NCBI GenBank assembly: GCA_031291675.1
Contig: JARLIO010000002.1
Span: 1 to 64,000, forward strand
Length of the DNA stretch: 64,000 nucleotides
From: Azospirillaceae bacterium
GTDB taxonomy: Bacteria; Pseudomonadota; Alphaproteobacteria; Azospirillales; Azospirillaceae
Reading direction: 5' to 3'
Each line of letters starts with the position of its first letter. Position 1 is the first letter of the stretch. This document shows, piece after piece, positions 1 to 64,000 of this stretch. Under the pieces are notes generated by a model. That model ran no database searches. It was not told the DNA's origin and saw only the letters and a program-made list of their open reading frames with translations. A program made the position numbers and the translations under genes.

Positions 1-103
1 AAGGGTTCCGGGTCCGACTAACGAACGGGCTCGAACGCACCAAGAATGAACCGACCTCTGTGCCGACGACGCTCAGCCAAAATACACCAAACCCCCGCCC
101 GTT

Positions 104-1276
104 TCATTCTTCGCGGGTCGGAAGCCCCGGTGGGGGACTAAGAAGAAAGAAGGCGACGCTGACATCCTGCATCACGAAATAGGTTCCGGCCAACAGCGTG
201 ACGATAACGCCTTGGATGATCAGGATGTTGACCTGCACGCCCTGCTTGTTGGTCTTGGCCAGGAATGGCGGAATTTCGCCTTCCTGCGCCGTCCAGAGCA
301 AACCGCGGCTGGGACCGCCGATCCAGGCCATCACGCCGCCGATGCCACCGAAAGCGAGCAGCAGACAGACCAGCGGCGTCGCCCAGCCGATGCCAAAGCG
401 ATCGAAGATCTGCTGAAATGCCTTCATCAGGCCTTCCTGGAGATTGATCTGCTCGTTGGGCAGCACGGTCGCCACCGCGAATGATCCCAGGGTGAACAGC
501 AGAATGATGATGACAGAGGCCATGAGGATCGCCGCGGGGAACTGCTTCTTCGGGTTGGCCATTTCGTTGGCGTGAACCGCGTGCACCTCGACCCCGGCGA
601 ACAGCAGAATCACGCCGGCGAGGAAGGCGATGTCGCCGATATCCGCAATGAACGGGAAATAGCGCGGATGGGCGTGGCCCCCGGCCATCGACATCACGGA
701 TGTCGGGTCTGTGACCGTCGGATGCAACATCGCGATCGGATTGCCCTGATAGATCCAGATGACGGCGAGAACCATGATCACGACGCCCGGAAGCACCGTG
801 CCGACCAGGAAACCCCAGCTCGTCACTTTGGCGATGGCATCGACACCCCGGCTCGATATCCAGGTTGACGCCCAAAAGGCGGCGATGCAGAAGGCCCCGA
901 CATAGGGACCGTTGTTCGCCAACGCCGGCCGGCCGACGACATAGGCGACCGCTGCCGCGGAAAACGCCAGGACGGTCGGGTACCACACCACGTTCTGGAT
1001 CCACTGCAACCAGATCGCGACGAAACCCCATCGGGCACCGAACGCCTCCTTGACCCAGGTGTAGACACCACCGCCTTTTTCGCCGAACGCGCTGCCCAAC
1101 TCGGCAGCAACAAGGGCTGCGGGGACCAGGAAGATGAAAGTGGCGAAGGCGACATAGACGAACAGGGTCAGCTGCTCCTTGGCCATCATCGGCAGACCGC
1201 GCAGGCTGACGACCGCAGCGCCGGTCATCATCACCATGCTGAAGGTGGAAACGACAGCTTTTTTTATCAAGGCCAT
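104..1276 (-). CDS. gadC: Glutamate/GABA antiporter GadC-like, 3'-truncated
   Basis: APC-superfamily inner-membrane permease expected to exchange external glutamate for cytoplasmic GABA. The N-terminal three quarters are recognisable: an early GAAVVSLRGLPMMA helix and the EKGGGVYTWVKEAFG segment typical of GadC-like antiporters, then about ten hydrophobic helices. Start chosen at ATG 1276, five bases after AGGAGG; a GTG directly upstream (1279) is a poorer choice. It lies about 97 nt downstream of the decarboxylase gene on the same strand, so the two form a gadB-gadC acid-resistance unit. Family members run to about 500 residues, but here similarity stops after VAFFLLS near base 138 and the frame ends in unrelated residues at 104. 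The last helices and the C-terminal plug are missing. Whether this is a real truncation or an artefact at a sequence edge cannot be decided here. Confidence 0.85.
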   Translation of the reverse strand: MALIKKAVVSTFSMVMMTGAAVVSLRGLPMMAKEQLTLFVYVAFATFIFLVPAALVAAELGSAFGEKGGGVYTWVKEAFGARWGFVAIWLQWIQNVVWYPTVLAFSAAAVAYVVGRPALANNGPYVGAFCIAAFWASTWISSRGVDAIAKVTSWGFLVGTVLPGVVIMVLAVIWIYQGNPIAMLHPTVTDPTSVMSMAGGHAHPRYFPFIADIGDIAFLAGVILLFAGVEVHAVHANEMANPKKQFPAAILMASVIIILLFTLGSFAVATVLPNEQINLQEGLMKAFQQIFDRFGIGWATPLVCLLLAFGGIGGVMAWIGGPSRGLLWTAQEGEIPPFLAKTNKQGVQVNILIIQGVIVTLLAGTYFVMQDVSVAFFLLSPPPGLPTREE

Positions 1277-1337
1277 CACGGCCTCCTCTCTGTTTGCGCA
1301 GCACCGGCGGGGCGATGATGGGGCCCGCGTGCAAACC

Positions 1338-1368
1338 GGCCCCCCCCCGGCATCGGCCGGGGGGGGCC
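1338..1368 (-). terminator. GC-only hairpin between gadB and gadC
   Basis: An inverted repeat of GG, nine C, GG (1338-1350) and CC, eight G, CC (1357-1368) with a six-base loop sits between the two genes. There is no T-run, so it may act as an attenuator or mRNA-stability stem rather than a full terminator. The unequal C and G runs (9 and 8) also make it a site prone to sequencing or slippage error. Confidence 0.5.
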
Positions 1369-1373
1369 TGCCA

Positions 1374-2864
1374 TCAGGCGAGCCGTGTCGCTTTCAGGGC
1401 GGCGTCGGCTGCGGGACTGGCCGGCTTCGCGGCGGGGTGGCGGGGCAGCTGTTTGGCGGCGGCGCCATCATGCGTGAAACCGGCTCCCTCGGCCGCGGTC
1501 TGCGGCGACGCGGGTTTGTGCTTCAGCAGGAATTCGATGCCACGCTTCATGTCCTGCAGCAGCATGTCGCCCATATCGCGGCTGAATCCATGGCGCACCA
1601 GGACGCGCATCACGACGACATCCTGAATGTTCGGCGGCATGGTGTAGGCCGCCACCTGCCAGCCGCGGACGCGCAGCCGGTCCGACAGGTCGAACAGCGA
1701 ATAGCCGGGGTTGGCGCCGTCCTTGATCACGAAAGAAATCGCCGGCAGTCCCTTGAGGCTGTCGCCATTGAAAAACAGCTCGAACGGCCCGAGCTCGCAC
1801 ACCCGGCCACCGATGTACTGCGCCGTATCATAGCCGTTCTGTTGAATCCGCTTGTAGCCGTCGTGACCGAGCCGCAGGAACAGGTAATACTGCGCGATGA
1901 TCTGTCCGGCCGGCCGGGAGAAGTTCAGCGCAAAGGTCGGCATGTTGCCGCCGAGATAGTTGACGTTGAAGATCAATTCGTCGGGCAACTCCGCCTTGTC
2001 GCGCCAGACCACCCAACCCACGCCCAGCGGGGCGAGGCCGTATTTATGGCCGGAAGCGTTGATCGATTTGACGCGGGGAATGCGAAAATCCCACTTGAGC
2101 CCGGGTGCGATAAAGGGCGCAATGAAACCGCCCGAGGCGGCATCGACGTGGATCGGGATGTCGAGACCCGTGTCAACCTGCAGCTTGTCGAGCGCGGCCG
2201 CGATTTCGGCGACCGGCTCATATTGACAGGTGAAGGTGACGCCGAATGTCGGCATGACGCCGATGGTATTTTCATCGACGCGCTTCAGCACTTCTTCCGC
2301 GGTCATGCCGAGCCGGCCCTTCTCGAGCGGGATCTCGCGCAGCTCGACGTCGAAATAGCGGGCAAACTTGTGCCAGCAGACCTGCACGGGACCGGTGACA
2401 AGGTTGGGCTTGTCCGTCGGCTTCCCGGCCGCTTCCATGCGCAGCCGCCATTTCCACTTCAGCGCCAGGCCGCCCAGCATGCAGGCTTCGCTCGACCCGG
2501 TGGTCGAACAGCCGATCGTGTTGGCTGCGGCCGGCGAGTTCCACAGATCGGCCAGGATGTTGACGCAGCGATTCTCGATCTCGGCCGTCGCCGGATATTC
2601 ATCCTTGTCGATCATGTTCTTGTCGAGCGACAAATCCATCAGGTCGTGGACTTCGGTATCAAGCCAGGTCTGGCAGAAGGTCGACAAATTCTGGCGCGCG
2701 TTGCCATCCAGGAACAGTTCGTCGCGAACCAATGCGTGGGCAACATCCGCTCGCAGCTCGTTTTGACCCAGCCTGTATTTCGGCACGGAGATGTCCGCCG
2801 CCCGGCTGCCGTAGATATCGGCTTCAAGCGCGCCCCTGATACTGTGGCGGTCATGTACTGCCAT
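1374..2864 (-). CDS. gadB: Glutamate decarboxylase (PLP-dependent)
   Basis: Converts L-glutamate to GABA and CO2, consuming a cytoplasmic proton. The 496-residue length fits bacterial GadA/GadB. Visible features include [13 protein letters not shown] (about residues 120-132), the HVDAASGGF motif with the cofactor-binding aspartate (about 239-247), and the PLP Schiff-base lysine in [11 protein letters not shown] (Lys274). Start taken as ATG 2864 (MAVHDRHS), which aligns with family N-termini; the frame stays open to 2912. It is followed on the same strand by the GadC-like antiporter, the classic pair for glutamate-dependent acid resistance. The motifs make the function firm; physiological use for acid resistance is inferred from pairing. 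Confidence 0.95.
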
Positions 2865-3206
2865 CAATCCAACCCTTCCCGTGCGATTTCCGATCAATGC
2901 CGGTTCGTCCACCGTGCAACGTCCGATCGGTTCGAAAAAGCTCTACAGCGCGTCGCGAGCGGTCGGCAGACTCGGAAATTACCTAAAGCGGGGGTCTATC
3001 GCACTTGTTCACGAGCTCACGGCCGGTGCCTGTGACAACCCGGACTGACGCCCCCCCCTTGTCGCCACGCGACCGGTACGCTGCGTCGCCGACCCGGTCC
3101 GCCGGAACGCCGCCGCTCTCAACTTGCTGTCGCCGAGGGCGCGGACCGCGCGGCCGCAAAGCGCGCGCCACCGTGGTTCCAGGGTATCGAGCGGATCGAC
3201 GAAACG
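2865..3206. other. Upstream region of gadB, no gene seen
   Basis: No convincing reading frame with a ribosome-binding site is visible. The stretch must hold the gadB promoter, but I see no clear -35/-10 pair. Confidence 0.3.
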
Positions 3207-3362
3207 ATGGCGGACAGACTGAAAGCGCAATCGGAGGCGATTGCCGCCAACCTGGCGCTCAAAAATCGGAGAAAATTTGTGGTTATTGCGTCAATCCTCA
3301 CGCCGGCAAGGGTCGTGTTCGCCCGCATATACTTCGAAAGTCGCAACCGCCACTTCACCTGA
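3207..3362 (+). CDS. Possible 51-residue small protein
   Basis: A short frame starting at ATG 3207 reads MADRLKAQSEAIAANLALK and ends soon after a hydrophobic-basic stretch (VVIASILTPARVVFARIYF). Codon use looks more coding-like than the other frames here, and a lysine-arginine patch (KNRRK) separates an amphipathic helix from the hydrophobic part. No strong Shine-Dalgarno sequence precedes it and I recognise no family. It could be the remnant of a longer gene, because the frame stays open upstream. Confidence 0.22.
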   Translation: MADRLKAQSEAIAANLALKNRRKFVVIASILTPARVVFARIYFESRNRHFT

Positions 3363-3593
3363 TGTTCACGAAGAAGTGATCATGCCGGCCGGTTGCCGTG
3401 ATGATATCTCCCCTTGCTGCCTGTTGGCCGCGACACCAGATCATGGCGCGTCCCACGGGATCCTGAAAGATGCTCGACCAGAGCCGCGGGGCAGCACGGT
3501 TCGGGACCCAGATCCCCGTCCCGGCGGGCGGTCCCGTCGTGGCATCACGACAGTTCGGCGATCTCTGCACCCCTCACAGACGAAGGCCTGCTT

Positions 3594-4199
3594 ATGAGAA
3601 GATCACTCCTCGGCATCGCGGCAGCGGGGTTGCTGCTGCTGGGCGGCACCGCCGTCGCGCAAACCAGCCAACCGGTTCGCGTCCGCGCCACAATCGATAC
3701 CGTTTCTGGCGAGACCCTCAACCTGACCAGCCGGACCGGCGAGAAGCTCACCGTGGCCTTGGCGCCCAACGCGCAGGTCAGCGGCCTCGTCGTCACCGAC
3801 ATCACCATGATCAAACCCGGTAGCTTCATCGGCACCGCCGCCGTCCCGGCGCCCAATGGCCAGCTACGGGCCCTTGAGGTTCATGTGTTCCCCGAAAGCA
3901 TGCGCGGCCTGGGCGAGGGCCACCGCCCCTGGGATTCGGGCAAGGACAGTTCGATGACCAACGGCACCGTCGGCACTGTCACCGGAACGACCGAACGCAC
4001 CCTGCAAGTGAGCTACAAGGGCGGTGAAAAAACCGTCATTGTGCCCGCCGACGTCCCGATTGTGACTTTTGACGAGGGCGACCACACCCTGTTGCAGCCC
4101 GGCGCCCACATCATCGTGTTCACCACCAAGGGCGCCGACGGCACTTTGAGCGCCGACCGCGTCGTCGTGGGCCGCAACGGCATCACGCCACCGATGTGA
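3594..4199 (+). CDS. Secreted DUF5666-like protein
   Basis: A 201-residue exported protein. Residues 1-22 form a signal peptide (basic MRR, hydrophobic core, AVA-Q cleavage site). The mature part shows two beta-rich repeats of the pattern 'xxVRATIDTVSGETLNL..G.K' and 'GTVTGTTERTLQVSYKGGE', resembling the small OB-like domain of DUF5666 proteins; no enzymatic motif is visible. Start set at ATG 3594 because the signal peptide begins there, although the frame is open further upstream. It is followed immediately by a strong terminator, so it is probably a single-gene unit. Role unknown. Confidence 0.6.
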   Translation: MRRSLLGIAAAGLLLLGGTAVAQTSQPVRVRATIDTVSGETLNLTSRTGEKLTVALAPNAQVSGLVVTDITMIKPGSFIGTAAVPAPNGQLRALEVHVFPESMRGLGEGHRPWDSGKDSSMTNGTVGTVTGTTERTLQVSYKGGEKTVIVPADVPIVTFDEGDHTLLQPGAHIIVFTTKGADGTLSADRVVVGRNGITPPM

Positions 4200-4206
4200 T
4201 CGATGA

Positions 4207-4260
4207 CGAGAACCGTTTGCGATCCGGCTGGATCGCAAACGGTTCTCGATCTTTCTTTTG
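4207..4260 (+). terminator. Rho-independent terminator
   Basis: A perfect 19-bp stem (4207-4225 with 4230-4248) with the four-base loop GGCT is followed by a T-rich tail (ATCTTTCTTTT). It ends the transcript of the secreted protein gene and separates it from the downstream cytochrome gene. Confidence 0.9.
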
Positions 4261-4361
4261 GCACACCGTCTCCGCGCGAACGCAAGGCACCGGGCCGGAA
4301 AGATGCTCAAAGGAAACAACCTCGCGCTCACGAGGGGAACACCTGCCATGGGGAGCATACC

Positions 4362-5012
4362 ATGACCCTGTCCGGACCCGCCGGCCCCGTTGTCCCGGTC
4401 CGTACCACCGAGCACGTCCATCCCCTGGTCGTCCGGGTGACCCACGCACTGAACGCGGTGGCCATCGTCCTGATGGCCACCAGCGGCTGGCGCATCTATG
4501 ATGCGTCACCGCTGTTCGCTCTCCGCTTTCCCGCCGAGGCCACGTTGGGCGGCTGGCTTGGTGGCGCGATCGCCTGGCATCTGGGCGCAATGTGGCTGCT
4601 GGTCGTCAATGCGACGGTCTATATCGGCTATGGCCTGATCAGCGGCCATTTCCGGCGCCGGTTCCTGCCGGTGTCACCGGGCGCCGTGCTGCGGGATCTG
4701 GCGCTGGCCCTGACATTGCGCCTGCCGCACCGTCCCGGGCATTACAATGCGGTACAGCGTCTGCTCTATTGGTTCGTGCTGCTCTGTGGCGTCGCTGCCG
4801 TGGCCTCCGGCCTGGCGATCTGGAAGCCGGTTCAGCTTCAGGATCTGGCGGCGCTGCTGGGCGGCTATGAGACCGCGCGCCGGGTGCATTTCTTCGCAAT
4901 GACCGGGATCGTGTCTTTTCTCCTGATCCATCTGACCCTGGTTGCGGTTGTCCCGCGCACCGTGCCGGCCATGATCACCGGCCGCGCCCGGCTTCCACGA
5001 GGTGACGCATGA
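4362..5012 (+). CDS. Cytochrome b561-type membrane subunit
   Basis: A 216-residue integral membrane protein with about four helices and histidines placed as haem b ligands (RVTHALNA in helix 1, AWHLGAMW in helix 2, RVHFFAMTG and LIHLTLV in the C-terminal pair). This matches the cytochrome b/b6 or formate-dehydrogenase-gamma-like fold that passes electrons between quinol and a periplasmic partner. Start at ATG 4362 is preceded by GGGGAG at seven bases. The stop overlaps the next gene's start (ATGA at 5009), so it is translationally coupled to the molybdopterin oxidoreductase; I infer they form one redox complex, comparable to MsrQ-MsrP but with a b561-type anchor. Confidence 0.85.
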   Translation: MTLSGPAGPVVPVRTTEHVHPLVVRVTHALNAVAIVLMATSGWRIYDASPLFALRFPAEATLGGWLGGAIAWHLGAMWLLVVNATVYIGYGLISGHFRRRFLPVSPGAVLRDLALALTLRLPHRPGHYNAVQRLLYWFVLLCGVAAVASGLAIWKPVQLQDLAALLGGYETARRVHFFAMTGIVSFLLIHLTLVAVVPRTVPAMITGRARLPRGDA

Positions 5013-5740
5013 ACGAACCCCACCGCCCCGCACTGGCGCGCCTGGAACGACGGCTGTTCCTGCGCTCCAGCCTGTCGCTCGGCGCCCTGACGCTGTTGAG
5101 TGGCTGTGATCTCACCGATGGCGATGCTGTTGACCGGGTCCTTTGGGCTCTGTCGCGCTGGAACGACCGGGTTCAGGCCGCGCTGTTCAACCCCGACCGC
5201 CTGGCCCCGACCTATCCGGCGGCGGCGATCACCGACCCGTTTCCCTTCAACGCCTTTTATGATGAATCCGATGTCCCGCTGGTCGAGGAGGCGAGCTACA
5301 AGCTGGAATTGTCGGGCCTGATCGCCGACAAGGCGCCCTGGACCGTTGCCCAGCTTCGCACCCTGCCCCAGGAAAGCCAGATCACCCGGCATATCTGCGT
5401 CGAGGGCTGGAGCGCGATCGGACAATGGCGCGGGGTTCGCTTCCGCACCTTCCTGGAGCGAATCGGCGCCGATCTTCGGGCCCGCTATGTCGGCTTCCGC
5501 TGTGCCGACCGCTATTATTCGAGCATCGACATGGCCACGGCGCTGCATCCGCAGACCATGCTCGCGCTCGATTTCCGCGATGCCCCCCTGCCCCCGAAAT
5601 ATGGCTACCCGATGAAGCTGCGCGTCCCGACCAAACTCGGCTTCAAGAACCCCAAGCATATCGCTGCAATTTTCGTCACCAACGACTATCCGGGCGGCTA
5701 TTGGGAGGATCAGGGTTACAACTGGTTCAGCGGGTCCTGA
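5009..5740 (+). CDS. Molybdopterin oxidoreductase, sulfite-oxidase fold
   Basis: A 243-residue periplasmic enzyme of the SuoX/MsrP type. The Mo-coordinating cysteine is in ITRHICVEGWSAIGQW (Cys130). The N-terminus carries RRLFLRSS (residues 14-21), a twin-arginine signal, followed by LLSGC (Cys33), which looks like a lipobox, so the protein may be exported by Tat and lipid-anchored. The conserved GYPMKLRVPTKLGFKNPK and YPGGYWEDQGYNWF segments near the C-terminus match the family. It overlaps the cytochrome b gene by four bases. The substrate is not evident: methionine sulfoxide, sulfite or another oxyanion are possible. Confidence 0.85.
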   Translation: MNEPHRPALARLERRLFLRSSLSLGALTLLSGCDLTDGDAVDRVLWALSRWNDRVQAALFNPDRLAPTYPAAAITDPFPFNAFYDESDVPLVEEASYKLELSGLIADKAPWTVAQLRTLPQESQITRHICVEGWSAIGQWRGVRFRTFLERIGADLRARYVGFRCADRYYSSIDMATALHPQTMLALDFRDAPLPPKYGYPMKLRVPTKLGFKNPKHIAAIFVTNDYPGGYWEDQGYNWFSGS

Positions 5741-5924
5741 TACCAAGGCGGCGTCCGCGGCGGGCCCCGAGCAGGACGGTCGCGATGCCCGCAGCGGCCA
5801 CAGGCGCCAAACGATCACCGGCCCTCACCAACCGTTGCATGGAACACCGGCATTTTGGTGTAGAGTAGCGATCCCCTCGTCCAATGACGTCAGGATCGTT
5901 GGCGTCCTGCCCGACAGGTTCTTC

Positions 5925-6518
5925 ATGTTGACTGAATCACTTGCCGCCGCCACCGCGGTACTTTTGCTGAGCACCGCGGTGGCGTTCGGCCAACCGGCGA
6001 CCCCGGACCCGCACCCGGCGACGGTCGTCCCGGCGACACCGGCCCTCGTAACACCGGTGGAAGCGCCGTCTCGCCGGCGGCAGCTCGACCCGATCGAGGC
6101 CCACAAACGGCGCTGCGCCGACCAGTTGATCGTTCAGTCCCGGCGCCTCGCCAATCTTGAGCTTGCCCTCGAACCAACCCCTGCCGTGCGCCCCTTGTGG
6201 CAGGCCTGGCATGATGCCGTGATGGCCAGTGCCGAGGCGCTGCGCAACAATTGCCTCGGCGACGCGCCACGGCCGGAGGGGCGGGCGCCGACGGCGCTGG
6301 AACGCCAGGAAACGCTCGAATCCCAGCTCGCCGAAAAGCTGAAACTGCTGCAGAATCAACGCCCGGCGCTCGAAGCCCTCTACGCCGCGCTCAACCCGCC
6401 CCAACGCCGGATCTTCGATGCCGGGCCGTTCGACCGCCATCATGCCCCGGGACACGACACGCATCGCCGCCCCCCCGTTCACGGCGCCGAACCGCGCCAG
6501 AGCCGTCCGGTCCAATAG
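5925..6518 (+). CDS. Periplasmic Spy/LTxxQ-like protein
   Basis: A 197-residue exported protein. A signal peptide covers residues 1-21 (LAAATAVLLLSTAVAFGQ). After a proline- and alanine-rich linker the body is helical, with a long amphipathic segment and the LYAALNPPQRRIFD motif typical of LTxxQ (Spy/CpxP-like) envelope-stress chaperones. The C-terminus is rich in His, Pro and Arg, and could bind metal. Start chosen at ATG 5925, where the signal peptide begins. Located just before the copper-type operon, which fits an envelope-stress role, though that link is inferred. Confidence 0.6.
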   Translation: MLTESLAAATAVLLLSTAVAFGQPATPDPHPATVVPATPALVTPVEAPSRRRQLDPIEAHKRRCADQLIVQSRRLANLELALEPTPAVRPLWQAWHDAVMASAEALRNNCLGDAPRPEGRAPTALERQETLESQLAEKLKLLQNQRPALEALYAALNPPQRRIFDAGPFDRHHAPGHDTHRRPPVHGAEPRQSRPVQ

Positions 6519-6591
6519 CGCGCATAACGCGCCGCTGACCGTGTTGCCCTGTCCGCCCCGCTTCTGTGATCGTCCTGGCCGGGGCCCGGCA

Positions 6592-6757
6592 CAGCCGTTG
6601 TCATTTTGGCCGTCGGCCCGCGGGCTACCGCCCGCACCCGCTCGGGGTGAACCCCGAATACCCCTCTATTTTGACAAAAACAAAGGGGTCTGGGGCATGG
6701 CCCCCGTTGGGTTTGGCCGAAAGCCCAACGCGTCGTCGCCAAAATGAGAACCGCTGG
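6592..6757 (+). mobile_element. MITE-like element, copy A
   Basis: A 166-bp non-coding element with imperfect terminal inverted repeats of about 18 bp (left AGCCGTTGTCATTTTGGC; right end, reversed, AGCGGTTCTCATTTTGGC). It is flanked on both sides by the 8-bp direct repeat gcccggca (6584-6591 and 6758-6765), as expected for a target-site duplication. A near-identical inverted copy lies at 46377-46539. Internally it can fold: ACCCCT pairs with AGGGGT around a loop containing TTTTGACAAAAAC, and GTTGGG pairs with CCCAAC. It encodes no protein, so mobility would depend on a transposase elsewhere. Confidence 0.75.
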
Positions 6758-6835
6758 GCCCGGCATATGGGGTTGGCGGCAAGGCTTTTGTCCTGCTAGG
6801 ATAGCCTCTCCCCGACAAGGATAAAGGCGGTCGTT

Positions 6836-7294
6836 GTGGCGGGTCGACGGCTATCAGCAGAAAGACGGATAAGGCCAGGACTTCTCGGTTTTGGCGTTAT
6901 CGCTGATTTGCGTCGCAATAACCGGTTGCACCACGGCGTCTTGTTCTGTTTGCTGGCGCTGCTGATCCAGGCAATCGTCGCCCAGTTGCCGATGCCACCA
7001 GCGGGCCTCGACATGCCTGGCATGGGGCTTCATGTCCTGTGCACCATGGCCGCAGGCGATACCACCCCCCAGCCCCAGGATACGAGGCCCTCCAAGGCGC
7101 CGCTGCCGCACGCCCCGGATTGTCCGGTCTGCCAGGCCCTGACCCTGATGGCCAGCGTGATCCTGCCGTCACCGCCGGTCTGGGTTCCGCACCAGCCCGT
7201 CCATCCGGGTCCGATCCTCGTTGCCGCGGTCCGGCACCGGGTCCACGCGCCGGCGACCGCGCACCAGCCGCGCGCCCCGCCCGTCACGGTCTAG
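6836..7294 (+). CDS. DUF2946 family protein (copper-associated)
   Basis: A 152-residue protein with one hydrophobic helix near residues 35-50 (VLFCLLALLIQAIVAQL), a methionine-rich patch (MPPAGLDMPGMGLHV), and the HAPDCPVCQALTL motif, the cysteine pair characteristic of DUF2946. Such proteins occur beside copper-handling genes and may bind Cu(I). Start taken as GTG 6836, with AAAGG about eight bases upstream. It is the first gene of an apparent operon with an outer-membrane barrel, copC and copD, which supports a copper role. The exact function of the family is not known. Confidence 0.7.
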   Translation: MAGRRLSAERRIRPGLLGFGVIADLRRNNRLHHGVLFCLLALLIQAIVAQLPMPPAGLDMPGMGLHVLCTMAAGDTTPQPQDTRPSKAPLPHAPDCPVCQALTLMASVILPSPPVWVPHQPVHPGPILVAAVRHRVHAPATAHQPRAPPVTV

Positions 7295-7361
7295 GTTTCA
7301 TGTCGCCGCGACCGCCATCCGGCGGTCCCTGATCTGACTTCAGACCGAAGGACATCACCTC

Positions 7362-8288
7362 ATGACCCGCCGCACTCTGCGCGGGGCGGTTGCCTTGGCT
7401 TGCCTCGGCCTGGCTCCCGCCACGATGGCGCAAGCACACGGCATCGCCGGTGACCGCGTTTTCCCCGCAACCTTGACGATCGACGATCCGGCGGTCGGCG
7501 ATGAGCTCTCGCTACCGACCTTTTCTTACAAGCCCCAGGGTCAAAGCCGCGAATACGACTACGGCATCGAATGGGACAAGACGATCACCAAGGACCTCGG
7601 CTTGTCCTTCAACGAGAGCTATACCAACATTCGCCAATCGCGCGATCTTGGCGGCAACGCCTCGGGTTGGGGCGATCCGGTCGTCACCCTGAAATACCAA
7701 TTCTTCGAGAACGACGCCCACGAGATCCTGGCATCAATCGGCGTTCAAAAGGAATTCGGCGGTGTCGGGGCCGTCGACCATGGCTTGGCGGATGCCACCG
7801 GTTGGACCCAGCCGACGCTCTATGTCGGCAAGGGCCTGGGGGACCTGCCCGCCGAGCTCGGCCTGTTGCGGCCGATCGCGTTCACCGGCGAGCTCGGCTA
7901 TCAATGGGCCGACCAGCCGCATCAGCTTGCCGATGATGGCACCTATTCACCGAATCCCGACCTCTGGAATTTCGGCTTTTCGATCCAGTATAACCTCCAA
8001 TACCTGCGTGCTCAGGTAAAGGATTACGGTTTACCGGATTTTATCAATAACACCATTCCCCTGGTCGAGTTCTCTTACGCGACGCCGGCGTCGCCATCGC
8101 ATGATGGATCGACGACGACCGGAACCATTGCCCCGGGCCTGCTTTATGAAGGTAACACGTTCCAGCTCGGCATGGAGGCTTTGCTGCCGGTCAATCACGC
8201 GTCGGGAAATCATGCCGGGATGATCGCCCAGGTCCATTTCTACCTGGACGATATATTCCCGACAAGCTTGGGCAAGCCGCTGTTCTGA
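7362..8288 (+). CDS. Outer-membrane beta-barrel protein in copper operon
   Basis: A 308-residue exported protein with a signal peptide (residues 1-25, cleavage near AQAHG) and alternating beta strands throughout (DLGLSFNESYTNIRQS, DPVVTLKYQFFEN, NFGFSIQYNLQYLRAQ). It ends in phenylalanine (KPLF), the usual last residue of a barrel recognised by the BAM complex. It resembles the 'transporter/phenol MetA-pathway-like' barrels in general pattern, but I do not recognise a defined family. Between DUF2946 (68 nt gap) and copC (54 nt gap) on the same strand, so a role in passing copper or a copper complex across the outer membrane is a reasonable inference. Confidence 0.7.
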   Translation: MTRRTLRGAVALACLGLAPATMAQAHGIAGDRVFPATLTIDDPAVGDELSLPTFSYKPQGQSREYDYGIEWDKTITKDLGLSFNESYTNIRQSRDLGGNASGWGDPVVTLKYQFFENDAHEILASIGVQKEFGGVGAVDHGLADATGWTQPTLYVGKGLGDLPAELGLLRPIAFTGELGYQWADQPHQLADDGTYSPNPDLWNFGFSIQYNLQYLRAQVKDYGLPDFINNTIPLVEFSYATPASPSHDGSTTTGTIAPGLLYEGNTFQLGMEALLPVNHASGNHAGMIAQVHFYLDDIFPTSLGKPLF

Positions 8289-8342
8289 GCCGAGGCATCA
8301 ACACATCCCCCTGAACCCCGAGAAAGCTTTGGAGCCCTCAAA

Positions 8343-8699
8343 ATGCGCATCCTGACGATCAGCCTTCTGCTCACCCTGGCTTCGGTCGGTCCGGCCCTGG
8401 CCCATGCCCATCTCAAGAACGCCGACCCGGCCGTCGGCAGCACGGTCAAGGCGGCACCAACCGCGGTGACGATCGAGTTTTCCGAGGCGGTCGAACCGAA
8501 ATTCTCGACGATCGCCGTGGCTGATGGCACGGGCCATCGCGTTGACAAGGATGATGTCCATGTCCCCGGCGGCGACGCCCACCACCTCAGTGTCGACCTG
8601 CCCGGCCTGGGCGCCGGAACCTACACCGTGACCTGGAAGGCGACGGCGGTCGATACCCATAAGACCAACGGCACCTTCACCTTCACCGTTGCCCCCTGA
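8343..8699 (+). CDS. copC: Periplasmic copper-binding protein CopC
   Basis: A 118-residue periplasmic protein with signal peptide (1-20) and mature N-terminus HAHLKNADPAVGSTV; the exposed first histidine plus a later one in AVDTHKTNGTF form the Cu(II) site typical of CopC. The beta-sandwich pattern IEFSEAVEPKFSTIAV and TYTVTWKAT is complete. It directly precedes the copD-like membrane protein, and the two are commonly coupled in copper uptake or tolerance. Confidence 0.93.
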   Translation: MRILTISLLLTLASVGPALAHAHLKNADPAVGSTVKAAPTAVTIEFSEAVEPKFSTIAVADGTGHRVDKDDVHVPGGDAHHLSVDLPGLGAGTYTVTWKATAVDTHKTNGTFTFTVAP

Positions 8700-8717
8700 T
8701 CACCACCCAAGCTTGTG

Positions 8718-9662
8718 ATGATGAACAGCGTGGTCCCCGTGTTCGACCTGGCCGAAGGCGGGCTGTGGCTGGCTTTCGCCCGCGGTGTCACGATTGCCGC
8801 GCTGTTTTCCCTGTTTGGCACCCTGGTGTTTCTTCGCGTTGTGGCACCACGGTGCCGCCCGCGGATGACGGACCTTGAGGCAATGCGGGCGTGGCGCGCG
8901 CTGCGCCGGCTCGCCGGGCTCAGCGTGGCTGTGGCGATCGCAGCCCTGCTGACCTGGCTGGTGTTCCAGGCCGGCGCAATCGCGGATGCGGTCACGCTGC
9001 GCCAAGCCTTGCTGGCGACACCGCTGGTGCTGACCGCGACCCGCTTTGGCCATCTGGTCATGGTTCAAGCCGTGCTCCTGGCGGCGACCGCGGTTCTGCT
9101 GTCCCGATCCGCCAGCAGACAGCCTCACGCCCTGGCCGTTTGGACCGCCGGTGTCGCCGTCATCCTGCACGCCGGCCATGGACACGCCCTGTCGGTCGCG
9201 ACGCATCCGCTGTTGTTGCCCGCGTCGATGGCGCTGCATCTGCTGGCGGGTGGTGCGTGGCTCGGCGGGCTGGTGCCGCTGCTGCTGTTCGTCCGCATGA
9301 GCCCGCCGCAGACCGGCGCCACGGTCTGTCGCTATTTCTCGCCGCTGGGCAAGCTGTGCCTGGTCGCGATGCTGATCTCGGTGGTGTTTCAGGGGTGGGT
9401 GCTGATCGGCAATGTCCCGGCGCTGATCGGTACCGGCTATGGCTGGGTTGCCCTGGGCAAGCTTGCCCTGTTGGGTCTGTTGTTCGGCCTTGCCGTTCTC
9501 AACCGCTATCACCTCGCCCCGGCCCTGCGGGCCGCGAATGCGCGTAGCGCCCAGGTCTGGCTGGTCCGCAGCATCGCCCTCCAAACCGGGTTCAGTGTCG
9601 CCGTGATCCTGGCCGCCGCGGTGCTCGCCAGCCTGCCGCCCGGTTTTCAGCCCCCGTCATGA
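8718..9662 (+). CDS. copD: Copper resistance protein CopD
   Basis: A 314-residue inner-membrane protein with about eight helices and the CopD-family pattern of histidines within membrane segments (MALHLLAGGAWLGGLVPLLLF, FGHLVMVQAVLL, AGHGHAL). It is thought to receive copper from CopC and move it inward or into a membrane pool. Two in-frame ATGs (8718, 8721) and a GTG (8715) are possible starts. It begins 18 nt after copC, so it is the last gene of the operon. Confidence 0.9.
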   Translation: MMNSVVPVFDLAEGGLWLAFARGVTIAALFSLFGTLVFLRVVAPRCRPRMTDLEAMRAWRALRRLAGLSVAVAIAALLTWLVFQAGAIADAVTLRQALLATPLVLTATRFGHLVMVQAVLLAATAVLLSRSASRQPHALAVWTAGVAVILHAGHGHALSVATHPLLLPASMALHLLAGGAWLGGLVPLLLFVRMSPPQTGATVCRYFSPLGKLCLVAMLISVVFQGWVLIGNVPALIGTGYGWVALGKLALLGLLFGLAVLNRYHLAPALRAANARSAQVWLVRSIALQTGFSVAVILAAAVLASLPPGFQPPS

Positions 9663-9792
9663 CCCCGGTGGTGAAAGCGATGGCGTATCACCGCTGGCGG
9701 GATTGCGCGACCGTTGCTGTCAAAACGCTGATAGGATCCACGCGGAACCGCCGCTCCCGCCCTCTGGAGCGGCATTTCATGAAGGATCCGGC

Positions 9793-10632
9793 ATGACCCT
9801 GTCAGCAATCAAACCCCTGATTGGCCCGAACACGCAGCTTTGTATGTCACTGGCGGCGCGACCGGGGACCTTCGGCACCCGTTTTCACAATCGCCTCTAC
9901 GATCAACTCGGTCTTGACTTTATCTATAAGGCGTTCACGACGACCGATCTGCCGGCAGCAATCGGCGGCATCCGCGCCCTTGGCATTCGCGGCAGTGCCA
10001 TTTCCATGCCCTTCAAGGAGGCGGTCATTCCGTTGCTCGACCGGCTGGAGGGATCGGCGGCCACCATCGACAGCGTCAACACCATCGTCAATGATGGCGG
10101 CCATCTGACCGGGTACAACACCGACTATAGCGCGATCGTCACGTTGCTCGCCGAGGCGAAGATCGACCCGGCCACACCTTTTCTGCTCCAAGGTTCCGGG
10201 GGCATGGCCAAGGCGGTCGCGGCCGCTCTGCGTGACCGTGGCCACCGGCGCGGCACCGTGATTGCGCGCAACGAGACCACGGGCCGCCGCCTGGCCGATC
10301 TGTACGGCTTTGCCTGGGCTGCCAGCGCGAACGGGCTGGCGGCCCCGCTGCTCATCAACGCGACCCCGCTCGGGATGGCCGGACCGGACGCCGACACCCT
10401 GGCTTTCACCCAACAGACCATCGCGGATGCGGAGATCGTGTTCGATGTCGTGGCGCTCCCCGTCGAAACACCGCTGATGCGCACGGCACAGCGCGCCGGT
10501 CTTCGGCGCATCTCGGGCGCCGCCGTCGCGGTTTTACAGGCGCTCGAACAATTTGTCCTTTACACCGGCGTGCACCCGGAACCGACCATGGTCGAAGAGG
10601 CCGCCGCTTTTGCCCGGTCGGCGAGACCCTGA
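9793..10632 (+). CDS. Shikimate dehydrogenase paralogue (AroE-like)
   Basis: A 279-residue NAD(P)-dependent enzyme of the AroE/YdiB fold. Catalytic Lys75 is in SMPFKEAVIPLLD, Asn96 in IDSVNTIVN and Asp111 in GYNTDYSAI; the nucleotide-binding loop is QGSGGMAKAVAAAL. The N-terminal substrate loop differs from canonical AroE: where AroE has an SxS-type HSLSPxxHN motif, here the sequence is CMSLAARPGTFGTRFHN. It may therefore act on shikimate poorly or use quinate or an amino analogue. Start ATG 9793 has AAGGA seven bases upstream. It stands alone, convergent with the scp genes. Confidence 0.85.
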   Translation: MTLSAIKPLIGPNTQLCMSLAARPGTFGTRFHNRLYDQLGLDFIYKAFTTTDLPAAIGGIRALGIRGSAISMPFKEAVIPLLDRLEGSAATIDSVNTIVNDGGHLTGYNTDYSAIVTLLAEAKIDPATPFLLQGSGGMAKAVAAALRDRGHRRGTVIARNETTGRRLADLYGFAWAASANGLAAPLLINATPLGMAGPDADTLAFTQQTIADAEIVFDVVALPVETPLMRTAQRAGLRRISGAAVAVLQALEQFVLYTGVHPEPTMVEEAAAFARSARP

Positions 10633-10707
10633 CCGGCCGTTTCAGATCGCGTGACCCGCACTGCGGCTAAACAAGATGCAGAAACGGAGCATTCTTGCCC
10701 TGGCCAC

Positions 10708-11382
10708 CTACTCGCCCTCCGTCTCACCGTCGGGTTCCGCCGGCACGCCGTCGTCGTTGCCCATCGGGATCGAGCCGAGTACGGGCCGGGACTCCAGCAA
10801 ACCGGCGGCGCGCAACTCCTCGACCCCCGGCAGATCGCGCAGCGAGGACAGGCTGAAATAATTCAGAAAATGGTCGGTGGTGATCCAGGTCAAAGGCCGG
10901 CCCGGCGTTTCCCGTCGCCGTCCCGGACCAATCCAGCCGGCCTCCAGCAACAGGTCGAGCGTCCCTTTGGAGGTCGCGACGCCCCGGATGCCTTCGATCT
11001 CCGTGCGCGTCACCGGCTGATGATAGGCGATGATCGCCAATGTTTCGATCGCGGCGCGCGACAATTTCCGGGCGACCTCGGTTTCAACCCGAAGCGCCGG
11101 CGCCAGATCAAGCGCGGTGCGGAACGCCAGGCGTCCGTTGAACTCGAACAGATTGATACCGCCATCGGCATAGCGCGCCGTCAGGGCCGCGATCACGGTC
11201 GCGACGTCGACATCCGGGCCCAAGCGCAACGCCAGATCCTGCCGTGAAATCGGCTCCACCGCGGCGAAGATCAGCGCCTCCGCCAGCCGTTCCGGTGACA
11301 CCGTCCCCGGAGTCACGGGCGCCATCGGCTCTTGTTGCGCGCGCTCTTCAACGGGAGCGGTTTCCGCCTCGGCATCACTCAT
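10708..11382 (-). CDS. scpB: Segregation and condensation protein ScpB
   Basis: A 224-residue kleisin-associated protein of the SMC-ScpAB condensin, needed for chromosome segregation. The tandem winged-helix fold is visible: ALIFAAVEPISRQDLALRLG and LSRAAIETLAIIAYHQPVTRTEIEGIRGV, the most conserved ScpB segment. The C-terminal 50 residues are acidic and low-complexity. Start at ATG 11382 (MSDAEAE). Located 22 nt after scpA on the same strand; the pair forms the expected unit. Confidence 0.95.
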   Translation of the reverse strand: MSDAEAETAPVEERAQQEPMAPVTPGTVSPERLAEALIFAAVEPISRQDLALRLGPDVDVATVIAALTARYADGGINLFEFNGRLAFRTALDLAPALRVETEVARKLSRAAIETLAIIAYHQPVTRTEIEGIRGVATSKGTLDLLLEAGWIGPGRRRETPGRPLTWITTDHFLNYFSLSSLRDLPGVEELRAAGLLESRPVLGSIPMGNDDGVPAEPDGETEGE

Positions 11383-11404
11383 GACCTGAAAAACCACGAC
11401 ACGA

Positions 11405-12250
11405 TTAATTCTCTTGTTGCACGGACGGTGGCGACGCCGCCATGTCATCGGCCGGTTCCGCGACGGCGCCGACACGGCGGCGCAAAAAGATCGGGGCGAA
11501 GGCACCATCCTGCCGCAGCTCGATATCCCCGGCCTTCGCCAGTTCCAGGCTGGCGGCGAAATGGGCCGCCATCACCGAACGCCGCACCAACGGACCCGTC
11601 CCGGCCAGCGACGGCAGGAAGCTTGACAGCACGGTCCAATCCGGGATCTGCCCCAGGGTGAAACGGAGCCGGACCAGCGCCTCCTCCAGGCTCACCAGAC
11701 CGGTGGGCACAAAAGACAGGCCGATCGGATCCTGCTCGCGCTTGTGCTCGGCATAGGCCTTCAGCAGATCATACAGCGTCGCCGAGAACACCGGCCGCTT
11801 GGTGATGGCAATGCCCTCCGGCGCGCCCCGGGCGAACACATCGAGCCCCAGGCGCGGCCGCGCCATCAGCTGCGCCGCAGCCGCCTGCATCGCCTCCAGC
11901 CGGCGCAGCTGAAACGCCAACGCCGCCGCCAGCTCCTCGCCACTGGGCTGTTCATCAACCGGCTCGGGCAGCAGCAGGCGCGATTTCAAATAGGCGAGCC
12001 AGGCTGCCATCACCAGATAATCCGCGGCCAGCTCCAGCCGCAGCCGCCGCGCCGCTGCGATGAACGCCAGATATTGGTCGGCCAGCGCCAGGATCGAGAT
12101 CCGCGTCAAATCGACCTTCTGCTCCCGCGCCAGCGACAGCAGCATGTCGATCGGCCCGCCATAGCCGTCGAGATCCAGCACCAGGACGGCGCTGTCGCCG
12201 GGCGCGGCAGAATCCGGGGAATCGGCGGTGGTGACCGGGGTATCGGACAT
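11405..12250 (-). CDS. scpA: Segregation and condensation protein ScpA
   Basis: A 281-residue kleisin subunit that bridges SMC heads and binds ScpB. The N-terminal motif LDLDGYGGPIDMLLSLAREQKVDL is diagnostic, followed by the helical ADYLVMAAWLAYLKSRLLLPEP segment and a C-terminal winged helix (VMAAHFAASLELAKAGDIELRQD). The ATG at 12250 is used here; a TTG at 12286 overlaps the stop of the upstream protease gene (TTGA) and would add 12 residues, so coupling is possible. Confidence 0.93.
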   Translation of the reverse strand: MSDTPVTTADSPDSAAPGDSAVLVLDLDGYGGPIDMLLSLAREQKVDLTRISILALADQYLAFIAAARRLRLELAADYLVMAAWLAYLKSRLLLPEPVDEQPSGEELAAALAFQLRRLEAMQAAAAQLMARPRLGLDVFARGAPEGIAITKRPVFSATLYDLLKAYAEHKREQDPIGLSFVPTGLVSLEEALVRLRFTLGQIPDWTVLSSFLPSLAGTGPLVRRSVMAAHFAASLELAKAGDIELRQDGAFAPIFLRRRVGAVAEPADDMAASPPSVQQEN

Positions 12251-12282
12251 GGCCGGCGTCTGGATCGTCGTTGCGGCCGGGG

Positions 12283-12960
12283 TCAATCCTGGCCCGTGAC
12301 CAGTGCGATGCCGTGAAACAGCATCTCGACCGGTTTGGTCAGAATCGCAGCCAGCGGATTGATGACGTAGCCAAACTGCAGGGCGACGAACGGCAGCAGA
12401 AACACCAGGCCGATCATCAGCGGCATGCCATAGCGTTCGACCCGCGCGAACCGGATCGCCAGGCGACGCGGCAGGACTCCGACCAGAACCCGCCCGCCGT
12501 CCAGAGGGGGAATCGGCAGCATATTGAACACCGCCAGCACGACATTGACCATCACCGAACGCACCAGCGCGCCGCCGATCCAGTCGCCCGCAGCCCCGGG
12601 AACGAATTCAGCCGCATGCAGCAGCAGCGCCGACACAAGGGCCAGAAACAGATTGGTCGCCGGTCCCGCCAGAGCCACCGCCACCATGCCCCATCGGGGG
12701 TCGCGCAGCCGATGAAACGCGACCGGAACCGGTTTTGCCCAGCCGAACAGAAAGGGTGCATGGGCCAGAATCAAGAAAGCCGGCAGCAGCACCGTCCCGA
12801 GGGGGTCGATGTGGCGCAGCGGATTGAACGTGACCCGACCCAGCCGCCAGGCCGTGTCATCGCCCAGGCGCCAGGCGGCCCAGCCATGCGCCGCCTCATG
12901 CAGGGTGATCGCGATGATGGCGGGCAACGCCCACATCGCGATATCGGAAATTTGCTCCAT
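12283..12960 (-). CDS. Site-2 protease family (M50) membrane protein
   Basis: A 225-residue membrane zinc metalloprotease. Zinc ligands are in HEAAH (residues 21-25), and the third ligand is Asp154 in NMLPIPPLDGGRV, the NPxxPLDGG-type motif. Five to six hydrophobic helices are visible. The short form without PDZ domains matches the YwhC/Rip2-like group rather than RseP. Tightly packed between nagZ (stop touching its ATG at 12960) and scpA, so co-transcribed. Substrate unknown. Confidence 0.92.
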   Translation of the reverse strand: MEQISDIAMWALPAIIAITLHEAAHGWAAWRLGDDTAWRLGRVTFNPLRHIDPLGTVLLPAFLILAHAPFLFGWAKPVPVAFHRLRDPRWGMVAVALAGPATNLFLALVSALLLHAAEFVPGAAGDWIGGALVRSVMVNVVLAVFNMLPIPPLDGGRVLVGVLPRRLAIRFARVERYGMPLMIGLVFLLPFVALQFGYVINPLAAILTKPVEMLFHGIALVTGQD

Positions 12961-13988
12961 TACGCATCCGATCCCAGCAAGGCATCAAGCTCGGCGCGCA
13001 GCGCCCCTTCGTCGATGTCGGCAACTGACGGCAGGCCGGCACGCGCCCGGATCCAGCGATCCAGGCTGCGGCCCGCCAGCGCAGGCGTTACCGCCGCGAT
13101 AGCCGCCATTTCGCCGAGGTCGCCATTGCAATGCAGCGCAATGTCACATCCCGCCGCCGAGACCGCCGCCGCGCGCTCCGCCAGCGTCCCCGACAGCGCC
13201 TGCATCGACAGATCGTCGCTCAGCAACAAGCCGTTGAAGCCGAGGCGCTGACGCACCACGTCGCCGATCACTTTGGCCGAGACGCTGCCCGCATGATCCG
13301 GGTCAATCGCTTCATAGACCACATGCGCGACCATGGCCAAAGGTTGCCCCGACAGCGCCCGGAACGGCAGGAAATCGGTGGCGTCGAGCTCCGCCAGCGA
13401 GGCTGTGACCCGCGGCAGGGCGCGATGACTATCGACCAGAGCCCGGCCATGGCCCGGCGTGTGCTTGACCACGGGCAGCACCCCCCCGGCCAGGAGGCCG
13501 GCGCACGCCGCGCCCGCCAGTTGCGCCACCAGCAGCGGGTCCGTCGCGAAGGCGCGATCGCCGATGATATTGTCGCTTCCCTCGACCGGAACGTCACAGA
13601 CCGGCGCGCAATCGACGTCGATGCCGAGATCGAACAAAGTCGCCGCGATCAGGCGCGCATTGATCCATGCGGCACGCACGCCCGCTGCCGGATTTTCCCG
13701 GGCCCGGTCACCGATGCGCCGCGCCGCAGGCCAGGCCGGCCAGGCGGGCGGCCGGAGCCGGGCCACCCGACCGCCTTCCTGGTCGATCAGGACCGGCGCG
13801 TCAGGCCGGTCGACACTTTCGCGCAGCGCCGTCACCAGGGCCTGCACCTGCTCGGGCGACGCGCAATTGCGTTGAAACAGCACGAAACCAAAGGGGTTGG
13901 CGTCACGAAAGAACATCGCCTCGTCGGCTGTCAGCGTCGTACCGGCACAGCCGAAAACAAGGGCACGCGGTGTATCAAGGCCTGACAA
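12960..13988 (-). CDS. nagZ: Beta-N-acetylhexosaminidase NagZ
   Basis: Glycoside hydrolase family 3 enzyme that removes N-acetylglucosamine from anhydro-muropeptides during peptidoglycan recycling. Clear motifs are VLIDQEGGRVARLRPP, the catalytic histidine loop VVKHTPGHGRALVDSH, and the nucleophile aspartate in GLLLSDDLSM. The start is uncertain. The frame stays open to an ATG at 14102 but that would overlap the SPOR gene by 128 nt; the TTG at 13988 gives a 342-residue protein starting just before TPRALVFGCAG, where family similarity begins, so I prefer it. An AmpG-type importer occurs at 32 kb, so both recycling steps are in this window. Confidence 0.9.
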   Translation of the reverse strand: MSGLDTPRALVFGCAGTTLTADEAMFFRDANPFGFVLFQRNCASPEQVQALVTALRESVDRPDAPVLIDQEGGRVARLRPPAWPAWPAARRIGDRARENPAAGVRAAWINARLIAATLFDLGIDVDCAPVCDVPVEGSDNIIGDRAFATDPLLVAQLAGAACAGLLAGGVLPVVKHTPGHGRALVDSHRALPRVTASLAELDATDFLPFRALSGQPLAMVAHVVYEAIDPDHAGSVSAKVIGDVVRQRLGFNGLLLSDDLSMQALSGTLAERAAAVSAAGCDIALHCNGDLGEMAAIAAVTPALAGRSLDRWIRARAGLPSVADIDEGALRAELDALLGSDA

Positions 13989-15456
13989 GGATGCACCCGA
14001 TATTTTGAGCCCGCATGGTCTGACAGATTCCGGCAGCGCGCGCTTCGTCCATGGGCCCGCCGAGGACACGGTAGTGGACCCCTTTTTCGCCGAGATCGGC
14101 ACGGATCACCTGATGGCCAACCCCGCCGAGCGCGCTGCTGAAGCGACTGGCGATCCGTTCCCATTCGCTCGTGGCCTCAGCCGCGGTCGGCACCGAGGCG
14201 ACCTGGATGCGATAACCGCCACCGCTCGCGGCCCGGGCCTGGCTGCCGATCGGCCGGGGCGAGGCCGTCGCGACCTCAAGCGGCCGCGAGGGATTGCGCG
14301 CCGCCGTCAAAGGAACCGGCGCCCCTGCTGCGGCCGCGCGACCCGGCGGTGTCAGCGACGCGGGCGCACCCGAAGCCGACGACACCGCCGATGCCGGCAA
14401 TTGCCCCAGAATCTGGGCGGCCTCAAGCGCCGCCGGGCTGAGGGACCGGGGCGCGACGGGGGCCTTGGCGGCCGAGGGCGGCGCGGGCCGGGGCGTGGCC
14501 GGCTTGGGTGGTTTGGGCGCCGTCGTCGCCACGACGGGCGGTGGCGCGCTGGCCGGTGGCGGCGTTACGCCGGGCCCGGCGCCGCCTTGTGTCGTCCCGG
14601 TTGCAGGCGCGCTCGCCTCCGGCGTTGCCGGCGTCACTGCAGCGACGGCGCCATCAGCGGTCGGCGCGACCGGCGGCGCATTGGGGTCAACCAGCAGATT
14701 GGCCGGGGGCGACGGCGGCGGTGCCGGTCGTTGCAACGGTTCCTCGGGCGGCGGCAGCAACTGCTCCACCCCCGGCGGGCTCTCGTTCTTGCCGTCGGGG
14801 TGCAGACGCTCATAGACCAGAATATCCTGGTTGGGCACTTCCATGCCGCCGGGCTGATCGGGACGCAATTTGTAGGGCGTTCGATCGGCCTGGATCAGGG
14901 GCACGGCCCCGCCTGTGGTGACCGGACCGCCGTGATGCCCGCCGAGCAGCATCCAGCCACCCGCCAACACCAGCAGCGCGGCGGCGCCGACACCGGCATA
15001 AACCCAGCCGCGCGACCACGGGCCGGCCGGCGTCGGGCCCGGTGCCTGTGCCGGCCCATAGCCGGGTTCGTTGCCGGGATCCGGCCCGGGCGGTACGCCA
15101 TAGGGGTCGGCCGCCGCGGGGCCGTAACCACCCGCGGCCGCGCCCTGCGGGCGATAATCGCCAAATTCCGGAGTCGTCGGTCCGGGCCAGCCCGTGCTGT
15201 CCGGTACCCCGAGCGGGTCGACTCGTCCGGGATCGGGCGGCGAATAGGGATCGGCATGACGATAGCCGGGTATGACCGGATCGACCGGCGGCGAAGCGCT
15301 CACCCCGCCGTAATAGGGCGATTGCTCCGGCGACGGATCACCCGCCGCGCGACGCGGAGGTTCGGATCGGTACCAATCAGCGGGATCGGCGCGCAAGCCG
15401 GGATCCGGCCGCAGCTCCCGACGCCGCACCGTCGCGTCATCGTCTTGCCTGCTCAT
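13975..15456 (-). CDS. SPOR-domain cell-division protein
   Basis: A 493-residue bitopic protein. Residues 1-155 are a proline/glycine/aspartate-rich cytoplasmic region, a single membrane helix follows ([21 protein letters not shown]), then a long periplasmic Pro-Ala linker, and the C-terminal 75 residues form a SPOR domain ([21 protein letters not shown] through [19 protein letters not shown]) that binds denuded septal peptidoglycan. It overlaps argS by four bases (ATGA) upstream and the nagZ start downstream, so cell-wall and translation genes share one transcript. Confidence 0.88.
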
Positions 15457-17210
15457 CCACGCAGCTCCTCGACCGGTTCGACCCCCATGATCGCGAGACC
15501 GCAGGCGATCACGGTCGCCACTGCGGAAACCAGCACCATCCGGGCCGACGTCAACGCAGGATCATCGGCAATCAAGAACCGTAATGTTGCGTTGTCATTG
15601 CCCTTATTCCAGAGGCCGTGGAACGCCGCCGCCAGATCATACAGGAAAAATGCAATGCGATGGGGCTCATGCGCATCGGCCGCCGCTTCGACGGTTCGCG
15701 GAAACGCCGCCATGCGTTTGATCACGTCAAGTTCTTCGGGCGCATTCAGCCGCTCGACCGCGACCCGGGCCAGGGCAGCGGGCGACAGATCGGCGTCCGG
15801 CATCGTTTGCGCGGCGTGACGCAGCACCGATTTGCACCGGGCATGTGCATATTGAACGTAGAAGACCGGATTGTCCTTCGACTGCTCGGTGACCTTTGCG
15901 AAGTCGAATTCGAGCGTCTGGTCATTGCGCCGCGTCAGCATGATGAAGCGAACGACATCCCTGCCGACCTGATCGATCACGTCGCGCAGCGTGACGAAAG
16001 TGCCCGCCCGCTTGGACATCTTGACCGGATGACCGTCCTGCATCAGGTGAACCAGCTGACAGATCATGCAGTCCAGCACACCCTCGCCCCCGGTGACCGC
16101 CTTGGTCGCCGACTGCATCCGTTTGACATAACCACCGTGATCGGCCCCCAGAACATCGATCAGCACCCGCGAGCCGCGGCGGAACTTGTCATAGTGATAG
16201 GCGATATCGTTGGCAAAATAGGTGTAGGACCCGTCGGACTTCTGCAGCGGCCGATCGACATCGTCGCCGAATTCCGTGGCCCGGAACAGCAGTTGGGGCC
16301 GCGGTTCCCAATCATCGGGCTTCTTGCCCTTGGGCGGTTCCAGGACGCCACGATAGATCAGATTGCGGTCGGTCAGCGACTGCAAAGCCGTGGCGACGGC
16401 ACCGCTGGCGACCAGGGCGCGCTCGGAACTGTAGACCTGGATTCCGACCCCCAGGGCCGCCAGATCGGCACGCACCCAGTCCATGATCATCGCAATCGCG
16501 AAATCGCGGATGGCGGGCAGCCATTCGGCCTCCGCGGCTTCGAGCCACTGCCGCCCGTCACGCTCGACCAGGGCCACCGCGACGTCCTTGAGATAATCGC
16601 CGGGATAGAGACCCGGCGGGATCTCGCCGATCTCTTCGCCCAGCGCCTCGCGATACCGCAAATAGGCCGACCGGGCCAATACCTCGACCTGGGCGCCGGC
16701 ATCGTTGACGTAGTATTCGCGGGTGACGGTGTAGCCGGCTTTTTCGAGCAACGCGGCCAGGGCATCGCCGACGACGGCGCCCCGCGCATGCGCGGCATGC
16801 AACGGGCCCGTCGGGTTGGCGGAGACATATTCGATGTTGACCGCGATGCCCCGCCCGGCGTCGCCGTCGCCATAGCGCGACCCCGCCGTCAGAATATCGG
16901 CCAGGCAGGACTGCCAGAACGCTGTGGTCAAACGGAGATTGACGAAACCGGGACCGGCAACGGTCGCGGCGGCGACATGGGGCAGCCGGGTCAGTTCCTG
17001 GACCAGACGTTCCGCCAGTTCACGGGGCGGACGGCCAACCTGGCGCGCCAGAATCATCGCGGCATTGGTCGACAGATCACCATGGCTGGTGTCGCGCGGC
17101 GGCTCGACCGTCAATTTGGACGAATCGAGGCCGGCCGGAAGTTCGCCGGCGGCGCTCAGGCGGTCCAGCATGGCCTTGATGTCGAGGGCGAAGGTCTTGA
17201 AAACGTCCAT
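15453..17210 (-). CDS. argS: Arginyl-tRNA synthetase
   Basis: A 585-residue class I synthetase charging tRNA-Arg. The [20 protein letters not shown]-like region holds the signature, and [17 protein letters not shown] is the KMSKS-equivalent loop; the anticodon-binding DALR domain fills the C-terminus (from about residue 470). The signature tetrapeptide reads HAAH instead of the usual HVGH/HIGH; both histidines are kept. Start at ATG 17210 and the four-base overlap with the SPOR gene fit the operon. Confidence 0.96.
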
Positions 17211-17216
17211 TGACTG

Positions 17217-18431
17217 TCAGCTACCCATGTCAAAGAGGCGGGAATGCTCACCGAGCGCGTAGCGATCGGTCATTCCCGCGATATAATCGGCAATCAGGCG
17301 GGCGCGAACCGACGCATCGGTCGTACCCCCCTGCACTGCCAAGTCGTGCTGCCAATCGGTCGGCAGACAATTGGGTTCGGCCATCAACAGCACGAACAGG
17401 TCACGAACGACACGCCGGGCCTTGCTCATAACCCGGTTGACCTTGTAGTGCCGATACATGTGCTGTTTCAAGAAGGCTCGCACCATCTGGCTATGGTCCC
17501 GCATCGGCTCGCTGAATTCGACCAGCGGCATGCCGGCATGCCGGACCGCCGCGGCGCAATCCGGTCGGACCAGCGCGAGACGCCGCCTGGTCTCCGCCAC
17601 CACATCCTCAACCATCAGGCCGATCAGCCGGCGAATGGTTTCGTGGATCAGCCGTGTCCGGTCCAATCCGGGATAGTGCCGCCTCACGTCCCGCAGCACC
17701 GGCTCGATCAACGGCAGCTCATTCAGATCGTCGAGGCTGAACAGCGTGGCCCGCAAGCCGTCATCCATATCATGATTGTTGTAGGCAATGTCATCGGCCA
17801 ATGCCGCGACCTGGGCTTCGGGACCGGCATAGGTCCGCAGTTCGAGATCCCAGATCGCATTGAAGGCCGCGAGGGTCGGCGGCAACGCGCCCGGCGACGC
17901 CGCGTCGGCACTTGTCGGCACGACCGGACCATTGTGCTTAACCACACCCTCCAGGGTTTCCCAGGTCAGGTTGAGCCCATCGAAATCCGGGTATCGCCGT
18001 TCCAGCCGGGTCAGGATACGCAAGGTCTGATCGTTATGGGCGAAGCCGCCATAGGGCGCCATGGCCTCGTTCAGCGCCTCCTCCCCGGCATGACCGAAAC
18101 AGGTGTGCCCCAGGTCATGCGCCAGCGCGATCGCCTCGGTCAGGTCCTCGTCGAGGCCCAGGGTCCGGGCGATCGAACGCGCGATCTGCGCGACCTCAAG
18201 GCTGTGGGTCAGTCGGGTCCGGTAATAATCACCCTCGGTCGAGACGAAGACCTGGGTCTTGTCCTTCAGCTTGCGAAATGCGCCAGAGTGAACCACCCGG
18301 TCGCGATCACGCTGGAACGGCGTCCGGGTTCGACTGTCCGCTTCGGGGAACAGCCGGCCGCGCGTCCGCGCGGCGCTGGTGGCGAAGGCGGCAGGTTCCG
18401 GGCGAAACAGGGGGACAATCGGCAGGGTCAT
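17217..18431 (-). CDS. dgt: dGTPase-like deoxynucleotide triphosphohydrolase
   Basis: A 404-residue HD-domain enzyme that hydrolyses dNTPs (usually dGTP) to nucleoside and tripolyphosphate. The HD metal site is spread over RTRLTHSLEVAQIARSIAR and IALAHDLGHTCFGHAGEEAL; KDKTQVFV upstream and ALADDIAYNNHDMDDGL downstream are also conserved family segments. ATG 18431 is used; an upstream GTG (18440) is possible. It ends six bases before argS on the same strand and is probably the first gene of that operon. Confidence 0.93.
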   Translation of the reverse strand: MTLPIVPLFRPEPAAFATSAARTRGRLFPEADSRTRTPFQRDRDRVVHSGAFRKLKDKTQVFVSTEGDYYRTRLTHSLEVAQIARSIARTLGLDEDLTEAIALAHDLGHTCFGHAGEEALNEAMAPYGGFAHNDQTLRILTRLERRYPDFDGLNLTWETLEGVVKHNGPVVPTSADAASPGALPPTLAAFNAIWDLELRTYAGPEAQVAALADDIAYNNHDMDDGLRATLFSLDDLNELPLIEPVLRDVRRHYPGLDRTRLIHETIRRLIGLMVEDVVAETRRRLALVRPDCAAAVRHAGMPLVEFSEPMRDHSQMVRAFLKQHMYRHYKVNRVMSKARRVVRDLFVLLMAEPNCLPTDWQHDLAVQGGTTDASVRARLIADYIAGMTDRYALGEHSRLFDMGS

Positions 18432-18649
18432 GCGCGGCACAGTAACCAGGGGGTGATATCAAAGGCAACCTTTGCCACAGCCTTTATCACCGGCGTGACG
18501 GCACGGAATTTGAATTCGGTGTGCTCGTCCCCTATCTCAAGGGGGATGGCATGATTTTGTCTCACCCCCTACACTTGCCGGAGCTGTTTCGGGCACCGCG
18601 ACCGACCCGAACCGTTCTGTCCGTTCCCCCTGAGACCAGGATTCCGACA

Positions 18650-19054
18650 ATGCCCGACACCGCCTCACCGACACCGACGACACCGCCATCGCCATCGCCG
18701 ATTTCCACAGCCGGTACCGCCAAGGACCGCGCCGTGATTCTCACCGAGGCCGCCGCCCGGCGGATCGCGGTGCTGCGCCAGCAGGACGGGAATCTCGCCC
18801 TGATGCTGCGGCTGGCGGTGTCCGGCGGCGGTTGTTCGGGATTTCAGTACGGCTTCACCTTCGATGATACCGTGAATGACGACGACGCCACGTTCACCCG
18901 GGACGACGTCACCCTGGTCATCGACGACACCTCGCTCGACCTTTTGAATGGCTCGACACTCGATTTCGTCGAGGACCTGATGGGCTCGTCATTCCAGGTC
19001 CGCAACCCCAACGCCACCGCGACCTGCGGCTGCGGCTCGTCCTTTGCGGCCTGA
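18650..19054 (+). CDS. erpA: Iron-sulfur cluster insertion protein ErpA
   Basis: A 134-residue A-type carrier. The three cluster-binding cysteines are present in SGGGCSGFQYGF and CGCGSSFAA. A proline/serine/threonine-rich N-terminal tail of about 25 residues precedes the domain and is longer than usual. Start at ATG 18650; the frame is open upstream but family similarity begins well inside. Divergent from dgt and 12 nt ahead of xthA. Confidence 0.92.
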   Translation: MPDTASPTPTTPPSPSPISTAGTAKDRAVILTEAAARRIAVLRQQDGNLALMLRLAVSGGGCSGFQYGFTFDDTVNDDDATFTRDDVTLVIDDTSLDLLNGSTLDFVEDLMGSSFQVRNPNATATCGCGSSFAA

Positions 19055-19066
19055 CGGAAGCCCGGG

Positions 19067-19876
19067 ATGATCAGCATCGCGACCTGGAACGTCAATTCCG
19101 TCAAGGCCCGACTAGGCAACATCACAAGCTGGCTGCAACAGGCCGCGCCGGATGTCCTGTTGATGCAGGAAATCAAGTGCGAGACCGAGGCGTTCCCGAC
19201 CTCGGCTTTCCGCGATCTCGGCTATCACGTCGCGGTGCTGGGCCAGAAGGCCTACAATGGCGTCGCCATTCTGGCCAAAATGCCGCTGGAGGCGGTGCGT
19301 ACCGGCCTTCCCGGTGCCGAAGCCGATCCCCAGGCCCGCTATATCGAGGCCGATTGCGGCGGCGTCCGGATTGGCTGCCTCTATCTGCCCAACGGCAACC
19401 CGGTCGGAACCGAAAAATATCCGTACAAGCTGGCATGGATGGACCATCTGGCCCGCCACGTCGAAACCCTGCTGGCGACGGAACAACCCTTCGTGCTCGG
19501 CGGCGACTATAATATTATTCCCGCCGCCGCGGATGTCTATGACCCGCAAGCCTGGGCGACAGATGCCTTGTTCCGCCTGGAATCGCGGGCGCGGTTTCGA
19601 ACCTTGCTCAATCTGGGGCTGACCGACGCGTTCCGCGTCCGGCATGCCGAACCCGGCGCCTACACCTTTTGGGACTATCAGGCCGGCGCCTGGCCGCGGG
19701 ATCTCGGGTTGCGGATCGATCATTTTCTGTTGTCACCCCAGGCTGTCGACCGCCTTGACGACTGCGTGATCGACCGGGGGCCGCGCGCTCAGGAAAAAGC
19801 GTCCGATCACACGCCCGTGATGCTGACCTTGCGGGATCCGGCAAAGCCGTTCGCACAGGTTCATGGTGTCTCATAG
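19067..19876 (+). CDS. xthA: Exodeoxyribonuclease III
   Basis: A 269-residue AP endonuclease/3'-5' exonuclease for base-excision repair. Motifs are complete: IATWNVNSVKARL, LLMQEIKCE with the metal-binding glutamate, YLPNGNPVGTEKY, GGDYNIIPAAADVYDP, and the terminal SDHTPVMLTL. It follows erpA by 12 nt and is probably co-transcribed with it. Confidence 0.96.
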   Translation: MISIATWNVNSVKARLGNITSWLQQAAPDVLLMQEIKCETEAFPTSAFRDLGYHVAVLGQKAYNGVAILAKMPLEAVRTGLPGAEADPQARYIEADCGGVRIGCLYLPNGNPVGTEKYPYKLAWMDHLARHVETLLATEQPFVLGGDYNIIPAAADVYDPQAWATDALFRLESRARFRTLLNLGLTDAFRVRHAEPGAYTFWDYQAGAWPRDLGLRIDHFLLSPQAVDRLDDCVIDRGPRAQEKASDHTPVMLTLRDPAKPFAQVHGVS

Positions 19877-19906
19877 CGTCCAATCGTAGAAATAGGGATA
19901 GAGACG

Positions 19907-20470
19907 GTGACGGTTCGCAGGCCCCAACCCGGCGTTCAGATCAAAGGCCAGACCGAATGGCATCCGTCGCAGGACCGGCAGCCACAGCGCGAGATTAAAC
20001 TGTTGATCGGCGTCCTGGAGCAACGGGCGCAAAAGATCATGCTGATGGCCAATGCGGTTGCCGAGAACGGGCTGCACGGCCGGGTTTCCGAATATCTGGC
20101 GTTGCACGACCGCATCGCCGAGGTCCAGGCCCTGACCGCGCTTCTGGAACAACGCCTGTCGGACCTTCCCGAGGACCGGGCGGGACCGCTGCGCGCCCAG
20201 TTTGAGCAACTCGACCTGCTGGTGATGACGATGCTGGTGCGCTCCAGCAAACGGTTCTTCGCCGGGCTGGAGCATGAGACGATTCTGCCCCTCGGGGCAA
20301 AAGACCTGTTTCTTGATGAGGACCGGCGCCTGGCAACGATCGCGACGCGGCTACAGGCACCGCACTATGCCGACCGTCTGCCCCGCGGTATCCTGACCGA
20401 TCTGGGCGAAGCCAGCCGACTGATCCAAAGTGCCGCGGCGCGCGCCACCAGCCTGCCGGCCTTTGACTGA
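19907..20470 (+). CDS. Conserved helical protein of unknown function
   Basis: A 187-residue cytoplasmic protein with no signal or membrane segment. The centre is strongly alpha-helical (EIKLLIGVLEQRAQKIMLMANAVAENG; LALHDRIAEVQALTALLEQRL). Start chosen at GTG 19907, where AGGGATAGAGAC gives a usable ribosome-binding site. It sits 30 nt after xthA. I do not recognise the family and assign no function. Confidence 0.55.
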   Translation: MTVRRPQPGVQIKGQTEWHPSQDRQPQREIKLLIGVLEQRAQKIMLMANAVAENGLHGRVSEYLALHDRIAEVQALTALLEQRLSDLPEDRAGPLRAQFEQLDLLVMTMLVRSSKRFFAGLEHETILPLGAKDLFLDEDRRLATIATRLQAPHYADRLPRGILTDLGEASRLIQSAAARATSLPAFD

Positions 20471-20554
20471 TCGTTGAACATGCCGGTGATCGGTTTCAGC
20501 AAATTCTCATTGACGCCACGGCTTTGGATTCGCTAACGGTATGACCCTTCGCGA

Positions 20555-20644
20555 GGATGGGTGGCCGAGTGGTTTAAGGCACCGGTCTTGAAAACCGGCG
20601 TAGGTGCAAGCCTGCCGTGGGTTCAAATCCCACCCCATCCGCCA
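20555..20644 (+). tRNA. tRNA-Ser (TGA anticodon)
   Basis: A complete class II tRNA of 90 nt: acceptor GGATGGG pairs with CCCATCC, the anticodon arm CCGGT-CTTGAAA-ACCGG carries TGA (reads UCA), a long variable arm is present, then the TTCAAATC loop, discriminator G and encoded CCA. Its 3' end (20635-20644) is also the left end of a long direct repeat, as seen where integrative elements use a tRNA gene as a target. Confidence 0.97.
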
Positions 20645-20791
20645 TTTTCACGTGTGTGTGGGTTCGCGCATTGTCAAGACAAGACAAGTAGCGCGGGGAA
20701 CTCCGGTCTCCAGAGGATCTATTGTCTGGATGCGGAAGCATCTCCGCGGTGTCCAGGATCATTCCCGCCAACACAAAGCGCTCCAGCTCGA
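20635..20791 (+). repeat. Direct repeat R1 starting in tRNA-Ser
   Basis: 157 nt repeated almost exactly at 22143-22313. It begins with CCATCCGCCA of the tRNA 3' end, followed by TTTTCACG, four TG units, then the shared 120-nt body. Apart from the TG count only about two bases differ. Together R1 and R2 bracket the Rpn gene like attL and attR, or like a tandem duplication. Confidence 0.85.
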
Positions 20792-20921
20792 TCTCATCCT
20801 GGTCGACGACAACACCCAAGCGTTCGCGGGTCTTCGCTTCCATAACGTTCTCTCGAATATTCCGGAAACGGCCGAACGCCAATTCGCATTATGAAAGGCA
20901 AATTGTCGGGCGCTGAACGTC

Positions 20922-21896
20922 TCAGTGATTGGAAGATCGCGGGAAAAGGGCATCCAGGTCGGGAGCATCAACGGCCGCATCAAACCAGTCATCGAGCACC
21001 GACATGTCGGCCTGGGCTATCTGTTGGCGTGCCGTATCGGGAACCGGGCCGAACCGGCGTGCCAGCAGGCGAAGCAACGCATCCGCCTTCCCTTTGGCCT
21101 CCCCTTGAGCCAAACCCTGCTTGACCCCTTCCTCGAAAAACGGTTGGGTGATGCTTCCCATGATTTCCTCCTCGCGGGCCGGAGCCACCCGCCGCAGGGC
21201 GGCGCGCACCGTTTCGGGATCCACCATCCCAGGTCCTTTATCAATATAGGTCAACACCAGCAGTACATCCACAAGATCGAGGGTTGCCACTTCGGCCAGG
21301 ACCACATCGATTCGCTCGCTGAGATCGGGACGCAGCACATATTTCAGTGCCTTCAGGAGAGCGCGCAGCCGAATTTGTTGGGACAGCGCCTCATCGTCGA
21401 TACGGCCAAGGTCGGCCAGGGAATAGTCGAAGGTGGGAAGATACGGCGCGATCTCCGGCGGCAACGCGCCGAACAAAGCCTGAAAGTGTGGCGAGATCGT
21501 CCAGGTGCGCAGGCCGTGGTAGACCACGAGCGGTATCACGACCGGTAACGGCCGGCCGCGATCCTGCCTGATCCAGCCATCCCAGATACGGGTCAAATAC
21601 CGGAGGACCTGTAAAGCAACCAATGGTTCGGGAGCACTCTTGTGCTCAACCAGGACAAAAATCAGAGCGTCCTCGCCCCCTTGGGCAAAGCGGGTGCGAA
21701 ACAGCAGGTCGGAATGATGCTGTGCCAGCTCTTCGTCAACGAAGGAGCCGGGCAGCAGTTCTGGCGGTTCGCAGGACAGGAGAGCGGCCACTTCGGGCGG
21801 CAGGCGCTCGCGCAGGAACAAACCGGCGGTCGCTGGTTCGCTCATCAACTGCTTGAAGAACGCGTCGTGGATGTTGCCGGATACGGGGCTGGCCAT
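20922..21896 (-). CDS. Rpn family recombination-promoting nuclease
   Basis: A 324-residue protein of the Rpn/YhgA-like (transposase_31) family, a PD-(D/E)XK nuclease. The N-terminal signature HDAFFKQLMSEPATAGLFLR, the metal-site aspartate in HSDLLFRTRF (Asp63) and the ExK-type pair in VLVEHKSAPEP (Glu84, Lys86) are intact. The C-terminal helical tail FFEEGVKQGLAQGEAKGKADALLRLLARRFG is the usual family ending. The gene lies between two direct repeats beside tRNA-Ser, consistent with a mobile or duplicated unit. Rpn proteins are not dedicated transposases; defence or recombination roles have been reported. Confidence 0.9.
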   Translation of the reverse strand: MASPVSGNIHDAFFKQLMSEPATAGLFLRERLPPEVAALLSCEPPELLPGSFVDEELAQHHSDLLFRTRFAQGGEDALIFVLVEHKSAPEPLVALQVLRYLTRIWDGWIRQDRGRPLPVVIPLVVYHGLRTWTISPHFQALFGALPPEIAPYLPTFDYSLADLGRIDDEALSQQIRLRALLKALKYVLRPDLSERIDVVLAEVATLDLVDVLLVLTYIDKGPGMVDPETVRAALRRVAPAREEEIMGSITQPFFEEGVKQGLAQGEAKGKADALLRLLARRFGPVPDTARQQIAQADMSVLDDWFDAAVDAPDLDALFPRSSNH

Positions 21897-22029
21897 GACG
21901 GCTTATTGGCTTTGCTGAGGGCCGGCGTCAAGCCGAAAAGTCCGTTTTGAAAACCAAAGCCCGCTTCCCCAACCCGGCTGTTCCCCATTACAATGTCCAG
22001 AAATCTCGTGTGGCTTCCCCTGGTTCGTC

Positions 22030-22160
22030 CGTCAATGCCTGCCGTCGTTCGCGACCAGCCGGAAATAGATGATGGGTGGATTGATGGGTTATTGTGAGAT
22101 GCCATTCATTTTTCGCAGAGTTACGGGATCAGCAGCGGAACACCATCCGCCATTTTCACG
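22030..22160 (+). repeat. Diverged repeat, left copy
   Basis: About 130 nt similar to 23540-23670. The best block is GCGACCAGCCGGA followed a few bases later by TGATGGGTGGATTG and TGGGTTATT; both copies end in TCCGCCATTT, the sequence also found at the tRNA-Ser 3' end. Confidence 0.55.
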
Positions 22161-22313
22161 TGTGTGTGTGTGTGTGTGTGTGGGTTCGCGCGTTGTCAAG
22201 ACAAGACAAGTAGCGCGGGGAACTCCGGTCTCCAGAGGATCTATTGTCTGGATGCGGAAGCACCTCCGCGGTGTCCAGGATCATTCCCGCCAACACAAAG
22301 CGCTCCAGCTCGA
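22143..22313 (+). repeat. Direct repeat R2
   Basis: Second copy of the repeat that starts in tRNA-Ser. It has eleven TG units (22161-22182) where R1 has four, which accounts for its extra 14 nt. Beyond CTCGA at 22313 the two copies diverge. Confidence 0.85.
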
Positions 22314-22751
22314 AAATGGCGCAGAGCGGAATTCTGTGCGATCTGAACGGTGAAAAATCGCCTGTTATCGGATCGTGGACGTGATATATGTCTGAAATGG
22401 ACTAAGCAGCGGTTGCCGACCGGAAGCATGAAAGTGGGATGTGACGCAGTGTTATTTTGCGACTGCGCCGAACGTCCCGACGAACCGACCGAGCACGCTT
22501 CGCGTAGCGTCTGAAGCAAAATCCGGTCTGGTCTTGACGCCGGAATCCAGCGTGTCCGCAAAATCGTGATCCGCGTATCGGAGGGCAAACCCCTCCTCCG
22601 GCACCCACATTTCGGAATCCAGGTACCGCCTGCCCCTCATGACATCGGGCTATGTTGCCTCTCTGAAAAGCAGGCTGGAAATTCTGCGCTTGTCGCGTGA
22701 GATTCAACCTGAGCCGCCCGCCCGGGGGGCGCTGCTGTAAGGAAATCAGTC

Positions 22752-23057
22752 ATGCCCATCCGCGTCTTCCCGGACGATGCCGCCCTGGCCTCGATCTGCC
22801 ACCAACGCCAAATCCGGCGGCTGGCGCTGTTTGGATCGACCCTCAAAGGGACAGATCGCGCCGACAGCGACGTCGATCTGCTGGTAGAATTTGAGCCGGA
22901 GGCGAGGCCCGGCCTGCTCACGATGGCGCGGATCGAAATGGAGCTTTCCGACCTTTTGGGCGGGCGCAAGGTGGATTTACGCACGGCTCGGGACTTGAGC
23001 CGCTATTTCCGGGACGAGGTCGTGCGGATGGCCGAGGTGCAATATGAAGCTCGATGA
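22752..23057 (+). CDS. mntA: MntA-type nucleotidyltransferase antitoxin
   Basis: A 101-residue minimal nucleotidyltransferase. The complete GSx10DxD motif is present (Gly28-Ser29, Asp40, Asp42 in GSTLKGTDRADSDVDLLVEF). In type VII toxin-antitoxin systems this protein AMPylates the partner HEPN toxin at a tyrosine and so blocks its RNase activity. Its stop overlaps the start of the HepT gene by 14 nt, the normal arrangement. It lies in the accessory island beside tRNA-Ser. Confidence 0.9.
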   Translation: MPIRVFPDDAALASICHQRQIRRLALFGSTLKGTDRADSDVDLLVEFEPEARPGLLTMARIEMELSDLLGGRKVDLRTARDLSRYFRDEVVRMAEVQYEAR

Positions 23058-23382
23058 TGCCACCCGCATCCACCACATGATCGAGGCGGCAGAGACCACT
23101 CAGGCATTCATCAACGGACGGCAACGAGCCGATCTCGATACCAACCAGATGTTGTTATTCGCCTTGGTGCGGGCGGTCGAGATTATCGGCGAAGCAGCCT
23201 CGAAGGTGTCGCTTGACCTGCGGAAGGCCACGCCGGCTGTGCCATGGGCAGTCATCATCGCCATGCGCAATCGACTGATCCACGCCTATTTCGATATCGA
23301 TCCCGACATTCTCTGGATATCGGTCACCGAAGAAATCCCGGATCTGCTTTCGCTGTTGCGTCCTCTTCTTGCGACTGACTGA
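23044..23382 (+). CDS. hepT: HepT-type HEPN RNase toxin (DUF86)
   Basis: A 112-residue all-helical HEPN protein. The catalytic RX4HxY motif is intact in MRNRLIHAYF (Arg75, His80, Tyr82); Tyr82 is the expected AMPylation site. Residues 35-55 (MLLFALVRAVEIIGEAASKVS) match the DUF86 core helix. Overlaps mntA by 14 nt, so co-translation is likely. I infer a working type VII toxin-antitoxin pair. Confidence 0.9.
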   Translation: MKLDDATRIHHMIEAAETTQAFINGRQRADLDTNQMLLFALVRAVEIIGEAASKVSLDLRKATPAVPWAVIIAMRNRLIHAYFDIDPDILWISVTEEIPDLLSLLRPLLATD

Positions 23383-24019
23383 CCAACATGGCGATGACCA
23401 GATTCAGCACGGCCGGCGGCGATCAGTCGGATGAATTGCAACGAACGAATTGTTGGGACCCCGCTTCTGGGTGAGGCTTTCGGAAGTGAGCAAGCGACAC
23501 TGATCGCGACAACAATCGGACGGATCCTCTCCGGTCCGTCTGTAGATGTGTGCGATCGTTTGCGACCAGCCGGAGGATTCTGATGGGTGGATTGTTGGGT
23601 TATTTGCCACGATCCAAAATTTTCGGCGGATTTCCGGAATGATCAGGGGACATCCCTCCGCCATTTCGGCGCGATCGCTTCTTGATATCAAAAGCATTTT
23701 GCACCGTTGCTCCCAGCCAGCCCAGCTTGGAACCCGCAAATGGGAAAAGCCTTCGGCTGAACGCTCATCGACCTTGCTGTCGCCGGACAATCACCAAATC
23801 GGTCGCCGTAGAAGGCTGGTGTCGATGCTTGCTCAGCCATAGGCTTGGCGTATCCGACACCGGTCAGCACAACGACACCGGAAACGCCCGAATATTCGCC
23901 GTATTTTTCAGGAACTTTGGCAAGATCCTGCGCTACATTACGTTGGGCAAACCCTGACAGGAACTGATTCTCTTGCTCACCGTCGGTCAACCAATCCGCT
24001 TCTTCGTCTCGTCTGCTGA
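23383..24019. other. Gap with a diverged repeat, no clear gene
   Basis: Contains the right copy of the diverged repeat (23540-23670). An open minus-strand frame (23688-24038) has a plausible amino-acid make-up (for example SGVSGVVVLTGVGYAKPM) but no ribosome-binding site and no family I recognise, so it is not called as a gene. Confidence 0.4.
23540..23670 (+). repeat. Diverged repeat, right copy
   Basis: Matches 22030-22160 with frequent substitutions. The distance between the copies is about 1.5 kb, almost the same as between R1 and R2, which hints at two units of similar size inserted one after another. Confidence 0.5.
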
Positions 24020-26659
24020 TCAGTAATATGACAAACAACGACGGTCATTGTGGAAAACATAAGATGCGGTCTGCCCCAGGTCGCGATGTTGTTGTGTCGC
24101 GATTCTGATTGCGTTCCAGGCATCGTGCAAACTCGGCTCCAGATCCGGCGACGGCCCGACGATCGGCGCGTTCCCGCCCAGAAAATCAAGCCGACGGTAG
24201 GCATTCAGCAACGAGACGGTCTGTGGCATCAGGCGGTTGCCGGGATGATCGGGGGCCCGCCGCACCAGTGCCCCCAGAAGCGCAACCGCCAGATCGATGT
24301 CGCAGCGCGGAACGTCGAAATGATGGGCCCGATGGCCGAGCGCGATCTCGGCCATCCGGAAAATCCGGTCCGGCTCTATCTGTCCCGCCAGGGCGTGAAT
24401 ACCGGCGACCGATCGCGGCAGGGTCCAGGCCCGCAAATCTTCGATTCCCGTGGTCACGCCGGCTGTGGTCCTGATTTCCGGATAGTTGAGATATTCCCCC
24501 AGCGTGCGATCGAGCGTCCGCACCTGCAGCGCCGGAAAGGCCCGAAGTTTGAATTCGGTATCGCTGGCGCCGCGAAAGCTGCCGTCGTACCAACCGAAGC
24601 GATCATGCAACTGGCGCCGGTACAAAGCCGGGACATGACCGACATAGGCCGTGTCGATCACCAGGAAATCGGCGTCCACGGTGCGCCGTTCGCAGATGTT
24701 GATATCGTCGAGATAGCGTCCGGTCGCGTCGGTTTGGATCACCACCGCACTGGCCTGGACCCAGTTGACCGCCGGATCGAGCTCCAGGGCCGCCACCAGG
24801 AGCGCCAGCGCATCGGGATGGAGAGCCTCGTCGGCGCCCAGAAAACCCAGATAGGGCGCGCGCGACGCCGCGATGCCCCGGTTCCAGGCCTGGGGAATCG
24901 TTTCCCGGTCCCGGGTGCGCAGATAGAGGCATTCCGGAAAGCCCTCGATCGCGGCCCACTCGTCGCACGGTGAGCCGCTGTCGACAAAGATCACCTCGAC
25001 CAGACCGTCGCGGACCATCGTCTGGCGGCGCAGCAGGTCCAGGAACCGGGGCATCTTGGGTGCGGCATTGTACAGCGATACGATCAAGGCAACCCGTGGC
25101 GCCGGATGGGTGCGGCCATCGATATGGCGTTCGATACGAGCCGGGGTCAGAAGCCGACAGCGTTCCCGGGCGTGATCGAGAAACATGGCACAACGCGCCT
25201 CGGCAGCGGCCGGATCGTCAAACAGCGCCTCGGCCGCCGCCGCCTCATGCGGCATTGCGGCACGACGCAACGATTCCGCGACCATGGCGAGACGACCGAA
25301 GCGGTCCGCACCCGCCAGCCGCATCGCCTTCAGATCGCAGGCATCGGCGTCCGGATTTTCACCGTCCAGGCGGTGAAGACGCGCCAGTTCGCCCAGAATC
25401 CGGCCATGGTCGATCCGCAACGTCAGCGCATGCCGCAAAATCTGTTTCTTCAGGGCCCGGGACCCGGCCCCATTTTCAGGCACCGCCGCATAGAGCCGGT
25501 AGGCTTCGGAGAGTGGCGGCAAAGCATCCGCAAGCTGCTGTTCCGGGTCCCGTGCGCCGTGCCGCACCGCAGCCGGTGCCGCACTCTCCAATATCAGGTC
25601 CAGTCGCGACCGGGCGGCCGCAACCAGGGATCGGAAGTCCGCGGTCCGCAGCACCGGGCTTTGATAGATTGCCGCCAGGGAACGACCATCGACGCGCGGT
25701 GTCCAGGTCTGAAGATAGCCGGTCAGCGCCGCACGCCGGTCATCATAGCCCACCAGTAGCCGGGTCAAATCGGCGGCTGCGGCCTGGGGATCGCCGGGAT
25801 CGAATTCCAGCCAGGGCAGGCCCGGGAAACTATCGGCCAAAAGCCGGGCGGTCCCGGCACCGCGGCCAACCACCAGCGGGCAGCCGCTCACCAGCGCTTC
25901 CAGCGCGGTCAAATCGATGGCCTGCGATCCCGGGGGCACGATCACCAGATTGCGAGCCGTGAATAGCGATCGCCAGCAAAGGTCGTCGCCCGTCGTGACG
26001 TCAAGCTTCCGAAAAGCGAAGGCGGCAGGGACCGCCCCGTCCATGATGATCTCCCGATAGGCGGCACGGGGCAGCCACCACAGCAGTTCGGCAACCGGAT
26101 CCCGGGACCCGAGCACCACAATCCCGGGGGGCTCGGGGGCCGGACGGCACGATGTCGCCCGCGCCTGGAAGCCAAGGCGGAGCGGACTGAGATAATGGCC
26201 GGCGATCCCCTCGGCAGCGGTCCGGGATTCAAGAATGACATGGCTGAGGCCGTAACGGACGTCCGCCGCGCGATACAGCAGGCTGTGCAAGGCCGCGGAA
26301 TCGTCTGATGCTGCCGGCAACCCGGTCGCGGCCAAAACCAGACGGTCGTAACGCACACCGAACCGGTCCAGCGCCGCCAGCAGATAGACGGCAAGGGGAT
26401 CATGTTCGGGAAGGTCGAGCACGTCGAAATGCTGCCCCGCGAAGGCCGCCGCGATCCCGAGAAAATCCGATACCGCCGGATCATCCGTCGCCGGAACCCC
26501 GGGTGCCACCGGATAGGCATTGGGCGGCATCTGGCCGGACACCGCCTTTTCCGCGAAATAAAAATCGATGTCCGGGTTTGACCTCACCAGGGAACGGTAG
26601 TGGCCCCCGTCGCTTCCAGATCCGCCAAAGCAATCCCGGACCCCGAGTAACACTTTCAT
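24020..26659 (-). CDS. Two-domain glycosyltransferase (GT-B plus GT2)
   Basis: An 879-residue cytoplasmic protein. The N-terminal 360 residues resemble a GT-B (GT4-type) transferase, with LTALEALVSGCPLVVGRGAG as the nucleotide-sugar-binding region. A helical middle follows (about 370-520). Residues about 520-750 form a GT2/GT-A domain: PRVALIVSLYNAAPKMPRFL, VIFVDSGSP, and FLGADEALHPDALALLVAAL, with GADE where GT2 enzymes have the metal-binding DxD-like motif. Probably acts on cell-surface polysaccharide or protein glycans; no flanking glycan genes are present to narrow this. Start at ATG 26659 (MKVLLGVRD), with the frame open to 26704. Confidence 0.75.
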   Translation of the reverse strand: MKVLLGVRDCFGGSGSDGGHYRSLVRSNPDIDFYFAEKAVSGQMPPNAYPVAPGVPATDDPAVSDFLGIAAAFAGQHFDVLDLPEHDPLAVYLLAALDRFGVRYDRLVLAATGLPAASDDSAALHSLLYRAADVRYGLSHVILESRTAAEGIAGHYLSPLRLGFQARATSCRPAPEPPGIVVLGSRDPVAELLWWLPRAAYREIIMDGAVPAAFAFRKLDVTTGDDLCWRSLFTARNLVIVPPGSQAIDLTALEALVSGCPLVVGRGAGTARLLADSFPGLPWLEFDPGDPQAAAADLTRLLVGYDDRRAALTGYLQTWTPRVDGRSLAAIYQSPVLRTADFRSLVAAARSRLDLILESAAPAAVRHGARDPEQQLADALPPLSEAYRLYAAVPENGAGSRALKKQILRHALTLRIDHGRILGELARLHRLDGENPDADACDLKAMRLAGADRFGRLAMVAESLRRAAMPHEAAAAEALFDDPAAAEARCAMFLDHARERCRLLTPARIERHIDGRTHPAPRVALIVSLYNAAPKMPRFLDLLRRQTMVRDGLVEVIFVDSGSPCDEWAAIEGFPECLYLRTRDRETIPQAWNRGIAASRAPYLGFLGADEALHPDALALLVAALELDPAVNWVQASAVVIQTDATGRYLDDINICERRTVDADFLVIDTAYVGHVPALYRRQLHDRFGWYDGSFRGASDTEFKLRAFPALQVRTLDRTLGEYLNYPEIRTTAGVTTGIEDLRAWTLPRSVAGIHALAGQIEPDRIFRMAEIALGHRAHHFDVPRCDIDLAVALLGALVRRAPDHPGNRLMPQTVSLLNAYRRLDFLGGNAPIVGPSPDLEPSLHDAWNAIRIATQQHRDLGQTASYVFHNDRRCLSYY

Positions 26660-26806
26660 GACACCACCGCCACGCCCCGGTTGTACATTCGCGAACCCTA
26701 CCAAGATCGGGCGGCCGGGGCTATGTCGGCAGCCGCTTGCCGAGACCCATCGCGGCCGGCCCCAAACCTTGAAAGCGCGGTTTCGGGGGGAGACGGATCG
26801 CTGGCT

Positions 26807-27472
26807 TCAAGGCTGCCTTGGCGGGATCGCCAGGCCGTCTTGACCCCGCCCGATGCCATGAAGATAGGCGCAGAACATATCGGCCGCGGCCGCGGCGTAG
26901 GTTTCGATCTCCGCGGCGCTTCGCGGAGCCTCGGAAAACTGCTTTCCGACCGCGCGAAGCGTCGTTGTGATCAGATCGCCGGCCAATACGCGAGTCTCTT
27001 CCGCGGACTCCGGCAAAAGTTCCCGCATGAAAATCCGAAAAATGCGGCGCCCCGATGCTCTCACCTCGTGCGCCTCCGGCGCGTCGCGATAGAGCGGGGC
27101 GGCGTCATTGAGCGCCACACGGATCTCGGCCTCATCACATTCCGAGCGGATGAAGGCGAGGACCAGGATGCGCAGCCGTTCCAGCGGCGGCTTTCGGACG
27201 TCCTCAAGGATGGCATGCAGCATCTCGGTCGTCTGCCGCCATTCGTCGCTCTGGAGCCGGAAGAGGATCGCCGCCTTGTTCGGAAAATATTGATACAGCG
27301 AACCGACACTGACGCCGGCCCTTTCGGCGACCCGCGCCGTGGTGAAGTGTTGCGCACCGTCCTTCGCCAGAACCTGAACCGCCGCCTCCAGAATCGCCGC
27401 AACGAGCCCGGTTGACCGGCTCTGCTGGGGCTGTTTCCGTTGCGAAAGCGGCGCGCGTCGATGATCGGTCAT
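26807..27472 (-). CDS. TetR/AcrR family regulator
   Basis: A 221-residue repressor-type protein. The N-terminal HTH is clear: IMEAAVQVL-like helix then FTTARVAERAGVSVGSLYQYFPNKAAIL. The C-terminal half is helical and probably binds an unknown ligand. It is divergent from an O-methyltransferase gene with 371 nt between them, and that gene is its most likely target besides itself. A weak dyad near 27499-27517 (TACGAATGTTTAGT) could be an operator but is not convincing. Confidence 0.9.
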   Translation of the reverse strand: MTDHRRAPLSQRKQPQQSRSTGLVAAILEAAVQVLAKDGAQHFTTARVAERAGVSVGSLYQYFPNKAAILFRLQSDEWRQTTEMLHAILEDVRKPPLERLRILVLAFIRSECDEAEIRVALNDAAPLYRDAPEAHEVRASGRRIFRIFMRELLPESAEETRVLAGDLITTTLRAVGKQFSEAPRSAAEIETYAAAAADMFCAYLHGIGRGQDGLAIPPRQP

Positions 27473-27843
27473 GGCACTGCGTCAGCCTGCAACTCATCAA
27501 TACGAATGTTTAGTCGCTTTCCTGGTGCGGCGCAACGGCGCCCCGACGCGAGACCCCATGGCCACGCTGATCCGCGCGCCCCTGCCGGACCGCGAGTGCG
27601 ATGACGAGCCGCTACCGGTGCGCCGCCACGCGCCTTCCTTCGCGAAAACCTGAGCAGCGCGGGTCAAAACCGTGGCGCCATCTTCCGCAAGCGGGGTCCG
27701 CCTTGGGCTGTTTACCCCTATGAATCAGTGTCTTACGCCGCGCGTCCCGGCAGTGGCGGCGCAATGCGAATAGTCAATGCGACGAACGCGTCGTATTTTG
27801 GCCGCGACGCCAATAAAGCGTTCACCTGAGACCAGAGACCGCC
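27473..27843. other. Divergent regulatory region, no gene
   Basis: Separates tetR (minus) from the O-methyltransferase gene (plus). The only structured segment is a short dyad around 27779-27796 (GACG-AACG-CGTC). No additional gene is supported. Confidence 0.35.
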
Positions 27844-28518
27844 ATGAACACGCTGACGACACCCCCTCTTGCGCCTCTCCTGGATCGCTTGTTTGACGAG
27901 GCCGCGGCACCATGGAAGTTGCCCCCTGCGGTCGCCGATTATTGGTCCGGACTCTCCGCCGAAGAGCAGGCGCGCCTGATGCGCAGCAAAGCCGATTATC
28001 GCGAGTTCTACGGGCATCTGAAGGACGTTCCCCTCGCCGTCTCGCCGGACACCGGCCGTTTGCTTTACATGCTGGCACGAAGCCTGGGCGCGCGGACGAT
28101 CCTCGAATTCGGCACCTCGTTCGGCATCTCGACGCTGCACCTCGCCGCGGCGCTCAAGGACAATGGCGGCGGTCGCCTGATCACCACCGAGTTCGAGCCC
28201 ACCAAGGTGGCGCGGGCGCGGAATAATCTCGTGGCCGGCGGCCTCATCGATCTGGTGGAGATCCGCGAGGGTGACGCCCTGCAGACGCTGAGCGTCGACC
28301 TTCCCGGAACGATCGACCTGCTGCTGCTCGACGGCGCCAAGGCCCTTTATCCCGAAATCCTGAGCCTGGTGGAGAGCCATCTGCGGCCGGGTGCCCTTAT
28401 CGTCGCCGACAACGCCGACTTCTGCCCTGACTATCTGGTGCGCGTACGCTCGCCGGCGCAGGGCTACCTGTCGGTGCCATTCACGAGCGACGTCGAGGTC
28501 TCGATGCGGATCGGTTGA
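27844..28518 (+). CDS. SAM-dependent O-methyltransferase
   Basis: A 224-residue class I methyltransferase. Motif I is ILEFGTSFGISTLHLAAAL; the acidic motif II follows in ITTEFEPTKVARARNNL, and LLLLDGAKALYPEIL with ADNADF fit the catechol O-methyltransferase-like (Methyltransf_3/24) group, in which these aspartates bind a divalent metal. Small-molecule phenolic substrates are likely. Divergent from tetR and convergent with DAHP synthase, from which it is separated by a hairpin. Confidence 0.85.
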   Translation: MNTLTTPPLAPLLDRLFDEAAAPWKLPPAVADYWSGLSAEEQARLMRSKADYREFYGHLKDVPLAVSPDTGRLLYMLARSLGARTILEFGTSFGISTLHLAAALKDNGGGRLITTEFEPTKVARARNNLVAGGLIDLVEIREGDALQTLSVDLPGTIDLLLLDGAKALYPEILSLVESHLRPGALIVADNADFCPDYLVRVRSPAQGYLSVPFTSDVEVSMRIG

Positions 28519-28536
28519 ACCGGCCACGGGTTACGG

Positions 28537-28564
28537 CCGAACGGACCTTGTATGGTCCGTTCGG
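28537..28564. terminator. Bidirectional terminator hairpin
   Basis: A perfect 11-bp stem, CCGAACGGACC with GGTCCGTTCGG, and a six-base loop TTGTAT, lies between two convergent genes (stops at 28518 and 28574). No long T-run on either side. Confidence 0.7.
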
Positions 28565-28573
28565 GTCGGAACA

Positions 28574-29974
28574 TCAGTCCGCCGCGGCCGCGATGCCCAG
28601 GCCCGCCGCGTCGTCGCGAACCTGCTTCAATTCTTCGGCGACCAGGAAGGCGAGTTCCAGCGCCTGGCTGGCATTGAGGCGCGGGTCACAATGGGTGTGA
28701 TAGCGCATCGCCAAGGCGTGATCGGTGATCGCCTGGGCGCCACCGGTGCATTCGGTGACATCCTGGCCGGTCAACTCGAAATGGACACCGCCGGCATAGG
28801 TGCCTTCGGCACGATGGGCGGCGAAGAAGCCGCGCACCTCGGTCAGGATCCGGTCGACCGGCCGGGTCTTGTATCCGGTCGATGACTTGATGGTGTTGCC
28901 ATGCATCGGGTCGCACGACCAGACCACGGCCCGGCCCTCGCGCTTCACGCGGCGGATCAGCGGCGGCAGCTTGTCGGCGACCTTGTCCGACCCCATCCGC
29001 GCGATCAGGGTCAGACGCCCAGGTTCGTTGGCCGGGTTCAGGATATCGATCAGGCGGATCAAGTCATCCGGATCGCTGGTCGGCCCGCATTTCAGCCCGA
29101 TCGGATTCTTGACACCGGACAGGAAGTTCACATGGGCGCCGTCGATCTGGCGGGTACGGTCGCCGATCCACAACATATGGGCCGAGACGTCGTACCACTC
29201 CCCGGTGGTGCTGTCGATCCGGGTCAACGCCTGTTCATAGGGCAGCAGCAGCGCCTCATGGCTGGTGAAGAAGTCGGTTTCCCGGATCTGCGGCGTCGTC
29301 TCCGCGGTCACACCGCACGCCGCCATGAAGGCCAGAGCCTCATTGAGGCGATCGGCCATTTCGCGATAGCGCTCGCCCTCGGGGCTGCGCTCGACGAAAC
29401 CCAGCGTCCAGGAATGGACCTTGTGCAGGTCGGCATAGCCGCCCTGGGAAAACGCCCGGAGCAGATTCAGCGTCGCAGCCGACTGGTTGAAGGCCTGGAT
29501 CATCCGCTCCGGATCGGGTTCGCGCGACACGGGGTCGAAATCGAAGCCGTTGATGATGTCACCGCGATAGGACGGCAGCGAAACGCCGCCGATCTCCTCG
29601 GTGTCTGCCGAGCGCGGTTTGGCGAACTGGCCAGCCATCCGGCCGACCTTGATCACCGGGGTGGCGCCGCCGAATGTCAGCACGACCGCCATCTGCAACA
29701 GCACCCGGAACGTGTCCCGGATATTGTTGGGATGGAATTCCGCAAAGCTTTCGGCGCAATCGCCGCCCTGGAGCAAAAAGGCCTTGCCGTTGGCCGCGTT
29801 GGCCAGCACCGACTTCAACCGCCGCGCCTCACCGGCGAACACCAGCGGCGGATAGTCGGCCAGCCGCCGTTCGACCGACGCCAACAGCGCCTTGTCCTTG
29901 TAATCCGGGATCTGCCGCGCGGGCTTCGTCCGCCAGCCATCCGGGGCCCAGGCGCCAATCGGGCTCTGCACCAT
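28574..29974 (-). CDS. aroG: Class II DAHP synthase
   Basis: A 466-residue enzyme that condenses phosphoenolpyruvate and erythrose-4-phosphate, the first step of the shikimate pathway. Class II (plant-like) hallmarks are present: [14 protein letters not shown] with the metal-binding cysteine, [28 protein letters not shown], and [18 protein letters not shown]. Start at ATG 29974 (MVQSPIGAW), six bases after GTGGAG. Transcribed alone, divergent from an ABC permease. Confidence 0.96.
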
Positions 29975-30185
29975 TATCCACTCCACCACCTGAACAGCGC
30001 CGGCGACCTCGCCGACCCGCAACATGTAACAGGCAAGCCTATACCCGTTCGCACACAGTTATTCCAGCTTCGGGCCCGCCGTCGACGGAAAAAGCCGACG
30101 TGCCCATACCACCGTCTGTTCCGCGACACGGTTTTCTTGCCAATGGCGCGGTCGGCCTCGGCTATAGTCCGGCACTTGCCGTCCT

Positions 30186-31979
30186 GTGTCCCGCGACTCC
30201 CCGATGCTCCGTTCTCCGCCTGCCCGCCGTCGTCGTCGTCCGACCCGTGCCACGACCCCCGCGTCGCGGCACCGCGGCCTCATTCTGCCCAATGCCGCGG
30301 ACATGATCGCGCTGGGGCTGATCGTGATCGTCGCGGTCCTGACGATGGTCGGTGTCGGCGAGCTCGCGGCGCCGCTGCCATCCGCGCCCGAGGGTGGCAT
30401 CAGTCTCGATCCGGTCCATCTGCCGGGCTATGCCTTGCAAACCACGCTCCGCATGTTGACGGCCCTGCGTTTTTCACTGCTGTTCACCCTGATCTACGCC
30501 CCGCTGGCCGCCAAGCTGCCGCGGGCCGGACGGGTCCTGGTGGCGGCACTCGACATTCTGCAATCGGTGCCGGTGACCGGATATCTGGCCCTTGGCGCCG
30601 CGGCCCTGTTCCAGGGTGTACCCGGTAACCCGTTGCGGGCCGAGCTGGTCGCCACCTTCGCCTTGTTCACCAGCCAGGCCTGGAACATGACGTTCAGCTT
30701 CTATCAATCGTTGCGCACCGTGCCGCACGATCTTGATGATGCCGCCCGGGCGTTCCGGCTGTCACCGTGGCGGCGCTTCTGGCGCCTGGAATTGCCGTTC
30801 GCGATGCCGGGACTGGTGTGGAACATGATGATGTCGATGGCCGGCGGCTGGTTCTTCGTTGTCGCCGCGGAAGCAATCACGGTCGGCGACCATCAGGTGC
30901 TGCTGCCCGGGATCGGGTCTTACGTCGCGCTCGCGATCCAGCACCGCAGCCTGCCGGCGATCGGCTGGGCCCTGCTGGCCATGACCGTCACCATTACGCT
31001 TTATGACCAGCTGATGTTCCAGCCCCTGGTCGCCTGGGCCGACAAGTTCCGCGTCGAACATGCGGTCGGCACCGTGGCGCCACGCTCCTGGCTGTTGCGG
31101 GTGATCCGGCGAACCCGCCTGCTGCGTCGCTTTGGCGCGCTGCTGGCCTGGATCCGCGCCGTCACCGGGCAGGTTCCCGGCCGATGGCAACGTCCAGGCA
31201 GCGGCGCGGCGCGCCGGCGCCGCGCCGGGTCGCTGAAGTTCTGGGACATGCTGACCCTGGGGCTGACCCTGGCGGTCATGGCGATCGGGATCGGTATCCT
31301 GGTCAGGGCCATCGGCGACCAGACCACGACGGCGGAACTGCGGGACATGCTGGTGATGGCCGGGGCCACGCTGGCCCGGATCACTGTGATGCTGGCGCTG
31401 GCCTGCGGGATTTGGGTGCCGATCGGCGTGATGATCGGGCTTCGGCCCCGATTGGCCGAGCATTTGCAGCCGCTGGTGCAATTTCTCGCCTCGTTTCCGG
31501 CCAATCTGCTGTTCCCGCCGGTGGTCCTGGTGATCGTGCGCTTCGACCTTGATCCCGATCTGTGGCTCAGTCCGCTGATCCTGCTGGGGACGCAATGGTA
31601 CATCCTGTTCAATGTCATCGCCGGAACCGCCAATCTGCCGACCGACCTGCGCGACGCCGCCGTCATGTTTCAGCTTCGCGGCCGGTCCTGGTGGCGACGG
31701 TTGATTATCCCCGGGATTCTGCCGTCCCTGGTGACCGGGCTGATCACCGCGGCGGGCGGCGCCTGGAACGCCAGCATCGTCGCCGAAACCGTCAGTTGGG
31801 GGAGCACGACCATTTCCGCGACCGGTCTGGGCAGCGCCATCGCCGCGGCCAGTGCGGCCGGTGATGACCGACGCGTGGCCTTGGGCATCGGGTTCATGAC
31901 AGTGCTGGTGATCGTCATCAACCATCTGGTGTGGCGACCCCTCTATCGCTATGCCGAACGGCGCTTGACCCTGGATTGA
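30186..31979 (+). CDS. Fused double ABC permease (NitT/TauT type)
   Basis: A 597-residue inner-membrane protein with two binding-protein-dependent permease domains. The first holds an EAA-type loop around SLRTVPHDLDDAARAFRLSPWRRFWRLELP, the second around GTANLPTDLRDAAVMFQLRGRSWWRRLIIPGILP. A basic linker (about residues 290-350) joins them. Each half has five to six helices. The fused form is known among nitrate/sulfonate/taurine-class transporters. Neither an ATPase nor a binding protein gene is adjacent, so the partner genes must lie elsewhere or are lost. GTG 30186 or ATG 30204 may be the start. Confidence 0.87.
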   Translation: MSRDSPMLRSPPARRRRRPTRATTPASRHRGLILPNAADMIALGLIVIVAVLTMVGVGELAAPLPSAPEGGISLDPVHLPGYALQTTLRMLTALRFSLLFTLIYAPLAAKLPRAGRVLVAALDILQSVPVTGYLALGAAALFQGVPGNPLRAELVATFALFTSQAWNMTFSFYQSLRTVPHDLDDAARAFRLSPWRRFWRLELPFAMPGLVWNMMMSMAGGWFFVVAAEAITVGDHQVLLPGIGSYVALAIQHRSLPAIGWALLAMTVTITLYDQLMFQPLVAWADKFRVEHAVGTVAPRSWLLRVIRRTRLLRRFGALLAWIRAVTGQVPGRWQRPGSGAARRRRAGSLKFWDMLTLGLTLAVMAIGIGILVRAIGDQTTTAELRDMLVMAGATLARITVMLALACGIWVPIGVMIGLRPRLAEHLQPLVQFLASFPANLLFPPVVLVIVRFDLDPDLWLSPLILLGTQWYILFNVIAGTANLPTDLRDAAVMFQLRGRSWWRRLIIPGILPSLVTGLITAAGGAWNASIVAETVSWGSTTISATGLGSAIAAASAAGDDRRVALGIGFMTVLVIVINHLVWRPLYRYAERRLTLD

Positions 31980-32084
31980 CCGGCCCGGCAAAGCCGCACT
32001 GTCGGGATCGCGCCGAATGTGGCAGGTTGCGCGCACGTCCTCTGCCCCGCCCCTCTTCCGATCCCCCAGCCGACGCCGTCGATC

Positions 32085-33422
32085 GTGCCCCTGACAACCA
32101 CCAACCGCCATCCCTGGCTGAGCGCGGCCGCGGTCTATTTCGACCGGCCGGTGCTGACCGTCCTGCTGCTGGGCTTTTCCAGCGGCCTGCCCTTGGCGCT
32201 GACCGGTGCCACGCTTTCGGTCTGGCTGGCCGGTGACGGCATCAGCAAGACCGCAATCGGCCTGTTCGCCCTGGTCGGACTGCCCTACACCTTCAAATTC
32301 GTCTGGGCGCCGCTGATCGATCACCTACCCCTGCCCTTCCTGACCCGGCGTTGGGGGCGACGGCGCGGTTGGGCCCTGGCAACACAGCTCGCCCTGGCCG
32401 CGGCACTGGTGGGGCTGGGGGCGACCGATCCCCGACAGGACCTGTGGTGGACGGCCGTGCTCTCGCTGGTCGTGGCGTTCTGTTCGGCCAGCCAGGACAT
32501 CGTCATCGATGCCTACCGCGTCGAAACGCTGGCGGGCAACCGCCAGGGCGCCGGCGCCGGCGCCATCGTCCTGGGCTATCGCCTGGGGATGATGGCCTCG
32601 GGCGCCGGTGCGCTTTACCTGGCCAGCGTCTTCTCCTGGTCCACGACCTATGGCGTGATGGCACTGCTGGTGGGCGTCGGCGCGATCACGATGCTGGCCA
32701 ATCCGGAGCCCTCGGCGCCGCAACCGGCATCGCGCGGCCCGGTCCGCGACGGTTCAGAACACCGGTCGGCCCGGCGTCGCCTGCTTGCCGATTGGCTGTA
32801 CCGCGCGGTCGAGGCGCCGTTCGTCCAGTTCATCAGCCGCCCGGGCTGGCCCGCGATCCTGCTGTTCATCACGCTCTACAAGTTCGGCGAAGTTCTGGCC
32901 GGCGCGATGTCCAACCCGTTCTATCTCGAACTCGGCTTCACCAAGGTCGACATCGCCACCGTCAGCAAAGTCTTCGGCCTGGTGGCGACGATCGCCGGCG
33001 GCCTGTTGGGCGGGATCGTGGTCAATCGCCTGGGCATCTGGCGCAGCCTGCTGGTGTGCGGCATCCTGCAACTCGCGTCCAACGGCCTTTACATCCTGCT
33101 GGCTTATACCGGCCGCGATCTGGCGGTGCTCACCCTGTCGATCACGGTCGAGAATCTGACGGCCGGCATGGCGACCGCGGCCTTCGTCGCCTATCTGTCG
33201 AGCCTGTGCCATGCCGCCTATACCGCAACGCAATATGCGTTGCTGTCGTCCTTTTTCGGCCTCGGTCGCGGCGTCCTCGGGTCCTGCAGCGGCTGGTTCG
33301 CCGACCGGCTTGACTGGAGCAGCTATTTCGCGCTGACCATCGTCGCGGGATTGCCCGGGCTGGCGCTGTTGCTGTGGTTGCGGCGGCGCGATGCCACCGA
33401 AACGGACAATCCCCGGTCATAG
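32085..33422 (+). CDS. ampG: AmpG-like MFS muropeptide permease
   Basis: A 445-residue, 12-helix major-facilitator transporter of the AmpG group, which imports GlcNAc-anhydro-MurNAc peptides for cell-wall recycling. Typical segments: FSSGLPLALTGATLSVWLA, FKFVWAPLIDHLPLPFLTRRWGRRRGW, and ASQDIVIDAYRVE. A GTG at 32085 is taken as start since the helix pattern begins soon after; a GTG at 32019 is an alternative. It fits with nagZ in the same window, which acts on the imported muropeptides. Confidence 0.9.
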   Translation: MPLTTTNRHPWLSAAAVYFDRPVLTVLLLGFSSGLPLALTGATLSVWLAGDGISKTAIGLFALVGLPYTFKFVWAPLIDHLPLPFLTRRWGRRRGWALATQLALAAALVGLGATDPRQDLWWTAVLSLVVAFCSASQDIVIDAYRVETLAGNRQGAGAGAIVLGYRLGMMASGAGALYLASVFSWSTTYGVMALLVGVGAITMLANPEPSAPQPASRGPVRDGSEHRSARRRLLADWLYRAVEAPFVQFISRPGWPAILLFITLYKFGEVLAGAMSNPFYLELGFTKVDIATVSKVFGLVATIAGGLLGGIVVNRLGIWRSLLVCGILQLASNGLYILLAYTGRDLAVLTLSITVENLTAGMATAAFVAYLSSLCHAAYTATQYALLSSFFGLGRGVLGSCSGWFADRLDWSSYFALTIVAGLPGLALLLWLRRRDATETDNPRS

Positions 33423-33512
33423 CGATTGGAGCGCCATGAAGCACAGCTTTAATTCCGAGGCGGCGCAGCTTGGTCGTGCCGTCGATGGGCGCCTTGCGCC
33501 CATCATCCTGGT

Positions 33513-34301
33513 TCAAACGCGCCTTGCCGTGGCGATCAAGGCCGGAGACGGAACGGCCAGGATCCCCCCGCCGCTTTCGAGCGCACCATGGATCGACAAT
33601 ACAATCGCGTCGCGCTGCCCAGGCTCCAGCAACGGCCATACGGGATTGAACTGAAAGAGGCGATCGGGCTCGCCAAACGCCTGCCCGTCTACCATAAAAT
33701 CCTGGCTGACCTCGACGATCGACACGTCGCCGAATCCCGCTTCCATCATCGCGGCAACAAATCGCTCCGGCTGGCGAAACTCGTTCATCCCCTCGATGGT
33801 CACAGGGTTGACGATGTCAGGAAAGAGCCGTGACAAGTGTTGTGCGAGCAGAATGTTGCCGGCGGCGCCCGTTGGTTCCTTCCAGCTTCCGACCGAGCCG
33901 ATCCCGCCGGAGCGTACCACACGCGCCATCTCGCGCAGACCCTTGCGCCAGTCGGCGAACAGCATGATGCCAAACATCGAAAAAGCGGCATCGAACGCCT
34001 CATCAGGCAGATCAAGCGCCTGCCCATCCATCACCTTCGCCTCGAGATTGGGAAGGCGGTGCGACAACACGGCTTCGATCATGCCCCTGGAAAAGTCTGT
34101 CGCCAGCACTTTGGCTCCGGCATGTGCCGCCGTCAGCGCAAGGGCCCCTGCACCCGCCGCAATATCGAGCACGGTCGCGCCGTGGGGCAAATCGGCCAGC
34201 TCCCACGCCCGCTGAGCGTAGAAGACGGTGAAGTCGTGGGCGAGCTTCCGATAGTCCGCGAGGCCGTCCCAATACCGCGCGTCGTTCATGTCCATCCTCA
34301 T
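33513..34301 (-). CDS. Class I SAM-dependent methyltransferase
   Basis: A 262-residue enzyme with motif I in VLDIAAGAGALALTAA, motif II around VLATDFSRGMIEAV, and DAAFSMFGIMLFADWRKGLREMARVVRSGG, typical of the UbiE/Methyltransf_11 group. Start uncertain: ATG 34301 has GGAG seven bases upstream; 34325, 34295 and 34289 are possible. Divergent from an Rrf2-type regulator gene, which probably controls it. Substrate unknown. Confidence 0.85.
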   Translation of the reverse strand: MRMDMNDARYWDGLADYRKLAHDFTVFYAQRAWELADLPHGATVLDIAAGAGALALTAAHAGAKVLATDFSRGMIEAVLSHRLPNLEAKVMDGQALDLPDEAFDAAFSMFGIMLFADWRKGLREMARVVRSGGIGSVGSWKEPTGAAGNILLAQHLSRLFPDIVNPVTIEGMNEFRQPERFVAAMMEAGFGDVSIVEVSQDFMVDGQAFGEPDRLFQFNPVWPLLEPGQRDAIVLSIHGALESGGGILAVPSPALIATARRV

Positions 34302-34342
34302 CCCGATCTCCGCCTCAACTGCCATCCCGCCGCCGGGTCCGT

Positions 34343-34361
34343 CATCATGTAACTTTTGATG
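34343..34361. promoter_or_regulatory. Possible Rrf2 operator
   Basis: An inverted repeat CATCA-N9-TGATG lies midway between the divergent methyltransferase and Rrf2 genes. The position suits a shared operator, but the half-sites are short and this is unproven. Confidence 0.3.
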
Positions 34362-34414
34362 TGTCGAATCCAGTTCAGGTTGCCACGCGGGTGCGAAGAG
34401 ACGATATTGCTTTG

Positions 34415-34861
34415 ATGAGACCGGACAGCCGACTCTCCCGCATGCTTCACGTGCTGCTCCACATGGCACGGCACGATGGTCCCGTTACGTCCGAGACAAT
34501 CGCCAGGATGCTGGGAACAAACCCTGTGGTCGTGCGCCGAACAATGTCGGGTCTGCGCAACACGGGGTATGTCCGCTCGGAGAAAGGGCACGGTGGCGGT
34601 TGGTCGATCGCTCGCGACCTGGCATCGATCTCGCTGCTTGATGTCCATCGCGCGGTTGGCGGGCCGCGCATCTTCGCGCTTGGAAACGTAAGTGACAATC
34701 CGGCCTGCGCCGTGGAGCAGGTCGTCAATGACGCATTGGGTGACGCTTTACGCGATGCCGAGACACTGCTGATTCAGCGGTTGGCGACTGTAACGCTCGC
34801 GGAACTTGCATCGGCATTCGACGATCGGTGCCAAGCCTCGTTCGCCGGCCCGCCGCTTTAG
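34415..34861 (+). CDS. Rrf2 family transcriptional regulator
   Basis: A 148-residue winged-helix regulator beginning MRPDSRLSRMLHVLLHMARH, the usual Rrf2 N-terminus, followed by the HTH VTSETIARMLGTNPVVVRRTMSGLRNTGYVRSEKG. Only one cysteine (Cys98) lies in the region where IscR/NsrR have three, so a canonical Fe-S cluster is unlikely. Start at ATG 34415. Divergent from the methyltransferase gene. Confidence 0.9.
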   Translation: MRPDSRLSRMLHVLLHMARHDGPVTSETIARMLGTNPVVVRRTMSGLRNTGYVRSEKGHGGGWSIARDLASISLLDVHRAVGGPRIFALGNVSDNPACAVEQVVNDALGDALRDAETLLIQRLATVTLAELASAFDDRCQASFAGPPL

Positions 34862-34930
34862 CCGGGGGCTTGGACACGGACAAGCCCGTATCGGCCCAAT
34901 GCGGCGTGACCGGGCGTGAGCACCAGCCGC

Positions 34931-35164
34931 CTATGGCGCCGTGGCGAACAGTTCGCAAAACAGCCGCTCCGACCGGGCGATGCCGTCCTCGGTCAGCCAA
35001 ACCGACTTCGCCATGCTGACCGGATTGCCGATAAAGCCTTTCTCATGAAGGCGGTTCATCGCGTCCCAATCGAAACTCTTCCAGGCCCGACCGTCGCGGT
35101 CGAGCGACAAATAAAGCAACGCCAGCACCGCATCGTCGATCTTGTCCTCGTCGATCTCCATCAT
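34931..35164 (-). CDS. DUF6429-like small protein
   Basis: A 77-residue acidic protein beginning MMEIDEDKIDDAVLALLYL and containing WKSFDWDAMNRLHEKGFI and SVWLTEDGIARSERLF. The pattern resembles a DUF6429 small winged-helix-like domain. Start at ATG 35164, with GAGG seven bases upstream; the frame is open further but that part looks non-coding. Function unknown; convergent with the Rrf2 gene. Confidence 0.7.
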   Translation of the reverse strand: MMEIDEDKIDDAVLALLYLSLDRDGRAWKSFDWDAMNRLHEKGFIGNPVSMAKSVWLTEDGIARSERLFCELFATAP

Positions 35165-35489
35165 TGATCGCCTCACCGATCGGACTTCCCCTTTTATACG
35201 CCATGGCCGCCGACGGTTACACGGGTCCGGGGACCTTTCCCGCGCAGGATTTCCGGAAAGCATGTCAACCCGACCGGAGCGTGGCTCGCGGGATTGCTGG
35301 ACCAGACACTTGCCGCAGCACACCTTGACCGACGCGGTTGCGTCCGGCTCACCCGTCGGGGTAACCCCGAAATAAACCAATCATCGACCTGGAAATTTTC
35401 CATGTCGGACTATTATTCCCGGGGTTGCGCGCCCATATCGAAGCAATCGCACCAATGATGCGACAAATCGTGCAAATGGAGATTCTGAT
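35165..35489. other. Divergent intergenic region, no gene
   Basis: Separates the DUF6429-like gene from a secreted protein gene. Relatively AT-rich near both ends (for example CCTTTTATACGCC near 35190), which may hold promoters. No further gene seen. Confidence 0.3.
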
Positions 35490-35909
35490 ATGATCAACAA
35501 GATCGCACGCAGTGTGGCACTGTCACTGATCCTTTTTGCCAGCCCCGCCCTTGCGCAACTGGCGCCACCGCAGCCGAAAACTCAGAACGGTGTCACTTTT
35601 GTGAGTGGCGGCGTCGATTCGGATAACATGAAGGCGATGCATGAGATCGCAAAGAACTACAATGTCCAACTGCTGTTCGCCGGCAAGGGCAGCGGCGAAT
35701 ACCTTGCCGACGTCCAGGTCCGGCTGGTGGGCGCTCACGAAAAGCCGATCATCGATACGCTGGCCGACGGTCCCTACTTTCTCGCCCAACTGGAGCCGGG
35801 CCGTTATCAACTGACCGCGACCTACAACAATCAGCCGATCCAGGAAGTGATCGAGGTTCCGGCGCATGGTGCCGCCGCCAAGACGATCTACTGGGCGCCG
35901 CAACAGTGA
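35490..35909 (+). CDS. Secreted carboxypeptidase-regulatory-like domain protein
   Basis: A 139-residue exported protein with a signal peptide (1-22, cleavage after ALA-Q). The mature part shows a beta-sandwich pattern (NVQLLFAGKGSGEYLADVQVRLV, ADGPYFLAQLEPGRYQLTATYNNQPIQEVIEV) similar to the small transthyretin-like CarboxypepD_reg fold. No catalytic residues are apparent. ATG 35490, preceded by GGAGATTCTGAT. Convergent with aapM. Confidence 0.65.
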   Translation: MINKIARSVALSLILFASPALAQLAPPQPKTQNGVTFVSGGVDSDNMKAMHEIAKNYNVQLLFAGKGSGEYLADVQVRLVGAHEKPIIDTLADGPYFLAQLEPGRYQLTATYNNQPIQEVIEVPAHGAAAKTIYWAPQQ

Positions 35910-35940
35910 CGGGTCGGGCGATGCGACGCGCTTCGCTCCC

Positions 35941-37038
35941 TCAGCGGCGCAAGCGTCGCTCGAGCCACAGGCTGTAGCGCGAGGCCAGGAACGACAGCAG
36001 GAAATAGACGGCGCCGGTGAAGAAAAAGGCTTCATCGAAGAAGCCCAGCCAGTTCGGATCGCTGGCGGCAACCCGCGCGGTGTTGAGAAAATCGAAAGCG
36101 CCGATCACGATCACCAGCGTCGTACTCTGCAGCACGCCAATCGCCAGGGTGACGAAGGACGGAATCACGATGCGCAGCGCCTGGGGCAAAATGACCAGGC
36201 GGAGCATTGTCCCATAGGACAGACCGAGCGATTTTGCCGCCTCATACTGGCCGTCGCCGACGCCCTGGAGCCCGGCACGGATGACTTCGGCCATATAAGC
36301 CGCAATGAACCCGGCCAGCGCCAATTGCGCCCGTAACAGCTTGTCGAGCGTGACGCCGGCGGGCAGCATCAGCGGCAACAGCAGAATCGCCGCATAGAGC
36401 ACCGCGATCAGGGGGACACCCCGCATTACCTCGATCACCAGGATCGACATCCAACGAACGCCGCCCATCCGCGACCGCCGTCCCAGGGCCAACAGCAACG
36501 CCAGCGGAAACGCCGCGCCGATGCCGATCACCGCGAGCAGCAGCGTCAAGGGCAGGCCTGCCCAGACATCGGTCGCAACCGTTCCCGGATGGGGCGCGCC
36601 GGCCATCAACAGAACCGCGGCGATGATCGCCACGACCCACAGGACAACCAGACGGGGATGCCAGAAGCGCGGCACGGCCGTGACACCAATCATGCCAAAC
36701 AGCAGCACCAGCGTCAGCGCGGGCTTCCAGTGCTGCTGGCGCGGATAGAAACCGAACAGGATGAAGCGGAATTTCTCGCCGATGAACGCCCAACACGCGC
36801 CGGAAGCGCTGCGGCAGGTCTCGGACGTCCCCGACCACACGGCATCGAGCACGGTCCAGCGCAAAACCGGTGGGATGGCAATGCCGAGCAGCAGCAGGCA
36901 CGCCGCTGTGATAACGGCATTCGCAGGAGTATCGAACAGGCCCCGCCACCAGCCCGACCCGCCGTTGCGCGCGCGCCGCGGCGCGACCGGGATTTGCGCG
37001 GCCGGGGTTCGCAAGGCGGAGGGCTTGGCACGATCCAT
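35941..37038 (-). CDS. aapM: General L-amino acid ABC permease AapM
   Basis: A 365-residue permease of the Aap/polar amino acid uptake family. The C-terminal half carries the EAA loop QYEAAKSLGLSYGTMLRLVILPQALRIVIPSF and the segment EVMRGVPLIAVLYAAILLLPLMLP typical of HisM/GlnP permeases. The start overlaps the aapQ stop (ATGA at 37038), so the two are translationally coupled. It is the last gene of the cluster: the usual ATPase gene aapP does not follow. Confidence 0.95.
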   Translation of the reverse strand: MDRAKPSALRTPAAQIPVAPRRARNGGSGWWRGLFDTPANAVITAACLLLLGIAIPPVLRWTVLDAVWSGTSETCRSASGACWAFIGEKFRFILFGFYPRQQHWKPALTLVLLFGMIGVTAVPRFWHPRLVVLWVVAIIAAVLLMAGAPHPGTVATDVWAGLPLTLLLAVIGIGAAFPLALLLALGRRSRMGGVRWMSILVIEVMRGVPLIAVLYAAILLLPLMLPAGVTLDKLLRAQLALAGFIAAYMAEVIRAGLQGVGDGQYEAAKSLGLSYGTMLRLVILPQALRIVIPSFVTLAIGVLQSTTLVIVIGAFDFLNTARVAASDPNWLGFFDEAFFFTGAVYFLLSFLASRYSLWLERRLRR

Positions 37039-38258
37039 CACGCCACGCCGCCGCGCCGCGCGAGGCGATGATGGTAGCGGTTCATCGCCAGGGATACCGC
37101 GAGGTTGATCGTCAGATAGGTCATCATCATCATGAATACCGTCTCGATCACCTGGCCGCTCTGGTTGGCGGTGGTATTGATGACGCTGACCAGGTCGGGA
37201 AAGCCGATGGCGACCGCAAGGCTGGAATTCTTGGTCAGGTCGAGATAGCACGACGTCGTCACCGGAATGATGATCCGCAGCGCCTGCGGCAGCACCACCA
37301 GACGCAGGATCCGCCGCGGCGACAGGCCGAGCGCCCGGGCGGCGTCCCATTGGCCGACCGGCACCGCCTGGATCCCGCTGCGCACGATTTCGCAGATCGT
37401 CGCCGCGCTGTTGACCACCAGCCCGGTCAGCAATGCCGCGAATTCCGGCGATATCGCGGTACCACCGGCAAAATTGAAGCCATGAAGCGACGGAACCTCG
37501 ACGGCGAACGAAACGCCGCCCAACCCGAGGACGATAAAGGGGAGCACCAGCGCCCCCCACAGCAACCCGAGCCCTTTTTGCCCCGGCAATCGGGTTCGGA
37601 CGCGCCACCGTCGCAGCCGGCTGATCGCCACGGCCAGTGCCAATGCCGTGACAACGGCCAGCCCGAGCCCCCATCCCGCCGCCGGGTCGCGAAAGGCTGG
37701 CAAAAACACGCCGCGATTGCTCAGAAAGACCGAGCCGCCAATGCCAAGCGCCTGGCGCGGCGATGGCAGCGCGTGGGCGATCGCATTCCAGAAGAACAGT
37801 TGCAGCAAGAGCGGGGTATTGCGGGCGATTTCGACATAGATCTGCACCAGCCCGGACAGCAGGGGATTGCCCGACAGCCGGGCGATGCCCAGGAACAGAC
37901 CCAACACACTGGCCAGGATGCAGCCCAGCACCGCGACTGCCGCGGTGTTGAGCAGGCCGACCAGGATCGCACGGCCATAGCTGTCGGCGGCACCGTAGCG
38001 GATCAGGGATTCGCCGATCTCAAAATTGGCGGGGCGATCGAGGAAGCTGAACCCCGGTGAAATGCCGAATTGCTGCATATTGTCGGCGGCATTGCTGCCA
38101 AAGAAGCCGAAAATCGCAACCGCACCGATCAACAGGGCAAACTGGCCCCACGGCCGGTCGCCCCACCAGTCGTGGAGCGCACGGGCCATCCGGGCCGCGA
38201 CACCGCGGGCGCGGCGCGGTCCGGATGGCGTGACATCCAGCGGCGTTGGCGGCATCAT
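37038..38258 (-). CDS. aapQ: General L-amino acid ABC permease AapQ
   Basis: A 406-residue permease, partner of AapM. Two conserved regions: VQIYVEIARNTPLLLQLFFWNAIAHALP near the middle and the EAA loop GQWDAARALGLSPRRILRLVVLPQALRIIIPV near the C-terminus. N-terminal helix GQFALLIGAVAIFGFFG. Lies 35 nt after aapJ on the same strand. Together with AapM it forms the channel for broad-range amino acid uptake. Confidence 0.95.
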   Translation of the reverse strand: MMPPTPLDVTPSGPRRARGVAARMARALHDWWGDRPWGQFALLIGAVAIFGFFGSNAADNMQQFGISPGFSFLDRPANFEIGESLIRYGAADSYGRAILVGLLNTAAVAVLGCILASVLGLFLGIARLSGNPLLSGLVQIYVEIARNTPLLLQLFFWNAIAHALPSPRQALGIGGSVFLSNRGVFLPAFRDPAAGWGLGLAVVTALALAVAISRLRRWRVRTRLPGQKGLGLLWGALVLPFIVLGLGGVSFAVEVPSLHGFNFAGGTAISPEFAALLTGLVVNSAATICEIVRSGIQAVPVGQWDAARALGLSPRRILRLVVLPQALRIIIPVTTSCYLDLTKNSSLAVAIGFPDLVSVINTTANQSGQVIETVFMMMMTYLTINLAVSLAMNRYHHRLARRGGVA

Positions 38259-38293
38259 CTGGCGCAGTTTTCCTCGATCGGACGAACGGATGA

Positions 38294-39376
38294 TTACCGG
38301 AACGGCGGTGCGTAGAGCAGACCACCCTTGGTCCAGAGCTGGTTCAATCCCCGTTCAAAGCCGATCCGGGTCTTGGGACCGACATTGCGATCGAAAATCT
38401 CACCATAATTGCCCAAAGTCTTGATGATGGTGTAGGCGAATTTCGGATCCAGATTGGCCGCCTCGCCGACCGACGGATCGACGCCCAGGAACCGGCGGAT
38501 TCCCGGATTGTCGCTGCTCAGAAAGCTGTCAACATTGGCGCTGGTGATGCCATATTCTTCAGCCTGGATCGTGGCATAGACCACCCAGTTGACAGTTTCC
38601 AGCCACTGGTCGTCGCCATAGCGGACGGCCGGCGCCAGAGGCTCCTTCGAGATCCGTTCGGGCAGCACCACATAGTCGTCGGGTTGCGGCAGCCGCAGCC
38701 GTTCCAGCGCCAACGCCGACGAATCCTGGGTCAGGACATCGCACCGGCCAGAGGTAAAGGCGTCGCGGACCTGGCTGGTTTCCTCGATCACCACCGGCTT
38801 GAAGCTGATCTTGTTCTGGCGGAAGAAGTCCGCGATGTTGAGTTCGCCGGTCGTACCGGTCTGAATGCAAACGGTGGCACCGTCGAGCTGCGTGCCCTGG
38901 CTGACGCCCAGTTTCCGGGCGACCATAAGTCCCTGGCCGTCATAGAAGATCACCGGGCCGAAATGAAAACCGAGATGCATGGCGCGGGTGATCGTCTCGG
39001 TCACACCGGAGAGCAGAATATCGAATTCGCCGGACTGCAAGGCCGGCAGCCGCTGCTGTGGTGAAGAGCTGGTGAATTGCACCTTGTCCGGATCATTGAA
39101 CACCGCAATCGCCAGGGCACGACCGAAATCGACGAAGAATCCCTGCCAGCGGCCGTTGCTGTCGGGTGAAAAGAACCCTGGCGCCGTGCCCACCCCGACC
39201 TTGATCACGCCGCGCGCCTTGATCGCGTCCAGCGTCGCGCCGGCCCAGGCGTCCGGTGACACCGCCGTCAACAGTGTCGTCGCGACGGCCAGCGTGATCA
39301 CGCCCGCCTTGACGGGGCCCAACCGCCCAACCCGACGTCCGATCCGTGACGAAATGCGTCCGAGAGATTGCAACAT
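38294..39376 (-). CDS. aapJ: General L-amino acid-binding protein AapJ
   Basis: A 360-residue periplasmic solute-binding protein (SBP family 3). The signal peptide ends near SPDAWA-GATLDAIKARG; RGVIKVGVGTAPGFFSPDSNGRWQGFFVDFGRALA is the ligand-binding N-lobe signature and TVCIQTGTTGELNIADFF follows. Start ATG 39376 (an adjacent ATG at 39379 is possible), preceded by GGAAAGGGG. It heads the aapJ-aapQ-aapM operon. Confidence 0.95.
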   Translation of the reverse strand: MLQSLGRISSRIGRRVGRLGPVKAGVITLAVATTLLTAVSPDAWAGATLDAIKARGVIKVGVGTAPGFFSPDSNGRWQGFFVDFGRALAIAVFNDPDKVQFTSSSPQQRLPALQSGEFDILLSGVTETITRAMHLGFHFGPVIFYDGQGLMVARKLGVSQGTQLDGATVCIQTGTTGELNIADFFRQNKISFKPVVIEETSQVRDAFTSGRCDVLTQDSSALALERLRLPQPDDYVVLPERISKEPLAPAVRYGDDQWLETVNWVVYATIQAEEYGITSANVDSFLSSDNPGIRRFLGVDPSVGEAANLDPKFAYTIIKTLGNYGEIFDRNVGPKTRIGFERGLNQLWTKGGLLYAPPFR

Positions 39377-39379
39377 CAT

Positions 39380-39789
39380 CGCCCCTTTCCAAAATGTCGA
39401 CCGAAGTCACCGATGTTTCACGTCCTCATCGGGCTTAAACCAGAGCCGCCAACCTGTCGCCCTTGGCACTTTACGCGCCGCTCGCACCATGGCACTGACT
39501 GTACCAGACAGCCGAGGCCAATCTGGCAACCCTTGGCATTTTTAGCACGGACGATTCAATCTAGGCTCGCCTCTGAGAGCCCGTCAATATCCTGCACTAA
39601 CGTCCGTTATCTTAACGGCCCTGCCACACCCGGTGGGTCCAGCGCGACGATCATCGCCTGCGGCCCCCGAAACACAAAGAGCGACGGCATCGCCGTTGAA
39701 ATCTTCGAGCTGACGAGGCCATATGACGTCCAAGGTGGGGTCGACCCGACGATGCGTCGATGATCGCGGGAAAAAAGGACGTTCACGAG
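39380..39789. other. Divergent promoter region of aapJ and scsB-like gene
   Basis: About 410 nt, with no gene supported. Must contain both promoters; I see no clear operator. An in-frame ATG at 39760 could extend the downstream gene by 10 residues. Confidence 0.3.
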
Positions 39790-41925
39790 ATGAGTTCTTC
39801 AGCAGGCCGGAACGTCGTACGCCGGATCGCCGGCGGTGCTGGTTGGCTGTGTTTGGCCCTGATGCTGGTCCTGGGCGGGCCTGTGGCCGTCCAGGCCCGT
39901 GAGAGTACGCCGGTGGTCACCGACCATGTCACGGTCACCCTGGTGTCCGAGGTCGATGCCTTCCAGCCCGGGACGCCGTTCCGCATCGGCTTGCGTTTCA
40001 GAATCATCCCCGGCTGGCACATCTACTGGCAAAATCCCGGCGACGCCGGGACGCCGCCGTCCTTCACCCTGTCGTCGCCGGCCAATGTCACGACCGACCC
40101 GATCCGCTGGCCAACCCCGGTGCGCCTGCCCGAAGGGCCGGTGATGACATTTGGCTACACCGGCGAGGTCCTTCTGCCAATGTCGTTGACGCCGCCAACC
40201 GCGACCCCGGAATCGGGCCACGACCTGACGCTCGCGGGCGACGCCGCGTGGTTGGTCTGCGCCGATATCTGCGTTCCGGAGAGCGGGTCGCTTCACCTGA
40301 CCATTCCGGCGCTTGCCCCCTCAACCACGGAGCCGGCCGGGGGCGCCGAGGCCGCTCTGTTTGCCCAAGCCGACAGCCGGATGCCTCAGCCCTCGCCTTT
40401 TGCCGCAACCTTGCGCGCGGACGGCACCCTGTCCGTCACCGGCGCCGGGCTGTCGACGGCCACGGTCCATGACGCCTGGTTTTTCCCGGCACATTGGGGG
40501 GTGATCGACCATAGTGCCGATCAGAAACTTGCCGTCCATGAGGGTGGCCTGACCCTGGCGCTGACCCAAGCCGCGGATTTCGCCACCACCAACAGTCTGA
40601 CCGGGGTCTTGACCCTGCGTGATTCGCACGGTCAGGAAAGCAATCTGCAACTGACGGCGCTGCGGGCACCGGCCGGGGCCCCCGCCGAAGCGGCGGGCTC
40701 GCCAATCCCGCCCTTGTTTCAGGCGTTGGCCTTCGCGTTTCTCGGCGGGCTCATCCTGAACCTGATGCCCTGCGTGTTCCCGATTCTGGCGATGAAGGCG
40801 CTCGCGATCAGCCAGCTGTCCGGGGCCGCGCGGCGCACGATCCGCGGTCACGCCCTGGCTTACACAATCGGTGTCCTGGTCGCCTTCGCGGCATTGGCGC
40901 TGCTGCTGATGGGATTGCGCGGTGCCGGAAGCCTGGCCGGCTGGGGGTTCCAGTTCCAATCGCCGGTGTTCGTCGCGGCGATGGCGTGGCTGCTGTTCGG
41001 GATCGGCCTCAACCTGTCGGGTCTTTTTGAGGTCGGCGGCGGGATCATCGGCGTCGGCCAGTCACTCGCGCTGTCCGGTGGCCATCGCGGCAGTTTCTTC
41101 ACCGGACTGTTGGCGGTGCTGGTTGCCACGCCCTGTACCGCACCGTTCATGGGCGCCGCGATTGCCGCCGCACTGGCCGGAACGCCCGTGGTGACCGTCA
41201 CCATATTTCTGGCGATGGGGCTGGGCTTGGCGGCACCCTATGCCCTGCTGGCGCTGGCACCCGGCCTGGCGGCGCTGTTGCCCCGCCCCGGCGGCTGGAT
41301 GGTGGTCCTGAAACAGTTGCTGGCATTTCCGATGTACGGCGCCAGCGTCTGGCTGCTCTGGGTTCTCAGTCAACAGGCCGGTTCCTCCGGGGTCCTGGCG
41401 GTTGCGATCGGCTTCCTGCTGCTGGGCTTCGCCGGCTGGGTCTTCGGCCTGGGCCAACGCGCCCAGGGCCGGTGGCGCCTGATCAGCCAGGGCCTCGTCG
41501 TTGTCGCGGCGCTGGGGATCGCCGCTCTGGTAACCGGTATCGCCGCGATGGCTCCGTCGACGGTGGCCAATGCCGCCGCGCCCGGTGATGGCAGTGAACC
41601 CTTTGCCGCGGCCCGCTTGGCCGCGTTGCGCGCCGAGGGCCGGCCGGTGTTCGTCGACATGACGGCGGCCTGGTGCGTCACCTGCCTTGTCAACGAACGG
41701 GTTGCCTTGATCCCGACCCGCGACGCCTTCGCCCGTAACCAGGTCGTTTATATGAAGGGGGACTGGACCCGCCAGGATCCGGAGATCACGGCATTCCTGC
41801 GCGACCATGGCCGCGATGGCGTTCCACTCTATGTTTTTTTTCCGCCGCACCGCGACCCGGTGGTTCTGCCGCAGATCCTGACACCGGATCGGGTTCTTCG
41901 TGCCATCACACCCGTCGCCAGTTGA
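39790..41925 (+). CDS. DsbD/ScsB-like thiol reductase
   Basis: A 711-residue membrane protein that passes reducing power from cytoplasmic thioredoxin to periplasmic thiols. Order: signal peptide (about 1-35), periplasmic DsbD-alpha-like domain with the AWLVCADICVPES cysteine pair, eight-helix DsbD domain with NLMPCVFPILAMK and ATPCTAPFMGAA, and a C-terminal thioredoxin domain with AAWCVTCLVNE. The N-terminal domain with CxxxC and the arrangement match ScsB, which often supports copper tolerance. It begins a same-strand pair with a redoxin gene 13 nt downstream. Confidence 0.9.
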   Translation: MSSSAGRNVVRRIAGGAGWLCLALMLVLGGPVAVQARESTPVVTDHVTVTLVSEVDAFQPGTPFRIGLRFRIIPGWHIYWQNPGDAGTPPSFTLSSPANVTTDPIRWPTPVRLPEGPVMTFGYTGEVLLPMSLTPPTATPESGHDLTLAGDAAWLVCADICVPESGSLHLTIPALAPSTTEPAGGAEAALFAQADSRMPQPSPFAATLRADGTLSVTGAGLSTATVHDAWFFPAHWGVIDHSADQKLAVHEGGLTLALTQAADFATTNSLTGVLTLRDSHGQESNLQLTALRAPAGAPAEAAGSPIPPLFQALAFAFLGGLILNLMPCVFPILAMKALAISQLSGAARRTIRGHALAYTIGVLVAFAALALLLMGLRGAGSLAGWGFQFQSPVFVAAMAWLLFGIGLNLSGLFEVGGGIIGVGQSLALSGGHRGSFFTGLLAVLVATPCTAPFMGAAIAAALAGTPVVTVTIFLAMGLGLAAPYALLALAPGLAALLPRPGGWMVVLKQLLAFPMYGASVWLLWVLSQQAGSSGVLAVAIGFLLLGFAGWVFGLGQRAQGRWRLISQGLVVVAALGIAALVTGIAAMAPSTVANAAAPGDGSEPFAAARLAALRAEGRPVFVDMTAAWCVTCLVNERVALIPTRDAFARNQVVYMKGDWTRQDPEITAFLRDHGRDGVPLYVFFPPHRDPVVLPQILTPDRVLRAITPVAS

Positions 41926-41938
41926 GGGGAGACCTGCC

Positions 41939-42610
41939 ATGAAAATCACCGAACCGAGCACGACCCGCCGTTCCCTTCTGGCCCTGCCCCTGGCCCTGGC
42001 GGCAATGTCGGCGCTGGCGGGCTTTGGCGCCGGCCTGATGTCGTTCGCCGGCACGGCCGGTGCCGCGCCACGCCCGGGAACGCCGGCCCCCGATTTCACC
42101 GGCGTCGACAGCAACGCCCAGACGCTGCGGCTCAGTGATTTCCAGGGCAAGCTGGTGGTGCTGGAATGGACCAACGACGGCTGCCCCTTCGTCGGAAAAT
42201 GGTACCAGAGCGGGGCGATGCAGCAGTTGCAGCGCGACGCCACCGCGCGCGGCGCCGTGTGGCTCTCGGTCATCAGTTCGGCACCGGGCCAACAGGGCTT
42301 CGTCGACGGCGGTCGCGCCAATCAACTTACCCAGGAACGGAATGCCGCGCCCAGCCGGGTGCTGCTGGATCCCCGCGGCGTTATTGGTCATCTGTACGAC
42401 GCGCGGACCACACCCGAGATTTTTGTCATCGCGCCCGATGGCACTCTGGCCTATATGGGGGGCGCCGACAGCATCGCCTCAACGCGGGAAGAGGATCTGG
42501 CCAAGGCCGAGCCCTTTGCGCGCGAAGCGATTTTCGCGGTTTTCGACGGCAAACCCGTGCTCCATCCGGTCACCCGCCCGTATGGCTGCACCGTCAAATA
42601 CGCTGATTGA
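41939..42610 (+). CDS. Exported redoxin (AhpC/TSA-like)
   Basis: A 223-residue protein with an N-terminal Tat-like or Sec signal (TTRRSLLALPLALAAMSALAG) and a redoxin fold: PAPDFTGVDSNAQTLRLSDFQGKLVVLEWTNDGC, then DARTTPEIFVIAPDGTLAYMG. One active-site cysteine is in DGCPFVGKWY and a second near the C-terminus (PYGCTVKY), as in peroxiredoxin-like proteins of this type. ATG 41939 preceded by GAGGGGAGA. Likely receives electrons from the ScsB-like protein. Confidence 0.82.
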   Translation: MKITEPSTTRRSLLALPLALAAMSALAGFGAGLMSFAGTAGAAPRPGTPAPDFTGVDSNAQTLRLSDFQGKLVVLEWTNDGCPFVGKWYQSGAMQQLQRDATARGAVWLSVISSAPGQQGFVDGGRANQLTQERNAAPSRVLLDPRGVIGHLYDARTTPEIFVIAPDGTLAYMGGADSIASTREEDLAKAEPFAREAIFAVFDGKPVLHPVTRPYGCTVKYAD

Positions 42611-42690
42611 TTCCGCCGGCCCGCCCTGGCCCTCTCTTCCATCCTCCCGTCGCGCGGGCGACGCCACTCGAACGATCCGGATCTTCCGTC

Positions 42691-43326
42691 GTGGAAAACT
42701 GGTCAGAATACGCTCATTTTTTCGTCTCCCTGTTTGCCATCCTGACCCCCTTCGCCGCGATCCCGATGTTCCTGAACCTGACCGCGCTGCAAACGCCAGC
42801 GGTCCGTGCCCGAACCGCCGACACGGCGACGATGACGGTGTTCGTGGTCCTGATCGGCTCGGCGGTATCGGGAGATCTGGTGCTGCGTTTGATGGGCACC
42901 AGTCTCGACAGTTTCCGGGTCGGCGGCGGTATCGTGCTGCTGCTGATCGCGCTGTCGATGCTGAATGCGCAGCTCAGCGCCGTCAAACACGTCCCCACGG
43001 AAACCACCGAAGCGGAGCTCCGCCAGAGCGTCGGCGTCGTCCCGCTGGGCCTGCCCCTGATCGCCGGACCCGGATCGATCTCGACCGTGATCATCGAGAT
43101 GCAGCGCGGCCAGGGCTGGAGCCATGACGCCCTGATCATGGCCTGCATTGCCGCGGTTTGCGCCACGGTATGGCTGTCGTTGCGTCTCGCCGAACCGATC
43201 GGACGACACCTGGGTCAAACCGGACTGAACATCCTGACCCGGTTGTTCGGGCTGATGCTTGCCGCGATCGCGGTCGAGATCATGGCCACCGGCCTTCGCG
43301 GCCTGTTCCCCGGGTTCCGGGGCTGA
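42691..43326 (+). CDS. MarC family membrane protein
   Basis: A 211-residue protein with six helices. Signature segments: FFVSLFAILTPFAAIPMFLNLT and GVVPLGLPLIAGPGSISTVII, together with GLNILTRLFGLMLAAIAVEIMATGLRGLFP. Start chosen at GTG 42691 (VENWSEYAHFF) since upstream residues are not membrane-like. MarC/UPF0056 proteins were linked to multiple-antibiotic resistance by name, but a transport role is not established. Confidence 0.9.
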   Translation: MENWSEYAHFFVSLFAILTPFAAIPMFLNLTALQTPAVRARTADTATMTVFVVLIGSAVSGDLVLRLMGTSLDSFRVGGGIVLLLIALSMLNAQLSAVKHVPTETTEAELRQSVGVVPLGLPLIAGPGSISTVIIEMQRGQGWSHDALIMACIAAVCATVWLSLRLAEPIGRHLGQTGLNILTRLFGLMLAAIAVEIMATGLRGLFPGFRG

Positions 43327-43327
43327 A

Positions 43328-43350
43328 CGCCGCCGCGGCGCGCGGCGGCG
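43328..43350. terminator. GC-rich hairpin between convergent genes
   Basis: CGCCGCCGC pairs with GCGGCGGCG around a five-base loop, between the marC stop (43326) and the glutathione reductase stop (43360). No T-run. Confidence 0.5.
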
Positions 43351-43359
43351 GCCTGGCGG

Positions 43360-44736
43360 TCACGCCGGTGCGCTGACCGGTGCGGGGGCCGGCACCTTGT
43401 CGCGCATGGTCACGAACTCTTCGGCGGCGGACGGATGCAATCCGATGGTTCGATCGAACTGGCGTTTGGTGGCGCCGCAATTCAGCGCGATGGCCAGCCC
43501 CTGAACGATCTCCGGCGCATCGACGCCGACCATATGGCAGCCCAGAACCCGATCGCTGGTGCGGTCGACCACCAGCTTCATCAGCGTTTGTTCATCGCGG
43601 CCCGACAAGGTGTTCTTCATCGGCCGGAAGCGACTGCGATAGATGTCGACCTCGTGGCCCTGGGCCCGCGCCTGATCCTCCGACAGGCCCACGGTCCCGA
43701 CCGGCGGCGTCGCGAACACCGCCGTTGGGATGTTGGCATAATCCACCTGCATCGGGTTTTCGTTGAAATGCGTCTCGGCAAAGGCCCGGCCTTCGGCGAT
43801 CGCAACCGGCGTCAACTGGATGCGGTTGGTGACATCACCAATGGCATAGATGGTCTTCGCGCTGGTGCGTGACCAGCCATCAACCATCACGGCGCCCTGG
43901 CCATCGACGGCAACACCAACGTCATCCAAACCCAGCCCCCGGGTGTTGGGGCTGCGCCCGGTCGCGGCCATGACCTGACCGGCCGGAATTGCCGTCCCGT
44001 CCTGGGCGTGCACCACGAAGCCCGCGGCCGCCGCGGTCACCGCGACCGGCCGGGTTCCGGTCCGAAGATCAATCCCGCGTGCCCGCAATTCACGTGATAC
44101 CGCGGCGCGGATATCGCCATCAAAGCCGCGCAAGGGGGCATCACCACGCACCATCATGGTGACAGCGACGCCCAACGCATTGAAGATACTGGCAAATTCA
44201 ATTGCGATATAACCACCGCCGATGATCGTCATCGCCTCCGGCAGGGTGGCGAGTTCCAGCGCCTCGTTCGAGGTGATGGCGTGCTCCATCCCGGGGATCG
44301 GCGGCAACACCGGCCGGCCCCCGGTTGCGATCAGGATTTTCCCGGCGCTGAAACGCTGGCCGGAGACCTCGACCGTATGGTCATCGATCAACTGTCCGTA
44401 ATCCGCCATCAGTTTGACACCGGAACGTTCCAGCATCGAAATATAGACTTGATTGAGCCGATCGATCTCGCGGTCCTTGTTATCCCGCAGCGTCGCCCAA
44501 TCGAATTCGGGCGGCGTGACGCGCCAGCCGAAGCCGACCGCGTCCTCGAAGGCGTCGCGGAACTGCCCGCCATAGACCAGCAATTTCTTGGGGACACAAC
44601 CACGAATCACGCAGGTGCCACCGACCCTGCTGCCTTCACAGATGGCAACCCGGGCGCCATAGGACGCTGCGCGCCGGCTGGCGGCAACGCCACCCGAACC
44701 GGCACCGATCGTGAACAGATCGAAATCAAAAGCCAT
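43360..44736 (-). CDS. gor: Glutathione-disulfide reductase
   Basis: A 458-residue flavoprotein that reduces GSSG with NADPH. N-terminal FAD loop FTIGAGSGGVAASRRAA, redox-active cysteines in GGTCVIRGCVPKKLL (Cys42, Cys47), NADPH loop IIGGGYIAIEFASIF, and the C-terminal LHPSAAEEF with the catalytic histidine. Start ATG 44736 with GGGAG eight bases upstream. An 11-bp-arm palindrome lies about 100 nt upstream. Confidence 0.95.
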   Translation of the reverse strand: MAFDFDLFTIGAGSGGVAASRRAASYGARVAICEGSRVGGTCVIRGCVPKKLLVYGGQFRDAFEDAVGFGWRVTPPEFDWATLRDNKDREIDRLNQVYISMLERSGVKLMADYGQLIDDHTVEVSGQRFSAGKILIATGGRPVLPPIPGMEHAITSNEALELATLPEAMTIIGGGYIAIEFASIFNALGVAVTMMVRGDAPLRGFDGDIRAAVSRELRARGIDLRTGTRPVAVTAAAAGFVVHAQDGTAIPAGQVMAATGRSPNTRGLGLDDVGVAVDGQGAVMVDGWSRTSAKTIYAIGDVTNRIQLTPVAIAEGRAFAETHFNENPMQVDYANIPTAVFATPPVGTVGLSEDQARAQGHEVDIYRSRFRPMKNTLSGRDEQTLMKLVVDRTSDRVLGCHMVGVDAPEIVQGLAIALNCGATKRQFDRTIGLHPSAAEEFVTMRDKVPAPAPVSAPA

Positions 44737-44835
44737 TTCGCACTCCCCGAGATCGCCGACGTCGAGCCTATATGGGGGCCGCGACGGCACGACACCACTG
44801 TGTCCGCCGCGTCACGCCGCAATCGCGCGCGTTTT

Positions 44836-44868
44836 ATCACATTCACACCGTTCCGACGTGAATGTGAT
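44836..44868. promoter_or_regulatory. Long inverted repeat upstream of gor
   Basis: Perfect arms ATCACATTCAC (44836-44846) and GTGAATGTGAT (44858-44868) around an 11-nt spacer, located 100-132 nt upstream of the gor start and 72 nt after the SHOCT gene stop. No T-tract follows on either strand, so an operator is more likely than a terminator. Confidence 0.5.
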
Positions 44869-44939
44869 CTCTCAGCGATACTCCCTAATGTTTTGATATC
44901 AGGGTGATCTTAAAAGGATGACCGCAGGATCGTCCGGTG

Positions 44940-46271
44940 TCATCGGGCGCGCAGCAGCCGAACCGCGTTCGGATCGACAACCAGGGCGCCGGTCAGGGTC
45001 CAACCGGGTTCGATGCCAGCACTGGCATCGTCCCGGCCCGGTCCGAAGCGATGCGGCGCGGCGCGGTATTGGTAGCTGTCGAACCAGACCGTCGGGCGCC
45101 CGCTGCCATGCAACAGCAAAAGCAGGTCGCCCTCGCTCCGCCACCGGGCCTCCGCCGGGCCACCCCCGGTGATCCGGCCATCGGCGCCGAACGTCAGGGT
45201 CGCCAGGACCGATCCCGCCGGGTCACAGAGCGCCCAGACAGTACCGGCGAGCGGAACCGGAATTGCCGACGATTCCGTCGCGGGCGAAGGCGTCGGCGAC
45301 GGCGTCCCGGACGCGCGCAATTCGAGCGCAACCGACGGCATCGCCGGATCCTGACCGGTGATGACCCGATCGGCGCCCTGCTGCGTGATCACGGTAAAGC
45401 GGGCCAAGGGCCGGCCGTCACTGTCGAAGAACCACAGCGCATCGTCCTCAACCGACCAGTAGCGCGCCCGTAACGAAGCATCGCTGCCGATGCTGCCATC
45501 CGTGACCAGAACCACGGTGCCGAAGCGGTCGCCGCCGGGCGCCCCGAATGTCCAGCGCGAGCCGCCCAGCGCCGCCGCCGTCGGCGCGGTTCCCGGTGCC
45601 GCGGTCGCGGCGGGACTGTCCACCGCGACCACCTGCGGGATGTTCCCCACCGGTGCCGCTTCACGGACCGCAACGCCCGGGCTGACGATGCCGGGGCTGA
45701 CGATGCCGAGCCGGTCGACCGGGACCGTGCCAAACTGGCTGGTGAAGGTCACGGTCCAACCGTTACCCTGCTGTTGTGAAACGCCGCTGATGACGTGATC
45801 GCCGGTGTCATAGACGGTCAGCGTGCCCGCAATATCGATCGCGAGGCGCCGGGCGGCGCGGAACCAGGCGTAGCGAATGTCGTTCTGGGCCCCGGTGGCA
45901 TCGGGAACGCCCAGCACCGCGGGCCACCAGGTGCCCGCAGGGCCGCGGCCCGAGAACCCGCCCTGTCCCGGGGTCGCGACGGGCGCGGGCAGCCACAGCC
46001 AGTCCGATGCGCTCGCCAGGAGCGCGGCCAACTCGCTGCACACCGCATCAACCCGGGCTTTGAGGCTGTTGTTGAACAGGTCACTGACCATGGTCATGCC
46101 GCCCTGCATCCACTGGCCAGCGCCGCCGAAATCGGGATGACTGAACTGCGCCATCGTGCCGCCCCCCCGTCCCAGGGCCTGCAACATCTCAAGCGCGGCA
46201 TCGTCGCTGATGCCGTGGCGCCGGGCAATTTCGGCGATCCGCGCGCGGCCTTCGGGCGTCAGGGTCTGCAT
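44940..46271 (-). CDS. SHOCT-domain-containing protein of unknown function
   Basis: A 443-residue protein starting MQTLTPEGRARIAEIARRHG; the N-terminal 80 residues, with ALEMLQALGRGGGTMAQFSHP and GQWMQGGMTMVSDLFNNSLKARV, match the SHOCT-type region. The rest is predicted beta-rich (WTFGAPGGDRFGTVVLVTDG and similar repeats) with a low-complexity proline/threonine linker near residue 360 and a short internal repeat GIVSP-GIVSP. Start at ATG 46271, nine bases after GGAG; ATG 46295 is an alternative. A MITE-like element lies about 105 bp upstream. Confidence 0.7.
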   Translation of the reverse strand: MQTLTPEGRARIAEIARRHGISDDAALEMLQALGRGGGTMAQFSHPDFGGAGQWMQGGMTMVSDLFNNSLKARVDAVCSELAALLASASDWLWLPAPVATPGQGGFSGRGPAGTWWPAVLGVPDATGAQNDIRYAWFRAARRLAIDIAGTLTVYDTGDHVISGVSQQQGNGWTVTFTSQFGTVPVDRLGIVSPGIVSPGVAVREAAPVGNIPQVVAVDSPAATAAPGTAPTAAALGGSRWTFGAPGGDRFGTVVLVTDGSIGSDASLRARYWSVEDDALWFFDSDGRPLARFTVITQQGADRVITGQDPAMPSVALELRASGTPSPTPSPATESSAIPVPLAGTVWALCDPAGSVLATLTFGADGRITGGGPAEARWRSEGDLLLLLHGSGRPTVWFDSYQYRAAPHRFGPGRDDASAGIEPGWTLTGALVVDPNAVRLLRAR

Positions 46272-46376
46272 CGTCAGGGGCTCCACCGGTTGCATCGATC
46301 CCGTTGATGGATCCGGGACTCGCGCCGCCAAACTAACACCGCTTGGGCATCCCGCCAAACGCCGAGCACCAGGGAC

Positions 46377-46539
46377 CAGCGGTTCTCCTTTTGGCGACGC
46401 CGCGTTGGGCTTTCGCCCAAACCCGACGGGGGCCATGCCCCAGCCCCCTTTGTTTTTGTCAAAATAGAGGGGGTTCGGGGTTCACCGAGCGGGTGCGGGC
46501 GGCAGCACGCGGGCCGACAGCCAAAATGGGAACGGCTGG
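46377..46539 (-). mobile_element. MITE-like element, copy B
   Basis: A 163-bp copy, inverted relative to the one at 6592-6757 and about 90 percent identical by eye. Terminal repeats CAGCGGTTCTCCTTTTGGC and the reverse of GCCAAAATGGGAACGGCTGG. Flanked by the 8-bp direct repeat ccagggac (46369-46376 and 46540-46547). Its main stem has CCCCCT/AGGGGG where copy A has ACCCCT/AGGGGT, a compensatory change. Confidence 0.75.
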
Positions 46540-46592
46540 CCAGGGACGGTCGCCGCCGATCACCTCGGGCTCGATTCGCGTTTTCGGCGCAA

Positions 46593-48935
46593 TCAGGCGG
46601 CGCGGGCGGTCGCGACGAACTGATCAACAGCACCCTCAAGCTGTGCCGACAAACCGGACAAGGCATGCGCCGCGTCGTTGAGGTCGCCGGCGGCGCGTCC
46701 CGTGGCGCCGGCGGCCTCCGCGACCGCGGCGATCGCGCCGGAGATCTGACCGGCGCTCGACACCGCAGCACCCGCGGCGCGAGCGATGTCGCGCGTCGCG
46801 GAATCCTGCTCCGACACGGCGCCGGCGACCGCCGTGAACAACCCGCCCATCCGTGCAATCGAATCGCCGACCTCGACCATCGCCTTCATCGCAGCGCCGG
46901 TGGTCGCGGCAATAGCGGCAACCCGGCCCGAAATATTGTCGGTGGCCTCGCGCGACTGACCGGCCAGGGCCTTGACTTCCGACGCAACAACCACGAAACC
47001 GCGGCCGGCATCACCGGCGCGAACGGCTTCGATCGTGGCATTCAACGCCAGCAGATGGGTTTGGGCGGCCACCTGCTGGATCAGATTGATGATGTCATTG
47101 ACCTGCTCGTTGACCTGGGACAGGTCGGCGAGCCGATCCTGGGCGCTGCGCGCGCTGGCCACAGCGACGTTCGCGGTCTGGCCGGACTCCTCGACGCGCG
47201 CCGTGATTTCACCGATTGCCCGGGTCAGGCTTTCCGCCGCGTGCGCGACCAATTGGGCGGCCCCTTCCGAATCGCGGGTGCCCCCCGCCGCCTCGGCCGA
47301 CAGGGCCGTGGCTTGTTCGGCCGACTGGCGCAGCCGCGCGGCATTCTCGCGCAACTGCACCGCCGCCGCCGCGACCTCGCGCACCACCGAGCGCACCGTG
47401 CCCTCAAACATCGAGACCATCTCTTCGACAGCATGACGTCGCTCGCGTTCGGATTGTTCCCGTGTCGCGGCCGCGGCGCTTTCCAGCGCACTCTTCTGCC
47501 GGGCCTGGTCGCGGAAGATCGCCAGCGCTGCGGCCATCGCCGCCAATTCGGTCCGGCGGCCGAAATGCGGCACGGCGAAGTCCAGTTCGCCATCCGCGAT
47601 GCGCCGCATACCTTCGGTCAGGCGGGCGATCCCGCGTGACGCGCCAAGGCCAATTCCGGTCGATAACAGGGTGCTCAGAATCACCGCACCAATGCCAAAA
47701 CCGATCAGAACCCGTCGCGACCGCGTGGCGGTCGCCGCGGCGGTCTGCCGTTCATCGGCAACCAGCGATGCCGTTGCCGTGGACAGCGCCAGTGCCGCAC
47801 GGTTCATCTGCTGGCGCGCCACCGTCCCCACCCGGATGGCGCCGGCAATGTCGCCATAGACCGCGGGGATGGTCTTGGCCAGGGCTGTGATGCCGTCACC
47901 CATCCGGTTGTCCGACAAGGCCATCATGTCCTTGACGCCACTGGTCATCGCGCCCGCCAGTCGCGCCGCTTCGGACATGATCCGGTCCGGATCGCTTTGA
48001 TCCTGCAGCAAGCGGACATCGCGGCTCAGGACCAGCAAATGTTCGGCAATGGCGGCGGATTGCATGCCATTGCGGAAATTCTTCTGAGCGTCATCGCTCA
48101 GTTGGCGCATCGCGTCGCCATAGCTCGACTTCTGCGTGGTCAGATCGCCGGCCGCGGCGGCGAGATCACCCAGGGCACTCGCGGCATCACCAAGCGCCGC
48201 CTGGCGCGCCTCGCTATCGGCGTCGGCCGCGCGCGCCGCCGCGACCGCGGCCGACAGCCGGGTGGCCGCGTCATTCAGATCGTCCCAGCCATTGGGGCTG
48301 ATCTGACCATCAAGGGCTGAAATCGTTTCGGCCAGGGATGCCGCCTGGGTCGCCGCACCCGCCAGATCATCCCCGCTGGCCGCCGGGCGCAGCGCGGCCC
48401 GGAGCGTCGCGACCCCGTCCTGGATCGATCGCAATTTCACCAGCGTGTCGTTGAGCGCGGCCATCTGCCGGCCCAGGTCCTGAGCCCGGTCACGGGCCAC
48501 CTGGGCGTTACCGTCCTCGCGCGAAGCCGTGGTCCCGGCATAGGTATCGATCTCCGCCAGCGCGGTGGCGAGGCGGGCCCGGGCCTGCGCCACGGCGGCG
48601 GCGGCGGCGATGCCCTGGTCAACGGCGCCGTTGTAGTCGGCGAACGACTGGCGCACCGGGGTGAGGTCGGCGCCGGTGATCGCCAGCCGATCAAGGGTCT
48701 GCGACAGTGCCGTCAGTTCCTGCCCGATCGCGGCCGCATCCCCGGCGTCACCACCGCTGGCGCCGGCCTCATGCAAGCGTGCGTCCTTGAGGCGGTCCGC
48801 GAGTTCGCCGATGGCCACCGCATTGCGGTTGGCGCGTGAGATCCGGTCAAGATTGAGAACGCCCAGTGTCGAGGCTGCCGCCGACATCAGGATGACGGTG
48901 GCAAAACCAAGCGCTATTCTTGTCTTCAGCTTCAT
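46593..48935 (-). CDS. Methyl-accepting chemotaxis protein
   Basis: A 780-residue receptor. First membrane helix at residues 8-28 (ALGFATVILMSAAASTLGV), a very alanine-rich helical periplasmic domain, second helix (VLIGFGIGAVILSTLLSTGIGLG, near 370), HAMP segment (RIADGELDFAVPHFGRR), then the signalling domain with the tip [20 protein letters not shown]. The tip has His and Val where most MCPs have Asn and Ala. ATG 48935 with GAGG five bases upstream. No che genes nearby. Confidence 0.93.
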   Translation of the reverse strand: MKLKTRIALGFATVILMSAAASTLGVLNLDRISRANRNAVAIGELADRLKDARLHEAGASGGDAGDAAAIGQELTALSQTLDRLAITGADLTPVRQSFADYNGAVDQGIAAAAAVAQARARLATALAEIDTYAGTTASREDGNAQVARDRAQDLGRQMAALNDTLVKLRSIQDGVATLRAALRPAASGDDLAGAATQAASLAETISALDGQISPNGWDDLNDAATRLSAAVAAARAADADSEARQAALGDAASALGDLAAAAGDLTTQKSSYGDAMRQLSDDAQKNFRNGMQSAAIAEHLLVLSRDVRLLQDQSDPDRIMSEAARLAGAMTSGVKDMMALSDNRMGDGITALAKTIPAVYGDIAGAIRVGTVARQQMNRAALALSTATASLVADERQTAAATATRSRRVLIGFGIGAVILSTLLSTGIGLGASRGIARLTEGMRRIADGELDFAVPHFGRRTELAAMAAALAIFRDQARQKSALESAAAATREQSERERRHAVEEMVSMFEGTVRSVVREVAAAAVQLRENAARLRQSAEQATALSAEAAGGTRDSEGAAQLVAHAAESLTRAIGEITARVEESGQTANVAVASARSAQDRLADLSQVNEQVNDIINLIQQVAAQTHLLALNATIEAVRAGDAGRGFVVVASEVKALAGQSREATDNISGRVAAIAATTGAAMKAMVEVGDSIARMGGLFTAVAGAVSEQDSATRDIARAAGAAVSSAGQISGAIAAVAEAAGATGRAAGDLNDAAHALSGLSAQLEGAVDQFVATARAA

Positions 48936-49374
48936 CTCGACCTCGGTCTCATGGTGATGACCGCGGAATTGCCGCGACGACATCAACACCGGTGCCCGCG
49001 GCCTCCGCGATCGCGCAAACCGCCACGGTCCCGGCGGTCCACGATCTGTTGGCAAATCTGAACGAGGTGGTGCGAACGCCGCGGCACCGGTGCCGCCCGC
49101 CCGTTTGTGCACCTGCTCAGACGACGAGCGTATCGACGATCGTTCATCCTAACAATATCCAAAATGGCCTTGGCAATGCGGATATTGCAAAATAAAGAAT
49201 GGCGGTCTTTTCAATGGTACGTCTGGGGCGCGTCTGGCCCATCGCCGCGCGGCGTTTCGCTTTACCACAGTCAATTCTGTACGATGCCAGAGGCATCCTT
49301 TGGTTGCCTGGGACCTGGCCTCGTGGCGCGGTGCCAATGGGCGCGATCCGATCAGGACCTGGACATTGTGCCGG
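48936..49374. other. Intergenic region upstream of MCP gene
   Basis: About 440 nt without a supported gene. It holds an inverted repeat CAATATCC (49152-49159) with GGATATTG (49179-49186) in an AT-richer patch, possibly part of the MCP promoter or a weak terminator of the small gene that ends at 49375. Confidence 0.35.
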
Positions 49375-49593
49375 TTACGAGGCACCTTTCTTGAGTGCAT
49401 CGATCAACTGCGCCCGGAATTTGCCGCCATCCTGACGCGTGGCCAGGAAGCGGCGCACCGTCTCCTGTGCGGCGGCCTGATCGTATGGGACCTTGCCCTG
49501 CCGCGCCAGATCGGCCCGTTTCAGCACGGCGGGATCGATCTCCTGGCGCAAGGCCCGGATCTGGCTCAAAAGTTCCTTGCGAGGATCGGTCAC
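49375..49593 (-). CDS. 72-residue helical protein of unknown function
   Basis: Starts at GTG 49593, preceded by CGGAGG at four to five bases, a strong ribosome-binding site. Sequence is charged and helical (PRKELLSQIRALRQEIDPAV, KVPYDQAAAQETVRRFLAT, KFRAQLIDALKKGAS) and has no signal or membrane part. A coiled-coil or small adaptor protein is plausible. Family not recognised. The frame extends upstream to 49698 but those residues look non-coding. Confidence 0.6.
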   Translation of the reverse strand: MTDPRKELLSQIRALRQEIDPAVLKRADLARQGKVPYDQAAAQETVRRFLATRQDGGKFRAQLIDALKKGAS

Positions 49594-49783
49594 GCTGCCT
49601 CCGACGCTGATGCCCTCGCCGCCAGCGGTTCCGGCGGGCGGCTTCGAGGCGCAGTGTAGGGCAAACCGTGCCACAGGGGGAAGGAAATGGCGCCCCAAGC
49701 CCGGGACCTTGATGGGGTACCTCCCGGGAGTGTTCCGCCATCGCGGCCACCGCTACCGCGAATGACAATTGCCGATCGAAGCA

Positions 49784-51151
49784 TCAAATGGCGTCCAACT
49801 TCGCTTTGGCAGCCTTGGCCGCCTGCCGCAGCGCGCGGATGGCTGGCGCCCGCGCCGGGAAATCCGCCTGCCGCCCGCGCGCGATCGCCAGGGCGTCGGG
49901 CGCGACATCCTGGGTGATGACGCTGCCGGCGCCGATGATGGCACCGGCCCCGACCGTCACCGGCGCCACCAGCGCGGTATTCGATCCGATGAAGGCCCCG
50001 GCCCCGATCTCGGTACGGTATTTGCCGAAGCCGTCGTAATTGCAGGTGATCGTCCCCGCGCCGACATTGACCCTGGCGCCGATCGTGGCGTCGCCGATAT
50101 AGGACAGGTGGTTGATCTTGGCCCCGGCGGCGACCTGGCTGTTCTTGATTTCAACGAAGTTCCCGACATGGGCGCCGGCACCCACGGTGCTCCCGGGGCG
50201 CAAGCGGGCGAAGGGCCCGATCACCGCACCGGATTCGATCTGGACACCCTCAAAATGACAGAACGGCTTGATCTCGACGGCGTCACCGACCGAAACCCCG
50301 GGACCGAACACGACATGGGGCCCGACCACGATATCGCGCCCCAGAACCGTGTCCGCCGAAAGATAGACGGTATCCGGATCGATCAGGGTGGCCCCGCCGG
50401 CCATCGCCGACGCGCGCAGGCGACGTTGCAATGACGCCTCGACGGCGGCCAGCTCGGCACGGGAATTGACCCCCGCGACATCCTCGGCAGCCCCCTCGAC
50501 CACGACACAACGCGCCCCGGCCGCGCGCGCCACCGCGACCGCATCGGTCAGATAATACTCACCCTTGGCATTGTCGGGCTTGATCTGATCAAGCAATCCA
50601 AAAAGCCGTCGGCCGCAAAAGGCCAGCAGGCCCGAATTGCACAGCGTGATCTGCCGCTGTTCCGGCGTGGCGTCGAGGAATTCCACGATCCGGTCCAGGC
50701 CGCCATCGCCATCGCGCACCAGGCGGCCGTAAGCATTCGGCCCGGTCACATGCATGCCCAGCACCGCGACGGCAGGATCGCCAGCACCTTCGCGGGCCGC
50801 CACCAGCGCGCGCAGGGTCGCCGGCGTGATCAAGGGTGTGTCGCCGACCAGAACCAGAACCGTGCCCGTGAAACCCGCCAGGGCGGCGCGTGCCGCGAGC
50901 ACGGCATCGGCGGTGCCGCGCTGTTGGGCCTGTATCACGGTCGGAACCGGTGCCACGGCGGCGCTCACCGCCGCCATCTCCGGACCGACAACGACAATCA
51001 CCCGCTCCGGCTGCAAGGCCCCGGCCGCCGCCAGCACATGGTGCACGATCGATCGCCCCGCGACCTGATGCAGCACCTTCGGTAGCGTCGAGTTCATGCG
51101 CGTGCCTTTGCCGGCGGCAAGGATGATGCAGGCGAGCGGCGTTTGGGTCAT
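49784..51151 (-). CDS. glmU: Bifunctional GlmU (UDP-GlcNAc synthesis)
   Basis: A 455-residue enzyme that acetylates glucosamine-1-phosphate and then couples it to UTP, giving UDP-GlcNAc for cell wall and LPS. N-terminal pyrophosphorylase domain with IILAAGKGTRMNSTLPKVLH and QRGTADAVL; C-terminal left-handed beta-helix with hexapeptide repeats and NHLSYIGDATIGARVNVGAGTITCNYDGF. Start at ATG 51151 (MTQTPLAC). Divergent from gph. Confidence 0.97.
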   Translation of the reverse strand: MTQTPLACIILAAGKGTRMNSTLPKVLHQVAGRSIVHHVLAAAGALQPERVIVVVGPEMAAVSAAVAPVPTVIQAQQRGTADAVLAARAALAGFTGTVLVLVGDTPLITPATLRALVAAREGAGDPAVAVLGMHVTGPNAYGRLVRDGDGGLDRIVEFLDATPEQRQITLCNSGLLAFCGRRLFGLLDQIKPDNAKGEYYLTDAVAVARAAGARCVVVEGAAEDVAGVNSRAELAAVEASLQRRLRASAMAGGATLIDPDTVYLSADTVLGRDIVVGPHVVFGPGVSVGDAVEIKPFCHFEGVQIESGAVIGPFARLRPGSTVGAGAHVGNFVEIKNSQVAAGAKINHLSYIGDATIGARVNVGAGTITCNYDGFGKYRTEIGAGAFIGSNTALVAPVTVGAGAIIGAGSVITQDVAPDALAIARGRQADFPARAPAIRALRQAAKAAKAKLDAI

Positions 51152-51248
51152 AGTACGGGCGTCGGTTGGTTGCTGGGGCCTTCTTAGTGCCACCAAGCGC
51201 CGGTGCCGGCAAAAGCAAAGTTCGTTTTTTGCATCTTCGGGAGCGATA

Positions 51249-51935
51249 ATGGTTTTGGCATCCCCGCTGGTCGCCGTTGTCTTCGATCTGGACGGCACCT
51301 TGATCGACAGCGTTTCGGACATCGGTACCGCGACCAATCTTTTGCTGGCACGCCATGGCAGGACGCCGCTGCCGATCGAGCGTTATCGCGATCTCGTCGG
51401 CGACGGCTCGGGCAAGCTGCTGCAATATGCCTTCGCCGCGACCGGGGCGCCCCTGCCGAAAGAGCAACTGAATGACGTGCTTGATGAGTTCCTGATCGAC
51501 TATGCCCGCGTTCCCGCCCTGCCCGCTTGCCTCTATCCCGGCGTTGTCGAAACCCTGGACGCTCTGGCGCGCGCCGGCATCCGGCTCGGGGTCTGCACCA
51601 ACAAGCCCGAGCGGATCAGCCACAAGGTCCTGGCGGAAATCGGCTTGACCGGCTATTTCGGTGCGGTCTGCGGCGGCGATACGCTCACGGTCCGCAAACC
51701 GGATCCAGCGACACTGCGCCACGTGCTGACCCAGCTCGACGCCCCGGCGGGCGCGGCGGTGATGGTCGGCGACAGCGGCAATGACGTCGCCCTGGCCCGG
51801 GCCGCCGGCGTTGCCGTGGTTGCGGTCAGCTACGGCTATCCGCGGATGCCGGTGGCGCGCCTGGGCGCCGATCAGTTGATCGACAATTTTGCCGAACTGC
51901 CCCGGGCGCTGGAATCGCTGGCGTTGCCGGCCTGA
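51249..51935 (+). CDS. gph: Phosphoglycolate phosphatase (HAD family)
   Basis: A 228-residue HAD phosphatase that removes 2-phosphoglycolate. Nucleophile loop VVFDLDGTLIDSVSDIG, motif II in LGVCTNKPERISHKVL, and motifs III-IV in VRKPDPATLRHVL and VGDSGNDVALARAAG. Start ATG 51249 with GGGAG six bases upstream. Divergent from glmU with 97 nt between. Confidence 0.93.
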   Translation: MVLASPLVAVVFDLDGTLIDSVSDIGTATNLLLARHGRTPLPIERYRDLVGDGSGKLLQYAFAATGAPLPKEQLNDVLDEFLIDYARVPALPACLYPGVVETLDALARAGIRLGVCTNKPERISHKVLAEIGLTGYFGAVCGGDTLTVRKPDPATLRHVLTQLDAPAGAAVMVGDSGNDVALARAAGVAVVAVSYGYPRMPVARLGADQLIDNFAELPRALESLALPA

Positions 51936-52036
51936 CTATTCGCGCAGACCGCGCATAATCGCTCTTGACAGGGGCCAGGGCCCTGTTTAGAAAAACGCTC
52001 CGCTGCGGCGGCCGGTCCGCCGGCGGCCACGAGGAT

Positions 52037-52111
52037 GGGCGCATAGCTCAGCGGGAGAGCACACCCTTCACACGGGTGGGGTCGTAGGTTCAATCCCTAC
52101 TGCGCCCACCA
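52037..52111 (+). tRNA. tRNA-Val (CAC anticodon)
   Basis: 75 nt: acceptor GGGCGCA pairs with TGCGCCC, anticodon stem CACCC-TTCACAC-GGGTG with anticodon CAC, T-loop GTAGGTTCAATCCCTAC, discriminator A and encoded CCA. Confidence 0.97.
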
Positions 52112-53377
52112 TCCTCGCTTTGATTTTCACGAGATCGTTGCCGGCTTGTGCGTTTCCTGGCGGTGCGAGGAAGATCGCCCGATCGCGCCGGGCTTTGGCA
52201 TGTCTGCGCTGACAATATCCCCGATCATTCTGGATCCGCCACTTTCCCCGCCGACCGCGCGATTCTGTTGTCGCCATCGGCTTGATCCCCTTTGACCAAA
52301 AGCACCGGCCTGCCGGAATGCCCGCCCGCCCTCATTCCGTGTTGCGCCGATCGGCGATCGCTGTGGCGGCGTCGTGACCCGGAATCGATTGCCAAACGGG
52401 TTACCCAAACGAGAGAAATACAAGTTCTCGCCAGAAGTTGTCGAATAGTATCGGCGATACGCATGATCGCCATATGCTCAATATATTCATATCACGTACT
52501 GTCAACACACCAATACCAGTCAATATGCGGTATAAACTCTCGTTTTCGCCCCGGGCCAGCTCAGCCGGATGATCACCCGGGCGCCGTTTCATCGACTGTT
52601 GTTCGAACCGCGCGGCCTGTTCACCCTGCGACAGGCAGGATCTCCAGAGAACCCTTGAATTGGCGATGTTGTGCGCCGCCCGGATCGAAATCATTGCGCC
52701 GGATCGATGACGGGGCGCACACACCCCCTGAACCGCGCTCGTTGCGAACTTGGACGAACCATTGAAGCCACGATCGCCAACGCCACGAGCAGCGTCGTCG
52801 TGCCGACTCTGCTGACGGGCCTGGCCCAGGGACACCCCCCTGAATGACCGTGCTGACATCGAGGCCGCGGAAGAGATGGCGTTCCGGCGGTCACAAACAC
52901 GCGTTGCCTCGTAGCGAACGGTCAAAATACCCTCATTACTTGCTTTTCCCGCACAAATAGATCGTTTTACAATCCGGTAATGCGATCAGTTTCAAGACAA
53001 CGATGATCGCTTGCGGCGCATGCAAAGCCAAGGGTAGCGCGACATTCACGTCCCGCGAAGCGGAAGATCTTCGATGGCCCCTGTGATATCATGCAGCGCA
53101 GCACGAACCGGGCGGCACGAGGTGCCGCCGTCATCAAGGAAAACATTTGCGGCCGTGACACGCCCTCGCCCCATGCCTGTGCCCCGGTCGGCACCCTGTT
53201 TGCCAGACTCCTCTGGACAGCGCTGGAGTAAGGCCCGTCACGATTCCCGCAACGGCGCGACGCGGCGGTCCGTGTGCCGCGCCGCACCCGTAACATCGCC
53301 GCATCGCGGTAGCCCCCGCTATCGCGTTCTCGCCGCGCCGCGGCGAATCGCTCAATCTGGCAGGAAGCCTTATCGTT
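52112..53377. other. 1.27 kb gene-poor stretch between tRNA-Val and pta
   Basis: No frame shows both family similarity and a start signal. Base composition drops to AT-rich around 52440-52550 (for example ATATGCTCAATATATTCATA), unlike the neighbourhood. It may be decayed foreign DNA next to a tRNA, or a long pta leader. Confidence 0.45.
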
Positions 53378-55456
53378 ATGGATGCGAATTCTAATCCTCA
53401 TACCTTTTACCTCGTTCCGGTCTCGCGCGAGGTCGGATTGACGTCGATGGCATTGGGGCTGGTCCGAGCGCTGGTGCAAGCCGGTGTCAAGGTTGGCTTC
53501 GTCAAGCCGGTGGTCCAGCCCGGGCTGCTTCCAGGTCACGAGGATCTCGGCAGTCATTACGCCCGCAAATTGTGCGGTGTCGCCGCGCCCGATCCGATCG
53601 CGTTCGAGCATGCCGCCGAACTGGTGCGAACCGGCCAATTGCCGACCCTGATGGAGGAGATCGTCGCCCTGGTCGCGACGGTCCGCGCCCATTGCGACGT
53701 TGTCGTCGTCGAAGGCATGATCGCGGATGCCGATATCCAGATCGCCACGCGACTGAATGTCGAGATCGCGCGCAGCCTCGGTGCCGAGCTGATCCCCGTT
53801 GTGTCGGGCGAGCGTCACGGGGCGGACGACCTCGACGCCGTCGTGACCCTGGCCGGACAGCAATATGGTGATGGCGGCCGGCGCCCGGTTGCCGGCGTTC
53901 TGGTCAACATGCTTGAGGATGCGGCGGCGGCGGCGAAGCTGCGTGCCGACAGCAATGTGAAGGTGCCGCTGCTGGCCGCGGTACCCCAGGCCAACGACCT
54001 TGCCGCGCCGCGGCTCACCGACATCGTCGACTCCCTGGGCCTTGAAGTGCTGCAGGCCGGCAATCTTGCCACTACCCGCGTCGCCAAGACTCTGGTCGCT
54101 GCGGGCGGCCCGGAAACCTTGCTGCAGCATCTGCGCCCCGACACCCTGGTGGTGACGCCCGGCGACCGCTCGGACGCGATCGTCGCGACCTCCCTGGCGG
54201 GGCAACAGGGGATGCCGCTCGCCGGGCTGTTGCTGACCTGCGGCGAGCCGATGGCCCCGGGCCTGATGCAGCGGTTCACCGCGGCGCCGCTCGACCGGAT
54301 GTCGATCCTGATGTCACAGGAGGATACGTTCACGGTCGGCGCCAAGCTGGCGCAGCTCACCCATCATGTCGGCGCCGATGACCCGGAACTCACCGAGCGA
54401 TTGATCGCTTTCATCGCCGGAAAGATCACGGTTGCCCCGCTGCTCGCCCGCCTCAAGCTGGCGACCGACACGTTGATGTCCCCGCCGATCTTCCGCCACC
54501 GCCTCGTCGAACTGGCGCGCAGCGCACCGAAACGGATCGTGCTGCCGGAAGGCGATGAGCCGCGAACCATTCGCGCGGCGGCGATTTGCGCGGAAAAGGG
54601 TATCGCGCAGTGCGTCCTTCTGGGCTCGCCCAGCAAGATCCACGCGATCGCCGCGGCCGAGGGGATCACCCTGCCCGGCAGTATCGAGATCATCGATCCC
54701 GATGGCATTCGCCGCAATTACGTCGCCCCCATGGTGGAGCTGCGCAAAGCCAAAGGACTGACCGCCCCGCAGGCGGAGAAGCAGCTTGAGGATACCGTCG
54801 TGCTCGGCACCATGATGCTGGCGCAGGGCGATGTCGATGGCCTGGTCTCCGGTGCGGTTCACACCACGGCCAGCACCATTCGCCCCGCCCTGCAACTGAT
54901 CAAGACGGCGCCCGGGTCCTCAATCGTGTCCAGCGTCTTCTTCATGCTGCTGCCCGACCAGGTTCTGGTCTATGGCGATTGCGCGATCAATCCCGATCCG
55001 ACCGCCACGGAGCTCGCCGAAATCGCGATGCAGTCGGCCGACAGCGCCAAGTCCTTCGGCGTCGAACCGCGTGTCGCGATGATCTCCTATTCGACCGGAT
55101 CGTCAGGCGCGGGCAGCGACGTCGAGAAGGTGCGCGAGGCCACCGCCCTGGTGCGCCAACGGCGTCCCGAGTTGATCATCGACGGCCCGATCCAATATGA
55201 CGCCGCCAGTGTCGAAAGCGTCGGCGCCCAGAAGGCCCCGGGCAGCCCGCTGCATGGTCACGCCACCGTGTTCGTGTTCCCCGATCTCAACACCGGCAAC
55301 ACCACCTACAAGGCGGTGCAACGCTCGGCCAACGTGGTCTCGGTCGGCCCGATGCTGCAGGGCTTGCGCAAGCCGGTCAATGATCTGTCCCGCGGCGCGC
55401 TCGTCGACGACATCATCTTCACCATCGCCCTGACGGCGATCCAGGCGCAAAACTAG
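53378..55456 (+). CDS. pta: Phosphate acetyltransferase, long form
   Basis: A 692-residue enzyme interconverting acetyl-CoA and acetyl phosphate. The N-terminal 360 residues are an AAA/BioD-like domain (FYLVPVSREVGLTSMALGLVRAL) plus the regulatory DRTGG domain; the C-terminal PTA_PTB domain begins near PPIFRHRLVELARSAPKRIVLPEGDEPRTIRAA and includes VFFMLLPDQVLVYGDCAINPDPT and ISYSTGSSGAGSDVEKVREA. ATG 53378 follows AGGAAG. No ackA gene is present in the window. Confidence 0.95.
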   Translation: MDANSNPHTFYLVPVSREVGLTSMALGLVRALVQAGVKVGFVKPVVQPGLLPGHEDLGSHYARKLCGVAAPDPIAFEHAAELVRTGQLPTLMEEIVALVATVRAHCDVVVVEGMIADADIQIATRLNVEIARSLGAELIPVVSGERHGADDLDAVVTLAGQQYGDGGRRPVAGVLVNMLEDAAAAAKLRADSNVKVPLLAAVPQANDLAAPRLTDIVDSLGLEVLQAGNLATTRVAKTLVAAGGPETLLQHLRPDTLVVTPGDRSDAIVATSLAGQQGMPLAGLLLTCGEPMAPGLMQRFTAAPLDRMSILMSQEDTFTVGAKLAQLTHHVGADDPELTERLIAFIAGKITVAPLLARLKLATDTLMSPPIFRHRLVELARSAPKRIVLPEGDEPRTIRAAAICAEKGIAQCVLLGSPSKIHAIAAAEGITLPGSIEIIDPDGIRRNYVAPMVELRKAKGLTAPQAEKQLEDTVVLGTMMLAQGDVDGLVSGAVHTTASTIRPALQLIKTAPGSSIVSSVFFMLLPDQVLVYGDCAINPDPTATELAEIAMQSADSAKSFGVEPRVAMISYSTGSSGAGSDVEKVREATALVRQRRPELIIDGPIQYDAASVESVGAQKAPGSPLHGHATVFVFPDLNTGNTTYKAVQRSANVVSVGPMLQGLRKPVNDLSRGALVDDIIFTIALTAIQAQN

Positions 55457-55603
55457 GACCCGCCCGCCATGATCTTGACTCATGGCGGGCGGGTCCCGGT
55501 CGCGACGGCGACCGCGCGCCACGGGGGCGCGGAGCCAAGCGCCCGGATGGGCGCGCCGGCGCCTGAGGCTTCGCTTTGATCGGTCACGATCAAAGCGGAC
55601 TCG
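55456..55603 (+). repeat. Two-hairpin element, copy A (bidirectional terminator)
   Basis: Hairpin 1: a perfect 17-bp stem (55456-55472 with 55480-55496) with loop TCTTGAC. Hairpin 2: CGCTTTGATC (55572-55581) with GATCAAAGCG (55588-55597), loop GGTCAC. A 48-nt GC-rich insert separates them. Placed immediately after pta and convergent with deoC. An inverted, shorter copy is at 58920-59016. Confidence 0.8.
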
Positions 55604-55670
55604 TAGAAGACCAGCCTGGCGCGGTTCCGCATCGTGCAACGGTGCGGAACCGCGATCCACCGATCGTCAT

Positions 55671-56342
55671 TCAGCCGGCGATGATGGTGATCCCGGCGCT
55701 GGCGCCGATCCGGGTCGCCCCGGCGCGCAGCATGCTTTCAGCATCTGCGAAAGTGCGAATGCCGCCAGACGCCTTGACCCCCATGCTGTCACCGACGGTG
55801 CGCCGCATCAGAGCCACGTCGGCAGTCGTGGCACCGCCTTTGCTGTAGCCGGTCGAGGTCTTGACGAAATCAGCCCCGGCGGCCTGGCTCAGTTGGCAGG
55901 CGCGGACGATTTCGGCCTCGGTCAAGAGGCAGGTCTCAAGGATGACCTTGAGGGTCGCGGCGCCGCAGGCGCGCTTGACCCCGGCGATGTCCGCACGAAC
56001 CGCATCATCGTCGCCGTCCTTCATCGGGCCCAGCGCCAGCACCATGTCGACTTCATCGGCACCCTGTGCCACGACCCAGGCGGCTTCGGCGGCCTTGAGC
56101 GGCGTCGGGATCGCGCCAAACGGAAAGCCGATGACGGAGCAGGTGAGAACGCCACTCCCGCTCAGCGCGCCGGCGACCAGCGGAACGAAGATTGGATTGA
56201 CGCACACGGAGCAGAAGCGGTGCGTCCTGGCCTCTTCACAGAAGCGCAGGACGTCGGCACGGCCGGCTTCCGGCCGCAGGATCGTATGATCGATCACGCC
56301 GGCAAGATCGGCCGGTTTGGCCCACCACGGAACAACACCCAT
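55671..56342 (-). CDS. deoC: Deoxyribose-phosphate aldolase
   Basis: A 223-residue TIM-barrel aldolase that splits deoxyribose-5-phosphate into acetaldehyde and glyceraldehyde-3-phosphate. Schiff-base lysine in [18 protein letters not shown], second lysine in [11 protein letters not shown], and [15 protein letters not shown] are diagnostic. Convergent with pta; the acetaldehyde product links loosely to acetyl metabolism. Confidence 0.95.
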
Positions 56343-56854
56343 CAGGCTTTCTCCGAACTCAGGACATCACGACACATGACGCGGTGACTTTCGGTCAAGG
56401 AAGGGCTCAAGGCAAGATCCGATCCCATATGGTGTCGGCGGCACCACCGCAGCCCAACCCCTGATAGCGCTTGGAAATGAGCCTGCGTCATCACCGGTTG
56501 AAGATCCCAAAGGCCGAGACTGACAGGGCGGCGGAACGCAACGGCCATTCCTTATGACCGTTAGTATAACTAGGCGGCGAACGAGAAAGACGATAACTTT
56601 TTTCCCGAGCGTCGTCGCGAATTCATTTGGATAAATAAAATAGTATCGACCACTTCCGTCATCACCTCCCATAGCCGCAAGGCGGACATTCACGTTCGAT
56701 GAGACCTGTTCGTTAAGAAAGAATAAAAATATTTGTTGTCATTAATTTTAATCCCTATCACATTCTCATTCTTTAGGCCACCTGTCTTTCCCTGGTGATT
56801 TTCTTTTTCTCTCATCGATGATTTTCCTTTGCAAAGAAGAAAGGAACGGCTGCC
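56343..56854. other. AT-rich upstream region of MCP gene
   Basis: About 510 nt without a gene. The part from 56560 to 56840 is markedly AT-rich (for example TTGTTGTCATTAATTTTAAT), unlike the rest of the window, and contains an imperfect repeat of AAGAAAGAAT with ATTCTCATTCTTT. Likely holds the promoter of the following chemoreceptor gene. Confidence 0.4.
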
Positions 56855-58918
56855 ATGAGCCTTCGAAAACTTATTTTGACGGTCAATTTGGCCATGGGAT
56901 CTATTGCGATCCTGGTGGCCGGTTTTATTGCTTTGAATGCGATCAATGATCTTCGTCGACAAACCGAAGCGGCGCGCGATCTGAACGCATTTGAGCTTTC
57001 CCTCAAAATCGGCGGGCAGATCCCCATCGAGCGGAGCAAGTGGGCCGGCGTTCTGGCGCCGGATGCGCCAGCCACGCCGGCGGCCTTGGATGAACTCGAC
57101 AAGGCGGTAGCGACGACCGATGGCATCATCGGGGCGAGCCTTCAAGCCATCGAAGCCGCAAAACTGCCTGTCACGAATCTGGTCGCCGCCACGACCCTAT
57201 TGAAACGCATGCGTACCGACTTGCGCCAGGCCGCCCTTAAGCCCAAGAGCGAGCGTCCCGCCAATGCGCTGGCCGCTTCCGTCGACGGGCTCGCCCAGGG
57301 CCTGATATCCATTGATCTGCAAGTCGAAGAAATATACCGCAACTTGACCATGATTTCGCCGGACCAGACCGCGGCCGCGAACCTCGCGCTGCTCGCTCAG
57401 AACATGCGCAACATCAACGGAACGCGATCGTCCATCCTCGGTCTCTATATTCGCCACGAGGCTTTCCCGCCGGAGCGCGTGCAGGAAGTTACCGAGCTGA
57501 CCGGGCAGGTCGCCCTGCTCTGGCGTTTTCTGGAACAGGGGGTTCACGATCTGGGCGACCCGGAGCGGTTGAGCGCCGCTTTGGCGCATGTTCGCAGCAC
57601 CATGATGGCCGACAGCGAAAAACGCTATCAGGCGGTCGTCACCGCGGCACGAACCAACCAGCCGACCAGCGAACAGAAAGAGACCTGGAGCAACTGGACC
57701 ACCCCGACATTGAACAACATCTTCATCCTGCGCGACGCCGCGCTCGAGCGCGCCCATGGCTTGAACGATGCCGCAGTTCACAATGCCAAAATCCGCGTCG
57801 CCATCGCATGCGCCATTTTGCTGGCCATCTGCCTGGTGTCGGCCGGTGCGACCGTCCTTCTGTCGCGCCGGGTAATCCGCCGCTTGACCCGATTGACCGA
57901 GATCATGGGACGTCTGGCCAATCATGAGCTTTCCGTCGAAATCCCGAGCCAGACCGGTGCTGATGAAATCGGAGCCATGGCCCAAGCGATGCACGTCCTT
58001 CGTGACAACAGCCTGCGCGCCGATCAGCTTGGCCTCGAACAAGAGGCGACCCGCGCCCTGCAAATGAAACGGACGACGACGATCGAGGGCTTGACCCAGG
58101 ATTTTGATCAGAAGATTTCTCGCGTTCTCGAAATCGTGTCAGCCGCCTGTGGCGACATGGACGCCACGGCGCGGGGTCTGGCGACAAGTGCCGAGCACAC
58201 CAGCAAGCGATCCCTCGCCGTTGCCGCGGCGACCGCGCAGGCATCCGGCAGTGTCCAAACCGTGGCCAGCGCAACCGAGGAATTGTCGTCATCGATCGCC
58301 GAGATCGCCCGCCAGGTTGAACAATCCAATGTGGCGGCGACAGGTGCCGCGCAGGAGGCCGGGGAAGCCGAAACGACGGTCAAGGTGCTCGCGGAAACCT
58401 CGGCAAAAATCGGTGTTGTCGTCAACCTGATCCAGGGCATCGCGAGCCAGACCAATCTTCTCGCGCTCAATGCGACAATCGAGGCGGCGCGGGCCGGAGA
58501 GATGGGCAAAGGCTTCGCCGTCGTTGCGAACGAGGTGAAAAGCCTCGCCAACCAGACCGCCAACGCGACCGAGGAGATCACGGCTCACATCGCCGCCGTG
58601 CGAAAGTCAACCGACCTGGTGGTTCATGCCATCAACGGCATTGTCGGCCGGATTGGTAACGTCAGCGAGGTCTCGGCCTCCATTGCCTCGGCGGTGGAAG
58701 AGCAATCCGCCGCGGCGGCGGAAATTGCCCGGAACGTGCAACAGGCCGCGACCGGAACTCAGAACATTTCCTCGAACATCACCGCGGTCAGTGAGGCCGC
58801 GGGGGAAACCGGTTTGGCCTCGCAGCAGATGTTGACCGTATCGCAAACGCTGTCGACCGAAGCCGTTGGCCTTAAATCGGTGGTTGAAGCGTTCCTTGCC
58901 GGCGTCCGCGCCGTGTGA
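56855..58918 (+). CDS. Methyl-accepting chemotaxis protein
   Basis: A 687-residue receptor starting [20 protein letters not shown]. First membrane helix at about 8-30, a helical sensory domain to about residue 315, second helix ([22 protein letters not shown]), HAMP ([23 protein letters not shown]), then a canonical signalling tip [19 protein letters not shown] and [21 protein letters not shown] 56855, with AAAGGA upstream. Ends before a two-hairpin element. Confidence 0.95.
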
Positions 58919-58919
58919 C

Positions 58920-59016
58920 ACGAATCCGCTTTGATCGTGACCGATCAAAGCGGAGCCTGAGGCGCCGGCGCGACCGGGACCAGCCCGCCATGAGGCAAGA
59001 TCATGGCGGGCTGGTA
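58920..59016 (-). repeat. Two-hairpin element, copy B (bidirectional terminator)
   Basis: Hairpin 2: CCGCTTTGATC (58926-58936) with GATCAAAGCGG (58943-58953). Hairpin 1: 15-bp stem (58979-58993 with 59001-59015), loop GGCAAGA. Same layout as the copy at 55456 but inverted and lacking the 48-nt insert. One stem pair is A:T here and C:G in copy A. Between convergent MCP and yqhD genes. Confidence 0.8.
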
Positions 59017-59070
59017 TGACACCGACACGCGGCGGCCGGTTTTGGCCTGCCGCCGCGTCGCGCCCCTCGC

Positions 59071-60228
59071 TCAGGCGCAGAGCTTCAGGATCTGCTCGGA
59101 GATTTCCGGCGTCACGGCGTGGTGCTCACCCAGAGCGACCATGCCGTGACGCTTCAACTGCGTGACAATCGCCGGGATCGCGCTTGCGGCGATACCATAG
59201 CCGGTCAGGCGCGTGGCAACGCCCAGGCTTTCAAAGAACGACCGGGTGCGGCTGATCGCGGTGTCGATCGCCTGCTCCTCCGGCAGATCGGTCAACCCCC
59301 AGACGCGCCGGGCATATTGCAGCAGCCTGTCACGCTTGGCCTCGCGGCACACGGTCATGGTCGCCGGCAGCACCACCGCCAGCGTCTGCGCATGGTCGAG
59401 GCCATGCAGCACCGTCAGCTCGTGGCCGATCATGTGGGTGGTCCAGTCCATGGGCACGCCGACCGCGATCAGGCCGTTCAGGGCCATCGTCGCGGCCCAC
59501 ATGATATTGGCCCGCACCGCGTAATCCCGGGGCTGCGCCAGCGCCTTGGGGCCTTCCTCGATCAGGGTCAGCAACAGGCCCTCGGCAAACCGGTCCTGCA
59601 CCGGGGAATTGACCGGGTAGGTCAGATATTGCTCGATGACATGGACGAAGGCATCGACGACGCCATTGGCGATCTGGCGCGGCGGTAGCGTGTAGGTCTT
59701 GGTCGGATCGAGCACCGAGACCTGGGGAAACAGCAGCGGGCTCATGAAGGGCAGCTTGTCCTGCGTCGCCTTGCGGGTCACGACGGCGCCGCTGTTCATT
59801 TCCGACCCGGTTGCCGGCAGGGTCAACACCGTCGCGAAGGGCAGCGCTGTTGTGATGCCCGCGCCCCACTGCGTGACGAAGATCCAGGGATCGCCCCGGA
59901 ACGGGATGGCCGCCGCGATGAATTTGGTGCCGTCAATCACCGACCCGCCACCGACCGCCAGCAGATAGCTGACCTTTTCCTCCCGGGCCAATTCGACGGC
60001 GCGCATCAAGGTTTCATAGATCGGATTGGGCTCAATGCCGCCGAATTCCACGACCTTCCGCGTCCCGAGCGCGGCGCGGACCTCATCCAGGGTCCCGTTG
60101 TGTTTGACGCTGCCCCCGCCATAGGTGATCATCACCTTGGCATCGGCCGGGATCTCCGTGGCCAGCGCGGCAATCTGGCCCTCGCCGAACAGGATCTTCG
60201 TCGGGTTCTGGAAAGTGAAGTTCTGCAT
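59071..60228 (-). CDS. yqhD: NADPH-dependent aldehyde reductase (YqhD type)
   Basis: A 385-residue group III iron/zinc alcohol dehydrogenase that reduces short-chain and toxic aldehydes. N-terminal NPTKILFGEGQIAAL and GGGSVKHNG, cofactor loop AVGGGSVIDGTKF, and metal ligands matching E. coli YqhD with a two-residue shift: Asp192 and His196 in NGVVDAFVHVIEQYLTYP, His265 and His279 in THMIGHELTVLHGLDHAQ. Controlled by the upstream TetR gene through a palindrome at 60258. Confidence 0.93.
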   Translation of the reverse strand: MQNFTFQNPTKILFGEGQIAALATEIPADAKVMITYGGGSVKHNGTLDEVRAALGTRKVVEFGGIEPNPIYETLMRAVELAREEKVSYLLAVGGGSVIDGTKFIAAAIPFRGDPWIFVTQWGAGITTALPFATVLTLPATGSEMNSGAVVTRKATQDKLPFMSPLLFPQVSVLDPTKTYTLPPRQIANGVVDAFVHVIEQYLTYPVNSPVQDRFAEGLLLTLIEEGPKALAQPRDYAVRANIMWAATMALNGLIAVGVPMDWTTHMIGHELTVLHGLDHAQTLAVVLPATMTVCREAKRDRLLQYARRVWGLTDLPEEQAIDTAISRTRSFFESLGVATRLTGYGIAASAIPAIVTQLKRHGMVALGEHHAVTPEISEQILKLCA

Positions 60229-60257
60229 TTTGACCTCTTGTCTCTTGGTATCGTTTA

Positions 60258-60273
60258 GGGACCGTTCGGTCCC
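60258..60273. promoter_or_regulatory. TetR operator in yqhD promoter region
   Basis: GGGACCGTTCGGTCCC, a 7-2-7 inverted repeat 30-45 nt upstream of the yqhD start. It matches the site before tetR (60939-60952) at GGACCG-N2-CGGTCC. Confidence 0.75.
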
Positions 60274-60290
60274 GAACAGCGCAAAAAAAA

Positions 60291-60908
60291 CTATGCCGAC
60301 GTTGTTGACGCGCCACCGTACCCCACGGCCAGGGTGGCGACGGCCGCCTCGATGATCGCCAACAAATCGTCCGTTGCCATGCCGCCCTTTTTGAGAACCG
60401 TAACGCCGACGATGACAGCCAAAAGCTGACGGGCCAGAGTCTCGGGGGCCGGCACCGGGGAAACCGTCCCCTGCGCCTGCGCGCGCCGAATCATCGCGGA
60501 CAGGAAAGCCCGCAACGCGGCGACATGACGCCTGACTTCCGCCTCGATCGCGCGGTCATCCGGTGCCAGTTGAACGGCGACATTGACCATCATGCAGCCG
60601 CGGCGTCGGTTCGCGGCATCGCCCGGGCCCAGGACGACCTCGCCGAGATAGTCGCGCAACAGCCTCAACCCGTCACCGTCACAGCCGAACCGGTCACGAA
60701 CCTCCTCAAGATAGCTCTGGCTGTAGCGGTCCAAGGCCGCCAGGAACACGTCGCGCTTGCTGCCAAAGGCGGCATAAAAACTGCTTTTGCTGAGACCCAT
60801 CGCCGTCAGCAGTTCGGTCATCGAGGCGGCCTGATAGCCGCGGGACCAGAACACCTCAAGCGCCCGGGCCAACGCCTCATCCATTTCAAAGGCGCGGGGC
60901 CGCGACAT
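60291..60908 (-). CDS. TetR family repressor, likely of yqhD
   Basis: A 205-residue regulator. HTH in MTELLTAMGLSKSSFYAAFGSKRDVFLAAL, and a TetR_C domain with ANRRRGCMMVNVAVQLAP, whose cysteine could sense electrophiles (NemR-like behaviour, inferred). Start ATG 60908, six bases after AGGAGG. It lies directly upstream of yqhD, 62 nt apart. Matching palindromes before both genes indicate autoregulation and control of yqhD. Confidence 0.9.
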   Translation of the reverse strand: MSRPRAFEMDEALARALEVFWSRGYQAASMTELLTAMGLSKSSFYAAFGSKRDVFLAALDRYSQSYLEEVRDRFGCDGDGLRLLRDYLGEVVLGPGDAANRRRGCMMVNVAVQLAPDDRAIEAEVRRHVAALRAFLSAMIRRAQAQGTVSPVPAPETLARQLLAVIVGVTVLKKGGMATDDLLAIIEAAVATLAVGYGGASTTSA

Positions 60909-60938
60909 CCTGAACCTCCTGGTTCCCGGCACGATACT

Positions 60939-60952
60939 GGACCGATCGGTCC
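60939..60952. promoter_or_regulatory. TetR operator upstream of tetR
   Basis: GGACCGATCGGTCC, a perfect 14-bp palindrome, 31-44 nt upstream of the tetR start. Confidence 0.75.
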
Positions 60953-61022
60953 TGATCGGCAATGGCAAAACTACGGGGCAAAACCACGGGGCAAAACCAC
61001 GAGTGGCGGCCTGCCCTGCTGT

Positions 61023-62675
61023 TCAGCCGGCACTCAGATCGAACCAGGCCAGCCCCTTCGTTTGCGCCTCGTCGATCGCGTCCGGGTAGCCGGCATCGGC
61101 ATAGCGCATCACGCCCAGCGACGTGTCATTGGTCAGGGAAAGCGACAGGCGAAGATCGGCGGCGGCGCTGCCGTCGGCGACCAGCGTGACCCCGGCGCTG
61201 GTCATGAAGCCCGCATAACCACCGCCACCGGAATGCACCACGACCAGGTCCGCCATCGAAGCACAAAGCGCCATCGCGTCCAGCAGCGGCCAGTCGGCGA
61301 TCGCGTCGGAGCCGTCGCGCATCCGCTCGGTCATGATGTTGGGGTGAGCCATCGCCGCGGCGTCGAGATGATCACGGGAGAACGCGATCGGCCCGGCGAG
61401 ATTGCCACGGCGCACCAGATCATTGACCGCCAACGCCAGCTCGGTCCGCGCCCCATGGCCCAGCCAGGCGATCCGCGCCGGCAGCCCCTCGAACGGGACA
61501 TGAGCGCGTGCCAGCCGGATCCAATTGGTGACAATGCGGTTGTCGGCAAAGCGCTGCAGCACCAGATCGTCGATCTTGCGGATGTCGTCGGGGTCGCCGG
61601 ACAGCGCCATCCAACGGAACGGGCCGATCGCGCGACAGAACAGGGGCCGAAGATAGGCCTCAGTGAAAATCGGAATATCAAAGGCATTGGCGACACCGCC
61701 ATCGCGCGCCTGGGTCCGGATCAGGTTGCCATTGTCGAACACTTCGGCGCCGCGGGCCTGGAATGCTAGCATGGCGCGGACCTGGACGACGATCGAGGCC
61801 CGGCTCGCCGCCATCAGCCGCGCCGGATCGCTCTGGCGTAGCGCCCGAACCGCCTCAAGGGTGAAGCCCTGGGGAACATAGCCATAAATCAGGTCGTGCG
61901 CCGCGGTCTGATCGGTCACGATATCGGGTACGATGCCGCGGCGGGCGATCTCGGGATAGACATCGGCGGCGTTTCCGACCAGGCCAACCGACAGTGCGGC
62001 GCCGGTCGCGGTGGCCTGGTCGATATCGGCCAGGGCGCTGTCGAGGTCGGGGGCGATGCGGTCGAGATAGCCGATCGCCTGGCGCTTGGCCGCCCGCGCC
62101 GGATCGACATCGACGCAGAGGATTGCCGCACCGGCCATCCGGCCCGCCAGCGGCTGTGAGCCGCCCATGCCACCCAGCCCGGCGGTCAGGATGAAACGGC
62201 CGCGCAGGTCGCCGCCAAAACGTTTCTCGGCGATGCGCATGAAAATCTCGTAGGTGCCCTGGATCACGCCCTGGCTGCCGATATATTGCCAGGCGCCCGC
62301 GGTCAACCCGCCCCAGCAGATCAGTCCCCGCGCCTGCAAATCATAGAAGATTTCCGGCTTGGCCCATTGCCCGACAATGTTGCAATTGGCCATGATCACC
62401 AGGGGCGCCTGGACATGGGTTTTCAGCAGGCCGATCGGTTTGCCCGACTGGATGATCAGGGTCTGGTCCTCATCCATCGTCATCAAGGTGCGCACGATCT
62501 GGTCATGGGCCGCGCGGTTGCGCGCCGCCTTGCCCAGGGCGGCATAGATCACGAGGTTGTCCGGATCCTCGCCGACCGAAAGAACATTCTCAAGCAGGCG
62601 CAACAGCGCCTCCTGGCGCCAGCCCCGGGCCCGCAGAACCGGACCACCGGGAATGGGAAAACGGTCATGTGCCAT
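61023..62675 (-). CDS. hutU: Urocanate hydratase
   Basis: A 550-residue enzyme of histidine degradation that hydrates urocanate to imidazolone propionate using NAD. Visible segments: YAALGKAARNRAAHDQIVRT, LLKTHVQAPLVIMANCNIVGQW, GGLTAGAWQYIGSQGVIQGTYE, FILTAGLGGMGGSQPLA with the NAD loop, and LFCRAIGPFRWMALSGDP. No other hut gene is within the window, although a DUF917-like gene lies just beyond. Confidence 0.95.
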   Translation of the reverse strand: MAHDRFPIPGGPVLRARGWRQEALLRLLENVLSVGEDPDNLVIYAALGKAARNRAAHDQIVRTLMTMDEDQTLIIQSGKPIGLLKTHVQAPLVIMANCNIVGQWAKPEIFYDLQARGLICWGGLTAGAWQYIGSQGVIQGTYEIFMRIAEKRFGGDLRGRFILTAGLGGMGGSQPLAGRMAGAAILCVDVDPARAAKRQAIGYLDRIAPDLDSALADIDQATATGAALSVGLVGNAADVYPEIARRGIVPDIVTDQTAAHDLIYGYVPQGFTLEAVRALRQSDPARLMAASRASIVVQVRAMLAFQARGAEVFDNGNLIRTQARDGGVANAFDIPIFTEAYLRPLFCRAIGPFRWMALSGDPDDIRKIDDLVLQRFADNRIVTNWIRLARAHVPFEGLPARIAWLGHGARTELALAVNDLVRRGNLAGPIAFSRDHLDAAAMAHPNIMTERMRDGSDAIADWPLLDAMALCASMADLVVVHSGGGGYAGFMTSAGVTLVADGSAAADLRLSLSLTNDTSLGVMRYADAGYPDAIDEAQTKGLAWFDLSAG

Positions 62676-62840
62676 TGCGATACCACTCCATCATGATCCG
62701 CGGCGCTTTTGTCGCCGGCGGTTTCGGACCGGGGCCCCGGTCCGCTCGCGAAACCGGGCGCAAAACCGGACCGGCTGGCGTACAATCGTCACTGGTGATT
62801 TTTGAACCAACGTCACTCTGTGTTTCAGGAGTTCTCGAAA

Positions 62841-63743
62841 ATGTCACAGTACGAGGCGCTCAGCCGCCAGTTTGGTCATGTCAAGGCGGTCCGGTTTTGT
62901 CAGTCCGAGGCGCTGTATCCCCAGCTCACCGGCAGCCTGCCGCTGATCATCGTCGAAAACCGACTGGCCAAGGCAGTGCTCTCGCCTTACGGCGCCCACA
63001 TTATTTCTTTTGTTCCGGCCGGTGGACCCGATCTGCTCTGGTTGTCGCCCCTGACAAAGCTGGTTGAAGGCACGCCGATCCGCGGCGGCATTCCGCTGTG
63101 CCTGCCCTGGTTCGGGCCCAGCCCCCAGGGTTTCCCGCAACATGGCTTCGCGCGCATCAGCAACTGGCAGGTTGAAGAGATCACGGAACGCGCCGACGGC
63201 GCGACCGTACTGGTCCTGACCCTGTCGGACAGCGAGGCCCGCCGGGCCATGTGGCCCCATGCCTTCACCTTCCGCTTCGAAATCACCGTCGGCACCGGCC
63301 TTGAGCTCACGATGTCGGTCAAGAACCAGAGCCAGAGCGATGCCCGGTTCGAACTGGCTTTCCACACCTACTTCAATGTCGGCGACGTGAAGCAGACAAC
63401 GATCGAAGGGCTCGACGCCTGCACCTATGTCGATCGGGAAGACCAGCAAAAACGCAAGAAGCAGGTCGGCCTGGTTGCCATCAAGGGAACGACAACCAGT
63501 CTCTATGTTGCTGTTCCCAACGTCCAGGTCGTCCACAGCCCCCTTGGCGACTACCGGATCGACGGGACGCAGGATTATTGCATGGTGTGGAACCCCGGCG
63601 ATCTCGACAAGACCGTCGGCGACATCGGTGCCGGGAACCATCAAGGGTTTCTCTGTGCCGAGCGCCTGGACGCTGCCGAAGGCGCTGTCACCATCCACCC
63701 CGGTGCCAGCTACACGGCCCGGATGATCCTGTCGCAAGCCTGA
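62841..63743 (+). CDS. D-hexose-6-phosphate mutarotase (YeaD-like)
   Basis: A 300-residue aldose-1-epimerase-fold protein. Conserved segments: GGIPLCLPWFGPSPQGFPQHGFAR with the catalytic histidine, ELAFHTYFNVGD, and DIGAGNHQGFLCAERLDAAEGAVTIHPGA with the catalytic glutamate. Start at ATG 62841 preceded by AGGAG; a TTG at 62802 would extend it. Stands alone between hutU and a convergent gene. Confidence 0.92.
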   Translation: MSQYEALSRQFGHVKAVRFCQSEALYPQLTGSLPLIIVENRLAKAVLSPYGAHIISFVPAGGPDLLWLSPLTKLVEGTPIRGGIPLCLPWFGPSPQGFPQHGFARISNWQVEEITERADGATVLVLTLSDSEARRAMWPHAFTFRFEITVGTGLELTMSVKNQSQSDARFELAFHTYFNVGDVKQTTIEGLDACTYVDREDQQKRKKQVGLVAIKGTTTSLYVAVPNVQVVHSPLGDYRIDGTQDYCMVWNPGDLDKTVGDIGAGNHQGFLCAERLDAAEGAVTIHPGASYTARMILSQA

Positions 63744-63777
63744 TCGGTCCTCTTGGTCCGGTCATGGAACCTCCGCG

Positions 63778-64000
63778 TCACACGGTCGTACTGAGCGCAT
63801 AACGCGCGATTTCAATCCCCATCGCCTGCTCGACCGGTGGATACACGGTCGGGTCGAGAACGCTGCTCCCCAACGGGATCAGCGTCTTGGGGATATGGAA
63901 CACCAGGACCGCCATGCCTTCGTGCAGCTGCCCGACCGACAGCGGTTCTCCCGCGGGATCGAGGGTCGTGATCACGTCGGGGAAGGTCGCAACCCGCTGC
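63778..64000 (-). CDS. DUF917 family protein, C-terminal part
   Basis: The last 70-odd residues of a gene that runs off the window: QRVATFPDVITTLDPAGEPLSV, then IPKTLIPLGSSVLDPTVYPP and EQAMGIEIARYAL. The phrasing resembles the end of DUF917 (hydantoinase-associated) proteins, often near histidine or hydantoin use genes, which would suit nearby hutU. Partial, so the assignment is tentative. Confidence 0.5.
   Translation of the reverse strand, partial: QRVATFPDVITTLDPAGEPLSVGQLHEGMAVLVFHIPKTLIPLGSSVLDPTVYPPVEQAMGIEIARYALSTTV

Follow-up and report, generated by a model that had tools for sequence, protein, structure and literature searches.

A probable MITE-like family of structured repeats with TNA target duplications at gene ends in an Azospirillaceae genome and its relatives

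Background

Two structured intergenic repeats, copies A and B, lie in the window, the 64,000-nucleotide stretch of Azospirillaceae bacterium contig JARLIO010000002.1 analysed here. We conclude, with a probability of about 0.9, that both represent a MITE-like transposable element, non-autonomous and about 147 nt long. The family is multi-copy, has fixed ends flanked by matching TNA triplets, folds into covarying hairpins, occurs in other genera and families and is biased toward the 3′ ends of genes. For movement, its copies would depend on a DDE-type transposase provided in trans.

The matching triplets, found in copies from the genome of the window (the home genome) and in those of its relatives, make the movement of CIR-type elements, a similar kind of repeat discussed below, amenable to testing. 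That the landing sites include stop codons may also explain, in a simple way, why hairpin repeats that are not terminators accumulate at the ends of genes.

Results

Copy A (55457-55605, plus strand) is the long, canonical form of 149 nt, and its minus strand folds into five hairpins. Copy B (58919-59016, minus strand) is a short form of 98 nt that retains both terminal hairpins, with inner hairpins H2 to H4 mostly gone. These exact limits bear out an earlier note on this DNA, which had placed two inverted copies in convergent gaps: copy A separates pta (PTA_PTB) from a convergent DeoC-type aldolase gene, and copy B separates an MCP gene from a convergent iron-containing alcohol dehydrogenase gene. 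On the plus strand, copy A consists of the left terminal hairpin (55458-55494; 15-bp arms and a 7-nt loop at which GACTC, a GANTC site, is placed), H4 (55497-55514; CGGTCGC / GCGACCG), H3 (55515-55531; CGCGCC / GGCGCG), H2 (55534-55560; conserved sides GCCAAGC ... GGC), a conserved TGAGG box (55564-55568; CCTCA on the opposite strand) and the right terminal hairpin (55572-55597; 11-bp arms, 4-nt loop), whose tip TGATCGTGACCGATCA is common to other genera. The stem pair described earlier as C:G in one copy and A:T in the other is located at 55461:55491 of copy A.

The canonical unit of about 147 nt is built from two terminal and three inner hairpins. Since this long form is the usual one both in the home genome and in relatives, the size difference of 149 versus 98 nt, previously attributed to extra nucleotides in A, most plausibly reflects a deletion in B, with no insertion in A. 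Among the 28 home copies with both ends truly located, four measure 97-110 nt and one 121 nt.

Searches of the 5.87-Mb home genome, in which a capped set of candidates was scored, aligned at least 47 matches to the element. In the manner of a MITE, the unit is short, multi-copy and apparently geneless. The flanks of these 47 matches differ, save for four that share one common junction at contig ends. An 18-nt core pattern was found at 34 places, versus 1 for its reversed control, and a pattern for the element end at 59 places versus 0. From a set of 67 pattern loci, 7 (L082, L103, L106, L114, L125, L129 and L148) were dropped by eye. Copies are also present in other genera and families. Plasmid records yielded no copies at E 1e-5, in a search from which near records were possibly excluded, and no description of the element was found in the literature searched, where coverage of subscription journals was thin. 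No Rfam family matched the element above the gathering score in the window or in four loci of relatives, and in annotation it might therefore pass for a small RNA or a terminator.

The element ends in TACCA...TGGTA and is flanked by a 3-bp duplication of TNA; both the terminal inverted repeats and the target-site duplication of a MITE are therefore present. In the home genome TACCRRYCCGCNWTGATC fits both ends, and elsewhere mainly TACCA is kept. Where TNA stands on both sides, the middle base of the two flanking triplets is equal in 15 of 20 home copies (5.9 on average under permutation, p 2e-5) and in 24 of 26 copies in relatives (mean 7.1; 0 of 100,000 shuffles), the latter count excluding three copies with a wrongly set left end. 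Because the left ends in relatives were located by a pattern that demands TNA, the independent evidence there is the equality of the triplets and the letters of the right end only: the right triplet, outside the search pattern, has T first in 56/60 copies and A last in 50/60. Further families show the same signature, with equal TNA triplets at both model ends in 8 of the 27 non-home covariance-model loci inspected and absent from the other 19. The end-location table listed 32 rows with both ends; in 4 of them, of length 39, the right anchor had fallen on the left hairpin, and these are not true pairs.

Copy B illustrates the duplication: TGA at 58916-58918 (plus strand) is the stop codon of the MCP gene, and its second copy stands at 59017-59019 (plus strand). 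At copy A, the left triplet TAG (55454-55456, plus strand) is the stop codon of pta and the right-hand triplet (55606-55608) reads GAA, so no duplication is visible. TNA is missing on one or both sides in 8 of the 28 home copies with both ends truly located, A included.

Both copies fold far better than expected, with z-scores of -7.2 for A (plus strand) and -8.4 for B (minus strand); none of 200 shuffles folds as well. Among 36 left hairpins of the home genome, 17 cells are compensated on both sides, versus 2.5 on average, and never more than 10, in 5000 shuffles. Covariation reached 198 two-sided cells; shuffling gave 75.5 +/- 6.2 and sliding no more than 55. Of 50 sequences, 38 entered alignment A1; eight from the home genome and four from relatives were left out, three of the relatives because their left end had been wrongly set. 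The 47 matches, the folding z-scores and the compensated cells together support the structured, covarying and dispersed family that the earlier note had proposed.

Paired changes could also arise by mutation, through quasipalindrome correction, in which strands switch at replication, rather than by selection on structure. We give this reading of the stems a substantial minority chance: they are long and near perfect, and they covary even when the copies compared sit at unrelated places in a single genome. Against it, terminal and inner stems keep the same layout across genera, which suggests a shared constraint. The home genome has 29 broken versus 17 compensated cells, some of the broken ones from one copy with a deletion, and this leaves room for both mutation and selection.

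As to what moves the element, the mobiliser might be an IS5-type (IS1031-like) transposase and the element an internal-deletion derivative of such an insertion sequence; we regard this as possible but doubtful. Insertion sequences of the IS1031 group typically produce a 3-bp TNA duplication, and a broken DDE_Tnp_1 gene adjoins one copy (locus L025), its 3′ side ending in CGTTCACTGGTA followed by TAA. However, at the 19 loci of the DDE_Tnp_1 transposase in relatives (L180-L198) the end letters have, at best, at least 5 mismatches in 19. Among the matches listed, 19 of 59 genomes carry this transposase, spread over 3 of 13 genera (the home genus, g7 and g11); the listed genomes of g2 and g12, genera rich in the element, have none. 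The DUF4096 insertion sequence of the home genome, read by eye, has different ends. Among the DDE_Tnp_1 and DUF4096 genes of the home assembly (99 contigs) and the transposase loci of relatives, none proved to be an autonomous partner with TACCA ends. Nor did a clean empty orthologous site emerge, the L126 locus in congeneric genomes giving only a rearranged locus.

Placement is biased to the 3′ ends of genes. Genes were called with a dicodon gene finder, which puts 2 of 47 home copies inside predicted genes. Measured against TNA sites, with background gaps taken from the fetched loci only, copies are enriched in convergent gaps both in relatives (25/47, 6.3 expected) and in the home genome (11/38, 5.8 expected), as the earlier note had anticipated; divergent gaps are depleted. 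The target triplet coincides exactly with the stop codon of a neighbouring gene in 15/38 home insertions, A and B among them (8.6 expected from TNA sites of the same gap, p 0.003), and in 23/47 insertions of relatives (19.1 expected from TNA sites, p 0.06). Most of this coincidence follows from the scarcity of TNA sites, and the excess is weak once that scarcity is allowed for gap by gap, above all in relatives. Unusable for these counts were 9 of 47 home copies (five without TNA or TAG, two inside a predicted gene, two at edges) and 13 of 60 in relatives (five without TNA or TAG, eight at edges).

This convergent enrichment, the covarying stems and the very stable hairpins directly after stop codons would also suit a BIME-like two-way terminator selected at convergent gene ends, which is how the copies had first been described. 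We consider that unlikely. An intrinsic terminator has a GC-rich stem followed by a T-tract; here tails with 5 or more T in 8 were seen in no more than 1 copy at each of four tail positions (27 home copies, 29 from relatives), and without such tracts the two-way role is unsupported. Neither A nor B is among the region's 4 terminator-like sites (4.2 expected), and each of the two gaps holds a separate strong hairpin outside the element. Tandem gaps hold 25 of the 38 home copies, and TNA targeting together with promoter avoidance accounts for much of the placement. In stop-codon copies the first stem begins about 1-8 nt past the stop, where a terminating ribosome would cover it. Nor is the unit BIME-like in the strict sense: it is no set of 20-40 nt REPs, its ends read TACCA...TGGTA and it is flanked by duplicated 3-bp triplets. 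The element may still have a weaker role in 3′ UTRs.

Discussion

A mobile, MITE-like element would account for this distribution as follows. Each end is a hairpin with TACCA at its outer edge, and a transposase would insert the element at TNA, duplicating the three bases. Stop codons would be ready targets, since TNA covers TAA and TGA and the short gaps of these GC-rich genomes offer few such sites. Because the duplicated triplet keeps the stop codon intact, insertions there would be nearly harmless and survive, and survival would be highest in convergent gaps, since insertion there spares promoters. Short forms would arise by deletion of the inner hairpins, and stem pairing would be upheld by the needs of the transposase or of an RNA role, or by self-correction of the palindromes. 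A similar habit, insertion at TGA stop codons accompanied by a duplication, is described in general terms for MIRU of mycobacteria.

The closest known kind, as judged by description alone, appears to be the CIR elements, reportedly the Caulobacter CcrM-associated intergenic repeats of Chen and Shapiro 2003. In the GANTC motif the two agree: CIRs have it at the loop of one arm, and here it occupies one fixed position of the left hairpin in 25/36 home copies and 19/32 copies of relatives (3 of these 32 with a wrongly set end, included in this count), the remaining copies, B among them, lacking it at that loop position. Like CIRs, as outlined in the sources, the element is an alphaproteobacterial intergenic repeat of more than 100 bp, conserved between species (PMC2229807, PMC10969869), with two long hairpin arms joined by a linker and TA at its termini (Table 1, PMC2229807), here within TACCA...TGGTA. 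It differs in length (about 147 nt versus about 110 bp), in the further hairpins of its linker and in its 3-bp TNA duplication; for CIRs the tabulated target duplication is "?", and their mobility is described there as yet to be ascertained (PMC2229807, Table 1, section 7).

More tentatively, we envisage an alphaproteobacteria-wide structured mobile family, of which CIRs may be members, served by a transposase that reads hairpin ends, with arms that vary between genera yet stay paired. Its insertions at TNA or stop codons would re-create the stop and become the 3′ UTR of the gene, exposing a CcrM (GANTC) site in the loop.

ERIC, RUP and Correia/NEMIS elements, in the summary of PMC2229807, share a length below 200 bp, the lack of a protein, inverted ends, TA termini, a target duplication and a stable transcript fold, but their 5′ and 3′ ends form one stem loop, whereas here the two ends fold into separate hairpins and a TNA triplet is duplicated. 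Br-REP1 of Bradyrhizobium is likewise alphaproteobacterial, with three palindromes, and lies where the 3′ UTRs of convergent genes overlap; it differs in its 20-nt consensus stem loop of other sequence, and PMC5082802, as far as consulted, describes neither ends nor a duplication for it. REPs and BIMEs are palindromic too, prefer convergent and unidirectional gaps and lie near gene 3′ ends (PMC3733652), and it is very improbable that the element is a REP mobilised by a RAYT tyrosine transposase, to which its palindromic, intergenic, 3′-end placement would be suited: REPs are 20-40 bp palindromes with GTAG or CGTC tags, for which that source, as far as consulted, mentions no 3-bp duplication (PMC3733652), and the unit here, of about 147 nt, has TACCA...TGGTA ends, a 3-bp target duplication and no such tagged palindromes.

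The earlier note had also allowed that only A and B might exist, as products of one local duplication; they lie 3.3 kb apart, but the dispersed family of 47 aligned matches refutes this, and the two differ by 51 nt and have unlike target triplets. One of the 47 matches (L019:7578-7652) resembles S2, a sister subfamily that the home genome also carries, and a right-end fragment of S2 lies in the window at 56534-56567 (plus strand; 88% over 34 nt).

Copy number and anatomy of the element

Copy A (55457-55605, between pta and a DeoC-type aldolase gene) and copy B (58919-59016, inverted, between an MCP and an alcohol dehydrogenase gene) were read directly in the window sequence and detected as inverted repeats. 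Far from being the only two copies, the case in which the earlier note would have withdrawn its reading, they have many counterparts in their own genome (5,866,595 bases, 99 contigs). BLAST with A gave at least 44 match rows within the best 40 of 152 candidates; a search with B (E <= 1) yielded 122 rows, many of which are pieces of the same copies. Merged matches from the window and 40 fetched stretches occupy at least 52 places, 47 of which, each at least 45 nt long, went into the own-genome alignment. An 18-nt core pattern (up to two mismatches) occurs 34 times, against once for its reversed control, and an end pattern (up to one mismatch) 59 times against none; the two independently agree with a multi-copy family. 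All these own-genome copy counts are lower bounds.

In the orientation of A, the layout is a TNA triplet, a left hairpin starting with TACCA, the inner hairpins H4, H3 and H2, a TGAGG box, a right hairpin ending in TGGTA and a second TNA. Five serial hairpins form in five of six singly folded sequences, A included, when the strand starting with the right end is folded; the sixth (locus L104) nests its inner hairpins. When the + strand of A is folded instead, the optimal structure retains the two terminal hairpins, with different pairing in the middle. Folding energies are -104.5 kcal/mol for A (shuffles -72.0 +/- 4.6) and -62.8 kcal/mol for B (shuffles -34.9 +/- 3.3). The long form is the rule in the family: among the 28 own copies delimited reliably at both ends, four, including B, measure 97-110 nt and one 121 nt, and inner hairpins are present in relatives' copies. 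The 48 nt that had been taken as extra in A are therefore probably original, and B lost them.

Two sister subfamilies in the same genome share the left end of the main family (S1) and differ in body: S2 (loci L058, L059, L061, L062 and L065) and the longer S3 (L066, L068, L060 and L025). A fragment of S2 lies upstream of the MCP gene, at 56534-56567 (88% over 34 nt).

Target duplication and position between genes

The element has the anatomy and the footprint of a mobile element. TNA stands on both sides in 20 of the 28 fully delimited own copies, with an equal middle base in 15 of the 20 (permutation mean 5.9, p 2e-5). Among 29 such copies from relatives, 15 of them from the single species Aerophototrophica crusticola, 26 are TNA-flanked and 24 of these have equal middle bases (mean 7.1; 0 of 100,000 shuffles); three further copies with a wrongly set end were dropped. 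B lies between two TGA triplets; the left triplet of A is TAG and its right one GAA. The element is real, and its footprint is unusually clear.

Genes were called with a purpose-written dicodon gene finder, and Pfam confirms the four neighbours of A and B. Against TNA-weighted gaps from the same loci, the expected preference for convergent gaps was borne out, with 11 own insertions versus 5.8 expected (p 0.04) and 25 versus 6.3 in relatives (p 1e-10), whose 47 insertions are not 47 independent lineages because 21 come from A. crusticola. Divergent gaps are depleted (own 2 versus 11.2; relatives 3 versus 10.5), and tandem gaps hold 25 versus 20.9 and 19 versus 30.1, respectively.

The triplet is a neighbour's exact in-frame stop codon in 15 of 38 own insertions (8.6 expected, p 0.003) and 23 of 47 in relatives (19.1 expected, p 0.06), expectation being random choice among TNA sites within the same gaps. 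Most of this coincidence follows from TNA specificity combined with how few TNA sites such gaps contain, leaving a small excess for the own genome. An element landing in a TAA or TGA stop codon would re-create that stop, so that the host would be spared and copies could persist at gene ends.

Stem covariation and alternative readings

Covariation of the stems, first noticed between A and B, extends across the family. In 36 own left hairpins, 17 cells changed on two sides (shuffles 2.5 on average, 10 maximum), 7 changed on one side and still pair, 29 are broken and 487 unchanged. In a cross-genus alignment of 38 sequences and 42 pairs, 86% of cells are paired. Its two-sided changes number 198 versus 75.5 +/- 6.2 shuffled, and at most 55 with the pairing slid, and 22 pairs have any such change versus 18.3 shuffled (reached in 7 of 500 shuffles); these figures are not probabilities, since the aligned sequences share ancestry and themselves supplied the structure. 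Such data are expected both from selection on the fold and from palindromes correcting themselves.

The element fits bacterial MITEs. The named family that it most resembles is CIR, with which it shares two arms, a linker, GANTC in a loop and TA at the termini (PMC2229807); here 25 of 36 own copies and 19 of 32 from relatives have GANTC at one fixed left-hairpin position. The earlier comparison to BIMEs is less apt: REPs favour the same gap types (PMC3733652) but differ in size and ends. The proposal of two-way terminators is not supported: the defining T-tract is absent, and a further strong hairpin lies outside the element in either convergent gap (~55617-55659 and ~59025-59062).

A trans-acting DDE-type transposase may move the element. 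The mobilising enzyme was not found; the two IS5-type candidates examined do not have fitting ends. A broken IS5-type transposase (DDE_Tnp_1) at L025:3000-3920 closes on its 3' side with CGAGCGTTCACTGGTA then TAA, and adjoins one S3 end and one S1 copy. Separately, four copies near contig ends stop at the same right-hairpin point (CGGAT), followed by the common letters GGCTCTATTCGCGTTAG (L034:136-142, L040:255-261, L041:6285-6291 and L047:236-242); two run on alike into a possible gene. This junction looks like an IS landing at one site within the element.

Distribution in relatives

BLAST with A matched 24 of 59 relatives' genomes, own counted, the alignments falling mainly in its middle and right portions. 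A pattern scan of a named genome collection gave 67 stretches, 60 of which were kept: 25 from A. crusticola, the others from Nitrospirillum, Azospirillum, Siccirubricoccus, Caenispirillum and various MAGs. One stretch lies in a MAG labelled Stygiobacter, possibly a binning error. A covariance model of the element (E <= 1e-4) matched 24 of 289 genomes of the class, own counted. Equal TNA triplets stand at both model ends in 8 of 27 non-own loci inspected, one additional locus being too short for inclusion; some 10 weak loci among the 27 lack TACCA ends and probably have only the inner module in common with the element.

Within the genus of A. crusticola, the element with its flanks matched 11 of 11 genomes; among the matches listed, the element is covered in 10 of 11, many via the 80-nt inner module only, and this module can stand in tandem. 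Match rows in two congeners place the ~80-nt module (H2-H4) in close tandem at G324:C32:23922-24001 and 24024-24103 and at G328:C37:12724-13038, apparently without element ends.

Other repeats in the window

A long inverted pair (6585-6761 and 46372-46545; 101 nt at 94% and 61 nt at 87% complementary) is perhaps another dispersed repeat. Direct repeats at 20632-20791, 22022-22313 and 23533-23604, spaced ~1.5 kb, start where a tRNA gene (20555-20641) ends, as if they were traces of repeated integration there.
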